The notes under the pieces are model-generated. The model made no database searches and was not told the origin of the DNA. It saw only the letters and a list, made by a program, of their open reading frames with translations. The translations under genes were made by a program, and so were the position numbers. DNA of 39,293 nucleotides. Source: a virus. The DNA is taken from positions 1 to 39,293 of the IMG/VR virus record IMGVR_UViG_3300045107_000831; one strand, 5' to 3'. Shown here one piece after another: positions 1-39,293 of this stretch (its first letter is position 1; each line of letters starts with the position of its first letter).

Positions 1-648
1 TCAACTATTGGGGCGTCCTCCCACGGGCCGCAGCGGGGCCGGCCTTTCCGCCCATAGCGCGTCGAGGACGGCCCTGATCGCAGCGTCGGCCGACACGTGA
101 AACCACTCGCCCTCCAGCCGGTGCTTGGCCAGAATCTCGTGGGCCCGTTGCTCGACCTTCTTCGACCGGATCTCGCTGCCGACCACGAATAGATGCAGCC
201 GCAGGTCGCGCCCCGATCCGCCCACCAGGTCGAGCAGCCGCTTGCCGGGGCTCCTGCTGATGCCGATCTTCTGCGGCCCGTCGTGGCTGCCGATGACGTA
301 GACGCCGAGCGGATGATGGCCGCCCAGGGAGCGGTCCGGCAGGCTGTCCAGCTCGCGGTCGAGGCGGCGCGGCCACACGAGCTCGACGTCCTCCGCTGGC
401 ACCTCCTGCGCCGTGCGGACCCGCACGAGCGGCGCGGGCGGCGCCGCGGCCGCCGGCAGCCGCCCGCGCGCCGCGTCGATTCGCCTGTTGATCGCCTCGG
501 CTGCGGCGATCGCCTCGCCGCGCGCGTCGGGCAGGCGTTCCAGCTTCCAGCCCAGCGCCCGCAGGTCGGCGCTCGGCTGCCAGTAGAAGCGCGGCGGCTC
601 GCCGGCGGCGCCGGGCTTCTCGACGAAGTAGCGGATCCTGTGCTTCAC
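1..648 (-). CDS. GIY-YIG (T5orf172/Mug113-like) protein with integrase-type N-terminus
   Basis: A 215-residue protein with a GTG start and a TGA stop on the first bases of the window. The C-terminal half (about 115-200) has a GIY-YIG-like core: GVYVIG at 115, KIGIS at 127, an Arg near 137, a Glu near 167 in a predicted helix, and EGEWFHVS at 180. This is the arrangement of T5orf172/Mug113 proteins, which are predicted nucleases or nucleic-acid binders. The first 65 residues (RYFVEKPG, FYWQPSA, LGWK, IAAAEAINR) are clearly homologous to the N-terminus of the integrase at 2901-4142. The start overlaps the end of the upstream gene by 4 bases, so the two are probably co-translated. The domain call is fairly sure; nuclease activity and target are unknown. 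Confidence 0.85.
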   Translation of the reverse strand: MKHRIRYFVEKPGAAGEPPRFYWQPSADLRALGWKLERLPDARGEAIAAAEAINRRIDAARGRLPAAAAPPAPLVRVRTAQEVPAEDVELVWPRRLDRELDSLPDRSLGGHHPLGVYVIGSHDGPQKIGISRSPGKRLLDLVGGSGRDLRLHLFVVGSEIRSKKVEQRAHEILAKHRLEGEWFHVSADAAIRAVLDALWAERPAPLRPVGGRPNS

Positions 649-929
649 GGTCCTTCCCTCCTCAGCCGGCGCGGCGACGCCCGCATGCTCGCCTCGCCCG
701 GATTGTCATCCTCCGCCGGATCGTCCTCCTCGAGATCGGCATCGGCGCTGCGGGCGGTCAGCAGCAGGTCGAACTCCCAGAGCTCGAGCGGCACGACCAG
801 CAGGATCTGGCGGCGGCTGCGCAGCAGCTCGCCGCGCTCGAGGACGAACTGGACGGCTTGCTCGGCGGTGATGGGCTCGCGGCGCGCATCTGGCGGGACC
901 GCGAGACGGCCCCTGGTCTGCTTCGGCAT
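645..929 (-). CDS. Hypothetical phage protein, 94 aa
   Basis: Unrecognised protein. The ATG at 929 is preferred because it follows an AAGGG-type ribosome binding site and gives MPKQTRGRLAVPPDARREPI. Upstream extension in the same frame is possible but reads into low-complexity, Arg/Pro-rich sequence. The middle holds an amphipathic helix (ITAEQAVQFVLERGELL) and a hydrophobic strand (ILLVVPLELWEFDLLL), followed by an acidic stretch rich in Asp and Glu and a basic tail. It overlaps the start of the GIY-YIG gene by ATGA-type coupling (645-648), so the two may work together. It lies just downstream of a terminator, so its promoter is likely somewhere in 930-1076, but none is obvious. Confidence 0.6.
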   Translation of the reverse strand: MPKQTRGRLAVPPDARREPITAEQAVQFVLERGELLRSRRQILLVVPLELWEFDLLLTARSADADLEEDDPAEDDNPGEASMRASPRRLRREGP

Positions 930-1077
930 GGCAACGCCCTTCGGCTGGCGATTGCCGGCGCGCCCGTGCTTTCCAAGGCACCTGGCGCCCCGGGGGTTGG
1001 AAACCCGGCCGAAGACGGGCCGACGGCCTTTAGGCTTGCGCCCTGGACATAGCCGCCGCCCCCGGAACATAGGCATG

Positions 1078-1137
1078 AAAAAGCCGCCAGGCGGGGCGGG
1101 TCCGCTTCGGTCGGAGTTTCCAAGCTCCGAGGCGGAC
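1078..1137 (-). terminator. Intrinsic terminator after the integrase/ParB operon
   Basis: Directly behind the stop of the 102-aa gene, read on the minus strand, comes a large hairpin: arms 1132-1137/1100-1105 (GTCCGC with GCGGAC) and 1125-1129/1112-1116 (CTCCG with CGGAG). A second GC hairpin follows (1095-1099 with 1084-1088) and then five U residues (1082-1078). The second hairpin plus U-run fits a Rho-independent terminator. It separates the integrase operon from the distal gene pair at 1-929. The rest of 930-1077 shows no gene I can support. Confidence 0.55.
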
Positions 1138-1138
1138 T

Positions 1139-1447
1139 CTACCCCTCGCCGGCCTTGGTCGCAAGGTCGAGCCGCGCCAGCATCTCGCCGGCGACCTTGC
1201 GAGCCGCCTCGAGCGTCGGCGCCGCCTGCACCGCGGCAAGCGTCTCGCGTGCCCAGGATTCGAGGATGATCCGCTCACCACGAAGCACGCTGACCTGCTG
1301 TTTGAGAACGTCAGCTTCCGGCGTGGCGTCGAGCACAGCCCGGTAGGCGCGCTCGAACACCGCCGCGCTGTTTCCGCCGATCTGGCGCGCCCAGGTGATC
1401 CGGCTGGCATGGAGCAGGGCTTCGATCTTCCGGTCGACGTCGCTCAT
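1139..1447 (-). CDS. Hypothetical helical protein, 102 aa
   Basis: Start ATG at 1447 overlaps the ParB stop as ATGA (1444-1447), which fixes the start. The protein begins MSDVDRKIEALLHASR and is almost entirely predicted helix (Ala, Glu, Arg and Leu rich, no Pro or Gly breaks in the middle), possibly a short coiled coil around residues 40-75. I do not recognise a family. It is the last gene before the terminator at 1078-1137, in the integrase-ParB transcription unit. Translation coupling to ParB suggests a related job, but no function can be given. Confidence 0.65.
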   Translation of the reverse strand: MSDVDRKIEALLHASRITWARQIGGNSAAVFERAYRAVLDATPEADVLKQQVSVLRGERIILESWARETLAAVQAAPTLEAARKVAGEMLARLDLATKAGEG

Positions 1448-2904
1448 GCCGCGGTACTCACCCCCGCCGCTTGCCGCGTCGGCAAGGCCTCTTCCTCGTT
1501 GTCGCCGGCGGCGGGCTCGGGGCGCAGGTGCTCCGGCAGCTCGATGCCGTAGCGCTCGGCGAGCGCCGGAGTTGCGGAATCGCGGGCGGGCTCCCACCGA
1601 TCAAAGGCGTACCGACCGGCTTGCTGGGCGGCGAGAGCGACCAGCTCGGGCTCCGAAAGGGCGGCAAGCGCCGTCCAGATTGCGCGGGGATGGCGCGCCT
1701 CGTGCGGCAACTCGAGGGTTTCGCCGACGTCGTACGAGTCGGTGGCCTGCAGCAGCACGCGCAGCAGCTCCAGCGGGGGCTGTTCGCGCAGGGCGGCGAC
1801 CAAGTCGGCCTCGAAGCGCTCCTCGGCCGCGCGCGCGCGCTCGATCCGCTCCTGCCGCTCCTTCCAATCCGTGTCCGCGCCGTGGCCGGCTGGGGCGGCC
1901 TTTGCGGCCTTCACCAAGCCCGTCTTGACGTTGAGCGAGCCGTCAGGCGCCAGCACCACCACGGCGCCGGCGGCCTTGCGGTCCTTCGAGCGCCCGGGCT
2001 CGTACTCGTAGCTCTTGAACCAGTGCTCCTCGAGCTTGGCCCAGTGCCACTCCTTGCGCAGCGCGGCGACCTTCTCCTTCGCCGCCTGCTTCTGCAACCG
2101 CATGAACTCCTGCCGATCGGCGAGCCAGACCTCGCCGCTGTCGTCGAGCTCGACGCGCTCGCCCTGGTACTGCTCGAGCGGGAAGGCCGCGCGGCTCGCC
2201 GGAACCATGCCGCTGATCACGCGGTCGCGGACCTGGTCGGGGTGGCTCATCCAGGGCTTGCCGATCTCGGCGAGCACATTGCGCTGCAGCTGGGGGTCCG
2301 CCGCGGTCAGGAATCGCGCCTGCTCGATGCGCAGCCGGCCGTCGGCGATCGCCGCCTGCAGCTCGGGCTCGAGCTTCGTCACCAGGGCGACGCGCTGCTG
2401 CACGTAGCGCTGCGTCCGGCGGATCCGCTCGGCGATCGCCGCGGTCGACCAGCGGGCCGGGTCGAGGTCACGCAGAGCGCGGAAGGCCTCGCCCTCCTCG
2501 ATCGGCGAGATGTCCTGGCGCTGCAGGTTCTCGAGCAGCGTGATCGCCCGCGTGGCGACGTCGTCGGCATCGATGACCCGGCACGGGATGATGGCGGCGC
2601 CGGCGTCCCACTGGTCGCGCTCCCACAGCAGGCTGAGCGCGCGGTACCGGCGCTCGCCGGCGACGATCTCGTAGCACGGGCGATCGCTGAGCGGCGGCGG
2701 CGCCGGCGTGGAGCGCGGCCGCACCACCAGGTTCTGCAGCAGCCCGTCGCTGGCGATCGACGCCGCGAGCTCCTCGAGCGCCGTCGCGTCGAAGGCCTTG
2801 CGCGGGTTCAGTGCCGAAGGAAACAGCTGGACGAACGCCAACATCACGATCGCCGGCTCGGTGGCCGTCGGCGAACGGCGTTCGCCCTGGGTCTTCGCCT
2901 TCAT
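1444..2904 (-). CDS. ParB/RepB/Spo0J-like partition nuclease-domain protein
   Basis: A 486-residue protein. The N-terminal ParB-type domain is clear: LNPRK at 32-36, GLLQNLVVRP at 54-63, the GERRYRAL box at 83-90, and ENLQRQDISPIEEGEAF from 125. A HTH-like region follows (about 150-190; IAERIRRTQRYVQQRVALV), as in chromosomal and plasmid ParB. The C-terminal ~280 residues are longer than in typical ParB and contain a Lys/Arg/Glu-rich helical segment. The Met at 2904 is chosen because ATGA overlaps the integrase stop; the longer upstream reading frame lies inside the integrase. No ParA partner is visible, which fits an integrated phage using a ParB-like nuclease or DNA-binding protein rather than plasmid partition. 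ParB domains bind CTP; whether this one does is unknown. Confidence 0.9.
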   Translation of the reverse strand: MKAKTQGERRSPTATEPAIVMLAFVQLFPSALNPRKAFDATALEELAASIASDGLLQNLVVRPRSTPAPPPLSDRPCYEIVAGERRYRALSLLWERDQWDAGAAIIPCRVIDADDVATRAITLLENLQRQDISPIEEGEAFRALRDLDPARWSTAAIAERIRRTQRYVQQRVALVTKLEPELQAAIADGRLRIEQARFLTAADPQLQRNVLAEIGKPWMSHPDQVRDRVISGMVPASRAAFPLEQYQGERVELDDSGEVWLADRQEFMRLQKQAAKEKVAALRKEWHWAKLEEHWFKSYEYEPGRSKDRKAAGAVVVLAPDGSLNVKTGLVKAAKAAPAGHGADTDWKERQERIERARAAEERFEADLVAALREQPPLELLRVLLQATDSYDVGETLELPHEARHPRAIWTALAALSEPELVALAAQQAGRYAFDRWEPARDSATPALAERYGIELPEHLRPEPAAGDNEEEALPTRQAAGVSTAA

Positions 2905-4142
2905 GCCTGCTCTCCCTCCTTCGTCGCCGGCGCGCGGTCGCGCGCCTCTTCCCACGCGACCAGCTTCGCGATCGCCTTGCTCGCCATCTCGCCCGACGTT
3001 GCCAGGTAGTGCTTGAGGATCCCGTAGACGCTACGCTCGCTGTGGCCGCTGATGGCGCAGATCTCGGGCACGGTGCAGCCGGCCTCGGCCAGGTTGGTGA
3101 CCGCGGTGTCGCGCAGGTCCATGTACCAGACGTCGGCGAGCGGGCACTTCGCCGGCGTCATCGCCTCGCGGCCCTCGGCCGCGGCGGCCGGGCGGTCGCG
3201 GCGGCACCACTCGGCAATCGCCTCGTCGCGCACCGCGGCGAAGTGGTGGCGGAAATTGTCGCTGCCGTAGCCGCGGCCGGTCTCCTCGCTGACCACGATC
3301 TCCGGCGCCCGGCAGCCATGCGCGTCGAGGCGGGCCCGCGCGGCCGCCAGGCGCTCGACCAGGCGCGGCACGGCCGGCGCGTCGATCCAGGCGCCGCGCT
3401 TGCTCTGCCGCAGCCGGATGCGCTTGTCCTGGTAGCGCACCCACGGCAGGCGCAGCACGTCGCCCTGGCGCTGGCCGACATAGAGGGCGAGCAGCACGGC
3501 GTCGCCGATCGACGGCCGCTCGAGCAGGTCGGCGACCTCGACGACGATGTCGACCTCGGCCGGCGTCCAGATCCGCAGGCGCGGCTCGGTGCCGACCAGG
3601 CCGGGCTTTTCGAAGGGGTTGCTGGCGACCAGCTCGTGGTCCCAGGCGAACTTGAAGAGCAGCCGGGCGACGCGCATGACGGCGTTGGCCTTGGCCGGCG
3701 TCGCCTGCTGCATGCTGGCGTAGAACTTCTGCGCCAGGGCCCGGCCGATGGTGCGGGCGGGCGCGTCGCCGGCCCACTCCGTGACGATGCCGAGGCACCA
3801 TTCGTAGTCGTAGCGGGTCTTCGGCGCGAGCTCGCGGAAGCGGGGCGACAGGCGATAGCGCTGGATCAGCTCGGCGACGGTCACCGGCGCGGCCACCTTC
3901 GGCGCCGGCAGCGTGCCGGCCGGCCCGGCGCCGAGGCGCCAGGCGTCGAGCTCGCGGTTCAGCGCCTCGGCCGCGGCGATCGCCGCGGCGCGGTCGGTGA
4001 TGGGATGGCCCTGGCGATCGGCGAGGCGCTGCGGCTTCCAGCCGAGCTCGCGCAGCGCGGCCGAGGGCTGCCAGTAGAAGCGCGACGGCTCGCCGGCCGG
4101 GCCGGGCTTCTCGACGAAGTAGCGGACCTTGATGCGTGCCAT
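2901..4142 (-). CDS. int: Tyrosine recombinase (phage integrase)
   Basis: A 413-aa site-specific recombinase that should integrate and, with an excisionase, excise the prophage at the tRNA-Arg site found at 38675. N-terminal arm-binding-type region 1-70, core-binding domain about 88-175 (TVAELIQRYRLSPRFRELAPKT), catalytic domain 190-400. Catalytic residues seen: Arg225 (YVGQRQGD), Arg344 (DLRDTAVT), His367 (ISGHS) and nucleophile Tyr379 (LKHYLA). The first position of the usual H-x-x-R box is Met341 rather than His. The ATG at 4142 directly abuts the TAG of the upstream 69-aa gene, and the 3' end overlaps ParB as ATGA. It lies in a leftward early operon. The N-terminal 65 residues recur in the GIY-YIG protein at 1-648. 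Confidence 0.96.
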   Translation of the reverse strand: MARIKVRYFVEKPGPAGEPSRFYWQPSAALRELGWKPQRLADRQGHPITDRAAAIAAAEALNRELDAWRLGAGPAGTLPAPKVAAPVTVAELIQRYRLSPRFRELAPKTRYDYEWCLGIVTEWAGDAPARTIGRALAQKFYASMQQATPAKANAVMRVARLLFKFAWDHELVASNPFEKPGLVGTEPRLRIWTPAEVDIVVEVADLLERPSIGDAVLLALYVGQRQGDVLRLPWVRYQDKRIRLRQSKRGAWIDAPAVPRLVERLAAARARLDAHGCRAPEIVVSEETGRGYGSDNFRHHFAAVRDEAIAEWCRRDRPAAAAEGREAMTPAKCPLADVWYMDLRDTAVTNLAEAGCTVPEICAISGHSERSVYGILKHYLATSGEMASKAIAKLVAWEEARDRAPATKEGEQA

Positions 4143-4352
4143 CTACCTGCTCCGAAGCCAGTCATGGGCGGCGGCGATCGCCGCCTCGACGGTGTCGCCG
4201 GCGAAGCCCTCCCGCCGGCCTCTCTCGAGATCGAGCCACACGATCATGCCGTCATCGCCGATCTCGGTGGTCGCATGGGCGAACGCGACTCCGGATGCAC
4301 GAGCCGCGCTGGCCAGCGCCATCATGGCCGGCCCGATCGCGGCGCTGTCCAT
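4143..4352 (-). CDS. Hypothetical protein, 69 aa
   Basis: Starts at ATG 4352, which shares one base with the TGA of the upstream HTH gene (TGATG), and ends immediately before the integrase ATG. The sequence (AAIGPAMMALASAARASG, then VAFAHATTEIGDDGMIVWLDLE, then a C-terminal helix ending AAIAAAHDWLRSR) suggests a small alpha/beta protein. I do not recognise the family. Position between a putative excisionase and the integrase suggests an accessory role in recombination, but this is only context. Confidence 0.6.
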   Translation of the reverse strand: MDSAAIGPAMMALASAARASGVAFAHATTEIGDDGMIVWLDLERGRREGFAGDTVEAAIAAAHDWLRSR

Positions 4353-4636
4353 CACGCCGCCTCGCCGGCGACGGCCGCCGCGACCTGCGGCAGCCGGGCC
4401 ATCAGCTTGGCGCGCCAGGCGGCGTCCTCGTCCGCCGGCGCTGCGGCCGGCGCCAGGCCCGGGCGCTGCGCGCGCTTCCAGGCCTCGATCGCCTCGGGGT
4501 CCCACACGTTGCCGCAGCCGGCGAGCGGCGGCGGGAAGCCGTGCCGCTCGATCAGCCGCTTCTTGTTCCGGTGGAACCACTCCGGGCCGTGGCCGAGCTC
4601 GCGCGCGACCTCGGGGATGCGGAGCGCCGCCGTCAT
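4352..4636 (-). CDS. AlpA/excisionase-like HTH DNA-binding protein
   Basis: A 94-residue protein. Residues 5-55 look like a winged or MerR/AlpA-type helix-turn-helix: LRIPEVARELGHGPEWFHRNKKRLIE, then a short wing (GFPPPLAGCGNVW) and an EAIEAWKRAQ helix, the typical order in AlpA/Xis-type proteins. It lies one small gene upstream of the integrase in the same operon, where an excisionase or directionality factor is expected. The start at 4636 is set by ATGA overlap with the upstream gene. The HTH assignment is moderately sure; the excisionase role is inferred from position. Confidence 0.72.
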   Translation of the reverse strand: MTAALRIPEVARELGHGPEWFHRNKKRLIERHGFPPPLAGCGNVWDPEAIEAWKRAQRPGLAPAAAPADEDAAWRAKLMARLPQVAAAVAGEAA

Positions 4637-4848
4637 GGCCGCGCCCGCCGCACGCCCGCCGCCGGCACCCACTTCGGCCCGGCGGTGAAGGACACCAGGA
4701 TCGAGTGCGGCAGCGGGCACATCACGCTGCCGCACTCGAAGTGGAACCCGTCCTGCTGAGGCACCAGCACCAGGTCGCCGAAGGCGAGCGGCTCGGCGGC
4801 GGCCGGCGCCGGCCGGCCGCGCTCGAGCGCGAGCAGCTCGCCGCTCAC
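4633..4848 (-). CDS. Hypothetical protein, 71 aa
   Basis: A small protein with the segment PLAFGDLVLVPQQDGFHFECGSVMC in the middle, suggesting a compact beta-fold, and a basic C-terminus. No family recognised. Both ends overlap neighbours by four bases (ATGA), which strongly supports it as translated. It sits in the leftward early operon between the 128-aa protein and the HTH protein. Confidence 0.6.
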   Translation of the reverse strand: MSGELLALERGRPAPAAAEPLAFGDLVLVPQQDGFHFECGSVMCPLPHSILVSFTAGPKWVPAAGVRRARP

Positions 4849-5231
4849 GACGCGCCCCCGCGGACGGCGACCGAGGGCGACAGCGGCGCGCCCGAGGTCA
4901 GCAGCAGCCCCGCCTCGGCGCGGTCTAGCGCCTCGATCGCCGCCACGGCCAGCGTGGCGATGATCAGCATGCGGCGCCGGTACTCCGCCGGGTCGAGCAG
5001 CACGCCGCTGCCGCCGACCTGCGCGTCGGCGGTGACGTGATGGTCGATCAGCAGGGCGAGCCAGGCCTCGGGCCCGTGGTGGTCGTCGTGCTCGAGCGTG
5101 TAGCCGCGGGCCAGCTGGGCGATGCGCTCGCCGGCGATCTCCGACAGCACCGGCAGCGTGCCGGTCGGCGTCTCGCGCGGCAGGGCGAGCAGCGGCGTGG
5201 TGTGAAAGCCGGAAGCCTGGGACTCGGTCAT
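4845..5231 (-). CDS. Phage protein with GYT-EHDD motif, 128 aa
   Basis: The segment ISE/ERIAQLARGYTLEHDDHHGPEAWLALLIDHH resembles a motif common in small phage early proteins, in which a helix with E-R-I/Q precedes G-Y-T-x-E-H-D-D. The C-terminal part has LLDPAEYRRRMLIIATLAVAAIEALDRAE, an amphipathic helix. I know the motif as widespread in phage genomes but without an assigned activity. The clustered His and Asp residues could bind metal. It overlaps the 71-aa gene by ATGA and starts 3 bases after the 96-aa gene. Confidence 0.65.
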   Translation of the reverse strand: MTESQASGFHTTPLLALPRETPTGTLPVLSEIAGERIAQLARGYTLEHDDHHGPEAWLALLIDHHVTADAQVGGSGVLLDPAEYRRRMLIIATLAVAAIEALDRAEAGLLLTSGAPLSPSVAVRGGAS

Positions 5232-5234
5232 GGC

Positions 5235-5525
5235 TCAGGCCTCCAGCCGGGCCTGCCGCGCCATGCGGCGGGCGGCCTCGAGGTGCTGCGTCAGCTCGGC
5301 GGGGCTGAACCCGGCGGCCAGCAGGTCGGCTTCGGTGCAGGCGCCGGCGGCCGACGTGCGGTCGATCAGCACGCGCGAGATCTCGGCCGGCGTCGCCGGC
5401 CGCGGGGGCGCCGCGCGCCGCGCCGCCGGCGGCGTCCAGGTCTTCATCGCCGCCGCGGCGGCCTCGCGCTCGGCAGCCGGGATCCGACCGTCATAGCGCG
5501 CCTCGAGCAGGTCCATCGGTGACAT
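5235..5525 (-). CDS. Hypothetical protein, 96 aa
   Basis: The reading begins MSPMDLLEARYDGRIP; the start could also be the second Met three codons later. An Ala/Pro/Arg-rich linker (residues 27-45) joins an N-terminal helix to a C-terminal segment (SAAGACTEADLLAAGFSPAELTQHLEAARRMARQ) that looks like a small helical, possibly HTH-like, domain. No family recognised. It is second in the leftward operon. Confidence 0.55.
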   Translation of the reverse strand: MSPMDLLEARYDGRIPAAEREAAAAAMKTWTPPAARRAAPPRPATPAEISRVLIDRTSAAGACTEADLLAAGFSPAELTQHLEAARRMARQARLEA

Positions 5526-5534
5526 GGGCTCGCC

Positions 5535-5702
5535 TCAGAAGTTGTAGGGCTGGATGCCGCGCTCGCGGCAATAGGCGTTGGCCTCGCGCTTGCCGGGCAC
5601 GATGACCTTCTCGCCGGCCTGGTACTCGGCGCCGCTGCAGGGGCGGGCGCAGACGGTCAGCTGGTAGAAGCCGCCGCGGATCTTCGTGATGTATGCGACC
5701 AT
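5535..5702 (-). CDS. Small protein, 55 aa, first gene of the left operon
   Basis: A short gene with an excellent ribosome binding site (GAGGGAG, six bases before ATG 5702) on the minus strand. The protein begins MVAYITKIRGGFYQLTVCARP and ends RGIQPYNF. It has three Cys (residues 18, 22 and 46) and an even, globular composition, consistent with a small beta-rich domain. No function recognised. Being the first gene behind the left promoter and the leader terminator, it would be made earliest after induction, the position that antitermination or host-takeover proteins occupy in other temperate phages. That role is speculation. Confidence 0.65.
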   Translation of the reverse strand: MVAYITKIRGGFYQLTVCARPCSGAEYQAGEKVIVPGKREANAYCRERGIQPYNF

Positions 5703-5728
5703 CGGGATCTCCCTCGCCGGCCTCCTGG

Positions 5729-5762
5729 AAAAATCGCCCCGGGGCGGGTGTGCCCCGGGGCA
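5729..5762 (-). terminator. Leader terminator/attenuator of the left operon
   Basis: On the minus strand two copies of GCCCCGGGGC (5761-5752 and 5745-5736) are separated by six bases. Each is self-complementary, so together they form a 10-bp GC stem, and they are followed by GATTTTT. This is a textbook intrinsic terminator about 27 bases before the first start codon of the left operon and about 44 bases after the promoter -10. Full expression of the operon would need read-through or antitermination. Confidence 0.7.
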
Positions 5763-5805
5763 GTTCCAACAGGGAGGCGCCGACCGCAGCCGGTCGGCGA
5801 GGAAA

Positions 5806-5834
5806 ACGCTAGTGGGGTATTTTTACCCCGTCAA
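5806..5834 (-). promoter_or_regulatory. Left early promoter (PL-like)
   Basis: Read on the minus strand: TTGACG (5834-5829), a 17-base spacer, TAGCGT (5811-5806). A 16-bp perfect operator palindrome fills the spacer and a second operator overlaps the -35. The -35 sequence and operator layout match the right promoter at 7194-7222. It would drive the leftward genes from 5702 to at least 1139. Confidence 0.6.
5814..5829. promoter_or_regulatory. Operator OL1 (repressor site)
   Basis: GGGGTATTTTTACCCC, with perfect 6-base arms around TTTT. It occupies the spacer of the left promoter, where repressor binding would block RNA polymerase. It shares the pattern GGGGYA-N4-TRCCCC with the site at 7202-7217. 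Confidence 0.65.
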
Positions 5835-5848
5835 GGTAAATTTGCCCC
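5833..5848. promoter_or_regulatory. Operator OL2 (repressor site)
   Basis: AAGGTAAATTTGCCCC, an imperfect palindrome with AAATTT at the centre, overlapping two bases of the -35 of the left promoter. Its centre is 19 bases from that of OL1. It resembles the AAATTT-centred sites at 7144 and 7179. Confidence 0.58.
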
Positions 5849-5898
5849 GATAGGCTCGCGGCGTTACGATGGTCGCCTTCGATCGAGGAGGGACGATG

Positions 5899-6459
5899 TC
5901 AGATCAAGCCGCGGGCGCGGGCCTGAGCGTAGGCCTGGAGCGCTATTTCGAAGAACTCGCGCTTGTCGAGCCGCCGAAGCTGCTCGAGGCCGTCAACTGG
6001 GATGCGCTGGTAGGCGCCTGCCGTGATGGCTTCCGAGAGCCAATCGGGCTCATGGATCGTAAGCCACTGGAGGAACACCAGCTCGACGTCGGAGAAACGT
6101 TCCCCGAGATGCTGAAGCCCCTGTAGCGCGACCACCAGGAACAGCACGGTACTGACCTGCGTGAACTCGATCACGCCGTGGGGATCCCGATCCGCGTGCT
6201 TGAAGAAGTTCATCGCCTGCTTGAGCAGGCCGACGAGCTCGGCGCGCTTCTCGCTCCTTATGCGGGGCGAGTCGAACAGCAACTCCGGACCGCCGCGCCC
6301 GGCGTTGATGTCATGGACGACCTGGTGGGCAGCCGCAGCAAGCGAGTGTACCGCGACCGGATCTCTCTCCGCGAACCACAGCTCGATCGCGCAATCGAGC
6401 TGGCGACGGGCGGCGTCCAGCTTGGAGATCCGGATCTGGCTGCGATCGACGCCGCTCAT
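5899..6459 (-). CDS. Conserved 186-aa protein co-transcribed with the repressor
   Basis: The start at 6459 overlaps the repressor stop by ATGA, so the gene is in the lysogenic (cI) transcript and should be expressed in the prophage state. The protein is mostly helical: KLDAARRQLDCAIELWF at 13-29, DPVAVHSLAAAAHQVVHDI next, then LVGLLKQAMNFFKHADRDP around 80-98, and a hydrophobic stretch VSTVLFLVVALQGLQHLG. I recall related stand-alone bacterial proteins with the same A-R-x-L-x-x-A-I-x-L-x-F, L-A-x-A-A and N-F-F-K-H-A-D motifs, all uncharacterised. The first helices are reminiscent of HEPN-type folds, but no R-x4-6-H motif is seen. A superinfection-exclusion or lysogenic-conversion role is plausible from context only. 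Confidence 0.8.
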   Translation of the reverse strand: MSGVDRSQIRISKLDAARRQLDCAIELWFAERDPVAVHSLAAAAHQVVHDINAGRGGPELLFDSPRIRSEKRAELVGLLKQAMNFFKHADRDPHGVIEFTQVSTVLFLVVALQGLQHLGERFSDVELVFLQWLTIHEPDWLSEAITAGAYQRIPVDGLEQLRRLDKREFFEIALQAYAQARARGLI

Positions 6460-7139
6460 CCCAGGTTCCTGCCCAGCCACACCACCCGGCCGATGACGTC
6501 GAGCGCCTCGGGATCGACGTCGCTGTAGGTGGGGTATCGCGGGTTGTCCGAAGTGACGGTCAGCCGTTTGGTCGCCGGGTGCCGCGAGACGCGCTTGACC
6601 TGCAGCTCGTCGCCGAGGCGGATCACGTAGATCCCGTCGCGGCCGACGATCCGCACCGATCGGTCGACCAGGACCTGGTCGCCGTCATGCAGCGTCTCCC
6701 ACATCGAATCGCCGGCGACGGTGATCAGGGCCAGCACGTCGAGGCTGGCGCGGGTGAGACGGGACAGCCACTGGGTGCGGTGCAGGCCGAAGGTCTCCGG
6801 CGCCTCGTCGCCGTTGAGCGCGCCGGCGCCGGCGGCGGCCCGGATGTCGTACACGGGGACGGCCGAGTAGGCCTCGCCGGCGAAGTCGAGCGTTTCACGT
6901 GGCCCGGCCTGGATCATGGCGCGGCGCGGCTGGTGATCGCCGGTCAGGTCGGCCGGGGTGCACCCCAGCACCGCCGCGAGTCTCTGCAGCGTCGTGTAGC
7001 GCGGGCTGACCGAGCGACCCGCCAGGATCGCCTTGACCGCCGTCTCGTTGAGCTTCGCGCGCAGCGACAGCTGCCGGGCCGACAGCCCGAGGGCCGCCAT
7101 CCGCCGTTCCAGTTCCCGACCGAGCGCTGACGTGGCCAT
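6456..7139 (-). CDS. cI: CI/LexA-type self-cleaving repressor
   Basis: A 227-aa phage repressor. Residues 1-66 form an XRE-type HTH (LGLSARQLSLRAKLNETAVKAILAGRS). The C-terminal S24 peptidase domain has catalytic Ser145 in VAGDSM and Lys182 in ELQVKRVSR. The likely autocleavage Ala-Gly lies in IRAAAGAGALNG (about 103-104). It should bind the five operators at 5814-5848 and 7144-7217, keep both early promoters off, and be inactivated by RecA in the SOS response. The ATG at 7139 has no Shine-Dalgarno; an operator ends only 5 bases upstream, so the mRNA may be leaderless, as lambda cI is. The 3' end overlaps the 186-aa gene. Confidence 0.95.
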   Translation of the reverse strand: MATSALGRELERRMAALGLSARQLSLRAKLNETAVKAILAGRSVSPRYTTLQRLAAVLGCTPADLTGDHQPRRAMIQAGPRETLDFAGEAYSAVPVYDIRAAAGAGALNGDEAPETFGLHRTQWLSRLTRASLDVLALITVAGDSMWETLHDGDQVLVDRSVRIVGRDGIYVIRLGDELQVKRVSRHPATKRLTVTSDNPRYPTYSDVDPEALDVIGRVVWLGRNLG

Positions 7140-7143
7140 GACC

Positions 7144-7159
7144 GGGGGAAATTTGCCAC
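7144..7159. promoter_or_regulatory. Operator OR3-like site
   Basis: GGGGGAAATTTGCCAC, an AAATTT-centred imperfect palindrome immediately before the repressor start codon. Occupancy here would most likely repress cI itself, like lambda OR3. Confidence 0.55.
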
Positions 7160-7178
7160 GGCCCGGCGGTGCATTCCC

Positions 7179-7194
7179 GGGGGAAATTTGCACT
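7179..7194. promoter_or_regulatory. Operator OR2-like site
   Basis: GGGGGAAATTTGCACT, identical in its first 12 bases to the site at 7144. It abuts the TTGACG -35 box of the right promoter, as OL2 does at the left promoter. Its centre is 35 bases from the first site and 23 from the third. Confidence 0.58.
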
Positions 7195-7222
7195 TGACGA
7201 TGGGGCATAAATGCCCCAGCCT
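7194..7222 (+). promoter_or_regulatory. Right early promoter (PR-like)
   Basis: TTGACG at 7194-7199, a 17-base spacer, then CAGCCT at 7217-7222. The -10 is poor against a sigma70 consensus but resembles the TAGCGT at the left promoter. With this spacing transcription would begin about base 7229-7230, on the cro start codon, giving a leaderless mRNA. The spacer holds a perfect operator palindrome. Confidence 0.45.
7202..7217. promoter_or_regulatory. Operator OR1-like site
   Basis: GGGGCATAAATGCCCC, perfect 6-base arms around TAAA, inside the right-promoter spacer. It is the counterpart of OL1 at 5814-5829 and probably the strongest repressor site on this side. Confidence 0.65.
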
Positions 7223-7229
7223 GCCGGTC

Positions 7230-7481
7230 ATGGATACGCGTCAAGCCGTGCTCGCTAAGATCGAGGCCTTCCTGCAGCGCAGCGGCATGTCGGCCAGGCG
7301 CTTCGGGATCGAGGCCACGGGCGACCACAAGCTGGTCAAGCGCCTGCGCTCCGGCGCCGGCGTGACGCTCACCGTCATCGAGAAGGCCGAGCGGTACATC
7401 GCCGAGCAGGGCGGCATGCCGCGCTCTGCCACTGCGCCTGAGGACGCGACAGAGCACACCCGAGCGTCGGCCGCCGCCTGA
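7230..7481 (+). CDS. Cro-like HTH regulator
   Basis: An 83-aa protein divergent from cI. The segment VLAKIEAFLQRSGMSARRFGIEATGDHKLVKRLRSGAGVTLTVIEKAERYI (residues 7-57) has the helix spacing of a small XRE/Cro-type HTH, and the tail is Ala/Thr/Glu-rich and probably disordered. ATG 7230 is preferred over an upstream ATG at 7188 because the upstream one lies before the promoter -35. There is no Shine-Dalgarno; the start context CCGGTCATGG is the same as that of cI. It is first in the right early operon and likely competes with CI for the operators. Confidence 0.82.
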   Translation: MDTRQAVLAKIEAFLQRSGMSARRFGIEATGDHKLVKRLRSGAGVTLTVIEKAERYIAEQGGMPRSATAPEDATEHTRASAAA

Positions 7482-7495
7482 CGGGGGCGGCGGCC
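7469..7495 (+). terminator. Strong hairpin at the cro stop codon (tR1-like)
   Basis: GGCCGCCGCC (7469-7478) pairs perfectly with GGCGGCGGCC (7486-7495) across a 7-base loop containing the cro TGA. No U-run follows, so it is not a classical intrinsic terminator, but its location right after cro is that of lambda tR1. It may pause or end transcription unless antitermination acts. Confidence 0.4.
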
Positions 7496-7561
7496 GGATC
7501 CGGCGGGGAGGAGATCAACGAGGAGCTGCAAAGGCTCCGTGACCGTGTGAGTGGGGGAAAC

Positions 7562-7729
7562 ATGAACGCCGACACGATTCGCCTCGAATGCCTTCGCCTC
7601 GCCACCCTGGCCATGCCGGCTCGCGCGCCGGCCGAGCAGGTGCTCGAGCGCGCCCGCGCCTTCCTCGAGTTCGTCCGGCCGCCGCGCCCCACGGCGCCGC
7701 GGCGCGCGCCGCGGAAGGCCCGGCCATGA
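7562..7729 (+). CDS. Small phage protein, 55 aa
   Basis: ATG 7562 follows the strong ribosome binding site GGGGGAAAC. The protein begins MNADTIRLECLRLATLAMPARAPAEQVLERARAFLEFV and ends in a Pro/Arg/Ala-rich basic tail. The helix-proline-helix pattern resembles small proteins common in alphaproteobacterial prophages near cro; no activity is known to me. The stop overlaps the next start (ATGA 7726-7729). Confidence 0.6.
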   Translation: MNADTIRLECLRLATLAMPARAPAEQVLERARAFLEFVRPPRPTAPRRAPRKARP

Positions 7730-7884
7730 CCCTGCTGCTCGGCCTCGCCTGTGCGCTGCTCTGGGCACCCGTCCTGGCGCTGCTCGCCCTCTACGTCGCG
7801 CCGATCGTCGTCATCGCCTGCGCCCTGGTGGTGCTGGCGGTGATCCTGGTCGGCGTCTCGCTGGCCGAGGCGGCGTCGTGGTGA
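7726..7884 (+). CDS. Small hydrophobic membrane protein, 52 aa
   Basis: Almost entirely hydrophobic: LLGLACALLWAPVLALLALYVAPIVVIACALVVLAVILVGVSL, enough for two membrane-spanning helices with a short turn at the Ala-Pro. No charged residue occurs before Glu near the C-terminus. ATGA overlap with the previous gene and GTGA overlap with the next support translation. Possible roles include an early membrane protein for superinfection exclusion; nothing in the sequence decides this. Confidence 0.6.
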   Translation: MTLLLGLACALLWAPVLALLALYVAPIVVIACALVVLAVILVGVSLAEAASW

Positions 7885-8144
7885 GCGGCGGCATCCCCTG
7901 GCCCTGCGGCACCGCGCTGCAGGCGTCGATCGCCGGCCGCCGCGTCGCGGGCGAGCTGCTGATGCACCGCGGCGATCTCGCCGACCGGCTGCTGACGCTA
8001 CGCACCGCGGCGGGGGAGCTGCTCGACGTCCCGGCGAGCCTGTGCCGGCCAGTGGCGCCGCTGCCAGAACGCGATCCCCAGGGCGCCGGCGCCCGGCGCG
8101 AGCCTGCGCCAGCCGCCGGCGGCGCGGAGCGAGGCCGCGCTTGA
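7878..8144 (+). CDS. Hypothetical protein, about 88 aa
   Basis: GTG start, either 7878 or more likely 7881, where GTGA overlaps the stop of the membrane protein. The sequence starts VSGGIPWPCGTALQASIAGRRVAGELLMHRGDLADRLLTLRTAAGELLDVP and degenerates into an Arg/Pro/Ala/Gly-rich tail. The first 50 residues look globular. No family recognised. Codon use stays typical in the first half; the tail is less convincing, though no better frame exists here. Confidence 0.5.
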   Translation: MVSGGIPWPCGTALQASIAGRRVAGELLMHRGDLADRLLTLRTAAGELLDVPASLCRPVAPLPERDPQGAGARREPAPAAGGAERGRA

Positions 8145-8200
8145 CCGGGCGCCTCGCTCCCGTCGGCTGGGGGCCCGGCGATGACTTCGTGGGGGAAACG

Positions 8201-8605
8201 ATGCCATGCCCCAACCCTGGCATGGAGACCTGCAAAGTGTCCTTTGCTTTTTCCAAGGATTCTTTGCGCCGCGAGGCGCATCGTGAACGGCTCGCCGCGG
8301 CGCTCGCCCGGCGCGTCGGCGGCGGCGGCGGCGAGGTGACCGTCAAGCAGCTCGCCGGCCTGCTCGGCATGACGCCGCAGCACGTGCGCAACATGCTGCA
8401 CGCCCGCCACGACCCCGCTTCCTTCGTCATGGGGCGGCTGGTCGAGATCTTCGGCCCCGCCTTCCTGGTCGAGGTCTATGGCGAGCTCGGCCAGGCGATG
8501 TGGCAGCGCCGGCTGCGCCGCCTCGACGCCGAGCGCCTGCGCCAGCAGGCCGAGCGGCGCGCCGGCGCCGCGGTCGCCGACCTCTTCGAGCTGCTCCAGG
8601 CCTGA
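8201..8605 (+). CDS. HTH DNA-binding protein, 134 aa
   Basis: ATG 8201 follows GGGGGAAAC, the same Shine-Dalgarno block as the gene at 7562. A later Met at residue 8 is an alternative start. After a basic segment, residues 45-75 (VTVKQLAGLLGMTPQHVRNMLHARHDPASFVMGRLVEIFG) form a clear helix-turn-helix with Q-H-V-R in the recognition-helix position. The C-terminal third is a charged helix (WQRRLRRLDAERLRQQAERR), perhaps for dimerisation. It could be a CII-like or late-early transcription switch, judging by its place two to four genes after cro; this is inference. Confidence 0.7.
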   Translation: MPCPNPGMETCKVSFAFSKDSLRREAHRERLAAALARRVGGGGGEVTVKQLAGLLGMTPQHVRNMLHARHDPASFVMGRLVEIFGPAFLVEVYGELGQAMWQRRLRRLDAERLRQQAERRAGAAVADLFELLQA

Positions 8606-8610
8606 CGCCG

Positions 8611-9036
8611 ATGCCGCAGCAGCCGCATGGCGACCAGGCGCGGCCGGACGGCAAAGATTTCTTTGCCGTGCCGCCGCGGCGCGGGCTGCCGAGCCGGCGA
8701 CTGTCGGTGCACGAGAGGCTCGAGTGGGGCGGCCGCGCCTGGTCGGTGACGATCGGCTTCGACGTCGACGGCACGGTGCGCGAGGTCTTCGTCAACGCCG
8801 AGCGCTCGAGCGGCGACCTCGAGGCGATCATCCACGACGGCTGCATCCTGCTGTCGCTGCTGCTGCAGGTCGGCGTTCCGGCCAGCCGGCTGGCCGAGCA
8901 TCTCGGCCGCGAGGGCGTGCTGCCCGACGCGCCGGCGGCCTCGCCGATCGGCCTGGTGGCCAAGCGGCTGGTGGCGATCGAGGCGGAGCTCGGTGAGCAG
9001 CTGCGCGACGCCTACCGCGCGGCGGGAGGCCTCTAG
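8611..9036 (+). CDS. TSCPD-domain protein
   Basis: A 141-aa protein. Residues 30-105 match the TSCPD pattern: LSVHERLEWGGRAWSVTIGFD, DGTVREVFVNAERSSGDLEAIIHDGCILLSLLLQVGVPASRLAEHLGREG. In bacteria the TSCPD domain is found at the C-terminus of B12-dependent (class II) ribonucleotide reductases and as stand-alone proteins. A phage copy could bind to or regulate host ribonucleotide reductase and so the dNTP supply during replication, but the domain's biochemical role is not settled. ATG 8611 is the first codon after the upstream stop. The next gene begins directly after the TAG. Confidence 0.75.
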   Translation: MPQQPHGDQARPDGKDFFAVPPRRGLPSRRLSVHERLEWGGRAWSVTIGFDVDGTVREVFVNAERSSGDLEAIIHDGCILLSLLLQVGVPASRLAEHLGREGVLPDAPAASPIGLVAKRLVAIEAELGEQLRDAYRAAGGL

Positions 9037-9342
9037 ATGCGCGTGCTCGACCCGGTCACTGAGCTGATCCTGGCCGTCACCCACTGGCAGGCCGGCCCGT
9101 CCGAGGAGGCGCGGCGCACGCGGCTGCGCGCGGCCGGCCTGGCGGTCGACCTCGATCGCGAGCGCGACCATCCGCCGGCGGTGCAGCAGCTGGCGATCGC
9201 CGCGCAGCGCGCGGCCGACGCCCCGGCCTCGCACCATGCGCTGGTGGTCGAGGGCCTGCAGGAGGTGCTGCAGGTCATCGACCCCGAGTCCCAGCGCAAT
9301 GCCGCGCGGACGCAGTGGCAGGGCAGGGCCGACCTGCAATGA
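9037..9342 (+). CDS. Hypothetical protein, 101 aa
   Basis: Starts immediately after the TSCPD gene stop and overlaps the next gene by ATGA. It is predicted mainly helical (ELILAVTHWQAGPSEEARRTRLRAAGLAVDLDRERD, then HHALVVEGLQEVLQVIDPESQ). No family recognised. Its position in the right early operon suggests a replication or host-takeover accessory. Confidence 0.6.
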   Translation: MRVLDPVTELILAVTHWQAGPSEEARRTRLRAAGLAVDLDRERDHPPAVQQLAIAAQRAADAPASHHALVVEGLQEVLQVIDPESQRNAARTQWQGRADLQ

Positions 9343-9539
9343 GCAACGACCGCCTGGTCCGCCGCGCCGCCGCCGCGCGCAAGGCGTGGGCCAGCCGCAA
9401 GCGCGCCGCGGCACGCCGCGCCGCCGATCGTGATCTCCAGCCTAGTCACCTGACCCGCCGGGCCGGAGCGGCCGGCGCCGCCGACTGCCCCTCGGCTGCG
9501 CCGGCCACCCCCCTCACAACTGGAGATGCCAAATGCTGA
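9339..9539 (+). CDS. Small basic protein, 66 aa
   Basis: The N-terminal 35 residues are strongly basic (NDRLVRRAAAARKAWASRKRAAARRAADRD) and would bind nucleic acid; the rest is Ala/Pro/Ser/Thr-rich. It overlaps both neighbours: ATGA at the start, and 7 bases with the RyR-domain gene at the end. The Arg-rich N-terminus recalls RNA-binding arginine-rich motifs such as lambda N, but no sequence identity supports that. Confidence 0.5.
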   Translation: MSNDRLVRRAAAARKAWASRKRAAARRAADRDLQPSHLTRRAGAAGAADCPSAAPATPLTTGDAKC

Positions 9540-9892
9540 TCATGGATCGCTGGACCATCGCCCGCGTCTGTCACGAAGCCAATCGCGGCTTCTGCATAGC
9601 GCTCGGCGACACCTCGCAGCCGGCTTGGGAGGATGCTCCCGAGTGGCAGCAGACGTCGGCCTTCGACGGCGTGGCGTTCAACCTCGCCAACCCGGATGCG
9701 CCGCCGTCCGCTTCCCACGACAACTGGCTGGCCGGGAAGATGGCCACCGGGTGGATCTATGGCCCGGTGAAGGATCCGGCCGCGAAGACGCATCCCTGTT
9801 GCGTGCCGTACGACCAGCTGCCGCCCGAGCAGCGCGCCAAGGACCACCTCTTCAAGGCCATCGTCGGCGCGCTCGCGCCGTTCGCGGTCTAG
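9533..9892 (+). CDS. RyR-domain protein
   Basis: A 119-aa protein with a Shine-Dalgarno GGAG before ATG 9533. Residues 35-110 carry a RyR domain: EWQQTSAFDGVAFNLANPDAP, SHDNWLAGKMATGWIYGPVKDPAAKTHPCCVPYDQLPPEQRAKDHLFKAIV. The SHDNW, GW-YG-VKD, HP-x-x-V-x-Y-x-x-L and K-D-x-x-F-x-x-I-V motifs of this family are all present. RyR domains are known from ryanodine receptors and are common in phages and in bacterial conflict systems, where a ligand-binding or sensing role has been proposed but not shown. It lies directly before the primase gene, so it is an early gene. Confidence 0.9.
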   Translation: MLIMDRWTIARVCHEANRGFCIALGDTSQPAWEDAPEWQQTSAFDGVAFNLANPDAPPSASHDNWLAGKMATGWIYGPVKDPAAKTHPCCVPYDQLPPEQRAKDHLFKAIVGALAPFAV

Positions 9893-9894
9893 GC

Positions 9895-10950
9895 TTGTCG
9901 CGCCCGGTCGACATCCGGGAGCTGGTCGCGCTGCTGGCGGCGCGGGCGCCCGAGCTCTGCCAGGCCGTGTTTCCGGCCGGCGTGCGCGAGGGCCGGGAAT
10001 GGCGCGTCGGCAGCCTCGCCGGCGAGGCCGGCCGGTCGCTCGCCGTCCATCTGGGCGGCGAGCGCGCCGGCATCTGGGCCGACTTCGCCTCGGGCGAGTG
10101 CGGCGACGCGCTCGACCTGGTGGCGCAGGCGATGTGCCGCGCCGACAAGGCCGAGGCGATCAAGTGGGCGCGGTCCTGGCTCGGGCTCGACGGGAACGAT
10201 GCGGCTGCGCTCGAGCGCAGCCTCGCGGCGCGCCGGCGCCAGGCCGAGGCGCCGCCGGCGCCGGCCGACGGCGGCGATCGGCGCGACGGCGCCTTCCGGC
10301 TCTGGCTGGCCGCCCAGGAGAAGCTCGCCGGCACGCCGGTCGACCGCTACCTCGCCGGGCGCGGCATCGAGCTCGCGGGGCTCGGCCGGCAGCCGCGGTC
10401 GCTGCGCTACCACCCGTCGCTATGGAACGGCGAGAGCCGGCGCGCCTGGCCGGCGATGCTCGCCGGCGTCGTCGACGCCAAGGGCAACACCGTCGCCGTG
10501 CACCGGACCTGGCTCGAGGCGCGGCCCGACCTCACGGTGCGCAAGGCACCGCTCGCCGACCCGAAGATGACGCTCGGCTCCTACAAGGGCGGCTGCATCC
10601 GGCTCTGGCGCGGCGCCTCGGGCAAGCAGCTCGCCGACGCGCCGGCCGAGGCGGTGGCGATCACCGAGGGGATCGAGGACGGGCTCAGCGTCGCGGTGGC
10701 GCGGCCCGATCTGCGGGTGCTGGTCGCCGTCGCGCTCGCCAACATGGCGGCGCTCGAGCTGCCGCCGCAGCTCTCGCCAGTAATCCTCTGCGCGCAGCAG
10801 GACGGCGCCAACGCCGCGACCGCGAAGGCGCTCGACCGCGCGATCGCGCGCTTCCTCGGCGAGCGGCGCCGCGTGCAGCTCGCCTGGACGAAGGGCGCGA
10901 AGGACATGAATGAACTCCTATGCCGCGGCCGCGGCGCGGGGGCAGCCTAG
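9895..10950 (+). CDS. Toprim-domain DNA primase
   Basis: A 351-aa protein. I choose TTG 9895, two bases after the RyR stop, because the family's N-terminal helix (DIRELVALLAARAPELC) starts here; the open frame upstream lies antiparallel or out of frame with the RyR gene. The N-terminal part (EWRVGS, RSLAVHL, GIWADFASGECGDALDLVA) is a primase-associated domain of phage and plasmid Toprim proteins. The middle (FRLWLAAQEKLAGTPVDRYLAGRGI) and the Toprim segment (AITEGIEDGLSVAVA, Glu258) follow. The expected acidic D-x-D motif is instead CAQQD at 299-303, so one metal-binding Asp is replaced by Gln. The C-terminus GAKDMNELL is typical. It synthesises primers with the ATPase at 11930-13726. Confidence 0.87.
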   Translation: MSRPVDIRELVALLAARAPELCQAVFPAGVREGREWRVGSLAGEAGRSLAVHLGGERAGIWADFASGECGDALDLVAQAMCRADKAEAIKWARSWLGLDGNDAAALERSLAARRRQAEAPPAPADGGDRRDGAFRLWLAAQEKLAGTPVDRYLAGRGIELAGLGRQPRSLRYHPSLWNGESRRAWPAMLAGVVDAKGNTVAVHRTWLEARPDLTVRKAPLADPKMTLGSYKGGCIRLWRGASGKQLADAPAEAVAITEGIEDGLSVAVARPDLRVLVAVALANMAALELPPQLSPVILCAQQDGANAATAKALDRAIARFLGERRRVQLAWTKGAKDMNELLCRGRGAGAA

Positions 10951-11001
10951 ATGTGCAACGCCTGTAACAACCACTGCGATCTCGGCCTCGAGCCATGCTA
11001 G
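10951..11001 (+). CDS. Possible Cys-rich 16-residue micro-ORF
   Basis: ATG directly after the primase TAG, reading MCNACNNHCDLGLEPC and stopping inside the start of the next gene. Four Cys in 16 residues (C-x2-C-x3-C-x6-C) with a His suggest a zinc-binding knuckle, and a GGGGG block lies 6-10 bases upstream of the ATG. It is too short to be confident; it may only couple translation between primase and the ParB-like gene. Confidence 0.3.
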   Translation: MCNACNNHCDLGLEPC

Positions 11002-11933
11002 CGCGGCGCACCAACCTGCTGTCAGCGCCGGTGCCGCGGCTCGCCGAGGCGCCGGAAGCCGCCCGCGTGCTTGCCGCGCCTTCGGTGCGGCCGAAGACGG
11101 CGATCGATCCCGGGCCGCCGCCGCGCATCGAGTGGCTGCCGGTCGCCGGCCTCACGATCGACGATCGCTACCAGCGCGACATCTCCGGCCGGGCCAGCCA
11201 GGCGCTTGTCCGGCGCATCGCCGCGAGCTGGCGGTGGGCGCTGTTCCAGCCGCTGACGGTGGCCGAGATGTCCCGCGAGGCGGTCGACGAGGGCACGCCC
11301 GGGGAAGGCCGGCCGGTGCACGCGGTGATCGACGGGCAGCACCGGCTCGAGGCGGCCCGGCGCTGCGGCTTCGAGCGGCTGCCCTGCTACATCATCGACG
11401 CTGCCAGCGTCGAGCTGCAGGCCGCGTCCTTCATCGCGCTCAATCGCGACCGGCGCGCCATGCTGCCGACCCAGCTGCACCGCGCGGCGGTGGTCGCCGG
11501 CGACGCCGACGCGGTGCAGATCGAGCGCGTCTGCGGCCTGGCCGGCGTCACCATCGCGAGCACCGGCCGACCGGAGGGGCTGCCGCCCGGCCAGACCCTC
11601 GCGGTCCAGAAGATCCGCTTCTGCATTGCGCGCTACGGCGAGCGGATCGCCGCCGATGCGCTGCGCCTGGTGCGCGAGGCGGCCGGGCCGACCCGCGACC
11701 AGCTGCGGGCCGAGATCGTCGCCGGCGTCGCCTGGCTGCTGTCGCGGCGCGACTGGTGCCCGCCCGGCGGCTTCGACGAGGCCACGTTCCGCGGCGTGCT
11801 CGGGCGGCAGAAGGCACAGGACTGGCTGCACAAGGCGCGCGAGCGCAAGCGCGAGGTTGGCGGCAGCACCGTCGAGGCCTTCGCCGAGCTGTTCACGCGC
11901 GCCTACCGCAAAGGGCAGGGGGAACAGCGTTGA
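10995..11933 (+). CDS. ParB-like nuclease-domain protein (second copy)
   Basis: A 312-aa protein with a ParB N-terminal-type domain: IEWLPVAGLTIDDRYQRDIS, LVRRIAASWRWALFQPLTVAE, AVIDGQHRLEAARRCGFERLPCYI, LNRDRRAML. The D-G-Q-H-R motif replaces the G-E-R-R of classical ParB, as in stand-alone ParB/Srx-fold phage proteins. The C-terminal half is helical and charged. It is different from the ParB at 1444-2904 in length and motif, so not a recent duplicate. It lies between primase and helicase, which suggests a role in replication or DNA processing. Confidence 0.85.
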   Translation: MLARRTNLLSAPVPRLAEAPEAARVLAAPSVRPKTAIDPGPPPRIEWLPVAGLTIDDRYQRDISGRASQALVRRIAASWRWALFQPLTVAEMSREAVDEGTPGEGRPVHAVIDGQHRLEAARRCGFERLPCYIIDAASVELQAASFIALNRDRRAMLPTQLHRAAVVAGDADAVQIERVCGLAGVTIASTGRPEGLPPGQTLAVQKIRFCIARYGERIAADALRLVREAAGPTRDQLRAEIVAGVAWLLSRRDWCPPGGFDEATFRGVLGRQKAQDWLHKARERKREVGGSTVEAFAELFTRAYRKGQGEQR

Positions 11934-13726
11934 CGGTACCGGACGGCAACGTCGAAGGCGTGCGGGCGGCGCTCGACGGCGCCGTCGAGGTCACTTCGAT
12001 CCCCGACCCGGGCGGGCCGGCCGGGCCGTCGCGCGAGCGGCGGTCCCAGCTGCCCGAGGACTGCCCGGTCGAGCCGCTCGGGATCCTCGACGACGTTGCC
12101 TATTACCTCGACGATTCGCGCCAGCTGCGGGCGCTGCCGGCGCGCGAGCATAGTCGGCTCGGGGTGCAGGCACTGTTCGGGACCCGGATCGAGCTGCTGT
12201 ATCGCGACTGGCCGCGGGTCAACGCCGAGGGCGAGACCACCGGCTGGCGGCCGGAGAAGGCGGCCGAGGCGCTGATGACGGAGGCCGCGCGCCGCGGCGT
12301 CTGGAACCCGATGGAGCGAGTGCGCGGCGTCGGCTGCTGGCTCGGCGCGGCCGGGAATTTGATCCTGCATTGCGGCGACCAGGTGTGGGTCGGGCCGGGC
12401 GGTGCCGACGCCGGCGGCTGGCGCCAGCCGGGCCCTATCGATGCGCAGGTCTATCCGGCGGCGCCGGCGCGCCCGCGCTTCGCCCCGACCCGGGCGGCGG
12501 GTGGCGAGCGCGGCCCCGCGCACGAGCTGCTGGCGCTGCTCAACACCTGGCGCTGGCGCCGCGGCGCGGTCGACGCGCAGCTGCTGCTCGGCTGGATCGC
12601 CGCGGCCATGCTCGGCGGCGCGCTGCAGTGGCGCCCGATGGCCTGGATCACCGGCGATCGGGCGACCGGCAAGAGCACGCTGCACCGGCTGCTGCAGTGG
12701 GTCTTCGACGACGCGATCGTCTCGGTGTCGGACGCGTCGGGCGCCGGCATCTGGCAGAAGCTCGGGCATGCCGCGCTGCCGGTCGCGATCGACGAGCTCG
12801 AGGCCGACGAGGACAACCGGCGCGCCTACCAGATCGTCAAGCTGGCGCGCCAGGCGGCGAGCGGCGGCGTGGTGCTGCGGGGCGGCGCCGACCACAAGGG
12901 CGCCGAGTTCACCGCGCGATCGTGCTTTCTGTTCTCCTCGATCCTGATCCCGCCAATGCTCGGGCAGGACCGCAGCCGGATCGCCATCCTCGAGCTCGAG
13001 CCGCTGGTCGCCGAGGGCGAGGTCTTCCGCGGGCCGCCGGCGCTCGACCGCCGCAAGCTGGCGGCGCTGGGCGCCGCGCTGCGCCGCCGCCTGGTCGATG
13101 GCTGGCACCGCTGGGACGCCACTCTCGAGGCCTACCGGCAGGCCTGCGCGGCGGCGGGGCAGGGCGGCCGCGGCGCCGACCAGCTGGGCACTCTCGGCGC
13201 CGCCGCCGACCTGCTGCTGCACGACCAGCTGCCGAGCGGCGACGAGCTCGAGGCCTGGGCGGCCGGGGTGGCGAGCGCCAGCGCGGACACTCCCGACGAC
13301 GCCGACCACCAGCGCTGCGTTGCCCACCTGGTCACCTCGGTGGTCGACGTCTACCGCGGCGGCGCGCGCCTGGTGCTCAACCAATGGCTGCTGCGCGCCG
13401 CCGGCGACGCGCGCGGCCTCGAGCCGGGCAGCCAGGTCGAGGCCGTCGAGGTCATCGGCACCTTCGGCCTGCGCATCCATCGCGACGCCGAGGGCCAGCG
13501 CTGGCTGGCGGTCGCCAACTGCCACCAGGGCCTCGCCGCCCTGTTCGCCGGCACCCATTGGGCCGCGCGCAGCGGCGCCGCCGGCGTCTGGGCGCAGGCG
13601 CTGCGCCGGGTGCCTGGCGCGCGCTCGCATGGCGGGCTCAGGTTCAACGGCGCCTACGCGCGATGCACGCTGCTGCCGCTCGAGGCGGTGCTGCTGTCGG
13701 AGGAGGGGGGCGATCATGCGCCCTGA
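11930..13726 (+). CDS. AAA+ primase/helicase-type ATPase
   Basis: A 598-aa replication protein. The start is taken as TTG 11930, which overlaps the ParB-like stop as TTGA and has an AGGGGG ribosome binding site. The N-terminal ~180 residues (GILDDVAYYLDDSRQLRALPAREHSRLGVQALFG) resemble the regulatory part of phage D5/DUF927-like helicases. Walker A is GDRATGKST at 242-250, the Walker B-like VAIDELE at 285-291, followed by sensor-like segments (SSILIPPMLGQDRSRIAILELEPL). It should unwind DNA for phage replication together with the Toprim primase. Whether it also carries primase activity cannot be told. Confidence 0.87.
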   Translation: MTVPDGNVEGVRAALDGAVEVTSIPDPGGPAGPSRERRSQLPEDCPVEPLGILDDVAYYLDDSRQLRALPAREHSRLGVQALFGTRIELLYRDWPRVNAEGETTGWRPEKAAEALMTEAARRGVWNPMERVRGVGCWLGAAGNLILHCGDQVWVGPGGADAGGWRQPGPIDAQVYPAAPARPRFAPTRAAGGERGPAHELLALLNTWRWRRGAVDAQLLLGWIAAAMLGGALQWRPMAWITGDRATGKSTLHRLLQWVFDDAIVSVSDASGAGIWQKLGHAALPVAIDELEADEDNRRAYQIVKLARQAASGGVVLRGGADHKGAEFTARSCFLFSSILIPPMLGQDRSRIAILELEPLVAEGEVFRGPPALDRRKLAALGAALRRRLVDGWHRWDATLEAYRQACAAAGQGGRGADQLGTLGAAADLLLHDQLPSGDELEAWAAGVASASADTPDDADHQRCVAHLVTSVVDVYRGGARLVLNQWLLRAAGDARGLEPGSQVEAVEVIGTFGLRIHRDAEGQRWLAVANCHQGLAALFAGTHWAARSGAAGVWAQALRRVPGARSHGGLRFNGAYARCTLLPLEAVLLSEEGGDHAP

Positions 13727-13895
13727 TCCCCGACCCTTTGGGATGTCGGTCAATCGCGCGGCGGGCGAGCGCGATGCAACCTGCGGTGGCGGGTTCGGGG
13801 ACTGCGAGAGGTTCGCAGATGAAACGCCCGAAACGGCGCTGAAACGCCCGCCGTTTCAGCTAAGTCGTTGGTGGACAACGACAATACCACCCTGA
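13716..13895 (+). CDS. Possible small protein, 59 aa, entering the repeat cluster
   Basis: ATG 13716 sits behind GGAGGGGGG, one of the strongest ribosome binding sites in the window, and overlaps the helicase end by 11 bases. The product begins MRPDPRPFGMSVNRAAGERDATCGGGFGDC and ends SRWWTTTIPP. The first TGAAACG repeats of the cluster are inside its 3' half, so either the repeats have invaded the reading frame or the frame is not a gene. No family recognised. Confidence 0.4.
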   Translation: MRPDPRPFGMSVNRAAGERDATCGGGFGDCERFADETPETALKRPPFQLSRWWTTTIPP

Positions 13896-14042
13896 AACGC
13901 TGAAACGCCTAGAACGGCCTCCCGTATATGCGCGCGCGCGTCATGAACATCACCGTTTCAACCGTTTCACCGTTTCAGACAGAGGAATAGAGAGATGGAT
14001 CAAGGGCTTGGCCTGAAACGCTGGCTGAAACGGGCTGAAACG
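13820..14042. repeat. TGAAACG repeat cluster, candidate replication origin or packaging site
   Basis: Eleven exact copies of TGAAACG lie within 223 bases. Seven are direct (13820, 13840, 13893, 13901, 14014, 14026, 14036) and four inverted (13852, 13954, 13963, 13971), plus a one-base variant at 13829. Between them lie CAATACCAC and CCGTATATGCGCGCGCGCG, a local change in composition. The cluster sits between the helicase and the small terminase. Iteron-like arrays bound by a replication initiator and pac/cos sites bound by small terminase are both expected in such a place. A 22-codon frame (13995-14063) with AGAGGAATAGAGAG before its ATG also crosses the last repeats and ends just before the terminase start. 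Confidence 0.7.
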
Positions 14043-14063
14043 CCTGAAGTAGGGGGCGAGTAG

Positions 14064-14576
14064 GTGGCCGAGGCGACGGGGATCGCCGGCGCCGTCCAGG
14101 CGGCGGCCCGGGCGGCCGGCGAGGCGCCGGCCGAGCCCGCGCAGCTCGAGCTTGCCGGCCTGCCGCTGGCGGCGGTCGCCGAGCCGGCGCGCGAGCACGA
14201 GACGCCGGACAGCCCGCGGCGGGGCGGGCGGGCGCCGGGGACGCCGAACCGGCGCACGCAGGCCTGGGTCGAGCACATCCTCGGCCGCTACCGCTCGCCG
14301 CTGGTGGCGATGGCGGAGACGTACAGCCGGCCGGTCGAGGAGCTGGCGCGCCTGCTCTCCTGCACTCGGCTCGAGGCCTTCCAGCTGCAGCTGCGCGCGA
14401 TGCAGGAGCTGGCGCCCTACGTCCACCAGAAGCTGCCGCAGGCCGTCCAGGTCGAGGGCAAGGGCGTCGCGATGCTGGCGATCGTCGACCCGGCGGCGCT
14501 CGCCGGCGCGGCCGGACCGGCCGCGATCGAGGGCGAGCTCGCCCTCGACCTGAATCCAGCAAAATCAGAGGGTTAG
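14064..14576 (+). CDS. Terminase small subunit-like DNA-packaging protein
   Basis: A 170-aa protein with a GTG start directly after a TAG, preceded by AGGGGGCGAG. The N-terminal third is Ala/Glu/Pro-rich. Residues 50-75 (RRGGRAPGTPNRRTQAWVEHILG) contain the basic G-R-x-P-G-x-x-N-x-R-T motif common in small-terminase-like proteins. Then come YRSPLVAMAETYSRPVEELARLLSCTRLEAFQLQLRAMQELAPYVHQK, a helical region like those that recognise phage packaging sites. It is followed by the large terminase. The repeat cluster just upstream could be its binding site. Confidence 0.72.
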   Translation: MAEATGIAGAVQAAARAAGEAPAEPAQLELAGLPLAAVAEPAREHETPDSPRRGGRAPGTPNRRTQAWVEHILGRYRSPLVAMAETYSRPVEELARLLSCTRLEAFQLQLRAMQELAPYVHQKLPQAVQVEGKGVAMLAIVDPAALAGAAGPAAIEGELALDLNPAKSEG

Positions 14577-14870
14577 CGCGATGCGGTCGAGCCGAGTTGG
14601 ACAGCGGCGAGTTGGACAGCCGCGCGAAACCCGCGGAACTCCGCCATTTCCGTGGCTCCTGCCCGCTGATCGGTCATCAGACGGGCAGGCCGGCGGGCAC
14701 CTCGACCCGGCGGCGGCCGAGGCCGCCGCCGGCGCGACCCGGGGGGGACCCCCCGCGGCCCGAGCGAGCGACCGTGGGGGCTCGAAAAACTCCCAGGACC
14801 TCGTTGGCCGGAATTGGACCCGCGCGGAAAGGGTCGGCATCGCCCGGGGTGCGGGATGCGGGGTGCGGGC
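14577..14870 (+). other. 294-bp spacer between terminase genes, no convincing gene
   Basis: One open frame (14581-14874) crosses the whole spacer and ends in GTGA overlap with the large terminase, but its product is Arg/Gly/Ser/Pro-rich without a domain, and its codon use is unlike its neighbours in the first 35 codons. The DNA has two copies of AGTTGGACAGC (14595 and 14610; a third is at 38641 near the attachment site), a hairpin around 14707-14736 (CGGCGG and GGCCGCCGCCG), and GGGGGGACCCCCC near 14750. It might be part of the packaging site or a remnant of an inserted gene. Confidence 0.35.
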
Positions 14871-16304
14871 GTGAGCGGCCTCGCGATCCGCTACCAGCCG
14901 CCGGGCCCGGTAGCGGCGCGCTTCATGGCGTCGGACGCGTCGGTCCGCTGCATCAACGGGCCGATCGGCTCGGGCAAGACCGGCGCCTGCCTGATGGACG
15001 GCGTCTTCCGCGCGGCGCGGCAGGCGCCCGATGCGAACGGCGTTCGCCGGTTCAAGGGCGCCGTGATCCGCGACACCTACCGGCAGCTCGAGAAGACCAC
15101 CATCCCGTCCTGGCACCGCTGGGTGCCGAAGGAAACCGGCGACTGGATCGGCGGCGAGGGCGGCCGGCCGGCGGTGCACCGGCTGCGGTTCGGGCTGCCC
15201 GACGGCACGATGGTCGACCTGGTGATGGAGTTCCTCGGTCTCGGCGAGCACAAGGTCGAGGACGCGATGCGGGGCTGGGAAGGCACCTGGGCGTACCTGA
15301 ATGAGGCCGACCTGCTGGCCAAGGACGTGCTCACCTTCGTGCGCGGCCGCGTCGGCCGCTATCCCGCCAAGGACGGTGCCGGCGGCGGCGGGGCGAGCTG
15401 GTACGGCGTGGTGCTCGACTGCAACGCGCCCGACACCGATTCCTGGATCTACCACGATTTCGTCGAGGCGCCGGCGAAGGGTTGGGAGTGGTTCCGCCAG
15501 CCGGGCGGCCGGGATGCGGGGGCGGAGAACCTGCGCAACCTGCCGGACGGCTACTACGAGCAGCAGGTCCAGGGCCAGCCCGACTGGTATGTCCGCCGCT
15601 TCGTTGACAACCTGTTCGGCTACAGCCGCGACGGGTTGCCGGTCTATCCCGAGTTCAACGACGCGTTCCACGTGGCGCCGAAGCCGCTCGAGCCGCTGCC
15701 GGGCGTGGCACTCACCCTCGGGCTCGATGCCGGGCTCTCGCCGGCGGCGATCGTCACGCAGCGCGCGCCGGACGGGCAGTGGCGCATCCTCGACGAGCTG
15801 GTCGGCGCCAACATGGGGGCGACCCGCTTCGGCGAGCTGCTGCTGCAGCTGCTCGCCGAGAAGTACGCCAAGCTGAAGGCGACCGCCTGGGCCGACCCGG
15901 CCTCGATGTCGCGCTCGAGCACCGACGAGCGGAGCTGGGCCGAGGTGATCGCCGCCACGACGAAGCTGGCGATCGCGCCGACCATGACGAACGCGATCAG
16001 CGTCCGGCTCGACGCGGTGCGGGTGCCGCTGACCCGGATGATCGACGGCCACAAGCCGGGGCTGCTGCTGTCGCCGAGCTGCAAGGTGCTGCGCAAGGGC
16101 TTCAACAGCGGCTATGCCTTCCGCCGGCTGCAGCTCGCCGGGCAGAGCCGCTTCGAGGAGCTGCCGGCGAAGAACGACTTCTCGCACCCGCATGACGGGC
16201 TGCAGTACGCGCTGCTCGGCGGCGGCGAGCACCGGCGGCTGCTCGGCCAGAAGGAAGGGCGATTCGGCCGGAAGCTCGAATATCCCGCGCTCGGGGTCGC
16301 CTGA
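14871..16304 (+). CDS. Terminase large subunit
   Basis: A 477-aa packaging motor and nuclease. GTG 14871 is chosen (SGLAIRYQPPGPVAARF); ATG 14856 is possible. The ATPase has a Walker A NGPIGSGKTGA around 30-40 and a Walker B-like segment with NEAD (EGTWAYLNEADLL). The RNase H-type nuclease has Asp in LTLGLDAGLSPAAIV, Asp in WADPAS, and Asp in SHPHDGLQYAL. It cuts and pumps DNA into the prohead through the portal at 17189. The 3' end shares TGATG with the next gene. Confidence 0.93.
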   Translation: MSGLAIRYQPPGPVAARFMASDASVRCINGPIGSGKTGACLMDGVFRAARQAPDANGVRRFKGAVIRDTYRQLEKTTIPSWHRWVPKETGDWIGGEGGRPAVHRLRFGLPDGTMVDLVMEFLGLGEHKVEDAMRGWEGTWAYLNEADLLAKDVLTFVRGRVGRYPAKDGAGGGGASWYGVVLDCNAPDTDSWIYHDFVEAPAKGWEWFRQPGGRDAGAENLRNLPDGYYEQQVQGQPDWYVRRFVDNLFGYSRDGLPVYPEFNDAFHVAPKPLEPLPGVALTLGLDAGLSPAAIVTQRAPDGQWRILDELVGANMGATRFGELLLQLLAEKYAKLKATAWADPASMSRSSTDERSWAEVIAATTKLAIAPTMTNAISVRLDAVRVPLTRMIDGHKPGLLLSPSCKVLRKGFNSGYAFRRLQLAGQSRFEELPAKNDFSHPHDGLQYALLGGGEHRRLLGQKEGRFGRKLEYPALGVA

Positions 16305-16660
16305 TGAGCACGCCCTATGCCACGCATGTCGGGAGCCACGCGATCGAGCGGGCCTGGGAGCGCTATGGTGTGGCGCTGACGCCGCACGAGCTGGCATTGC
16401 TCGGGGCGCAGTGCGGGAACGGTCGCACCGTCAGGCTCCGGGTCCAGGCGGATCGCAGCGAGGTGCACCTGGTGCGCCACGCCGAGGTGACGATGGTTGC
16501 CGTCTGGGACCCGGCGACGCGGGCGATCATCACCTTCCTGCCGAACGACGCCAAGGTGTCGATCGGCCGCAACATGGTCGGCCAGCGTCCCTCCGGCGCC
16601 GAGCAGGCCGACGGACGCTTCGCCGAGCGCCGGCGCCGGCAGCGAAGCAGGCGGCGATGA
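16304..16660 (+). CDS. Hypothetical protein, 118 aa
   Basis: Start ATG 16304 overlaps the terminase stop (TGATG). The fold looks alpha/beta: TPYATHVGSHAIERAWERYGVALTPHELALLG, VRLRVQADRSEVHLVRHAEVTMVAVWDPATRAIITFLPNDAKVS, then a basic tail rich in Arg. The pattern HAIERAxERYG and the beta pair ending in ITFLP recalls RelE-like or DUF4258-like folds, in which a short barrel carries a His and Arg, but I cannot confirm it. The next gene overlaps by ATGA. Confidence 0.62.
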   Translation: MSTPYATHVGSHAIERAWERYGVALTPHELALLGAQCGNGRTVRLRVQADRSEVHLVRHAEVTMVAVWDPATRAIITFLPNDAKVSIGRNMVGQRPSGAEQADGRFAERRRRQRSRRR

Positions 16661-17082
16661 TGGACGGCGGCATGGCGACGATCGACGTCGAGACGCGCCA
16701 GCGGCGGGACGCGGTGAAATCACGGCTGCATGACGCTGCGTTGACGCTGCACGCCATGCCGTACCCGCGCGAGCTCGATCGGCTCGATCGGCTGCAGGCG
16801 ACCTGGCCGCACGTCCCCCAGGACTTTTGGACGGCCTATGCCGCCGCCGCGGCGCGGCGCCGGCCGCCCGAGCCCACCGGCGAGCAGCTCGACCGGCTCG
16901 ACCAGGTGCTCGCCTGGATCCTGGTGCTCGACCTGGACGCGCGGCGCCTGGTCGGGGCCTGGATGCTCGGCGCCGACTGGGCGGAGATCTGCCGCCGATT
17001 CCGCATCGGCCGGACCACCGGCTGGGCCCGGCTGAACGCGGCGCTCGACCGGCTCGCCGAGGCGATGGGAGAGGCCGGTTGA
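16657..17082 (+). CDS. HTH protein (DUF6362-like)
   Basis: A 141-aa protein. The C-terminal half has EQLDRLDQVLAWILVLDLDARRLVGAWMLGADWAEICRRFRIGRTTGWARLNAALDRLAEAM, in which L-D-x-D-x-R-L-V-x-x-x-A-x-G-x-x-W-x-x-I is followed by a sigma-region-4-like HTH (ICRRFRIGRTTGWARLNAAL). This arrangement is that of DUF6362. Its position between large terminase and portal is unusual for a regulator; it may act on late transcription or assist packaging. Start ATG 16657 overlaps the previous stop. Confidence 0.72.
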   Translation: MMDGGMATIDVETRQRRDAVKSRLHDAALTLHAMPYPRELDRLDRLQATWPHVPQDFWTAYAAAAARRRPPEPTGEQLDRLDQVLAWILVLDLDARRLVGAWMLGADWAEICRRFRIGRTTGWARLNAALDRLAEAMGEAG

Positions 17083-17159
17083 ACATCCTGAACAAATTTG
17101 CTATGCGTCTTCGCCAGGATTCGATCACTGCGCCCGCCCGGTCACCGACCGCGGCGGGC
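17079..17159 (+). promoter_or_regulatory. Possible structural-gene promoter and leader hairpin
   Basis: This is the only sizeable gap (17083-17188) between terminase and portal. TTGAAC at 17079-17084 and TATGCG at 17102-17107 are 17 bases apart, a plausible sigma70-type promoter in a window where AT-rich stretches are rare. Downstream, GCCCGCC (17132-17138) pairs with GGCGGGC (17153-17159). One TGAAACG copy (inverted) occurs at 17165. The promoter is a guess from sequence alone. Confidence 0.35.
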
Positions 17160-17188
17160 GCCGTCGTTTCAGGGGTCCGGAACCCGAC

Positions 17189-19372
17189 ATGCCCGTGATG
17201 GATGAGGCCAAGCTGCGAGCGATCGTGGCGGCGGAGAAGGCGCAGGCGCTGTCGGCGCTCAACGCCTCCGACCTGTCGCGGCAGCGGGCCCGGGCGATGG
17301 ACTACTACCTCGGCGACATGACCGCCGACATGCCGTCGGCGCAGGGGCGCAGCGCCGCGGTCTCGAGCGACGTCGCCGACACCGTCGAGTCGATCATGCC
17401 GGCGCTGATGAAGATCTTCGCCGCCGGCGACGAGATCGTCCGCTTCAACCCGGTCGGCCCGGAGGACGAGGACGCGGCGGCGCAGGAGACGGACTACGTC
17501 AACCACGTCTTCTGGCAGGACAACCCGGGCTTCCTGATCCTCTACACGATGTGCAAGGACGGGCTGCTGCAGAAGACCGGGATCGTCAAGAGCTGGTGGG
17601 AGATCAGCACCAGCCTCGAGCGCGAGACCTACACCGGCCAGCCGCAGCACGTCCTCGAGCTGCTGTCGCGCCAGGACGGGGTCGAGCTGGTCGAGCACAC
17701 GGAATATCCCGATCCGGCCGTCGCCGGGCTGCAGGCGCTGTCGGCGGCCGGTGACGGCTTTCCCGGCGCCGGCGCCCTGCCGATGCTGCACGACTTCACC
17801 CTGGTGCACCGGCGCAAGGTCGGCCGGGCCCGCGTGGTGAACGTGCCGCCCGAGGAGTTCCTGATCGCGCGGCGGGCCCGCTCGGTCGCCGATTCGCCCT
17901 ATTGCGGCCACCGGGTGCGCAAGACGGTCTCCGAGCTGCTCGAGCAGGGCTATGACCGCGAGACGGTCGAGGCGCTGCCGACCAGCACCTGGACCGACGA
18001 CACCGAGGAGGCCACGGCGCGGGCCAAGGGCGTGCGCACCACGGGCGGCGCGTCGGAGTCGATCGGGGACGGCACGGGCTCGGGCGAGTCCAACCCGGCG
18101 ATGCGGCTGGTCGACGTCACCGAGCACTACGTCCGGGTCGACTATGACGGCGACGGGATCGCCGAGCTGCGCAAGGTGACGACGGCGGGCGGCTCCGACG
18201 TGCTGCTCGACAACGAGCCGTGGGAAGGCGGCATGCCGTTCGCCCTGGGCTGCCCGATCCTGCTGCCGCACCGGGCGATCGGCCTCGCGGTCGCCGACCT
18301 GGTGATCGACATACAGCGCATCAAGACCGCCCTCTACCGCGCGGTGCTCGACAACGCCTACTTCATCAACAACGGCCGCACCGAGGTCTCGGAGAGCCAC
18401 GCCGGCGAATACACGATCGACGACCTGCTGACCAACCGGCCGGGCGGCATCGTGCGGACCCGGATGCCGGGCGGCCTCACCCCGATGCAGACCCAGCCGA
18501 TCGGGCCGACCATCTTCCCGCTGCTCGAATATGTCGACCAGGCGAGCGAGCGGCGGACCGGCGTGGCGCGCGACTTCAACGGGCTCGACCCGCAATCGCT
18601 CGACCGGGCGACGGCGACGACGGTGCGCGCGCTGCAGACGGCGGCGCAATACCGCATCGAGCTGATCGCCCGGATCTTCGCCGAGACCGGGATCAAGGAC
18701 CTGTTCCTGCAGCTGCACCGGCTGATCCTGGTGCATGGAAGGGAGGAGCGGGCCCGCGTGCTGCGGCTGCGCGGACAGTGGGTCGAGGTCGACCCCTCGG
18801 ACTGGCGCGAGCGCAACGACATGACCGTCTCGGTCGGGCTCGGCACCGGCGACAAGGACCAGCAGCTGATGCACTTGCAGCAGATCCTCGGCATGCAGGT
18901 CCAGGCGCTGCAGCTCCAGGGCGGGCCGGGCGGTCCGATCGTCACGCTGCCGAAGATCCACAAGACCCTGACCGAGATCACGAAGAACGCCGGCTTCCGC
19001 AACCCCGACGATTTCTGGGGCGACCCCTCGACGGCGCCGCAGCCGCAGCCCGGCGCCGGCGGCCCGGGCGGCATCCCGCCGGAGGCGCATGCCACGGTGA
19101 TCGCCGCTCAGCTCGACGCCGAGGTCTCCCGCCAGAAGGTCGAGCAGGAGCCGGCGGTCGCCGCCATGCGCGCGCGCGTCAAGGCCGAGAGCGACGCCGA
19201 GATCGCGCGGATCAAGGCGGCGGCCGACATCGAGGTGGCGCGGATCAAGGCCGGGCTCGACCTGCAGGGCACGATTCAGGAGGCGGTGATCCGCGCCCTG
19301 GCCGCGGCGGGCGCCGCGCCGGCGCCGGCCGCGCCCCTGGGCTCGCCAATGACGAACGGAGGCACGGCATGA
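17189..19372 (+). CDS. P22-type portal protein
   Basis: A 727-aa protein, close to the length of P22 gp1. The N-terminal region (RQRARAMDYYLGDMTADMPSAQGRSAAVSSDVADTVESIMPALMKIF) and NPGFLILYTMCKDGLLQKTGIVKSWWE are typical of P22-like portals. The C-terminal 110 residues are a helical, Lys/Glu/Ala-rich segment with repeated EIARIKA and EVARIKA, expected to form the barrel or crown. It forms the dodecameric DNA channel at the capsid vertex and, with the ejection proteins downstream, identifies the phage as short-tailed. It ends in ATGA overlap with the next gene. Confidence 0.93.
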   Translation: MPVMDEAKLRAIVAAEKAQALSALNASDLSRQRARAMDYYLGDMTADMPSAQGRSAAVSSDVADTVESIMPALMKIFAAGDEIVRFNPVGPEDEDAAAQETDYVNHVFWQDNPGFLILYTMCKDGLLQKTGIVKSWWEISTSLERETYTGQPQHVLELLSRQDGVELVEHTEYPDPAVAGLQALSAAGDGFPGAGALPMLHDFTLVHRRKVGRARVVNVPPEEFLIARRARSVADSPYCGHRVRKTVSELLEQGYDRETVEALPTSTWTDDTEEATARAKGVRTTGGASESIGDGTGSGESNPAMRLVDVTEHYVRVDYDGDGIAELRKVTTAGGSDVLLDNEPWEGGMPFALGCPILLPHRAIGLAVADLVIDIQRIKTALYRAVLDNAYFINNGRTEVSESHAGEYTIDDLLTNRPGGIVRTRMPGGLTPMQTQPIGPTIFPLLEYVDQASERRTGVARDFNGLDPQSLDRATATTVRALQTAAQYRIELIARIFAETGIKDLFLQLHRLILVHGREERARVLRLRGQWVEVDPSDWRERNDMTVSVGLGTGDKDQQLMHLQQILGMQVQALQLQGGPGGPIVTLPKIHKTLTEITKNAGFRNPDDFWGDPSTAPQPQPGAGGPGGIPPEAHATVIAAQLDAEVSRQKVEQEPAVAAMRARVKAESDAEIARIKAAADIEVARIKAGLDLQGTIQEAVIRALAAAGAAPAPAAPLGSPMTNGGTA

Positions 19373-19764
19373 CGCAGCGACCGCTGACCACCGAGGAGCG
19401 GCAGCGTCTGGCTCCGGTCTTCGCGAAGGTGGGCCTCGAGGCCCTCGCCTACGCCGACCGGCCAGGCCGCCTCGTCTGGCCGGTCGAGGAGTTCCTTCGC
19501 CGCCAGCGCTGCGGACAGCATGTGGCCGCTCGGCTGCGGCGGCTGAACCCGGCTGGCGTCGTGGAAGGCGAGTATCCGCGGGGATGGCATCGCCGTGTCG
19601 CCCTTGCCCGCCGCTTCGACGACGTCATGCCGGTGGCCGAGTTCGTGCGACGCTTCGGGTCGGCAGCTCTCAGGGCGCTCCCGCGCCAAGCCTTCATCCG
19701 GGAGGGGCGGCGCCGCGCGATCACGCTGCTGTGGCTCATGGAAACCCGGTTCGGAGCCGCCTGA
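19369..19764 (+). CDS. Hypothetical protein, 131 aa
   Basis: Overlaps the portal stop by ATGA. Composition is basic and helical: LTTEERQRLAPVFAKVGLEALAYADRPGRLVWPVEEFLRRQ, then RLRRLNPAGVVEGEYPRGWHRRVALARRFDDVMPVAEFVRRFGSAALRALP. No family recognised. It lies in the portal-scaffold interval, so may be a minor head or assembly protein, or an inserted gene. Its third positions are less uniformly G/C than those of the portal. Confidence 0.6.
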   Translation: MTQRPLTTEERQRLAPVFAKVGLEALAYADRPGRLVWPVEEFLRRQRCGQHVAARLRRLNPAGVVEGEYPRGWHRRVALARRFDDVMPVAEFVRRFGSAALRALPRQAFIREGRRRAITLLWLMETRFGAA

Positions 19765-19765
19765 C

Positions 19766-20053
19766 ATGGTCGACGAGCAGAAGCTCCTCGAGGACATCGA
19801 TGCCGGCGCGCGGGCGGAAGCCGCGCGCGGCTCGCTCGAGCACGCCTTCGCGGAGTTGCGGCGACAGTACCTCGAGGCGTGGCGCGGCAGCCGGCTCGAC
19901 GACGTCGCCGGGCGCGAGCGGCTGTGGCAGGCCGACCAGATCCTCGGGCGGGTCGAGGCGCAGCTGCGCCAGGTCGCCAATGGCGGGAAGATCGCGCGGC
20001 GGCAGCTCGAGGAGATCGAGCGCCTGAGGCGCGCAGAAGGGAGCGAGGCATGA
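19766..20053 (+). CDS. Helical phage protein, 95 aa, before the scaffold
   Basis: ATG 19766 starts one base after the previous stop; the end overlaps the scaffold start by ATGA. The whole protein is helical and charged: EQKLLEDIDAGARAEAARG, FAELRRQYLEAWRGSR, GRERLWQADQILGRVEAQLRQVANGGKIARRQLEEIERLRR. Small proteins of this type with the motif R-x-R-L-W-x-A-x-Q-I-L lie next to the scaffold in many podovirus genomes; the role is unknown. Confidence 0.65.
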   Translation: MVDEQKLLEDIDAGARAEAARGSLEHAFAELRRQYLEAWRGSRLDDVAGRERLWQADQILGRVEAQLRQVANGGKIARRQLEEIERLRRAEGSEA

Positions 20054-21054
20054 GCGAGGACAGCAGCATCCTGTCGCTGGCCCAGGCCGCGGCGGCGCTG
20101 CGCGCCCCGGCCGAGGACGAACGGCGTTCGCCTGCCGGCGAGGGCGCCGGCGACGAGAACGCCCATCTCGAGCATGCCGATGCCGAGGAGGGCACCGAGC
20201 TCGAGATCCCAGCAGAGGCGCACGCCGGCGACGGCGCGGCCGAGACGGATTCCGGCGCCGGGGAGGACGCGGCCGCGAGGCCTTCCGTCGACCCGCCCGC
20301 CGGCTGGTCGCCGGACGATCAGGCCTGGTTCAAATCCCTTCCTCCCGAGAAGCAAGAGGTCATTGCCAAGCGGGAGCGGGACTTCCGGGCCCAGGAGTCG
20401 CGGCGCCACAACGAGCATGCCGAGGCCAGGAAGGTGGTCGACGCCGAGCTGACCGCGGCCCGAACCGAGCGGCAGAACCTGTCCGCCGCCCTCAAGCGCT
20501 ACGCCGACCCGCTGGTCGCGGGCTTCGAGAAGGAGTTCGCCGACCTGGTGAAGGGCGAGACCGACGCCATCAGGATCCAGGCCGACGATCCGCATCGCTT
20601 CCAGCGCCTGCAGGCCTACCAGGCGGAATTCGCCCGCCTGATGGGCACCCAGCAGGCGCTCGCCCAGCGCGAGGCCGCCGAGAGCCAGCAGGCGCTCGAG
20701 CAGTGGCGCGCGAGCGAGAACGCCAAGTTCGTCGAGCTCGCCGGCCCCGACGCCGCCACCCCGGAAAAGCTGCAGTCGCTCGACCGGGACCTGACGGCCT
20801 ATCTGCGCCAGTCGGGCGCCTCCGACGAGCGGATCCGGCGGGCCTCGGCGGTCGAGCTGAACATGGCCCGCAAGGCCATGCTCTACGACAAGGCGATGGC
20901 GGCGAAGCCGGCGCCGAAGCCGGTGGCCCGGGTGCAGCAGCCCGGCACCGGCACGACGCGGGGCGAGAGGGCAGCGGGCGACAGGGCCGCTCAGATGAAA
21001 CGCCTGGAGCGCACCGGCTCGATCGACGACGCGATCGGGCTGCTGCGCCAATAG
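20050..21054 (+). CDS. Scaffolding-type protein
   Basis: A 334-aa protein directly upstream of the capsid. Residues 1-80 are acidic and Ala/Glu/Gly-rich and probably disordered. The centre (100-230) is a long charged, coiled-coil-like helix (KQEVIAKRERDFRAQESRRHNEHAEARKVV, AEFARLMGTQQALAQREAAESQQALEQWRA). The C-terminus is basic (RGERAAGDRAAQMKRLERTGS) and could bind the capsid. This architecture and position fit a scaffold that guides prohead assembly and then leaves. Assignment rests on architecture, not on a sequence match. Confidence 0.78.
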   Translation: MSEDSSILSLAQAAAALRAPAEDERRSPAGEGAGDENAHLEHADAEEGTELEIPAEAHAGDGAAETDSGAGEDAAARPSVDPPAGWSPDDQAWFKSLPPEKQEVIAKRERDFRAQESRRHNEHAEARKVVDAELTAARTERQNLSAALKRYADPLVAGFEKEFADLVKGETDAIRIQADDPHRFQRLQAYQAEFARLMGTQQALAQREAAESQQALEQWRASENAKFVELAGPDAATPEKLQSLDRDLTAYLRQSGASDERIRRASAVELNMARKAMLYDKAMAAKPAPKPVARVQQPGTGTTRGERAAGDRAAQMKRLERTGSIDDAIGLLRQ

Positions 21055-21079
21055 GAGCGAGAGGCTCCAGGAGCAAGCC

Positions 21080-22039
21080 ATGGCCCAGCCGACCAACACC
21101 TATGACGCCTACACCGCCAAGGGGATCCGCGAGGACCTCTCCGACCTGATCTACCGGATCGATCCGGTCGACGTCCCTTTCACCTCGAACATCGGCCGCA
21201 GCAAGGCGACCGCGAAGTACCATGAATGGCAGACCCAGTCGCTCGCCGCGGCTGTCGACACCAATGCCCAGATCGAGGGCGACGACGCCACCGGCGACGC
21301 GGCGACCCCGACCACCCGGGTCGGCAACCGCACCCAGATCGCCCGCAAGGTGGCGGTGGTCACCGGCACGCTCGAGGAGGTCAACAAGGCCGGCCGCGAC
21401 TCCGAGATGGAGTACCAGGTCCTGCTGAAGGGCCTCGAGCTGAAGCGCGACGTCGAGAAGCAGATGCTGAGCAACAAGGCCAGCGTCACCGGCAGCAGCT
21501 CGGTGGCGGCCCAGTCGGCGGGCATCGAGGCCTGGCTGACCAGCAATGTCAGCCGCGGCTCGGGCGGCAGCTCGGGCGGCTACTCCTCGGGCATCGTGGC
21601 GGCGGCGACCGACGGGACGCAGCGCGCCTTCACCGAGACGCTGATGAAGACCGTGCACCAATCGGCCTATACCGCCGGCGGGCGGCCGACGATGCTGTTC
21701 ATGCATCCGACGCAGAAGGTCGTCTTCTCGACCTTCGCCGGCCAGAGCACGAAGACGACGAACCAGGACGCCGAGCGCGACAAGCAGGTCACCATCGTCG
21801 GCGGCGCCGACACCTATGTCGGCGATTTCGGCAAGCTGACCTCGGTGATCGACATCTTCATGCGCAACCGCTCGGCCATCCTGGTCGACCCGAAGCTGGC
21901 GAAGATGGCCAGCCTGCGGGCGATGAAGAACAGCCCGCTGGCCAAGACGGGCGACAGCGAGAAGCGGCTGATCATCCAGGAATACTGTCTCGAGATGTGC
22001 AACGAGGCCGGCCACGGCATCGTCGCCGATCTCACCTAA
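21080..22039 (+). CDS. Major capsid protein (DUF5309/SU10-like)
   Basis: A 319-aa HK97-fold-type capsid subunit. The N-terminus DLIYRIDPVDVPFTSNIGRSKATAKYHEWQTQSLAA is the hallmark of the SU10-type major capsid family. Other matching segments are RVGNRTQIARKVAVVTGTLEEV, YQVLLKGLELKRDVEKQML, PTMLFMHPTQKVVFSTFAG, and the C-terminal VDPKLAKMASLRAMKNSPLAKTGDSEKRLIIQEYCLEMCNEAGHG. The start has a good AGGAG ribosome binding site. A perfect hairpin follows the gene, which would let capsid mRNA accumulate above the downstream genes. Confidence 0.93.
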   Translation: MAQPTNTYDAYTAKGIREDLSDLIYRIDPVDVPFTSNIGRSKATAKYHEWQTQSLAAAVDTNAQIEGDDATGDAATPTTRVGNRTQIARKVAVVTGTLEEVNKAGRDSEMEYQVLLKGLELKRDVEKQMLSNKASVTGSSSVAAQSAGIEAWLTSNVSRGSGGSSGGYSSGIVAAATDGTQRAFTETLMKTVHQSAYTAGGRPTMLFMHPTQKVVFSTFAGQSTKTTNQDAERDKQVTIVGGADTYVGDFGKLTSVIDIFMRNRSAILVDPKLAKMASLRAMKNSPLAKTGDSEKRLIIQEYCLEMCNEAGHGIVADLT

Positions 22040-22063
22040 GCCCGCCGGACCCGCGGGCGGTCC

Positions 22064-22090
22064 AGGGGCGCCCTCCGGGGCGCCCCTTTC
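22064..22090 (+). terminator. Hairpin terminator behind the capsid gene
   Basis: AGGGGCGCCC (22064-22073) pairs perfectly with GGGCGCCCCT (22078-22087) around a TCCG loop, followed by TTC. The U-run is short, so it is probably leaky. Its place 25 bases after the capsid stop is where many phages have a terminator that sets capsid against tail gene expression. Confidence 0.65.
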
Positions 22091-22105
22091 GATTCGGAGG
22101 AGCTC

Positions 22106-22345
22106 ATGGCCGACAAGAGCTGCGCCGCGGCGCCGGCGCGGGTGCGCGTGCGCGCGATCATCGCCCAGGCCTGGGACAGCGAGGGGCCGATCGCCCAGGG
22201 CGAGGAAAGGGACGTGCTCGCGGCCGATGCCGACCTGCTGCTCGAGCGCGGCCAGGTCGAGCTGGTCGAGACCGCCGAGCAGCACGAGACTGCCGAGCAG
22301 CACGAGGCGGCCGCGGCGGTCGAGACGGGGCCGGCGCATGCCTGA
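22106..22345 (+). CDS. Small acidic structural-region protein, 79 aa
   Basis: Begins at ATG 22106 after GGAGG. The first 50 residues (ARVRVRAIIAQAWDSEGPIAQGEERDVLAADADLLLERGQVELVE) have the layout of small phage proteins placed after the capsid, with a beta-strand, a loop and a helix ending in a Gly-x-Val-Glu turn. The C-terminus holds a short duplicated segment TAEQHE. It may be a head-completion or decoration subunit; this rests on position. Confidence 0.6.
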   Translation: MADKSCAAAPARVRVRAIIAQAWDSEGPIAQGEERDVLAADADLLLERGQVELVETAEQHETAEQHEAAAAVETGPAHA

Positions 22346-22670
22346 CCGGCGCCTGCTCGCCGATCACGGGCCCGCCGGGCGCGTCTGGTACCACCCCCAG
22401 CCGGACGGCACCTTCCTGATCGAGCACGAGCAGGACGTCCGTCCCAACCTCGACACGGCGAAGCGGCTGCAGAACGAGGACGATCGCGGCTGGTCGCCGA
22501 GCCGCGAGCTGCGGCGCGTCGCGCACATCCCGAACATCATCATCGTCAAGTGGCTCAACGAAGAGGGCCTCGACATCTTCGATTCCGACCCGGAGATGCA
22601 GAAGCGCTACCGGGCCAAGCTCAACGACCCGGACTGGCGCTGGCTGCGCACGGCCCCGGGCCGCATCTGA
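22338..22670 (+). CDS. Conserved podovirus protein, 110 aa
   Basis: Begins with WYHPQPDGTFLIEHEQDVRPNLDTAKRLQNEDDRGWSPSRELRRVAHIPNIIIVKWLNEEGLDIFD and ends RAKLNDPDWRWLRTAPGRI. I recognise this pattern (Y-H-P-x-P-D-G, G-W/Y-S-P-S-R-x-L-R-R-V-A, K-W-L-N-E-E-G, L-N-D-P-D-x-x-x-L-R-T-A-P-G-R) from many podovirus structural regions, where the function is not assigned. It overlaps the previous gene by 8 bases. Confidence 0.72.
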   Translation: MPDRRLLADHGPAGRVWYHPQPDGTFLIEHEQDVRPNLDTAKRLQNEDDRGWSPSRELRRVAHIPNIIIVKWLNEEGLDIFDSDPEMQKRYRAKLNDPDWRWLRTAPGRI

Positions 22671-22686
22671 ACCGAAAGGAGACAGC

Positions 22687-23262
22687 ATGTCGACCGACCG
22701 CGGCACAGGACCCCAGGAAAAGCGCTTCGGCAACGACCTCTTCCCGGACGGGCGGTACTTCTTCCCGCGCGGCGGCGCCGGCAGCACCACCAAGGCGGTG
22801 ACGGCCAACCTGCTCTATGCCGTTCCGATGGTCATCGGCCGGCCGACGCTGTTCACCAAGATGGTGCACACGATCACCAGCGGCGTCGCCGGCTTCTTCC
22901 GCATGGGCGTCTATTCCCATGACGAGGCGAACGCCAAGCCGAAGGACCTGATGGGCATCGCGGCCGAGCAGATCAGCGACAACGCCGCGACGCTCGAGCC
23001 GGCCTTCGCCTACACGCTCTACGACCTGGTCTGGCTGGCGGTGGTCTACAGCGTGGGGCCGACGGTCCGGGCGCTCACCGCCAGCGTCGAGCACGGCAAC
23101 GCGCCGCTCGGCAGCGCGGCCAACGACCCGTCCGCCTCGACCGACCTGGCGGCCGGGCTGCGCGTCGCCTACACCTATGCCGCGCTGCCTGACCCCTGGC
23201 CGTCGAGCGCCATCACCTATCTCGACGCGGTCAGCCTGCCCAAGCTCGGGCTGAAGACGTAG
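22687..23262 (+). CDS. Probable virion protein, 191 aa
   Basis: Strong AAAGGAG ribosome binding site before ATG 22687. The sequence RFGNDLFPDGRYFFPRGGAGSTTKAVTANLLYAVPMVIGRPTLFTKM, with a long Tyr/Ala/Val-rich remainder and few charges, is typical of a beta-rich virion surface or tail-tip protein. No named family recognised. It is the first of three similar-sized proteins (191, 111 and 217 aa) between head-completion and adaptor genes, possibly head fibre or decoration proteins. Confidence 0.62.
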   Translation: MSTDRGTGPQEKRFGNDLFPDGRYFFPRGGAGSTTKAVTANLLYAVPMVIGRPTLFTKMVHTITSGVAGFFRMGVYSHDEANAKPKDLMGIAAEQISDNAATLEPAFAYTLYDLVWLAVVYSVGPTVRALTASVEHGNAPLGSAANDPSASTDLAAGLRVAYTYAALPDPWPSSAITYLDAVSLPKLGLKT

Positions 23263-23272
23263 GGGCGGCGCG

Positions 23273-23608
23273 ATGGCCCAGACAGGCGCCTTCCGGGCGC
23301 AGCGCAACGGCTGCACCGTGACCATGGCGGTCGGCACGGTGAGTGCCGCCCTGCAGTTCGACGGCTTCGCCGACGGCCTCGGCGGCGTGCTGCGCTCGGG
23401 CGCGGTGCGGCTGGTCAATGCCGGCGGCGAGGTGATCTTCCTCGAGCTCGACGGTCAGGGCGGCCAGGCCGCCTCGCCGGTCGGCGGCATCCCGCTGCTG
23501 CCCGGGCAGCGCGAGGTCCTCGCCACCCAGGGCGCCACCCACCTGGTCGCCGTCACCGCCGGCGGCGCCTCGACTCTCTACGCCACGCCGGGCGACGGCG
23601 GGGTCTGA
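23273..23608 (+). CDS. Probable small virion protein, 111 aa
   Basis: A beta-rich, Gly/Val/Ala-rich protein (TVTMAVGTVSAALQFDGFADGLGGVLRSGAVRLVNAGGEVIFLELDGQG, SPVGGIPLLPGQREVLATQGATHLVAVTAGGASTLYATPG). The pattern of strands ending in VIFLELDG and P-L-L-P-G-Q resembles small phage decoration or head proteins with a single beta-sandwich. It starts 10 bases after the previous stop. Function inferred only. Confidence 0.6.
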   Translation: MAQTGAFRAQRNGCTVTMAVGTVSAALQFDGFADGLGGVLRSGAVRLVNAGGEVIFLELDGQGGQAASPVGGIPLLPGQREVLATQGATHLVAVTAGGASTLYATPGDGGV

Positions 23609-23647
23609 CCCCCGGCCCTTCCGGCCGGCAACATAGGAGCCACACGC

Positions 23648-24301
23648 ATGCCGCGTTCCGTCAGCTACCAGGTTCCGATCGGCGCCGACATGGGCGGCCT
23701 GGTCGAGGATGGCGGTTACTTCACCGTCAACAACGGCCAGACCGGCATCGCCACCGCGGCGGCGCCGACGGCGTTTTCCGACACCAACCCGTTCATCGCG
23801 ATCTACAACCAGGAGGCCGCCGGCGGCAAGTCGATCGAGCTCGACTTCCTGGCGCTGATCGCGACGGCGCCCGGCACCTCCGGCACCAGCCTCCAGGTGG
23901 CGGCGCAGCTCGACCTCAACGTCGACCGCTACACCTCCGGCGGCTCGGACCTCACCCCCAACATCAAGAACCCGAACGGGAATGCGAGCGGCACCAGCAT
24001 CGCCAAGGTTCGCGCCGGCAACATCACGGCGTCGGCCAAGTCGAGCCTGGCGCGCACCATCATCGGCAACCGCTGGCTGAGCGGCGCGATCCCGGTGATC
24101 GGCGACACCTACATCCTCAAGTTCGGCGCGGTCGACCAGGTCGCCAACATGAGCATCTCGGTGATCAAGAAGGTGATCGAGGGCGTGCCGAAGATCATCA
24201 TCCCGCCGCAGGGCTCGTGCCTGATCCACCTCTGGCTGCCGGCCCAGGCCGCCGCCTCGAGCTACATCCCCGAGATGGGGTGGGCCGAGCGGCAGGTCTG
24301 A
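23648..24301 (+). CDS. Probable virion structural protein, 217 aa
   Basis: ATG 23648 with AGGAG upstream. The sequence (GADMGGLVEDGGYFTVNNGQTGIATAAAPTAFSDTNPFIAIYNQE, SIELDFLALIATAPGTSGTSLQVAAQLDLNVDRYTSGGSDLTPNIKN) is rich in Thr, Gly and Asn, beta-rich, and ends in IIIPPQGSCLIHLWLPAQAAASSYIPEMGWAER. It is similar in style to proteins found beside podovirus capsid genes. Family not identified. Confidence 0.62.
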   Translation: MPRSVSYQVPIGADMGGLVEDGGYFTVNNGQTGIATAAAPTAFSDTNPFIAIYNQEAAGGKSIELDFLALIATAPGTSGTSLQVAAQLDLNVDRYTSGGSDLTPNIKNPNGNASGTSIAKVRAGNITASAKSSLARTIIGNRWLSGAIPVIGDTYILKFGAVDQVANMSISVIKKVIEGVPKIIIPPQGSCLIHLWLPAQAAASSYIPEMGWAERQV

Positions 24302-24333
24302 TCCGTCAGGCCTGATCGGCATCCGACCCGCCG

Positions 24334-24993
24334 ATGGCGCTCGACACCTACGCCAACCTGCAGGCGGCGATCGCGACGTGGCTGGCCGCGACCGGCGACA
24401 CCGAGGTCACCGGCAACGCGGCCGACTTCATCACGCTCGCCGAGCAGCGCATCCACCGGGGCGGCGAGGGGAGCTATCCCTCGCCGCCCTTGCGCGTGCG
24501 GGCGATGGAGACGGTCAATGCCGCCTTCTCGGTGTCGAGCGAGTACACCAACCTGCCGACCGATTTCCTCGAGATGCGGCGGTTGGTGCTGCCGAGCTCG
24601 CCGCCGTACCTGGTGCCGGTGGTCACCGAGGAGCAGCTCGTCGCGCTCTTCGGCGGCAACAGCGGCACCAGCTACGTCGCCGCGATGGTCGGCCAGCAGC
24701 TCCAGATCAAGCCGGTGATCACCGCGGCCACCACCTTCGAGCTCGTCTACCTCGCGCGGTTCCCGGCGCTGTCGGTCAGCCAGACGACGAACTGGCTGCT
24801 GACGAACGCGCCCGGCATCTACCTGTTCGGCGCGCTGCTCGAGGCGGTGGCGATCGGCGTCGACGATCCCGGCCGGGCGGGCGACTGGCACGCCCGCTTC
24901 CTGGCGGCGATCGCCGGCCTGCAGGAGAGCGACCGGCGGGCGCGCTTCGCCGGCTCGACCCTGCAGATGCGGCCGGTGGCGGTGACGCCGTGA
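24334..24993 (+). CDS. Head-to-tail adaptor (SU10/P22 gp4-like)
   Basis: A 219-aa protein beginning MALDTYANLQAAIATWLAATGDTEVTGNAADFITLAEQRIHR, the pattern of podovirus adaptor proteins that dock on the portal ring: an N-terminal helix, then A-x-x-F-I-x-L-A-E-x-R-I. The middle has YTNLPTDFLEMRRLVL and the C-terminal part is helical (FGALLEAVAIGVDDPGRAGDWHARFLAAIAGLQESDRR), matching the arrangement of gp4/gp7-type adaptors. It overlaps the next gene as GTGA. Confidence 0.76.
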   Translation: MALDTYANLQAAIATWLAATGDTEVTGNAADFITLAEQRIHRGGEGSYPSPPLRVRAMETVNAAFSVSSEYTNLPTDFLEMRRLVLPSSPPYLVPVVTEEQLVALFGGNSGTSYVAAMVGQQLQIKPVITAATTFELVYLARFPALSVSQTTNWLLTNAPGIYLFGALLEAVAIGVDDPGRAGDWHARFLAAIAGLQESDRRARFAGSTLQMRPVAVTP

Positions 24994-26492
24994 TCCCGAT
25001 CCCGGAATGGCTGCCCGACCGGCCCGTCTTCCAGGGCGGCGCCGGCGAGATGCTGAACGTGATCCCGGCGATCAGCAGCGTTCGGCCGTTCCTGTCGCTG
25101 GCGACCGTCAGCACCGCGCTCGGCGCGCGCTGCCAGGGCGCCATCTTCGTGCGCAAGTCCGACGGCAGCGGCGTGATCTTCGCCGGTGACGCGACCAAGC
25201 TCTACCGGCTGAGCGGCTCGACCTTCTCCGACGTCAGCCGGACGGCGGGCGGGGCCTATGCCTGCCCGGCCGACGGCCGCTGGAGCTTCTCGCAGTTCGG
25301 CAGCCTGGTGTTCGCCGTCAACGGCGTGGACACGCCGCAGCAGTTCAACGTCGACAGCGACACCAACTTCTCGGCGATGGCGGGCTCGCCGCCGGTCGGC
25401 ACCTACGTCGCCACCGCCGGCGACTTCCCGATGATGGGCCGCATCAGCGGCGCGCCGCAGCGGGTCCAATGGGGCGCCATCAACAACAGCCCGACCTCGT
25501 GGGCGAGCTCGGCCACCACGATGGCCGACCAGCAGGACCTGCCCGACGGCGGCAAGGTGCAGTTCCTGGTCGGCTACGAGCAGTCGGTGGTCATCCTGCA
25601 GGAGTTCGCCATTCGCCGCGGCACCTTCGTCGGGCCGCCCGGCATCTGGCAGTTCGGCGTGCTGCACCAGAACGTCGGCGCCACGATCGACGGCTCGGTC
25701 GCCTACCACGAGGACAAGATCTTCTTCGTCGACCGCAGCGGCCTCTACATGATGAGCGCCAGCACCGGGCAGCTGGTGCCGATCGGCGAGCAGCGGGTCG
25801 ACCGGTATTTCTGGGCCGAGGTCGACCAGAACAACCTGCAACGCGTGACGGCGGCCGTGGACCCGGAGAACGGCCTCTACGTCGTCAGCTACCCGGCGAT
25901 CGGCAATGGCGGCACCCCGAACCGGCTGCTGGCCTACCAGTGGGACGTCGACCGCTTCGCCCGCGTCGAGCCGGGCGACCACGAGATGATCTGGTCGGGC
26001 GCGACGCAGCAGGGCTACACGCTCGACACGCTGGACAGCGTCAGCGGCAGCATCGACGCGCTGCCCTTCAGCCTGGACAGCGCGGTGTGGACCGGTATCG
26101 CGCGCCGGCTCACCGCCGGCTTCGACACCAGCCACAAGCTGGGGTTCTTCACCGGCGCGGCGCTGGCCGCCACGGTCGACACCGCGGAGGCGCAGCTCTT
26201 CGAGGCGCGGGACCTGCCCGACGGGACGCGCGCGCAGGCGCAGCGGGCGATCCTGCGCGCGCTCCGGCCGATGATCGACGGCGGCAGCCCGACCGTGCAG
26301 GTCGGCACCCGCAACCGCCAGGTCGACGCGGTGAGCTTCGCCAGCGCCGTGACGCTCAACAGCCTGGGCGTCTGCCGCGGCCGCTGGCGCGGGCGCTACC
26401 ACCGGGCGCGGATCGCCGTCCCGGCGGCCTCGAGCTGGTCGCACCTCTACGGCGTCGACGAGATCCTGGCGATCCCGGCGGGGCCGCGGTGA
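24990..26492 (+). CDS. Tail hub/head-closure protein (P22 gp10-like)
   Basis: A 500-aa protein with GTG start overlapping the adaptor stop. It is beta-rich with repeated motifs of the form V-x-x-D-x-x-G-x-Y (SGVIFAGDATKLYRL, SQFGSLVFAVNGVDTPQQFN, YHEDKIFFVDRSGLYMM, VDPENGLYVVSYPA), consistent with a beta-propeller. P22 gp10, the tail hub that closes the head after packaging, is a beta-propeller of similar size at the same position behind the adaptor. Assignment by architecture and gene order. Confidence 0.75.
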   Translation: MIPIPEWLPDRPVFQGGAGEMLNVIPAISSVRPFLSLATVSTALGARCQGAIFVRKSDGSGVIFAGDATKLYRLSGSTFSDVSRTAGGAYACPADGRWSFSQFGSLVFAVNGVDTPQQFNVDSDTNFSAMAGSPPVGTYVATAGDFPMMGRISGAPQRVQWGAINNSPTSWASSATTMADQQDLPDGGKVQFLVGYEQSVVILQEFAIRRGTFVGPPGIWQFGVLHQNVGATIDGSVAYHEDKIFFVDRSGLYMMSASTGQLVPIGEQRVDRYFWAEVDQNNLQRVTAAVDPENGLYVVSYPAIGNGGTPNRLLAYQWDVDRFARVEPGDHEMIWSGATQQGYTLDTLDSVSGSIDALPFSLDSAVWTGIARRLTAGFDTSHKLGFFTGAALAATVDTAEAQLFEARDLPDGTRAQAQRAILRALRPMIDGGSPTVQVGTRNRQVDAVSFASAVTLNSLGVCRGRWRGRYHRARIAVPAASSWSHLYGVDEILAIPAGPR

Positions 26493-26836
26493 CCACAAGC
26501 ACCGGCTATCGTGGGCTCGACCCGGCGCCGGCGATCGCGGCGGGCGTGCCCGGCCTGGTGGCGTGGATCCAGAAGGCGGTCAAGGTCGTCAACCTGATCC
26601 TGCTCGGCAAGCTCAACGCCTGCACGACGGTGACGCTGACGGCCAACGTCGCGACCACGGTGCTGACCGACCCGCGGCTGTCGGGCACCAGCCGGCTGTT
26701 CTTCGGGCCGCAGACGGCCAACGCCAAGGCCGAGGGCACGCCCTGGTACGACACGCGCGGCGAAGGGACCGTCACCCTGCACCACGCCAACAACGCCCAG
26801 GTCGACCGGACCTACGACGTGCTGATCATCGGGTGA
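26489..26836 (+). CDS. Small virion-region protein, 115 aa
   Basis: GTG start overlapping the hub gene stop (26489-26492). It has an N-terminal helix (GYRGLDPAPAIAAGVPGLVAWIQKAVKVVNLILLG) and a beta-rich C-terminal half (TVTLTANVATTVLTDPRLSGTSRLFFGPQTANAKAEGTPWYDTRGEGTVTLHH). The second half resembles small beta domains of phage tail proteins, with W-Y and a GTVTLHH strand. Function unknown. Confidence 0.6.
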   Translation: MTTSTGYRGLDPAPAIAAGVPGLVAWIQKAVKVVNLILLGKLNACTTVTLTANVATTVLTDPRLSGTSRLFFGPQTANAKAEGTPWYDTRGEGTVTLHHANNAQVDRTYDVLIIG

Positions 26837-26840
26837 ATTG

Positions 26841-28478
26841 ATGGCGACGACGATCACTCCGGGCGCCACGCCCATTCCCTTCAGCTACGGCGGCCACTCC
26901 TACTGGCTGATGCCGGACGGCCGCTGGGCGAACAGCGCCAACGGCACCGGCCAGGTGCCGCAATCGGCGATCGCCGCCATCCTCGCCGGCCAGGGCGTGC
27001 AGGGCTCGCCCCTGCCGGCCGGCGGCGGCCAGGGCGGCGGCTCCGGCGGCAGCACGGGCGGCACTGGCGGCGGTATCGCCGGCAGCAGCGCGCCGGGCGG
27101 CGCCCAGGTCACCGGCATCGGCATCAACTATCAGCAGCCGACCGCCGACCCGTACAATTTCGGGGACCGCTTCGGGCCGGCGAACCTGCAGCCCTACGGC
27201 TACCAGATCTACGCGCCGCCCGGCACGCCGGGCACGCCGGCGGCGGGCGGCGGCACCGGGACCGGCTCGACGGGCGGCAGCGGAACGGGCTCGGCGGGTG
27301 GCGGCTCGACGGGCGGCGGCTCGACGGGCGGCGGCTCGACGGGCGGCTCGGGCGGCAGCGGATCCGGCACCGGCTCGAGCTCGGGGGGCCGCGGCGGCAA
27401 CGCGGGCAACACCGGCACCGGGTCGGACAATCCGAGCGGCGGCATGCATGGCGGCAATGACCGCGGCGGCTTCGGCGGCCTGCTCGGCCTGGGCGGCGGC
27501 GCGGGCAACGGCGCCGGCGGTGGCGCGGGCAGTGGCGGCGCGGGCAGTGGCGGCGCGGGCAGTGGCGGCGCCGGCGGCGGCATCTTCGGCCCGGCCAGTC
27601 CCCAGGACTACATCAGCATGGGCCTGCCGGCGCAGATCGCCCTCAGCCTCGCCAGCCAGCTGCCGGGCGTCTATGGCCTGCCGGCGACGGTCGCGGGCCT
27701 CGCCATGCATGGCTACAACACGGCGACCAGCGACAGCCTCAACAGCGGGCTCGGCCTGGGCGGCCTCGACGTCGGCCAGGTGCTCGGCGGCGTCCTCGGC
27801 CTGAACCGCTACGGCTCGCTGTCAGACCCGCAGATCGCCAACCGCGATGCAGTGTCGGCCAAGACCGGCGGGCAGCTCAATGCGGGGATCAGCCCCGGCG
27901 GCGTCTACGACCCCGGCATGATCGCCCGGGTGTTCGGAGACACGCTGCAGACCGAGTACACCCCGGACGAGTACGCGCGGCGACAGTACGCGCTGCAGCA
28001 CCAAAGCACCATGAGCCAGCAGGGCACGCCAATCACTCGCGCGGACGGGACGGTCATCGGCTACATGAAGCCGGATGGCACGAGCACGACCGCCGCCGGC
28101 CAGGCGGCGATCAACAACAACTCCGTCTCCGGCGGCACGGCGCTCGGCATCGGCGGCACGCCCAACAGCCCGGCGACCACCGCTGCGATGGGGGGCGGCT
28201 GGAATGGCCGCTCGAGCAATGGCGGCGGCATCGGCAGCGGGACGGGGATCAACGGCGGCGGCCAGGCCGATCGCGCCGGCTTCCGCCGCGGCGGCATGAT
28301 CCCCGGCCGCCCGGACGCCATCCCCGACAACCGCACGATCCGCGCCGACGAGGGCGAGTTCGTCGTGCGGCGGGCGGCGGCCCGCAAGCTCGGGCCGGCG
28401 CTGCTCGGGCTGGTCAACGATCCGCGCAAGGCGCCGCAGGTGCGCGCCGCGCTGCTCGGGCTCGGCGGCCGGCGATGA
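26841..28478 (+). CDS. Glycine-rich virion-associated protein, 545 aa
   Basis: ATG 26841 is preferred to the TTG just before it. The N-terminal 55 residues form a small domain (PIPFSYGGHSYWLMPDGRWANSAN). Residues about 58-85 and 130-255 are dominated by Gly, Ser, Thr and Ala, including tandem GSTGG and GAGSG units. The middle has a Tyr/Asp-containing globular part (DEYARRQYALQHQSTMSQQGTPI). The C-terminus has GGMIPGRPDAIPDNRTIRADEGEFVVRRAAARKLGPALLGLVN, a motif common at the ends of phage internal or tail proteins. It is likely an ejection or internal virion protein. Confidence 0.7.
   Translation: MATTITPGATPIPFSYGGHSYWLMPDGRWANSANGTGQVPQSAIAAILAGQGVQGSPLPAGGGQGGGSGGSTGGTGGGIAGSSAPGGAQVTGIGINYQQPTADPYNFGDRFGPANLQPYGYQIYAPPGTPGTPAAGGGTGTGSTGGSGTGSAGGGSTGGGSTGGGSTGGSGGSGSGTGSSSGGRGGNAGNTGTGSDNPSGGMHGGNDRGGFGGLLGLGGGAGNGAGGGAGSGGAGSGGAGSGGAGGGIFGPASPQDYISMGLPAQIALSLASQLPGVYGLPATVAGLAMHGYNTATSDSLNSGLGLGGLDVGQVLGGVLGLNRYGSLSDPQIANRDAVSAKTGGQLNAGISPGGVYDPGMIARVFGDTLQTEYTPDEYARRQYALQHQSTMSQQGTPITRADGTVIGYMKPDGTSTTAAGQAAINNNSVSGGTALGIGGTPNSPATTAAMGGGWNGRSSNGGGIGSGTGINGGGQADRAGFRRGGMIPGRPDAIPDNRTIRADEGEFVVRRAAARKLGPALLGLVNDPRKAPQVRAALLGLGGRR
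27303..27347 (+). repeat. Three exact 15-bp tandem repeats (GSTGG units)
   Basis: GGCTCGACGGGCGGC repeated three times without a break, with a degenerate copy at 27264. Each copy encodes Gly-Ser-Thr-Gly-Gly in the glycine-rich protein. Copy number could change by slippage and would stay in frame. Confidence 0.85.
27522..27566 (+). repeat. Three exact 15-bp tandem repeats (GAGSG units)
   Basis: GGCGCGGGCAGTGGC repeated three times in the same gene, encoding Gly-Ala-Gly-Ser-Gly. It is independent of the GSTGG array 175 bases upstream, so two different expansions occurred in one glycine-rich region. Confidence 0.85.
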
Positions 28479-28945
28479 TCGGCGCGCTGCCCGTCCGGCC
28501 GCCGGTGCCGGCGCCGATGGTCGACGTGCGGCCGGAGCATCTCGGGCTGCTGCAGACCGCGATCTGGCCGCTGCTCGAGCGGGCGGCCGGCGCCTATCGC
28601 GGCGACAGCGCGCTCGAGCTGCTGACGCGCTGCGCGAGCCGCCGGGCGCAGCTCTGGCTGTGGTGGGAGGACGGCGGCGCCCGCGCGCTCGCGATCACCG
28701 AGGTGGTGCCCCGCCCGTCGACAGGCCCGGGGCGCGGCTGGGCCGGCCGCGTCAAGGCGATCGCCGGCGACGGCCTCGGCACCTGGCTGGCGCCCGGGCT
28801 CGCCGTGCTCGAGGGCTGGGCGCGCGAGCAGGACGCCGGGCACATGCAGGTGCTCGGCCGTGCCGGCTGGGCCCGGCGGCTGCGCGCCCACGGCTATCGC
28901 GCCACCGCCGGCGGGATCATCGAGAAGGAGCTGTGGCATGGGTAG
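28475..28945 (+). CDS. GNAT-like protein of the tail module
   Basis: A 156-aa protein overlapping the previous gene by ATGA and the next by 8 bases. The C-terminal segment (VLEGWAREQDAGHMQVLGRAGWARRLRAHGYRATAGGIIEKELW) is typical of small phage GNAT-like proteins: an A-R-x-x-x-x-x-x-M-x-V-x-G-R-x-G-W-x-R stretch followed by a helix, then G-Y-x-x-x-x-x-x-x-E-K-x-L-W. The acetyl-CoA loop (Q/R-x-x-G-x-G/A) is not clear. Homologues recur in podovirus tail modules without a known substrate. Confidence 0.7.
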   Translation: MIGALPVRPPVPAPMVDVRPEHLGLLQTAIWPLLERAAGAYRGDSALELLTRCASRRAQLWLWWEDGGARALAITEVVPRPSTGPGRGWAGRVKAIAGDGLGTWLAPGLAVLEGWAREQDAGHMQVLGRAGWARRLRAHGYRATAGGIIEKELWHG

Positions 28946-29705
28946 CTCGTCGCCCGACCAGGTCAAGACGACGCAGAGCAGCCAGCCCTGGTCGCAGCAG
29001 ATCCCCTACCTGACCGACATCATGAGCCAGGCCAAGCAGCTCTACAATTCGCCGGGGCCGCAATACTACCCCTACGCCACCACCGCGCCGGTCGCGCCCG
29101 AGACGACGTCGGGCTGGAACGCTCAGGCGGCGCGCGCCGTGGCGGGATCGCCGGTCAACCGGGCGGCGCAGGGCTACGCGACCGACGTGCTGAGCGGCAA
29201 ATACCTGCAGCCGGGCAACCCCTATCTCGGCGCCGTCGACCAGGCGATGTGGGCCCAGGTCGCGCCCAACGTCAACGCGCAGTTCAGCCAGCTCGGGCGC
29301 TACGGCAGCGGCGCCCAGACCAACGCGCTGACCACCGGCTTCGCCAACGCCATCGCGCCCTACCACTACCAGGACTACGAGGCCGAGCGCGGCCGCATGG
29401 ACAGCGCCGCCGCCGGCGCGCCGGCGCTGGCCAGCACCGACTACACCGACATCGCCGCGCTGCAGAACGTCGGCCAGCAGCGCCAGCAGCAGGCGCAGAG
29501 CGAAATCAACGCGGCGCAGGACCGCTGGGCCTACGGCCAGCAGCTGCCCTGGAACAAGCTGGCGCAGTATCTGGGATTGGTCAGCGGCAACTATGGCGGC
29601 ACCACCACGGGCAGCCAGCCGGTCTACCAGCCCTCGGTCGGCTCCCAGGTGCTCGGCGGGCTGCTCGGCGCCGGCAGCCTCGCCGCGCGCTTCGCGGGGG
29701 TATAG
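28938..29705 (+). CDS. Ejection-type virion protein, 255 aa
   Basis: ATG 28938 overlaps the GNAT-like gene. Tyr/Gln/Ala/Asn-rich, beginning MGSSSPDQVKTTQSSQPWSQQIPYLTDIMSQAKQLYNSPGPQYYPYATT. The N-terminus of this kind (W-x-x-Q-x-P-Y-L-x-x-x-x-x-x-A-x-x-L-Y) and the repeated Ala/Gln helices (NVGQQRQQQAQSEINAAQDRWAYGQQLPW) are familiar from internal proteins that podoviruses inject with their DNA. It precedes the two larger internal proteins. Confidence 0.7.
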   Translation: MGSSSPDQVKTTQSSQPWSQQIPYLTDIMSQAKQLYNSPGPQYYPYATTAPVAPETTSGWNAQAARAVAGSPVNRAAQGYATDVLSGKYLQPGNPYLGAVDQAMWAQVAPNVNAQFSQLGRYGSGAQTNALTTGFANAIAPYHYQDYEAERGRMDSAAAGAPALASTDYTDIAALQNVGQQRQQQAQSEINAAQDRWAYGQQLPWNKLAQYLGLVSGNYGGTTTGSQPVYQPSVGSQVLGGLLGAGSLAARFAGV

Positions 29706-29708
29706 GCG

Positions 29709-31301
29709 ATGGCCTGGCTCGACCAGCTGCTCGGGCTCGGCGGCGGCCAGCCGCAGGCGGCCGGGCCCGACGCGCTGATCTTCGACCCGGCGGCGGCGCG
29801 CCGCCAGGGGCTCTCCGAGGGGCTCGCCCAGGCCGCGGCGGCGTTCCTCGGCGGCCCGTCCGCCGTGCCGGTCGGCCTCGGCTCGCGCTTCGGCCAGGCG
29901 CTGCTCGGCCTCGGCCAGGGCTACGACCAGGGCTATGACCAGAACGTGCGCCGGGCGGCGATCGGCACGCGCATGAAGGCCGAGGACGCGGCGACGCAGG
30001 GGCAGCGGCTCGACAACCTGCAGCGCGCGGCGAGCTACGCCTACCTGACCGGCGCCGGCGCGGTGCCGGGCACGCTCGTCGGCAAGGCGGATTTCAGCGG
30101 CCTGCCGGGCGCCGGTTCGGGGGTGCAGGTGGCGCAGGCGCCGGCGGCGGCGCCGGGCGGCGGCGCGCCTGCGGCCGGCGCTGCTCCGGGGGCGGCCGGC
30201 ATGCCGGCCGCCCCCGCGAGCGCGCCGGCGATCGCCGGCGGCGGCGATCCGCGCGACGCCGGCGTTCCCGGCGCCGCGGCGCTGCGCCAGCAGCTGGTCG
30301 ACCAGGCGCGCTTCCTGATGGGCGCGCCCGACATGAATGCCCGCATCCAGGGCTCGGCGCTGCTGCAGAAGGCGATCGAGGCGCCGCCCGGCTACCTCTG
30401 GGATCCCACCTTCCGGCACCAGTTCTTCGTGCCGGGCGGCCCCGAGGACCCGGCCTCGCGGCAGCGCCTGTCCGGCGCCGAGGCGGCCGGCAAGTATCCC
30501 TTCGAATCGGCGCTGTCGTCCCAGGGCTACCGGCAGAACTCGGCGCTGTCGGCGCAAGGCTACAGCCAGGACCTCGGCAAGATCGGCTACGAGGCGGCGC
30601 TAACGCCGGTGGAATCGGTCGACACCGGGACCGGCCAGAAGACCTGGGTCAGCAAGGCAGCAGCCGCCCAGGGGGCCGGCGCCGGCCAGCCGGTGCCGGC
30701 CGGCCTGTCGCCCGAGCAGACCAAGCATTTCGAGGGGCTGGCCGGCTACGACCAGGCGCTGACCGAGGCGTCGAACGATGCGCAGCGGCAGAACGTCGAC
30801 CTGGTGCGCATGCAGCAGACGATGAAGGGCTTCAGCCCGAGCCAGCTCGCCGACGCCAAGGCGGCGGCGCAGAGCTGGCTGGCCGCGCTCGGCTGGGCGA
30901 CGCCGGACGCCGAGAAGGCGCTGTCGAGCTGGCAGGAGTTCAGCAAGATCGCGACGCAGCTCTCGACCTCGCAGGCCCGCCAGCTCGGCGCCCGCGAGGC
31001 GGCCAGCGTCATCAACATGGTGGTGAAGAACAACCCGAACGCCAGCATGACGCCGCGGGCGATCGGCGACATGCTGGGCGGCATGAAGGCGATGAACGAC
31101 TACGTCGTCGCCAAGAACCAGGCCAAGGAGGCCTGGCGCTCGCAGCGCGGCACCGTCGACGGCTTCGATGCCGCCTGGCAGCGCGAGCACCCGCCGCAGA
31201 CCTTCCTGCCGCAGGTGCAGGACATCCTGGCCCGGGCCAAGGCCGGCGCGATCACCCGCGACCAGGCCGCGGCCGAGCTGCGCAACTGGGGCTTCGAGTA
31301 G
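29709..31301 (+). CDS. Internal virion (ejection) protein, 530 aa
   Basis: The N-terminus (LDQLLGLGGGQPQAAGPDALIFDPAAARRQGLSEGLAQAAAAFLGGP) is followed by an Ala/Pro/Gly-rich linker (about 140-185) and a helical C-terminal half (QTKHFEGLAGYDQALTEASNDAQRQNVDLVRMQQTMKGFSPSQLADAKAAAQ, DILARAKAGAITRDQAAAELRNWGF). The mix of long Ala-rich helices and Gly-rich flexible parts fits a DNA-ejection protein of a short-tailed phage. No muramidase motif seen. Confidence 0.7.
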   Translation: MAWLDQLLGLGGGQPQAAGPDALIFDPAAARRQGLSEGLAQAAAAFLGGPSAVPVGLGSRFGQALLGLGQGYDQGYDQNVRRAAIGTRMKAEDAATQGQRLDNLQRAASYAYLTGAGAVPGTLVGKADFSGLPGAGSGVQVAQAPAAAPGGGAPAAGAAPGAAGMPAAPASAPAIAGGGDPRDAGVPGAAALRQQLVDQARFLMGAPDMNARIQGSALLQKAIEAPPGYLWDPTFRHQFFVPGGPEDPASRQRLSGAEAAGKYPFESALSSQGYRQNSALSAQGYSQDLGKIGYEAALTPVESVDTGTGQKTWVSKAAAAQGAGAGQPVPAGLSPEQTKHFEGLAGYDQALTEASNDAQRQNVDLVRMQQTMKGFSPSQLADAKAAAQSWLAALGWATPDAEKALSSWQEFSKIATQLSTSQARQLGAREAASVINMVVKNNPNASMTPRAIGDMLGGMKAMNDYVVAKNQAKEAWRSQRGTVDGFDAAWQREHPPQTFLPQVQDILARAKAGAITRDQAAAELRNWGFE

Positions 31302-31308
31302 CGCCCCG

Positions 31309-34197
31309 ATGAACGCCAGCGACTTCCTCGAGCAGCAGCTCGGCCCGGCGGCGCCGGCGGCCGCCGGTGCGCCGCCGCCGGCGACCGGCGCCGCGCCGGC
31401 GGCGATGACCGCCGACCAGCTGCTGACGCGGGCCGGCATCCCGCCGCAGGCGAAGAGCGACGAGGACGCGATCGACGCCGCCGACCTCGGGCCGCCGCGC
31501 AACCCGCGGCCGCTGTCCTGGGTCGAGGGCAAGGACTACGTGATGGGGCCGGACGGCGTGCGGGTGGTGACGGTCACGCGCGCCCGCCGCGGCGAGAAGG
31601 GGGCCGCGCCGCCGTCCGCGCCGCCCTCCTCGCCGCCGTCCTCGCCGCCATCCGCTGGCGGCCCGCTGCCGCATCCCGTGGCGCAGGCGGCGAGCGGTTT
31701 CAACCGCGGCCTCGCCGGTGTTGCCGGCGCGCCGGTGGACGCGCTCACCTTCCTGCTCAACGGCGTCTCGCGCGGGGTCGACTGGGCCGCCGGCACCGAC
31801 ACGCCGCCGATCCGCGATCCGTTCGGCGGCAGCGCGTCGATCGACCGGCTGTTCCGCTACCTCGGCTGGGAGCAGGCGCCGGAGACGACGCTCGACCGCT
31901 ACATCCAGGCCGGCGGCGCCGGCGTCGGCGGCGCGGCGGGGACCCTGCTCACCGGCGGCCTCGCCGCGCCGCGGCTGTTCCAGCCGCTGGTCAGGCCGTT
32001 CGCCGCCGCCCCGGCAGCCACGGCGGCCGTGACCGCCGGCACCGGCGCGACCTCCGGCCTCGGCAGCCAGGCGGGCAGCGACGCGGCGCGCGCGATCGAT
32101 CCCGCCAACCCCTGGCTCGACCAGCTGCTCAGCACCGCCGGCGGCATCGCCGGCGGCGGCGCGCCGCTGCTGGCGGCCGCCGCCGCGCGGGCGCCGGTGC
32201 AGGTGGTGCGGGCGCTGCGCGCGCCGACCCAGCGCACCTTCCAGGAGGAGCTGGCGGGCCGCATCCTCAACGAGGCCTCGACCTACGGCGCGCCGATCGA
32301 CCTCGAGCGCCCGGCGGTGCCCGGGCAGCCCTGGAGCCTGCCGGCGGCGGCCGGCGACCCCGGGCTGATGGCGCTGAAGAACAGCATGGACCGCAGCTCG
32401 CCGGCGGCGCAGGGCCGGGCGCTGGCCGAGGCCAGCCAGGGCAACCAGGCGGTGCGCCAGGCGGCCGGCGCGATCGAGCCGGCCGGCCAGCCGGCCGCGG
32501 TCGAGCAGGCGCAGCGCTGGCTCGAGGGCCAGGCCGCGGCGGCGATGCAGGCGCGCGCCGACGCGGCGCTGGCCGCGGTCGACCGCGAGCTGGCGGCCGC
32601 CGGCGCCGGCCATGGCGGCACCCGCGAGGCGGCCGGCCTGTCGGGCCGCGCCGAGCTCGACACCGCGCTGCGCGCGGCCCGCGCCGAGGAGCGCGCGATC
32701 TGGCACGAGATCGACCCGGGCGGCAGCGAGGCGCCGGCGACGGCGCCGATCCGCGCCGCGGTCGACGACTATGTCGCGCAGCTCACCGCCGTGCGCCGCG
32801 GCTTCCTGCCGGCCGACGTGATGGCGCTGATCGAGCGGCTGCCGCAGCGCGCGGCGGTGGGCGAGATCGCCGACCTCCGCGGCGCGCTGTCGAACGCGCG
32901 GCGCAGCCTCTATGCCCAGCATCGCTTCAACGAGGCGAACGCGGTCGGCGGCCTCGAGGACGCGTTCGCCGCCGGCATGGACCGGCTGCAATTCGCCGAC
33001 CCGCAGGTGATGGCGCGCTACGGCGCGGCGCGGCGCTTCTCGGCACAGCTCAACGAGCGCTTCAGCCGCGGGCCGGTGCGCGACGCGCTGCGCAACGCGC
33101 CCTCGGGCGGCCCGGCGGTGCAGCCGACCCGGACGCTCGACGTCATCGCCCGCACGCCCGAGGGCATCCGCCAGTTCCTCGAGGCGACCGGCCGCTCGCC
33201 GCAGGCGGTCGCCGCCATCCGCGACCACCTGCTGCGCGACTTCGAGAGCAAGGCGGTGCGGCCCAACGGGCAGCTCAACCGGCCGGCGCTCGAGCGCTGG
33301 CTGCGCGACAGCGGGGCCCGGCTCGACGAGGTCGACCCGTCGCTGCGCCAGCGCCTGCAGCAGGCCGGCACGCGGCAGCAGGCGCTCGATCAGGTGATCG
33401 CCGAGAACGCCGCGACCCAGGACTGGCTCGAGCAGTCGGCGGCGCACCGCTTCCTCGGGCAGGAGCCGCGCCAGGCGATCGCCCAGGTGATGGGCGGCGG
33501 CGCGCCGGCCGCCCGCCAGCTCATGCGGCAGCTGGCGCAAGCGCCGGAGGCGCAGGCCGGCGTGCGCCGCGCGCTGGTCGACTGGCTGCTCGAGCGGTCC
33601 TCCGGCCGGCCGGTCGACCTCGAGGGCGACGCGGTGGTCTCCTCCGGCGCGCTCGACAAGCTGGTGCGGGAGAACCGCGCGGCGATCGCCGAGATCCTGA
33701 CCCCCGAGCAGCTGCAGATGCTGCAGCGGGTGCAGTCGGCGGCGCGCAGCAGCCAGGCCGCCGGCCGGGCGATGCTGCCGAACAGCTCGACCTACGCCAA
33801 CCTGGCGGGCGAGCGCTTCATCGACCTGCTGGTCGGCGGCTGGGCCGGGCGGGCGATCCGCGGCGTGCAGCGCATCGGCGGCGCCGCCGGCGCGGCGCTC
33901 GGCTCGCTCGGCGGATCGGCCGGCGCGGCGGTCGGCGCCGGCGTCGGCGAGGCGCTCGGCGCCGACCTGGCGCGCGGCCTCTACGAGAAGCCGCGCGCCC
34001 AGATCATGGAGATCCTGCGCCGCGCGATCGACGAGCCGGAGTTCGGCCGGCAGCTGATGGTGAAGGCCAGCCGCGGCAACGCGCAGCTCGCCGGTCCGCG
34101 CTTCCTGGGTTACCTGCTCGGGCTGCCGACGGCGCCGGCGGCGGGGGCCGCGGCAGCGCGGCCGCCGGCGTCACGGGATCAGGTCGAGGCGCCGTAG
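31309..34197 (+). CDS. Large internal virion protein, 962 aa
   Basis: The largest protein of the phage. After a Pro/Ala-rich N-terminus it has a glycine/alanine-rich, membrane-like stretch around 200-265 (GGAGVGGAAGTLLTGGLAAPRLF, AAPAATAAVTAGTGATSGLGSQAG), then some 550 residues of almost continuous Ala/Arg/Gln/Glu helix, and a second Gly/Ala-rich segment near 865-890 (IGGAAGAALGSLGGSAGAAVGAGVG). This is what large podovirus ejection proteins look like, which form a channel across the cell envelope. The 3' end overlaps an opposite-strand gene by 27 bases. Function inferred. Confidence 0.72.
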   Translation: MNASDFLEQQLGPAAPAAAGAPPPATGAAPAAMTADQLLTRAGIPPQAKSDEDAIDAADLGPPRNPRPLSWVEGKDYVMGPDGVRVVTVTRARRGEKGAAPPSAPPSSPPSSPPSAGGPLPHPVAQAASGFNRGLAGVAGAPVDALTFLLNGVSRGVDWAAGTDTPPIRDPFGGSASIDRLFRYLGWEQAPETTLDRYIQAGGAGVGGAAGTLLTGGLAAPRLFQPLVRPFAAAPAATAAVTAGTGATSGLGSQAGSDAARAIDPANPWLDQLLSTAGGIAGGGAPLLAAAAARAPVQVVRALRAPTQRTFQEELAGRILNEASTYGAPIDLERPAVPGQPWSLPAAAGDPGLMALKNSMDRSSPAAQGRALAEASQGNQAVRQAAGAIEPAGQPAAVEQAQRWLEGQAAAAMQARADAALAAVDRELAAAGAGHGGTREAAGLSGRAELDTALRAARAEERAIWHEIDPGGSEAPATAPIRAAVDDYVAQLTAVRRGFLPADVMALIERLPQRAAVGEIADLRGALSNARRSLYAQHRFNEANAVGGLEDAFAAGMDRLQFADPQVMARYGAARRFSAQLNERFSRGPVRDALRNAPSGGPAVQPTRTLDVIARTPEGIRQFLEATGRSPQAVAAIRDHLLRDFESKAVRPNGQLNRPALERWLRDSGARLDEVDPSLRQRLQQAGTRQQALDQVIAENAATQDWLEQSAAHRFLGQEPRQAIAQVMGGGAPAARQLMRQLAQAPEAQAGVRRALVDWLLERSSGRPVDLEGDAVVSSGALDKLVRENRAAIAEILTPEQLQMLQRVQSAARSSQAAGRAMLPNSSTYANLAGERFIDLLVGGWAGRAIRGVQRIGGAAGAALGSLGGSAGAAVGAGVGEALGADLARGLYEKPRAQIMEILRRAIDEPEFGRQLMVKASRGNAQLAGPRFLGYLLGLPTAPAAGAAAARPPASRDQVEAP

Positions 34198-34398
34198 CAG
34201 CCGGTCGGCCTGGCGCCGGAACCACGGCCACTGGACGTAGAAGCTCACGGACAGCATCGCGAGCCAGAACAGCGAGAAGGCGACGTCGTCGCCGACCACG
34301 CCGCGCAGGCCGTAGGTGGGGCCGGAGGCGAGGAAGACGATGGCCACCGCCACCCGCCAGGGTGGCAGCGGCGGCTCGGGCGGCTCGAATTCGCGCAT
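34171..34398 (-). CDS. Small two-span membrane protein on the opposite strand
   Basis: A 75-aa frame convergent with the large internal protein gene, in a stretch with no plus-strand gene. A Pro/Glu-rich start (FEPPEPPLPPW) is followed by two hydrophobic segments (VAVAIVFLASGPTYGL and VAFSLFWLAMLSVSFYVQWPWF), then a basic tail (RRQADRLLRRLD), the positive-inside layout of a real membrane protein. No clear Shine-Dalgarno or promoter is visible. It would be transcribed against the late operon. It might be a lysogen-expressed gene. Confidence 0.58.
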   Translation of the reverse strand: MREFEPPEPPLPPWRVAVAIVFLASGPTYGLRGVVGDDVAFSLFWLAMLSVSFYVQWPWFRRQADRLLRRLDLIP

Positions 34399-34467
34399 GG
34401 GTAAGTAGATGGGCCGGCACGGTGCCGGCTTCCAGCAGTGATCCTGACCGATCGGAGATGTGTCCAG

Positions 34468-35904
34468 ATGCAGCTACTCGCTCGCGTCCTCCTCGCGCTG
34501 TTGCTGGCGACGAGCCCGGCGCTCGCCGCCGGCGACCTCAGCAACAGCTCGATCTATTCCGAGACCGACGCCAGCAACAACACTGGCAGCGACCCCGGCT
34601 GGCCGGAAGGCATGGCGCCGAGCCGGGTCAACGACGCCGCCCGCGCGCTGCAAGGCGCGCTGAAGCGCGACTGGGACAGGCGCGGGCCGACCGTCACCAG
34701 CGGCGGCACGGCCAACGCCCAGACGCTGACCTACAGCGTCGCGCCGACCGCCTACGTCCAGGGCGACAGCTACTGCTTCATCGTCGGCGCCAGCCTGACG
34801 AACACCTCGAGCGTCACCCTCAACGTCAATGGGCTCGGCGCCAAGGCGGTGACGAAGCTCGGCACCACGGCGCTGCAGGGCGGCGAGCTCGTCGCCGGCG
34901 CCGTCGCCTGCGTCCAGTACGACGGGACGCAATTCCAGCTGCTGACCGGCGACCCGCAGGCCGCCGACCTGACCTTCTGGGGCGGCACCTCTGCCGGGAC
35001 CGCCAACGCCCAGACGGTGAGCCTGACGCCGGCGCCGGGCGCCTACGTCGCCGGCATGCACGTCGTCTTCAAGGCCGGAAACACCAACACCGGCGCGGCG
35101 ACGTTGAACGTGAACAGCCTGGGGACGAAGAACATCTTCGTCGCCGCCGCCGCCCTGACTGGCGGCGAGATCGTCAGCGGCAACCTGGTCGAGCTGGTCT
35201 ACGACGGCACGCAGTTCCAGCTGATCTCGCCGCAGGGGACGCAGCATGGCGCGCTGATCGGCTTCCAGAAGTTCGAGACGCCCGGAACTAGCACCTATAC
35301 GCCGACGGCCGGCACGAACAGCGTCGTCGTTATCGTCGTCGGCAGCGGCGGCGGCGGCGGCGGGACGCCAATCACAGACGGCACGCACGCGGCATGCGCC
35401 GGCGGCGGCGGTGGCGGCGGGTGGGCCATCAATCGCTTCACCTCGTCGTTCTCCGGCGTGACGGTGACTGTAGGCGCCAAGGGAGCGGGCGCCACCGCGG
35501 GAAACAATGCCGGCACCTCGGGCAATTCGTCGAGCTTCGGCGCTCTGCTCTCGGCAACCGGGGGCACTGGCGGGACCCCGGGTGGGGGGGGTGTCACGAC
35601 GTTCCCGAACAGCTCGACCCCGCAGGGCAACAGCAACGGCGGAGTCGGCTCCAGTGGCGCACCCAATTTCACGGGTGGGTACGGCGGATACGGCTACCTA
35701 ATGTCGATCACCGTCGGAAACTCCGGCGGCGGTGGCTTCTCCTACGGAGGCGCCGGGGCATCCGGCAAGGTTTCCAGTGGCGCCGGGTTCGCCGCAAGCG
35801 CCAAGGGCAGCGGTGGCGGCGGTGCTTTGGCCTTCCCCAGCCAAGCGGCTGCAGCGGGCGGCGATGGCGCCGACGGCGCCGTCTATGTGTGGGAGTACAA
35901 CTGA
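34468..35904 (+). CDS. Tail fibre with signal peptide, duplicated domain and polyglycine C-terminus
   Basis: A 478-aa protein. ATG 34468 gives a typical Sec signal peptide: MQLLAR, hydrophobic VLLALLLATS, PALAA cleavage motif. A GTG at 34438 is an alternative start. Mature residues include DASNNTGSDPGWPEGMAPSRVNDAARALQGALKRDW, a common podovirus tail-fibre start. Two copies of an ~85-residue domain follow (each beginning GTANAQT and ending VYDGTQFQL or VQYDGTQFQL). The last 180 residues are a Gly-rich domain (GGGGGG, GAGATAGNNAGTSGNSSSFG, SATGGTGGTPGG) like polyglycine-helix tips of phage tail fibres that set host range. It overlaps the tailspike gene by TGATG. Confidence 0.83.
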   Translation: MQLLARVLLALLLATSPALAAGDLSNSSIYSETDASNNTGSDPGWPEGMAPSRVNDAARALQGALKRDWDRRGPTVTSGGTANAQTLTYSVAPTAYVQGDSYCFIVGASLTNTSSVTLNVNGLGAKAVTKLGTTALQGGELVAGAVACVQYDGTQFQLLTGDPQAADLTFWGGTSAGTANAQTVSLTPAPGAYVAGMHVVFKAGNTNTGAATLNVNSLGTKNIFVAAAALTGGEIVSGNLVELVYDGTQFQLISPQGTQHGALIGFQKFETPGTSTYTPTAGTNSVVVIVVGSGGGGGGTPITDGTHAACAGGGGGGGWAINRFTSSFSGVTVTVGAKGAGATAGNNAGTSGNSSSFGALLSATGGTGGTPGGGGVTTFPNSSTPQGNSNGGVGSSGAPNFTGGYGGYGYLMSITVGNSGGGGFSYGGAGASGKVSSGAGFAASAKGSGGGGALAFPSQAAAAGGDGADGAVYVWEYN

Positions 35905-37109
35905 TGCTCGACGTCACGACGCTTGGCGCTATCGGCGACAACGCCACCGACAACCGCGCAATCCTGCAAGCCATCCTCGACGGCAACCCGAAAGCCGACC
36001 TCTACTTTCCGAACGGCACGTATGTCTGCTCCGGGCCGGTCTACCTGTCCGACATCACCGGCCGCAACTTCCAGGGCAACCTCATCGGCGAGCACGCGAC
36101 GTTGCGCTTCACCAACGCGGGCGCTGCGGCTGACACCGACGCGGCGATGCAGAACGGCCTCGTCGCCTACACCCGGGTCAATGCGCTCGGGGGCGACACG
36201 CAGGGGATCGCGCGCGTCTCAATCCGAGGGTTGGTCTTCGTCGGCCCCGCGAACGGCTGCGGCCTGCGGCTGTGCAACTCGCAGGAGGTCGTGGTCGAGC
36301 AGTGTCAGTTCCTGACCAACCGCTATGGGATGGTGCAGGAGTGCTGCAACATCATGACGGTGCAGCAGAACGATTTCGAGGACTCGTTCAACGCCGGGCT
36401 CGCCTTCCTCTACACGGCGAATCCGGCCGTCTGGTACGGTGCGGCAGGGATCAACGCCTATTGGAACGACGGCCCGATCGTGAAGGGCAACGGGTTCTCA
36501 TCCAACGTCGTCGGCGCGCTCGCCCACATCCTTGACCACGGATCGAATGCCGAGTGCGTCCGCAGCTTCGAGGGCAATACCTACTTCAACAATGGCAACA
36601 ACAAGGCGGCTTTCGGCTACCTTGGGCGCTGCGTCAGCCCGTCGTTCCTCGGCGGCGACTGGTTCGAAAACATCAACTACCCGATCCGCATCCTGTCGGA
36701 CGCCGCGTCCGAAACTTTCTACTTCCCCGGCAACTTCCTGGGCGTGACGAGCGCCCAGCCCGGCGGCACGGCATCGGCCGCGAGCCTGCCAAGCAAGGTC
36801 TCGTTCGGCGGCTCCTTCCGCGGCATGTTCTTCAGCCGCGCGGTCGACGACATGAACCTGACCGGGCTCAGCTACGCGCCGAGCGTGGTGGGCCAGAACT
36901 TTTCTAGCGGCTGCACCCATCGGCATCTGGTGCTCAAGCCAATCGGCAACCTGTCCGTCACCGACCTGGGCGACCTGTTCTATACGGGCGCCGGCGGGGC
37001 CTACATGGACGCTATCGCGGCAAAGTATTACCGCGACCTCTCCAAAGCCCAAGTCGGGGCAGCCGATAGCGGAGGGGTCGGATTCCGTGTGTTGCGGGTG
37101 CCGAACTGA
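35904..37109 (+). CDS. Beta-helix tailspike-like protein
   Basis: A 401-aa protein starting LDVTTLGAIGDNATDNRAILQAILDGNPKADLYFPNGTYVCSGPVYL, the classic opening of pectate-lyase-fold phage tailspikes (G-A-x-G-D-x-x-x-D-x-x-A-I-x-x-A-I, Y-F-P-x-G-x-Y). Repeated N-x-F/V and C-containing rungs follow (VVVEQCQFLTNRYGMVQECCNIMTVQQNDFEDS). It lacks a signal peptide. It would bind or degrade a surface polysaccharide. Third codon positions here are less extreme than in upstream genes, which suggests more recent acquisition, as is common for tailspikes. Confidence 0.85.
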   Translation: MLDVTTLGAIGDNATDNRAILQAILDGNPKADLYFPNGTYVCSGPVYLSDITGRNFQGNLIGEHATLRFTNAGAAADTDAAMQNGLVAYTRVNALGGDTQGIARVSIRGLVFVGPANGCGLRLCNSQEVVVEQCQFLTNRYGMVQECCNIMTVQQNDFEDSFNAGLAFLYTANPAVWYGAAGINAYWNDGPIVKGNGFSSNVVGALAHILDHGSNAECVRSFEGNTYFNNGNNKAAFGYLGRCVSPSFLGGDWFENINYPIRILSDAASETFYFPGNFLGVTSAQPGGTASAASLPSKVSFGGSFRGMFFSRAVDDMNLTGLSYAPSVVGQNFSSGCTHRHLVLKPIGNLSVTDLGDLFYTGAGGAYMDAIAAKYYRDLSKAQVGAADSGGVGFRVLRVPN

Positions 37110-37242
37110 AGGCTCGGTTGAAGCCCGCCCGGATGTCCGGCCGCTCGCCGGTCGGATCGTTCCGGCAGGCGTAGGCCAACCCCGCCAGGGTGGCGAGGAC
37201 GACGCCCGCGCAGGCCGCGAAGCCGGCCAGGAATAACAGCAT
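37012..37242 (-). CDS. Small single-span membrane protein on the opposite strand
   Basis: A 76-aa frame with the strong ribosome binding site GGAGGG, six bases before ATG 37242. It starts MLLFLAGFAACAGVVLATLAGLAYA, a membrane anchor or signal, then a soluble Arg-rich part (NDPTGERPDIRAGFNRAFSSAP, ending RLGLWRGRGNTLPR). The last 98 bases overlap the tailspike gene. No plus-strand gene covers 37110-37330, so the frame fills a gap. Function unknown; a lysogen-expressed membrane gene is possible. Confidence 0.6.
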   Translation of the reverse strand: MLLFLAGFAACAGVVLATLAGLAYACRNDPTGERPDIRAGFNRAFSSAPATHGIRPLRYRLPRLGLWRGRGNTLPR

Positions 37243-37393
37243 CTTCGCCCTCCATTGACGCTCACGAGGCGCCCCCGACGATGCAGCCACTGCGCCGGGG
37301 CCCGACCAGCAGCACAGGAGAACAGGTCCCATGCCCCTGGTTGCGAACAGCTTGACAGAACTCGCCCGCCCGTTGGGGCAGGAGCGCTGACCG

Positions 37394-37657
37394 ATGACTG
37401 CTTCCGACTGGAACAACGTCATCACCGCAGGCTGCTCGGTCCTGGCGCTGCTGGGCGGCGCGGGCGGCACCGTGTGGATCGCCTTCCGCCGGTTCTGCTC
37501 GCGGATCGATCGCTTCGAGGATCGCGTCGGCGACCTCGAGCAGCAGCTGACGGTGCACGGCCAGGAGACCGGCCGCCGCTTCGACGAGATGCAGCACGAC
37601 GTGCGCGAGGTGCGCAGCTGGCTGCTCAACGGGCGCGGGACCACCCCGCCGTCCTGA
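37394..37657 (+). CDS. Putative holin/lysis accessory with one membrane span, 87 aa
   Basis: One N-terminal membrane segment (VITAGCSVLALLGGAGGTVWIAF) followed by a charged coiled-coil-like helix (RFCSRIDRFEDRVGDLEQQLTVHGQETGRRFDEMQHDVREVRSWLL). Such phage proteins lie in lysis cassettes and may be holin-like or i-spanin-like. A 19-codon frame (37331-37390, behind AGGAGAA) ends three bases before this start and contains its AGGAG ribosome binding site, so translation may be coupled. Confidence 0.65.
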   Translation: MTASDWNNVITAGCSVLALLGGAGGTVWIAFRRFCSRIDRFEDRVGDLEQQLTVHGQETGRRFDEMQHDVREVRSWLLNGRGTTPPS

Positions 37658-37681
37658 CCACCTCACAGCAAGGAGATCATC

Positions 37682-38383
37682 ATGACCGGATCCGGCATCT
37701 TCCGTCTCAACCTGTCCGACCTCGCGCGCGGCCTGGTGCTGGCCGTGCTCACCGCGGTGCTGACGTCCTGCCAGCAGGCGATCAGCAGCGGCAACATGGA
37801 CCCGTCCGCCTGGGACTGGCGGGCGATCGGCGGGGTCGCGCTGGCGGCGATCGTCGCCTACCTGCTGAAGAACCTGGTCAGCGACGAGCAGGGCAAGGTG
37901 CTCGGCCGGATCGGGGTCGTCCTGCTGCTGCTGGCCGCCGGCGGCGCGCTCACCGGGTGCTCGTCCCTGATCTCCGGCCTGGCCGTCGGCGGCGCCGGCG
38001 GCGTGGACGGCCCGGGCGCGGCGGCGGTCAAGGTGACACAGACCCCGAGCGGCTGCCCCGACCTCGGCGCTCAGGGCTCCATCCCGGCGCAGGCCATCTC
38101 GCTGGACTGCCAGCGGTCGGCCGATGGCACGATCCACCAGCATGCCGACATCGGCGGCCTGACGCCGGAGAACGTCCTGCTGGCCGGGATGCAGGCCCAG
38201 GCCGCCCAGGCGCAGGCGACGGCGCAGCTGCTCCAGCAGCTCGTCCCGATCGTCGCCCAGGCGGCGGCCACGGCTGCCGGCGGCCCGGCCGCGGGCGCCG
38301 TGGCGGGGGCGCTCACCGCGCGGCCGCCGGCGAGCGCGCCCGTGCCGCTGCTGCCGACGCTGCCGGGCCCCGCCGCGCCGTGA
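37682..38383 (+). CDS. Holin-like protein fused to a lipoprotein-like region
   Basis: A 233-aa protein. Residues 1-72 match a common phage holin-like small protein: FRLNLSDLARGLVLAVLTAVLTSCQQ, then IGGVALAAIVAYLLKNLVSDEQGK, two membrane spans. Residue 73 is Val encoded by GTG (37898), and what follows reads like a lipoprotein signal: VLGRIGVVLLLLAAGGALTGCSS, with lipobox L-T-G-C, Cys93. AGGG lies four bases before that GTG. So one frame could give both a fusion and, from the internal start, a separate lipoprotein (o-spanin-like). The C-terminal 100 residues are Ala/Gln/Pro-rich. The next gene starts by GTGA overlap. Confidence 0.68.
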   Translation: MTGSGIFRLNLSDLARGLVLAVLTAVLTSCQQAISSGNMDPSAWDWRAIGGVALAAIVAYLLKNLVSDEQGKVLGRIGVVLLLLAAGGALTGCSSLISGLAVGGAGGVDGPGAAAVKVTQTPSGCPDLGAQGSIPAQAISLDCQRSADGTIHQHADIGGLTPENVLLAGMQAQAAQAQATAQLLQQLVPIVAQAAATAAGGPAAGAVAGALTARPPASAPVPLLPTLPGPAAP

Positions 38384-38502
38384 ACGACGCCGCGATCCAG
38401 GCGCACATCCTCGGCGAGCTGTTGCACTGGGCCGCGGCGGCGCTCGGCCTGGCGCTCGCCGGGGTCGGCGCCTGGGCGCTGCTCAGGCGCTGGCGGCGGT
38501 GA
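38380..38502 (+). CDS. Small membrane protein, 40 aa
   Basis: GTG start overlapping the previous stop (GTGA). The product is VNDAAIQAHILGELLHWAAAALG, continuing to LALAGVGAWALLRRWRR: an amphipathic start, one membrane span, and a basic end. Last gene of the late operon. Together with the two preceding genes it makes a membrane-protein cassette expected to cause lysis. Confidence 0.6.
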   Translation: MNDAAIQAHILGELLHWAAAALGLALAGVGAWALLRRWRR

Positions 38503-38511
38503 GCTGCCCGC

Positions 38512-38603
38512 CCCAGGCCGCCTGGGTGCATTCTGAACGAGGCCGAGCGCATGGGCATAGCTGTGTCCCTCAACCAACCCGTGCTTGGACAAAACGGTCC
38601 AAG
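38512..38603 (+). terminator. Two hairpins after the last late gene
   Basis: CCCAGG-CCG-CCTGGG (38512-38526) lies nine bases after the last late stop and may end late transcription, though no U-run follows. A second perfect stem, CTTGGAC (38584-38590) with GTCCAAG (38597-38603), is followed by AAAAAA on the plus strand and lies about 70 bases before the attachment core, so it could instead be a protein-binding site for recombination. The remaining bases 38604-38674 and 38724-38771 hold nothing I can identify. Confidence 0.4.
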
Positions 38604-38674
38604 AAAAAATCGGCCCAAAATCGCAAATGTAGGGGTAGCCAGTTGGACAGCCCCACGATATGTTGATACGCGGG

Positions 38675-38723
38675 CTGACTACGGATCAGAAGGTTAGGAG
38701 TTCGAGTCTCTTCGGGCGCGCCA
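38675..38723 (+). other. Prophage attachment site: 3' fragment of tRNA-Arg(ACG)
   Basis: The 49 bases contain the anticodon stem-loop CTGA-CTACGGA-TCAG (anticodon ACG), a T-arm AGGAG-TTCGAGT-CTCTT, the acceptor 3' strand CGGGCGC, a discriminator G and encoded CCA. The 5' half of the tRNA (acceptor 5' strand and D-arm) is absent; the first unpaired difference is G38674 in place of the expected pairing partner of A38690. This is the signature of a phage attachment duplication at a tRNA 3' end. The complete tRNA should lie at the other end of the prophage, left of base 1. Confidence 0.82.
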
Positions 38724-38771
38724 ATTCCCACACTGAGCCGCTGGCCTGCTGCCGCCTGCCGGGCCCGGGGG

Positions 38772-39293
38772 TCAAGGTGGCGCAGGTCTGGGCAACAGCA
38801 GGCTCAACGCCGTCGCCACCGGGAGGTAGAGGGTGCTCGGCCGCCCGATCAGAGGCATGAAGCCGAAAGCCCTGTAGAAGGCCCCCGCACCGTCGTCGAT
38901 GGCGTCGGCGAAGACGGCGTGCGCGCCGATGGGGGCGGTCGCGACGGTCTTGATGGCGTCGAACAGCAAGGCGGCTCCGAGCCCTTGCCCGGCGTAGTCG
39001 CCATGTCGGCCGAGCCAGCCGATCAGCACCGCGGGGACGCTCGGATAGCGCGGCAGCTTCCTGGCCAGCGGCTCGGGGACCTCGTTCAAGGGCACGTTGC
39101 TGGAGGAGAGAGTGTAGAAGCCCGCCACCCGATCCGTCGCGAGCTCCCTGGCGACGAAGCAGGTGGCGTATTTCCGCTTCATGTCCTGCGAGACGGGCTC
39201 CCGGAAATAGCTGTCGATCCGGTCGTTGCCGCAGGTGAAATCAGCCCGCTGGTGCGCCTTCGCCAGCGGTTCGATCGCGAAGCGGACGCTCAC
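38772..39293 (-). CDS. GNAT acetyltransferase toxin (TacT-like), host side
   Basis: At least 173 aa; the GTG at 39293 is the last codon of the window, so the start could lie further right. Motifs fit toxin-type GNATs: FTCGNDRIDSYFREPVSQD, CFVARELATDRVAGFYTLSSSNV, LARKLPRYPSVPAVLIGWLG, acetyl-CoA loop GQGLGAALLFDA, and AGAFYRAFGFMPL with the catalytic-type Tyr. Such toxins acetylate the amino group of aminoacyl-tRNA and are paired with a ribbon-helix-helix (DUF1778) antitoxin just upstream, which would be outside the window. It lies outside the attachment site, in host DNA. Confidence 0.88.
   Translation of the reverse strand: MSVRFAIEPLAKAHQRADFTCGNDRIDSYFREPVSQDMKRKYATCFVARELATDRVAGFYTLSSSNVPLNEVPEPLARKLPRYPSVPAVLIGWLGRHGDYAGQGLGAALLFDAIKTVATAPIGAHAVFADAIDDGAGAFYRAFGFMPLIGRPSTLYLPVATALSLLLPRPAPP

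Follow-up and report, generated by a model that had tools for sequence, protein, structure and literature searches.

At the integrase-side end of the virus record analyzed here lies a gene for a chimeric nuclease, in which a GIY-YIG domain is joined to a copy of the N-terminal module of the phage's own tyrosine integrase. Because the protein is a chimera, comes near to identity with its own integrase in the shared module, has intact catalytic residues and recurs in the same arrangement in two other phages, we give an even chance to the reading that it is an att- or arm-site-directed two-domain nuclease of homing-endonuclease origin, whose module would target arm sites and whose nuclease would cut or nick there.

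A nuclease with the N-terminus of its own integrase

The window (the whole stretch of DNA analyzed, 39293 bases) comprises the entire virus record, which encodes two primase-like proteins and a portal protein (9526-13726 and 17189-19372) and therefore represents a tailed phage or prophage. The features that matter here are the following:

1..648, minus strand: chimeric GIY-YIG nuclease gene, 215 aa; it closes the record on the int side
463..648, minus strand: integrase-type putative arm-binding module of the nuclease (residues 1-62), from alignment and AlphaFold
316..462, minus strand: linker of the nuclease (residues 63-111), mostly disordered by prediction (AlphaFold, low confidence)
49..309, minus strand: GIY-YIG (MUG113/T5orf172) nuclease domain with intact catalytic residues, spanning residues 114-200
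968..1124, no strand: set of three short TTTCCAA-centered palindromes lying between nuclease gene and int operon; tentatively, arm-like sites
1444..2955, minus strand: ParB-like protein whose gene overlaps int at the latter's 3' end; L125 and L196 have a homologue next to int
2901..4142, minus strand: tyrosine integrase with the matching module, 413 aa
3936..4142, minus strand: putative N-terminal arm-binding module of the integrase (residues 1-69)
4352..4636, minus strand: excisionase-like small DNA-binding protein (phrog_66, E=0.0046, a weak match)

The nuclease gene has a GTG start codon, and its stop codon occupies bases 3-1, the exact record end; because the gene terminates exactly at base 1, the record was probably cut back to a gene boundary, leaving its own att site outside. 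The excisionase-like protein has homologues near int in relatives. In L125 and L196, too, int and an excisionase-like gene have a ParB-like gene next to them, which suggests an int-xis-ParB cassette.

The first-pass annotation had aligned the first 65 residues of the GIY-YIG protein with the integrase N-terminus and had found the underlying DNA similar, and both observations are borne out. BLASTP pairs nuclease residues 4-61 with residues 5-69 of the integrase at E=1e-19; in the best local alignment 42 of 58 residues are identical (72%), and the score of 209 is far beyond the maximum of 60 reached in 2000 shuffles. At the DNA level, 166 of 203 aligned bases are identical (82%), with the first ~60 nt almost unaltered; a 7-residue insert in the integrase module is absent from the GIY copy. 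Third-position GC does not separate the module from the nuclease part (p = 0.11).

The C-terminal part of the protein scores 39.5 bits against MUG113 (cut-off 22.3) and 26.9 bits against T5orf172 (cut-off 20); with both scores above the curated cut-offs, it is, by sequence criteria, a genuine GIY-YIG domain. Residues Y117, K127-I-G129, R137, E166, H170 and GEWF (G180-F183), invariant in the family alignment, are all kept, and the AlphaFold model consists of two confident domains with a low-confidence linker (residues 64-108) between them. Fold searches returned only weak matches to the GIY-YIG domains of UvrC and Slx1, with nothing significant for the module or the nuclease; PDB profile matches to clostridial toxins were short repeats of the toxin binding regions and irrelevant.

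An integrase domain outside integrases

Where else does the module occur? Profile scans covered viral contigs, GTDB genomes, and sets of 397 and 385 alphaproteobacterial genomes; outside the nucleases, all confirmed carriers are tyrosine integrases, in which the module stands N-terminal to the core-binding and catalytic domains, a distribution that speaks against a generic domain. A few of the lowest-scoring matches (e.g., L042 and L043) are due to chance.

The arm-binding domain of tyrosine integrases is N-terminal and highly variable, and consists of three strands and one helix (PMC8138268). In the AlphaFold model of the integrase module (pLDDT 87.8), strands span residues 9-12, 21-24 and, in a short stretch, ~38-41, and helices span residues 28-32 (short) and 51-69; the same layout is predicted for the nuclease module, so the two N-termini are not expected to fold differently. 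Like the described arm-binding domain (PMC8138268), the module is N-terminal, about 65 residues long, arranged as strands followed by a long helix, and found in phage integrases; unlike it, the module has no match to the Pfam arm-binding models (at E up to 10) and is also present outside integrases. A PDB fold search with the module gave no significant match, nor did comparison with a lambda integrase profile; profile comparisons of the two integrase module families described below, with each other and each with lambda integrase, were likewise not significant. Because no Pfam, PDB or lambda Int match is significant, the assignment of the module as an arm-binding domain draws on context and predicted fold: the first-pass reading of it as the arm-site DNA-binding part fits its N-terminal position and its modeled structure.

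The same fusion in other phages

A search for further non-integrase carriers of such modules, as the first-pass annotation had proposed, turned up two. Among 71 viral loci with this type of GIY-YIG domain, one additional carrier, L125, encodes its nuclease (5755-6315) directly behind its own integrase (4606-5754), and the GIY-YIG domain keeps all catalytic residues. The 3' half of tRNA-Lys(CTT), the att core, begins at 6406, 91 bp behind the nuclease, and this is the tRNA at which relatives lie. Immediately past it is an AlbA_2/Schlafen-type gene (L125:6482-7333), which probably belongs to the host side of att.

The second case, EBPR podovirus 2 (EBPR2), has a different nuclease and a module family that differs from that of the window integrase: gp50, an HNH protein scoring above the HNH_3 cut-off, carries at its C terminus a copy of the N-terminus of its own integrase, gp51 (25 of 45 residues identical; score 112 versus at most 43 in shuffles). 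The gp50 gene and int share a few bases, and about 71 bp separate the end of the gp50 gene from an annotated pseudo tRNA-Trp, the att tRNA copy; tRNA-Trp is the attachment site in a related Paracoccus phage, where the int-att interval holds no gene. Among the loci examined, 62 of the 62 other carriers of this second module type are integrases or truncated integrases.

The fusions in L125 and EBPR2 thus occupy the interval from int to the att tRNA and end 71-91 bp short of the tRNA; in Psul1, L198 and L199, int is only about 25-125 bp from att. The first-pass suggestion that the nuclease acts at the attachment region gains from these positions and from the module being otherwise an integrase N-terminus; for the window itself it finds no site to point to, att being outside the record. 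In L196, the int-to-tRNA interval that holds the nuclease in L125 contains a weak match to a Rha-type regulator (6505-7140), so the interval looks like a slot for accessory genes.

The three fusions seen combine two unrelated nuclease types and both domain orders. Viral contigs scanned with the nuclease or the integrase as a single sequence gave no match; in the profile scans, the carriers besides L125 and EBPR2 gp50 were all integrases; and full-length nuclease queries of the 397 and 385 alphaproteobacterial genomes retrieved no additional fusion. In L196, a weak module match (78 aa) is an artefact that comes from another gene read out of frame, and the module is absent from L207 and L215, both considered as possible fusions. 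With only three cases in large searches, the trait is therefore rare.

One capture or several?

The best match of each module is found next door: the window nuclease matches the window integrase, the L125 nuclease the L125 integrase, and gp50 matches gp51. Tree support for these own-integrase pairs is moderate. The window pair, together with one further integrase, is supported at 85/84 and 91/81, and the L125 pair at 98/90 in a 28-row tree, while a 37-row tree does not resolve it. The GIY modules of the window and L125 are only 38% alike, which points to either repeated capture or convergence on the local integrase. The trees do not resolve the GIY domains of the two nucleases as sisters; they do not reject a single origin of the two modules either (p 0.17 and 0.26), and are compatible with two captures as well as with a single fusion and later gene conversion. 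By this sequence evidence, either the module would have been captured repeatedly, or the modules would have been kept matched to the local integrase by gene conversion.

Divergence within the pairs differs in depth: dN and dS are 0.24 and 0.38 for the window modules, 0.44 and 1.9 for those of L125 (dN/dS about 0.23), and 0.65 and 1.8 for those of EBPR2 (dN/dS about 0.35). By these estimates the window pair is recent, and the L125 and EBPR2 pairs are older, with silent sites near saturation and the protein conserved.

Precedents for a borrowed DNA-binding domain

Odn (origin-directed nuclease, ICP1 gp88) joins a T5orf172 nuclease to a RepA_N domain like that of a satellite, and binds and cuts that satellite's origin (PMC8263062); Odn-like chimeras are thought to have arisen several times, with relatives in coliphages (PMC10448857). 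In both sources a T5orf172/GIY-YIG domain is combined with a copied DNA-binding domain of another mobile-element protein, whose target sites the nuclease inherits. The window protein has a matching composition, with a module homologous to that of the integrase, and may likewise inherit the integrase's target sites. It differs in what was copied: Odn took the RepA_N replication initiator of a foreign satellite, whereas the window protein took the putative arm-binding part of its own phage's integrase, and its cutting is only predicted. No RepA_N or other replication-initiator domain was found in the window nuclease. As far as sequence comparison goes, Odn is the closest precedent, and the window protein is another chimeric T5orf172 nuclease, not an Odn homologue.

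Free-standing T5orf172 homing endonucleases share with the window protein the nuclease family, the two-domain layout and an exchangeable DNA-binding part; in 200 of 229 that part is a CapR, DUF723 or DUF4397 zinc finger, and a few have RepA_N (PMC10448857). The excerpts of PMC8263062 and PMC10448857 name no integrase domain among T5orf172 binding domains, and a literature query joining "arm-binding domain" and "endonuclease" returned nothing related by title, which, given incomplete coverage, is weak evidence of novelty. HNH-AP2 homing endonucleases also combine a nuclease with a small DNA-binding domain, and gp50 has the same layout, with its integrase-type domain C-terminal; however, the gp50 domain matches the neighboring integrase and no AP2 model, and the window protein is a GIY-YIG rather than an HNH nuclease.

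What would the nuclease do?

Odn logic, applied here by analogy, predicts that the nuclease should go to integrase arm sites and cut. In the proposed mechanism, a flexible linker connects a GIY-YIG cutter of homing-endonuclease type with a duplicate of the putative arm-binding domain of the resident integrase; the module would bring the nuclease to the integrase's arm-type sites next to the att core, where it would cut or nick. Most likely it would be used on attP regions, either those of a co-infecting relative or those of an allele without the nuclease. Action there could (i) keep out a rival that needs the same att site, much as Odn acts at the origin of PLE satellites to exclude them; or (ii) lead to homing, the nuclease gene being copied into the target with the neighboring int-att segment. 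Control over the phage's own recombination would be a third conceivable benefit. The main difficulty for every cutting model is that the phage's own att sites should be targets too; they may be spared by integrase occupancy, or because the nuclease requires two sites together, as only uncut attP offers. A bolder version, which we consider rather doubtful, holds that prophages repeatedly furnish a homing-type nuclease with an arm-binding domain copied from their own integrase and so obtain attP-directed immunity: an incoming phage would be known by its intact two-armed attP, and the integrated prophage, its arms split between attL and attR, would be spared.

Homing genes usually cut close to their own location. 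The fusion could be a selfish homing endonuclease only, a T5orf172 gene that landed between int and att and recombined with the adjacent integrase gene to gain its DNA-binding end. It would spread through cleavage of gene-free alleles in their int-att region and bring the phage no benefit. T5orf172 and HNH are typical homing nucleases, with exchangeable binding domains and a place at recombination boundaries (PMC10448857), and the genes of L125 and EBPR2 are wedged into an int-att interval that is short in Psul1, L198 and L199; however, the presumed target is not obviously destroyed by the insertion, as it would be for the usual homing gene, and no two alleles were found that differ by the gene alone in otherwise similar sequence. 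We regard this explanation as possible, on the unlikely side. If instead the module occupied arm sites and modulated integration or excision, with the nuclease domain incidental or inactive, the gene's position near int would be in keeping, as arm-site binding steers the direction of recombination in lambda-type systems (PMC8138268); yet the GIY-YIG catalytic residues are all kept in both GIY cases, and the third case has a different nuclease, itself above the HNH_3 cut-off. Because a binder would not repeatedly need a nuclease, we think such a role very unlikely. A neutral by-product, in which the 5' end of int was duplicated by chance onto a passenger nuclease gene and the two proteins share no target, would agree with the rarity of the combination and with a window copy that is recent (dS 0.38) and near int, as local duplication predicts, but is quite improbable given three occurrences with two unrelated nucleases in both domain orders, each matching its own integrase, and a module protein conserved in the two older pairs though silent sites are near saturation.

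If action at att is the right reading, the Odn principle of a borrowed address label would extend from replication origins to integration sites, and would cover labels taken from the phage's own integrase as well as those taken from a rival. Such nucleases would be simple to find, as non-integrase proteins beside int that bear the N-terminus of the local integrase, and competition for att sites would become directly testable.

Candidate arm-type sites

Several relatives sit at a tRNA immediately behind int, either tRNA-Lys(CTT) or tRNA-Thr(CGT). Next to the att tRNA, also behind int, relatives have clusters of two to four GTTGGAA, often in the form GTTGGAATTCCAAC followed 16 bases later by a third copy. 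The 2 kb behind int, 27.7 of 223 kb, holds 34 of the 44 GTTGGAA (binomial p about 1e-22, for a motif chosen post hoc and with some loci being near copies). The GTTGGAATTCCAAC palindrome is conserved behind int in L197, L024, L025, L014, L020 and L021, usually with a further GTTGGAA-like copy nearby. By their sequence and position, the clusters are good candidates for arm-type sites of this alphaproteobacterial integrase family. GTTGGAA does not cluster in the window, L125, L200 or L208-L218; therefore, either specificity varies or the att regions lie outside those records.

The window palindromes at 968-1124 read GTGC-TTTCCAAG-GCAC, CCGGG-TTTCCAACC-CCCGG and CGGAG-TTTCCAAG-CTCCG, with different stems around a common center, and three of the four TTTCCAA in the whole 39-kb record fall in this interval. 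Behind int in L196 is GGAG-GTTCCAAG-CTCC, which resembles them. In EBPR podovirus 2, despite its different integrase module family, an inverted TTCCAAC / GTTGGAA pair (L005:2972-3002) lies directly at the end of the pseudo tRNA-Trp.
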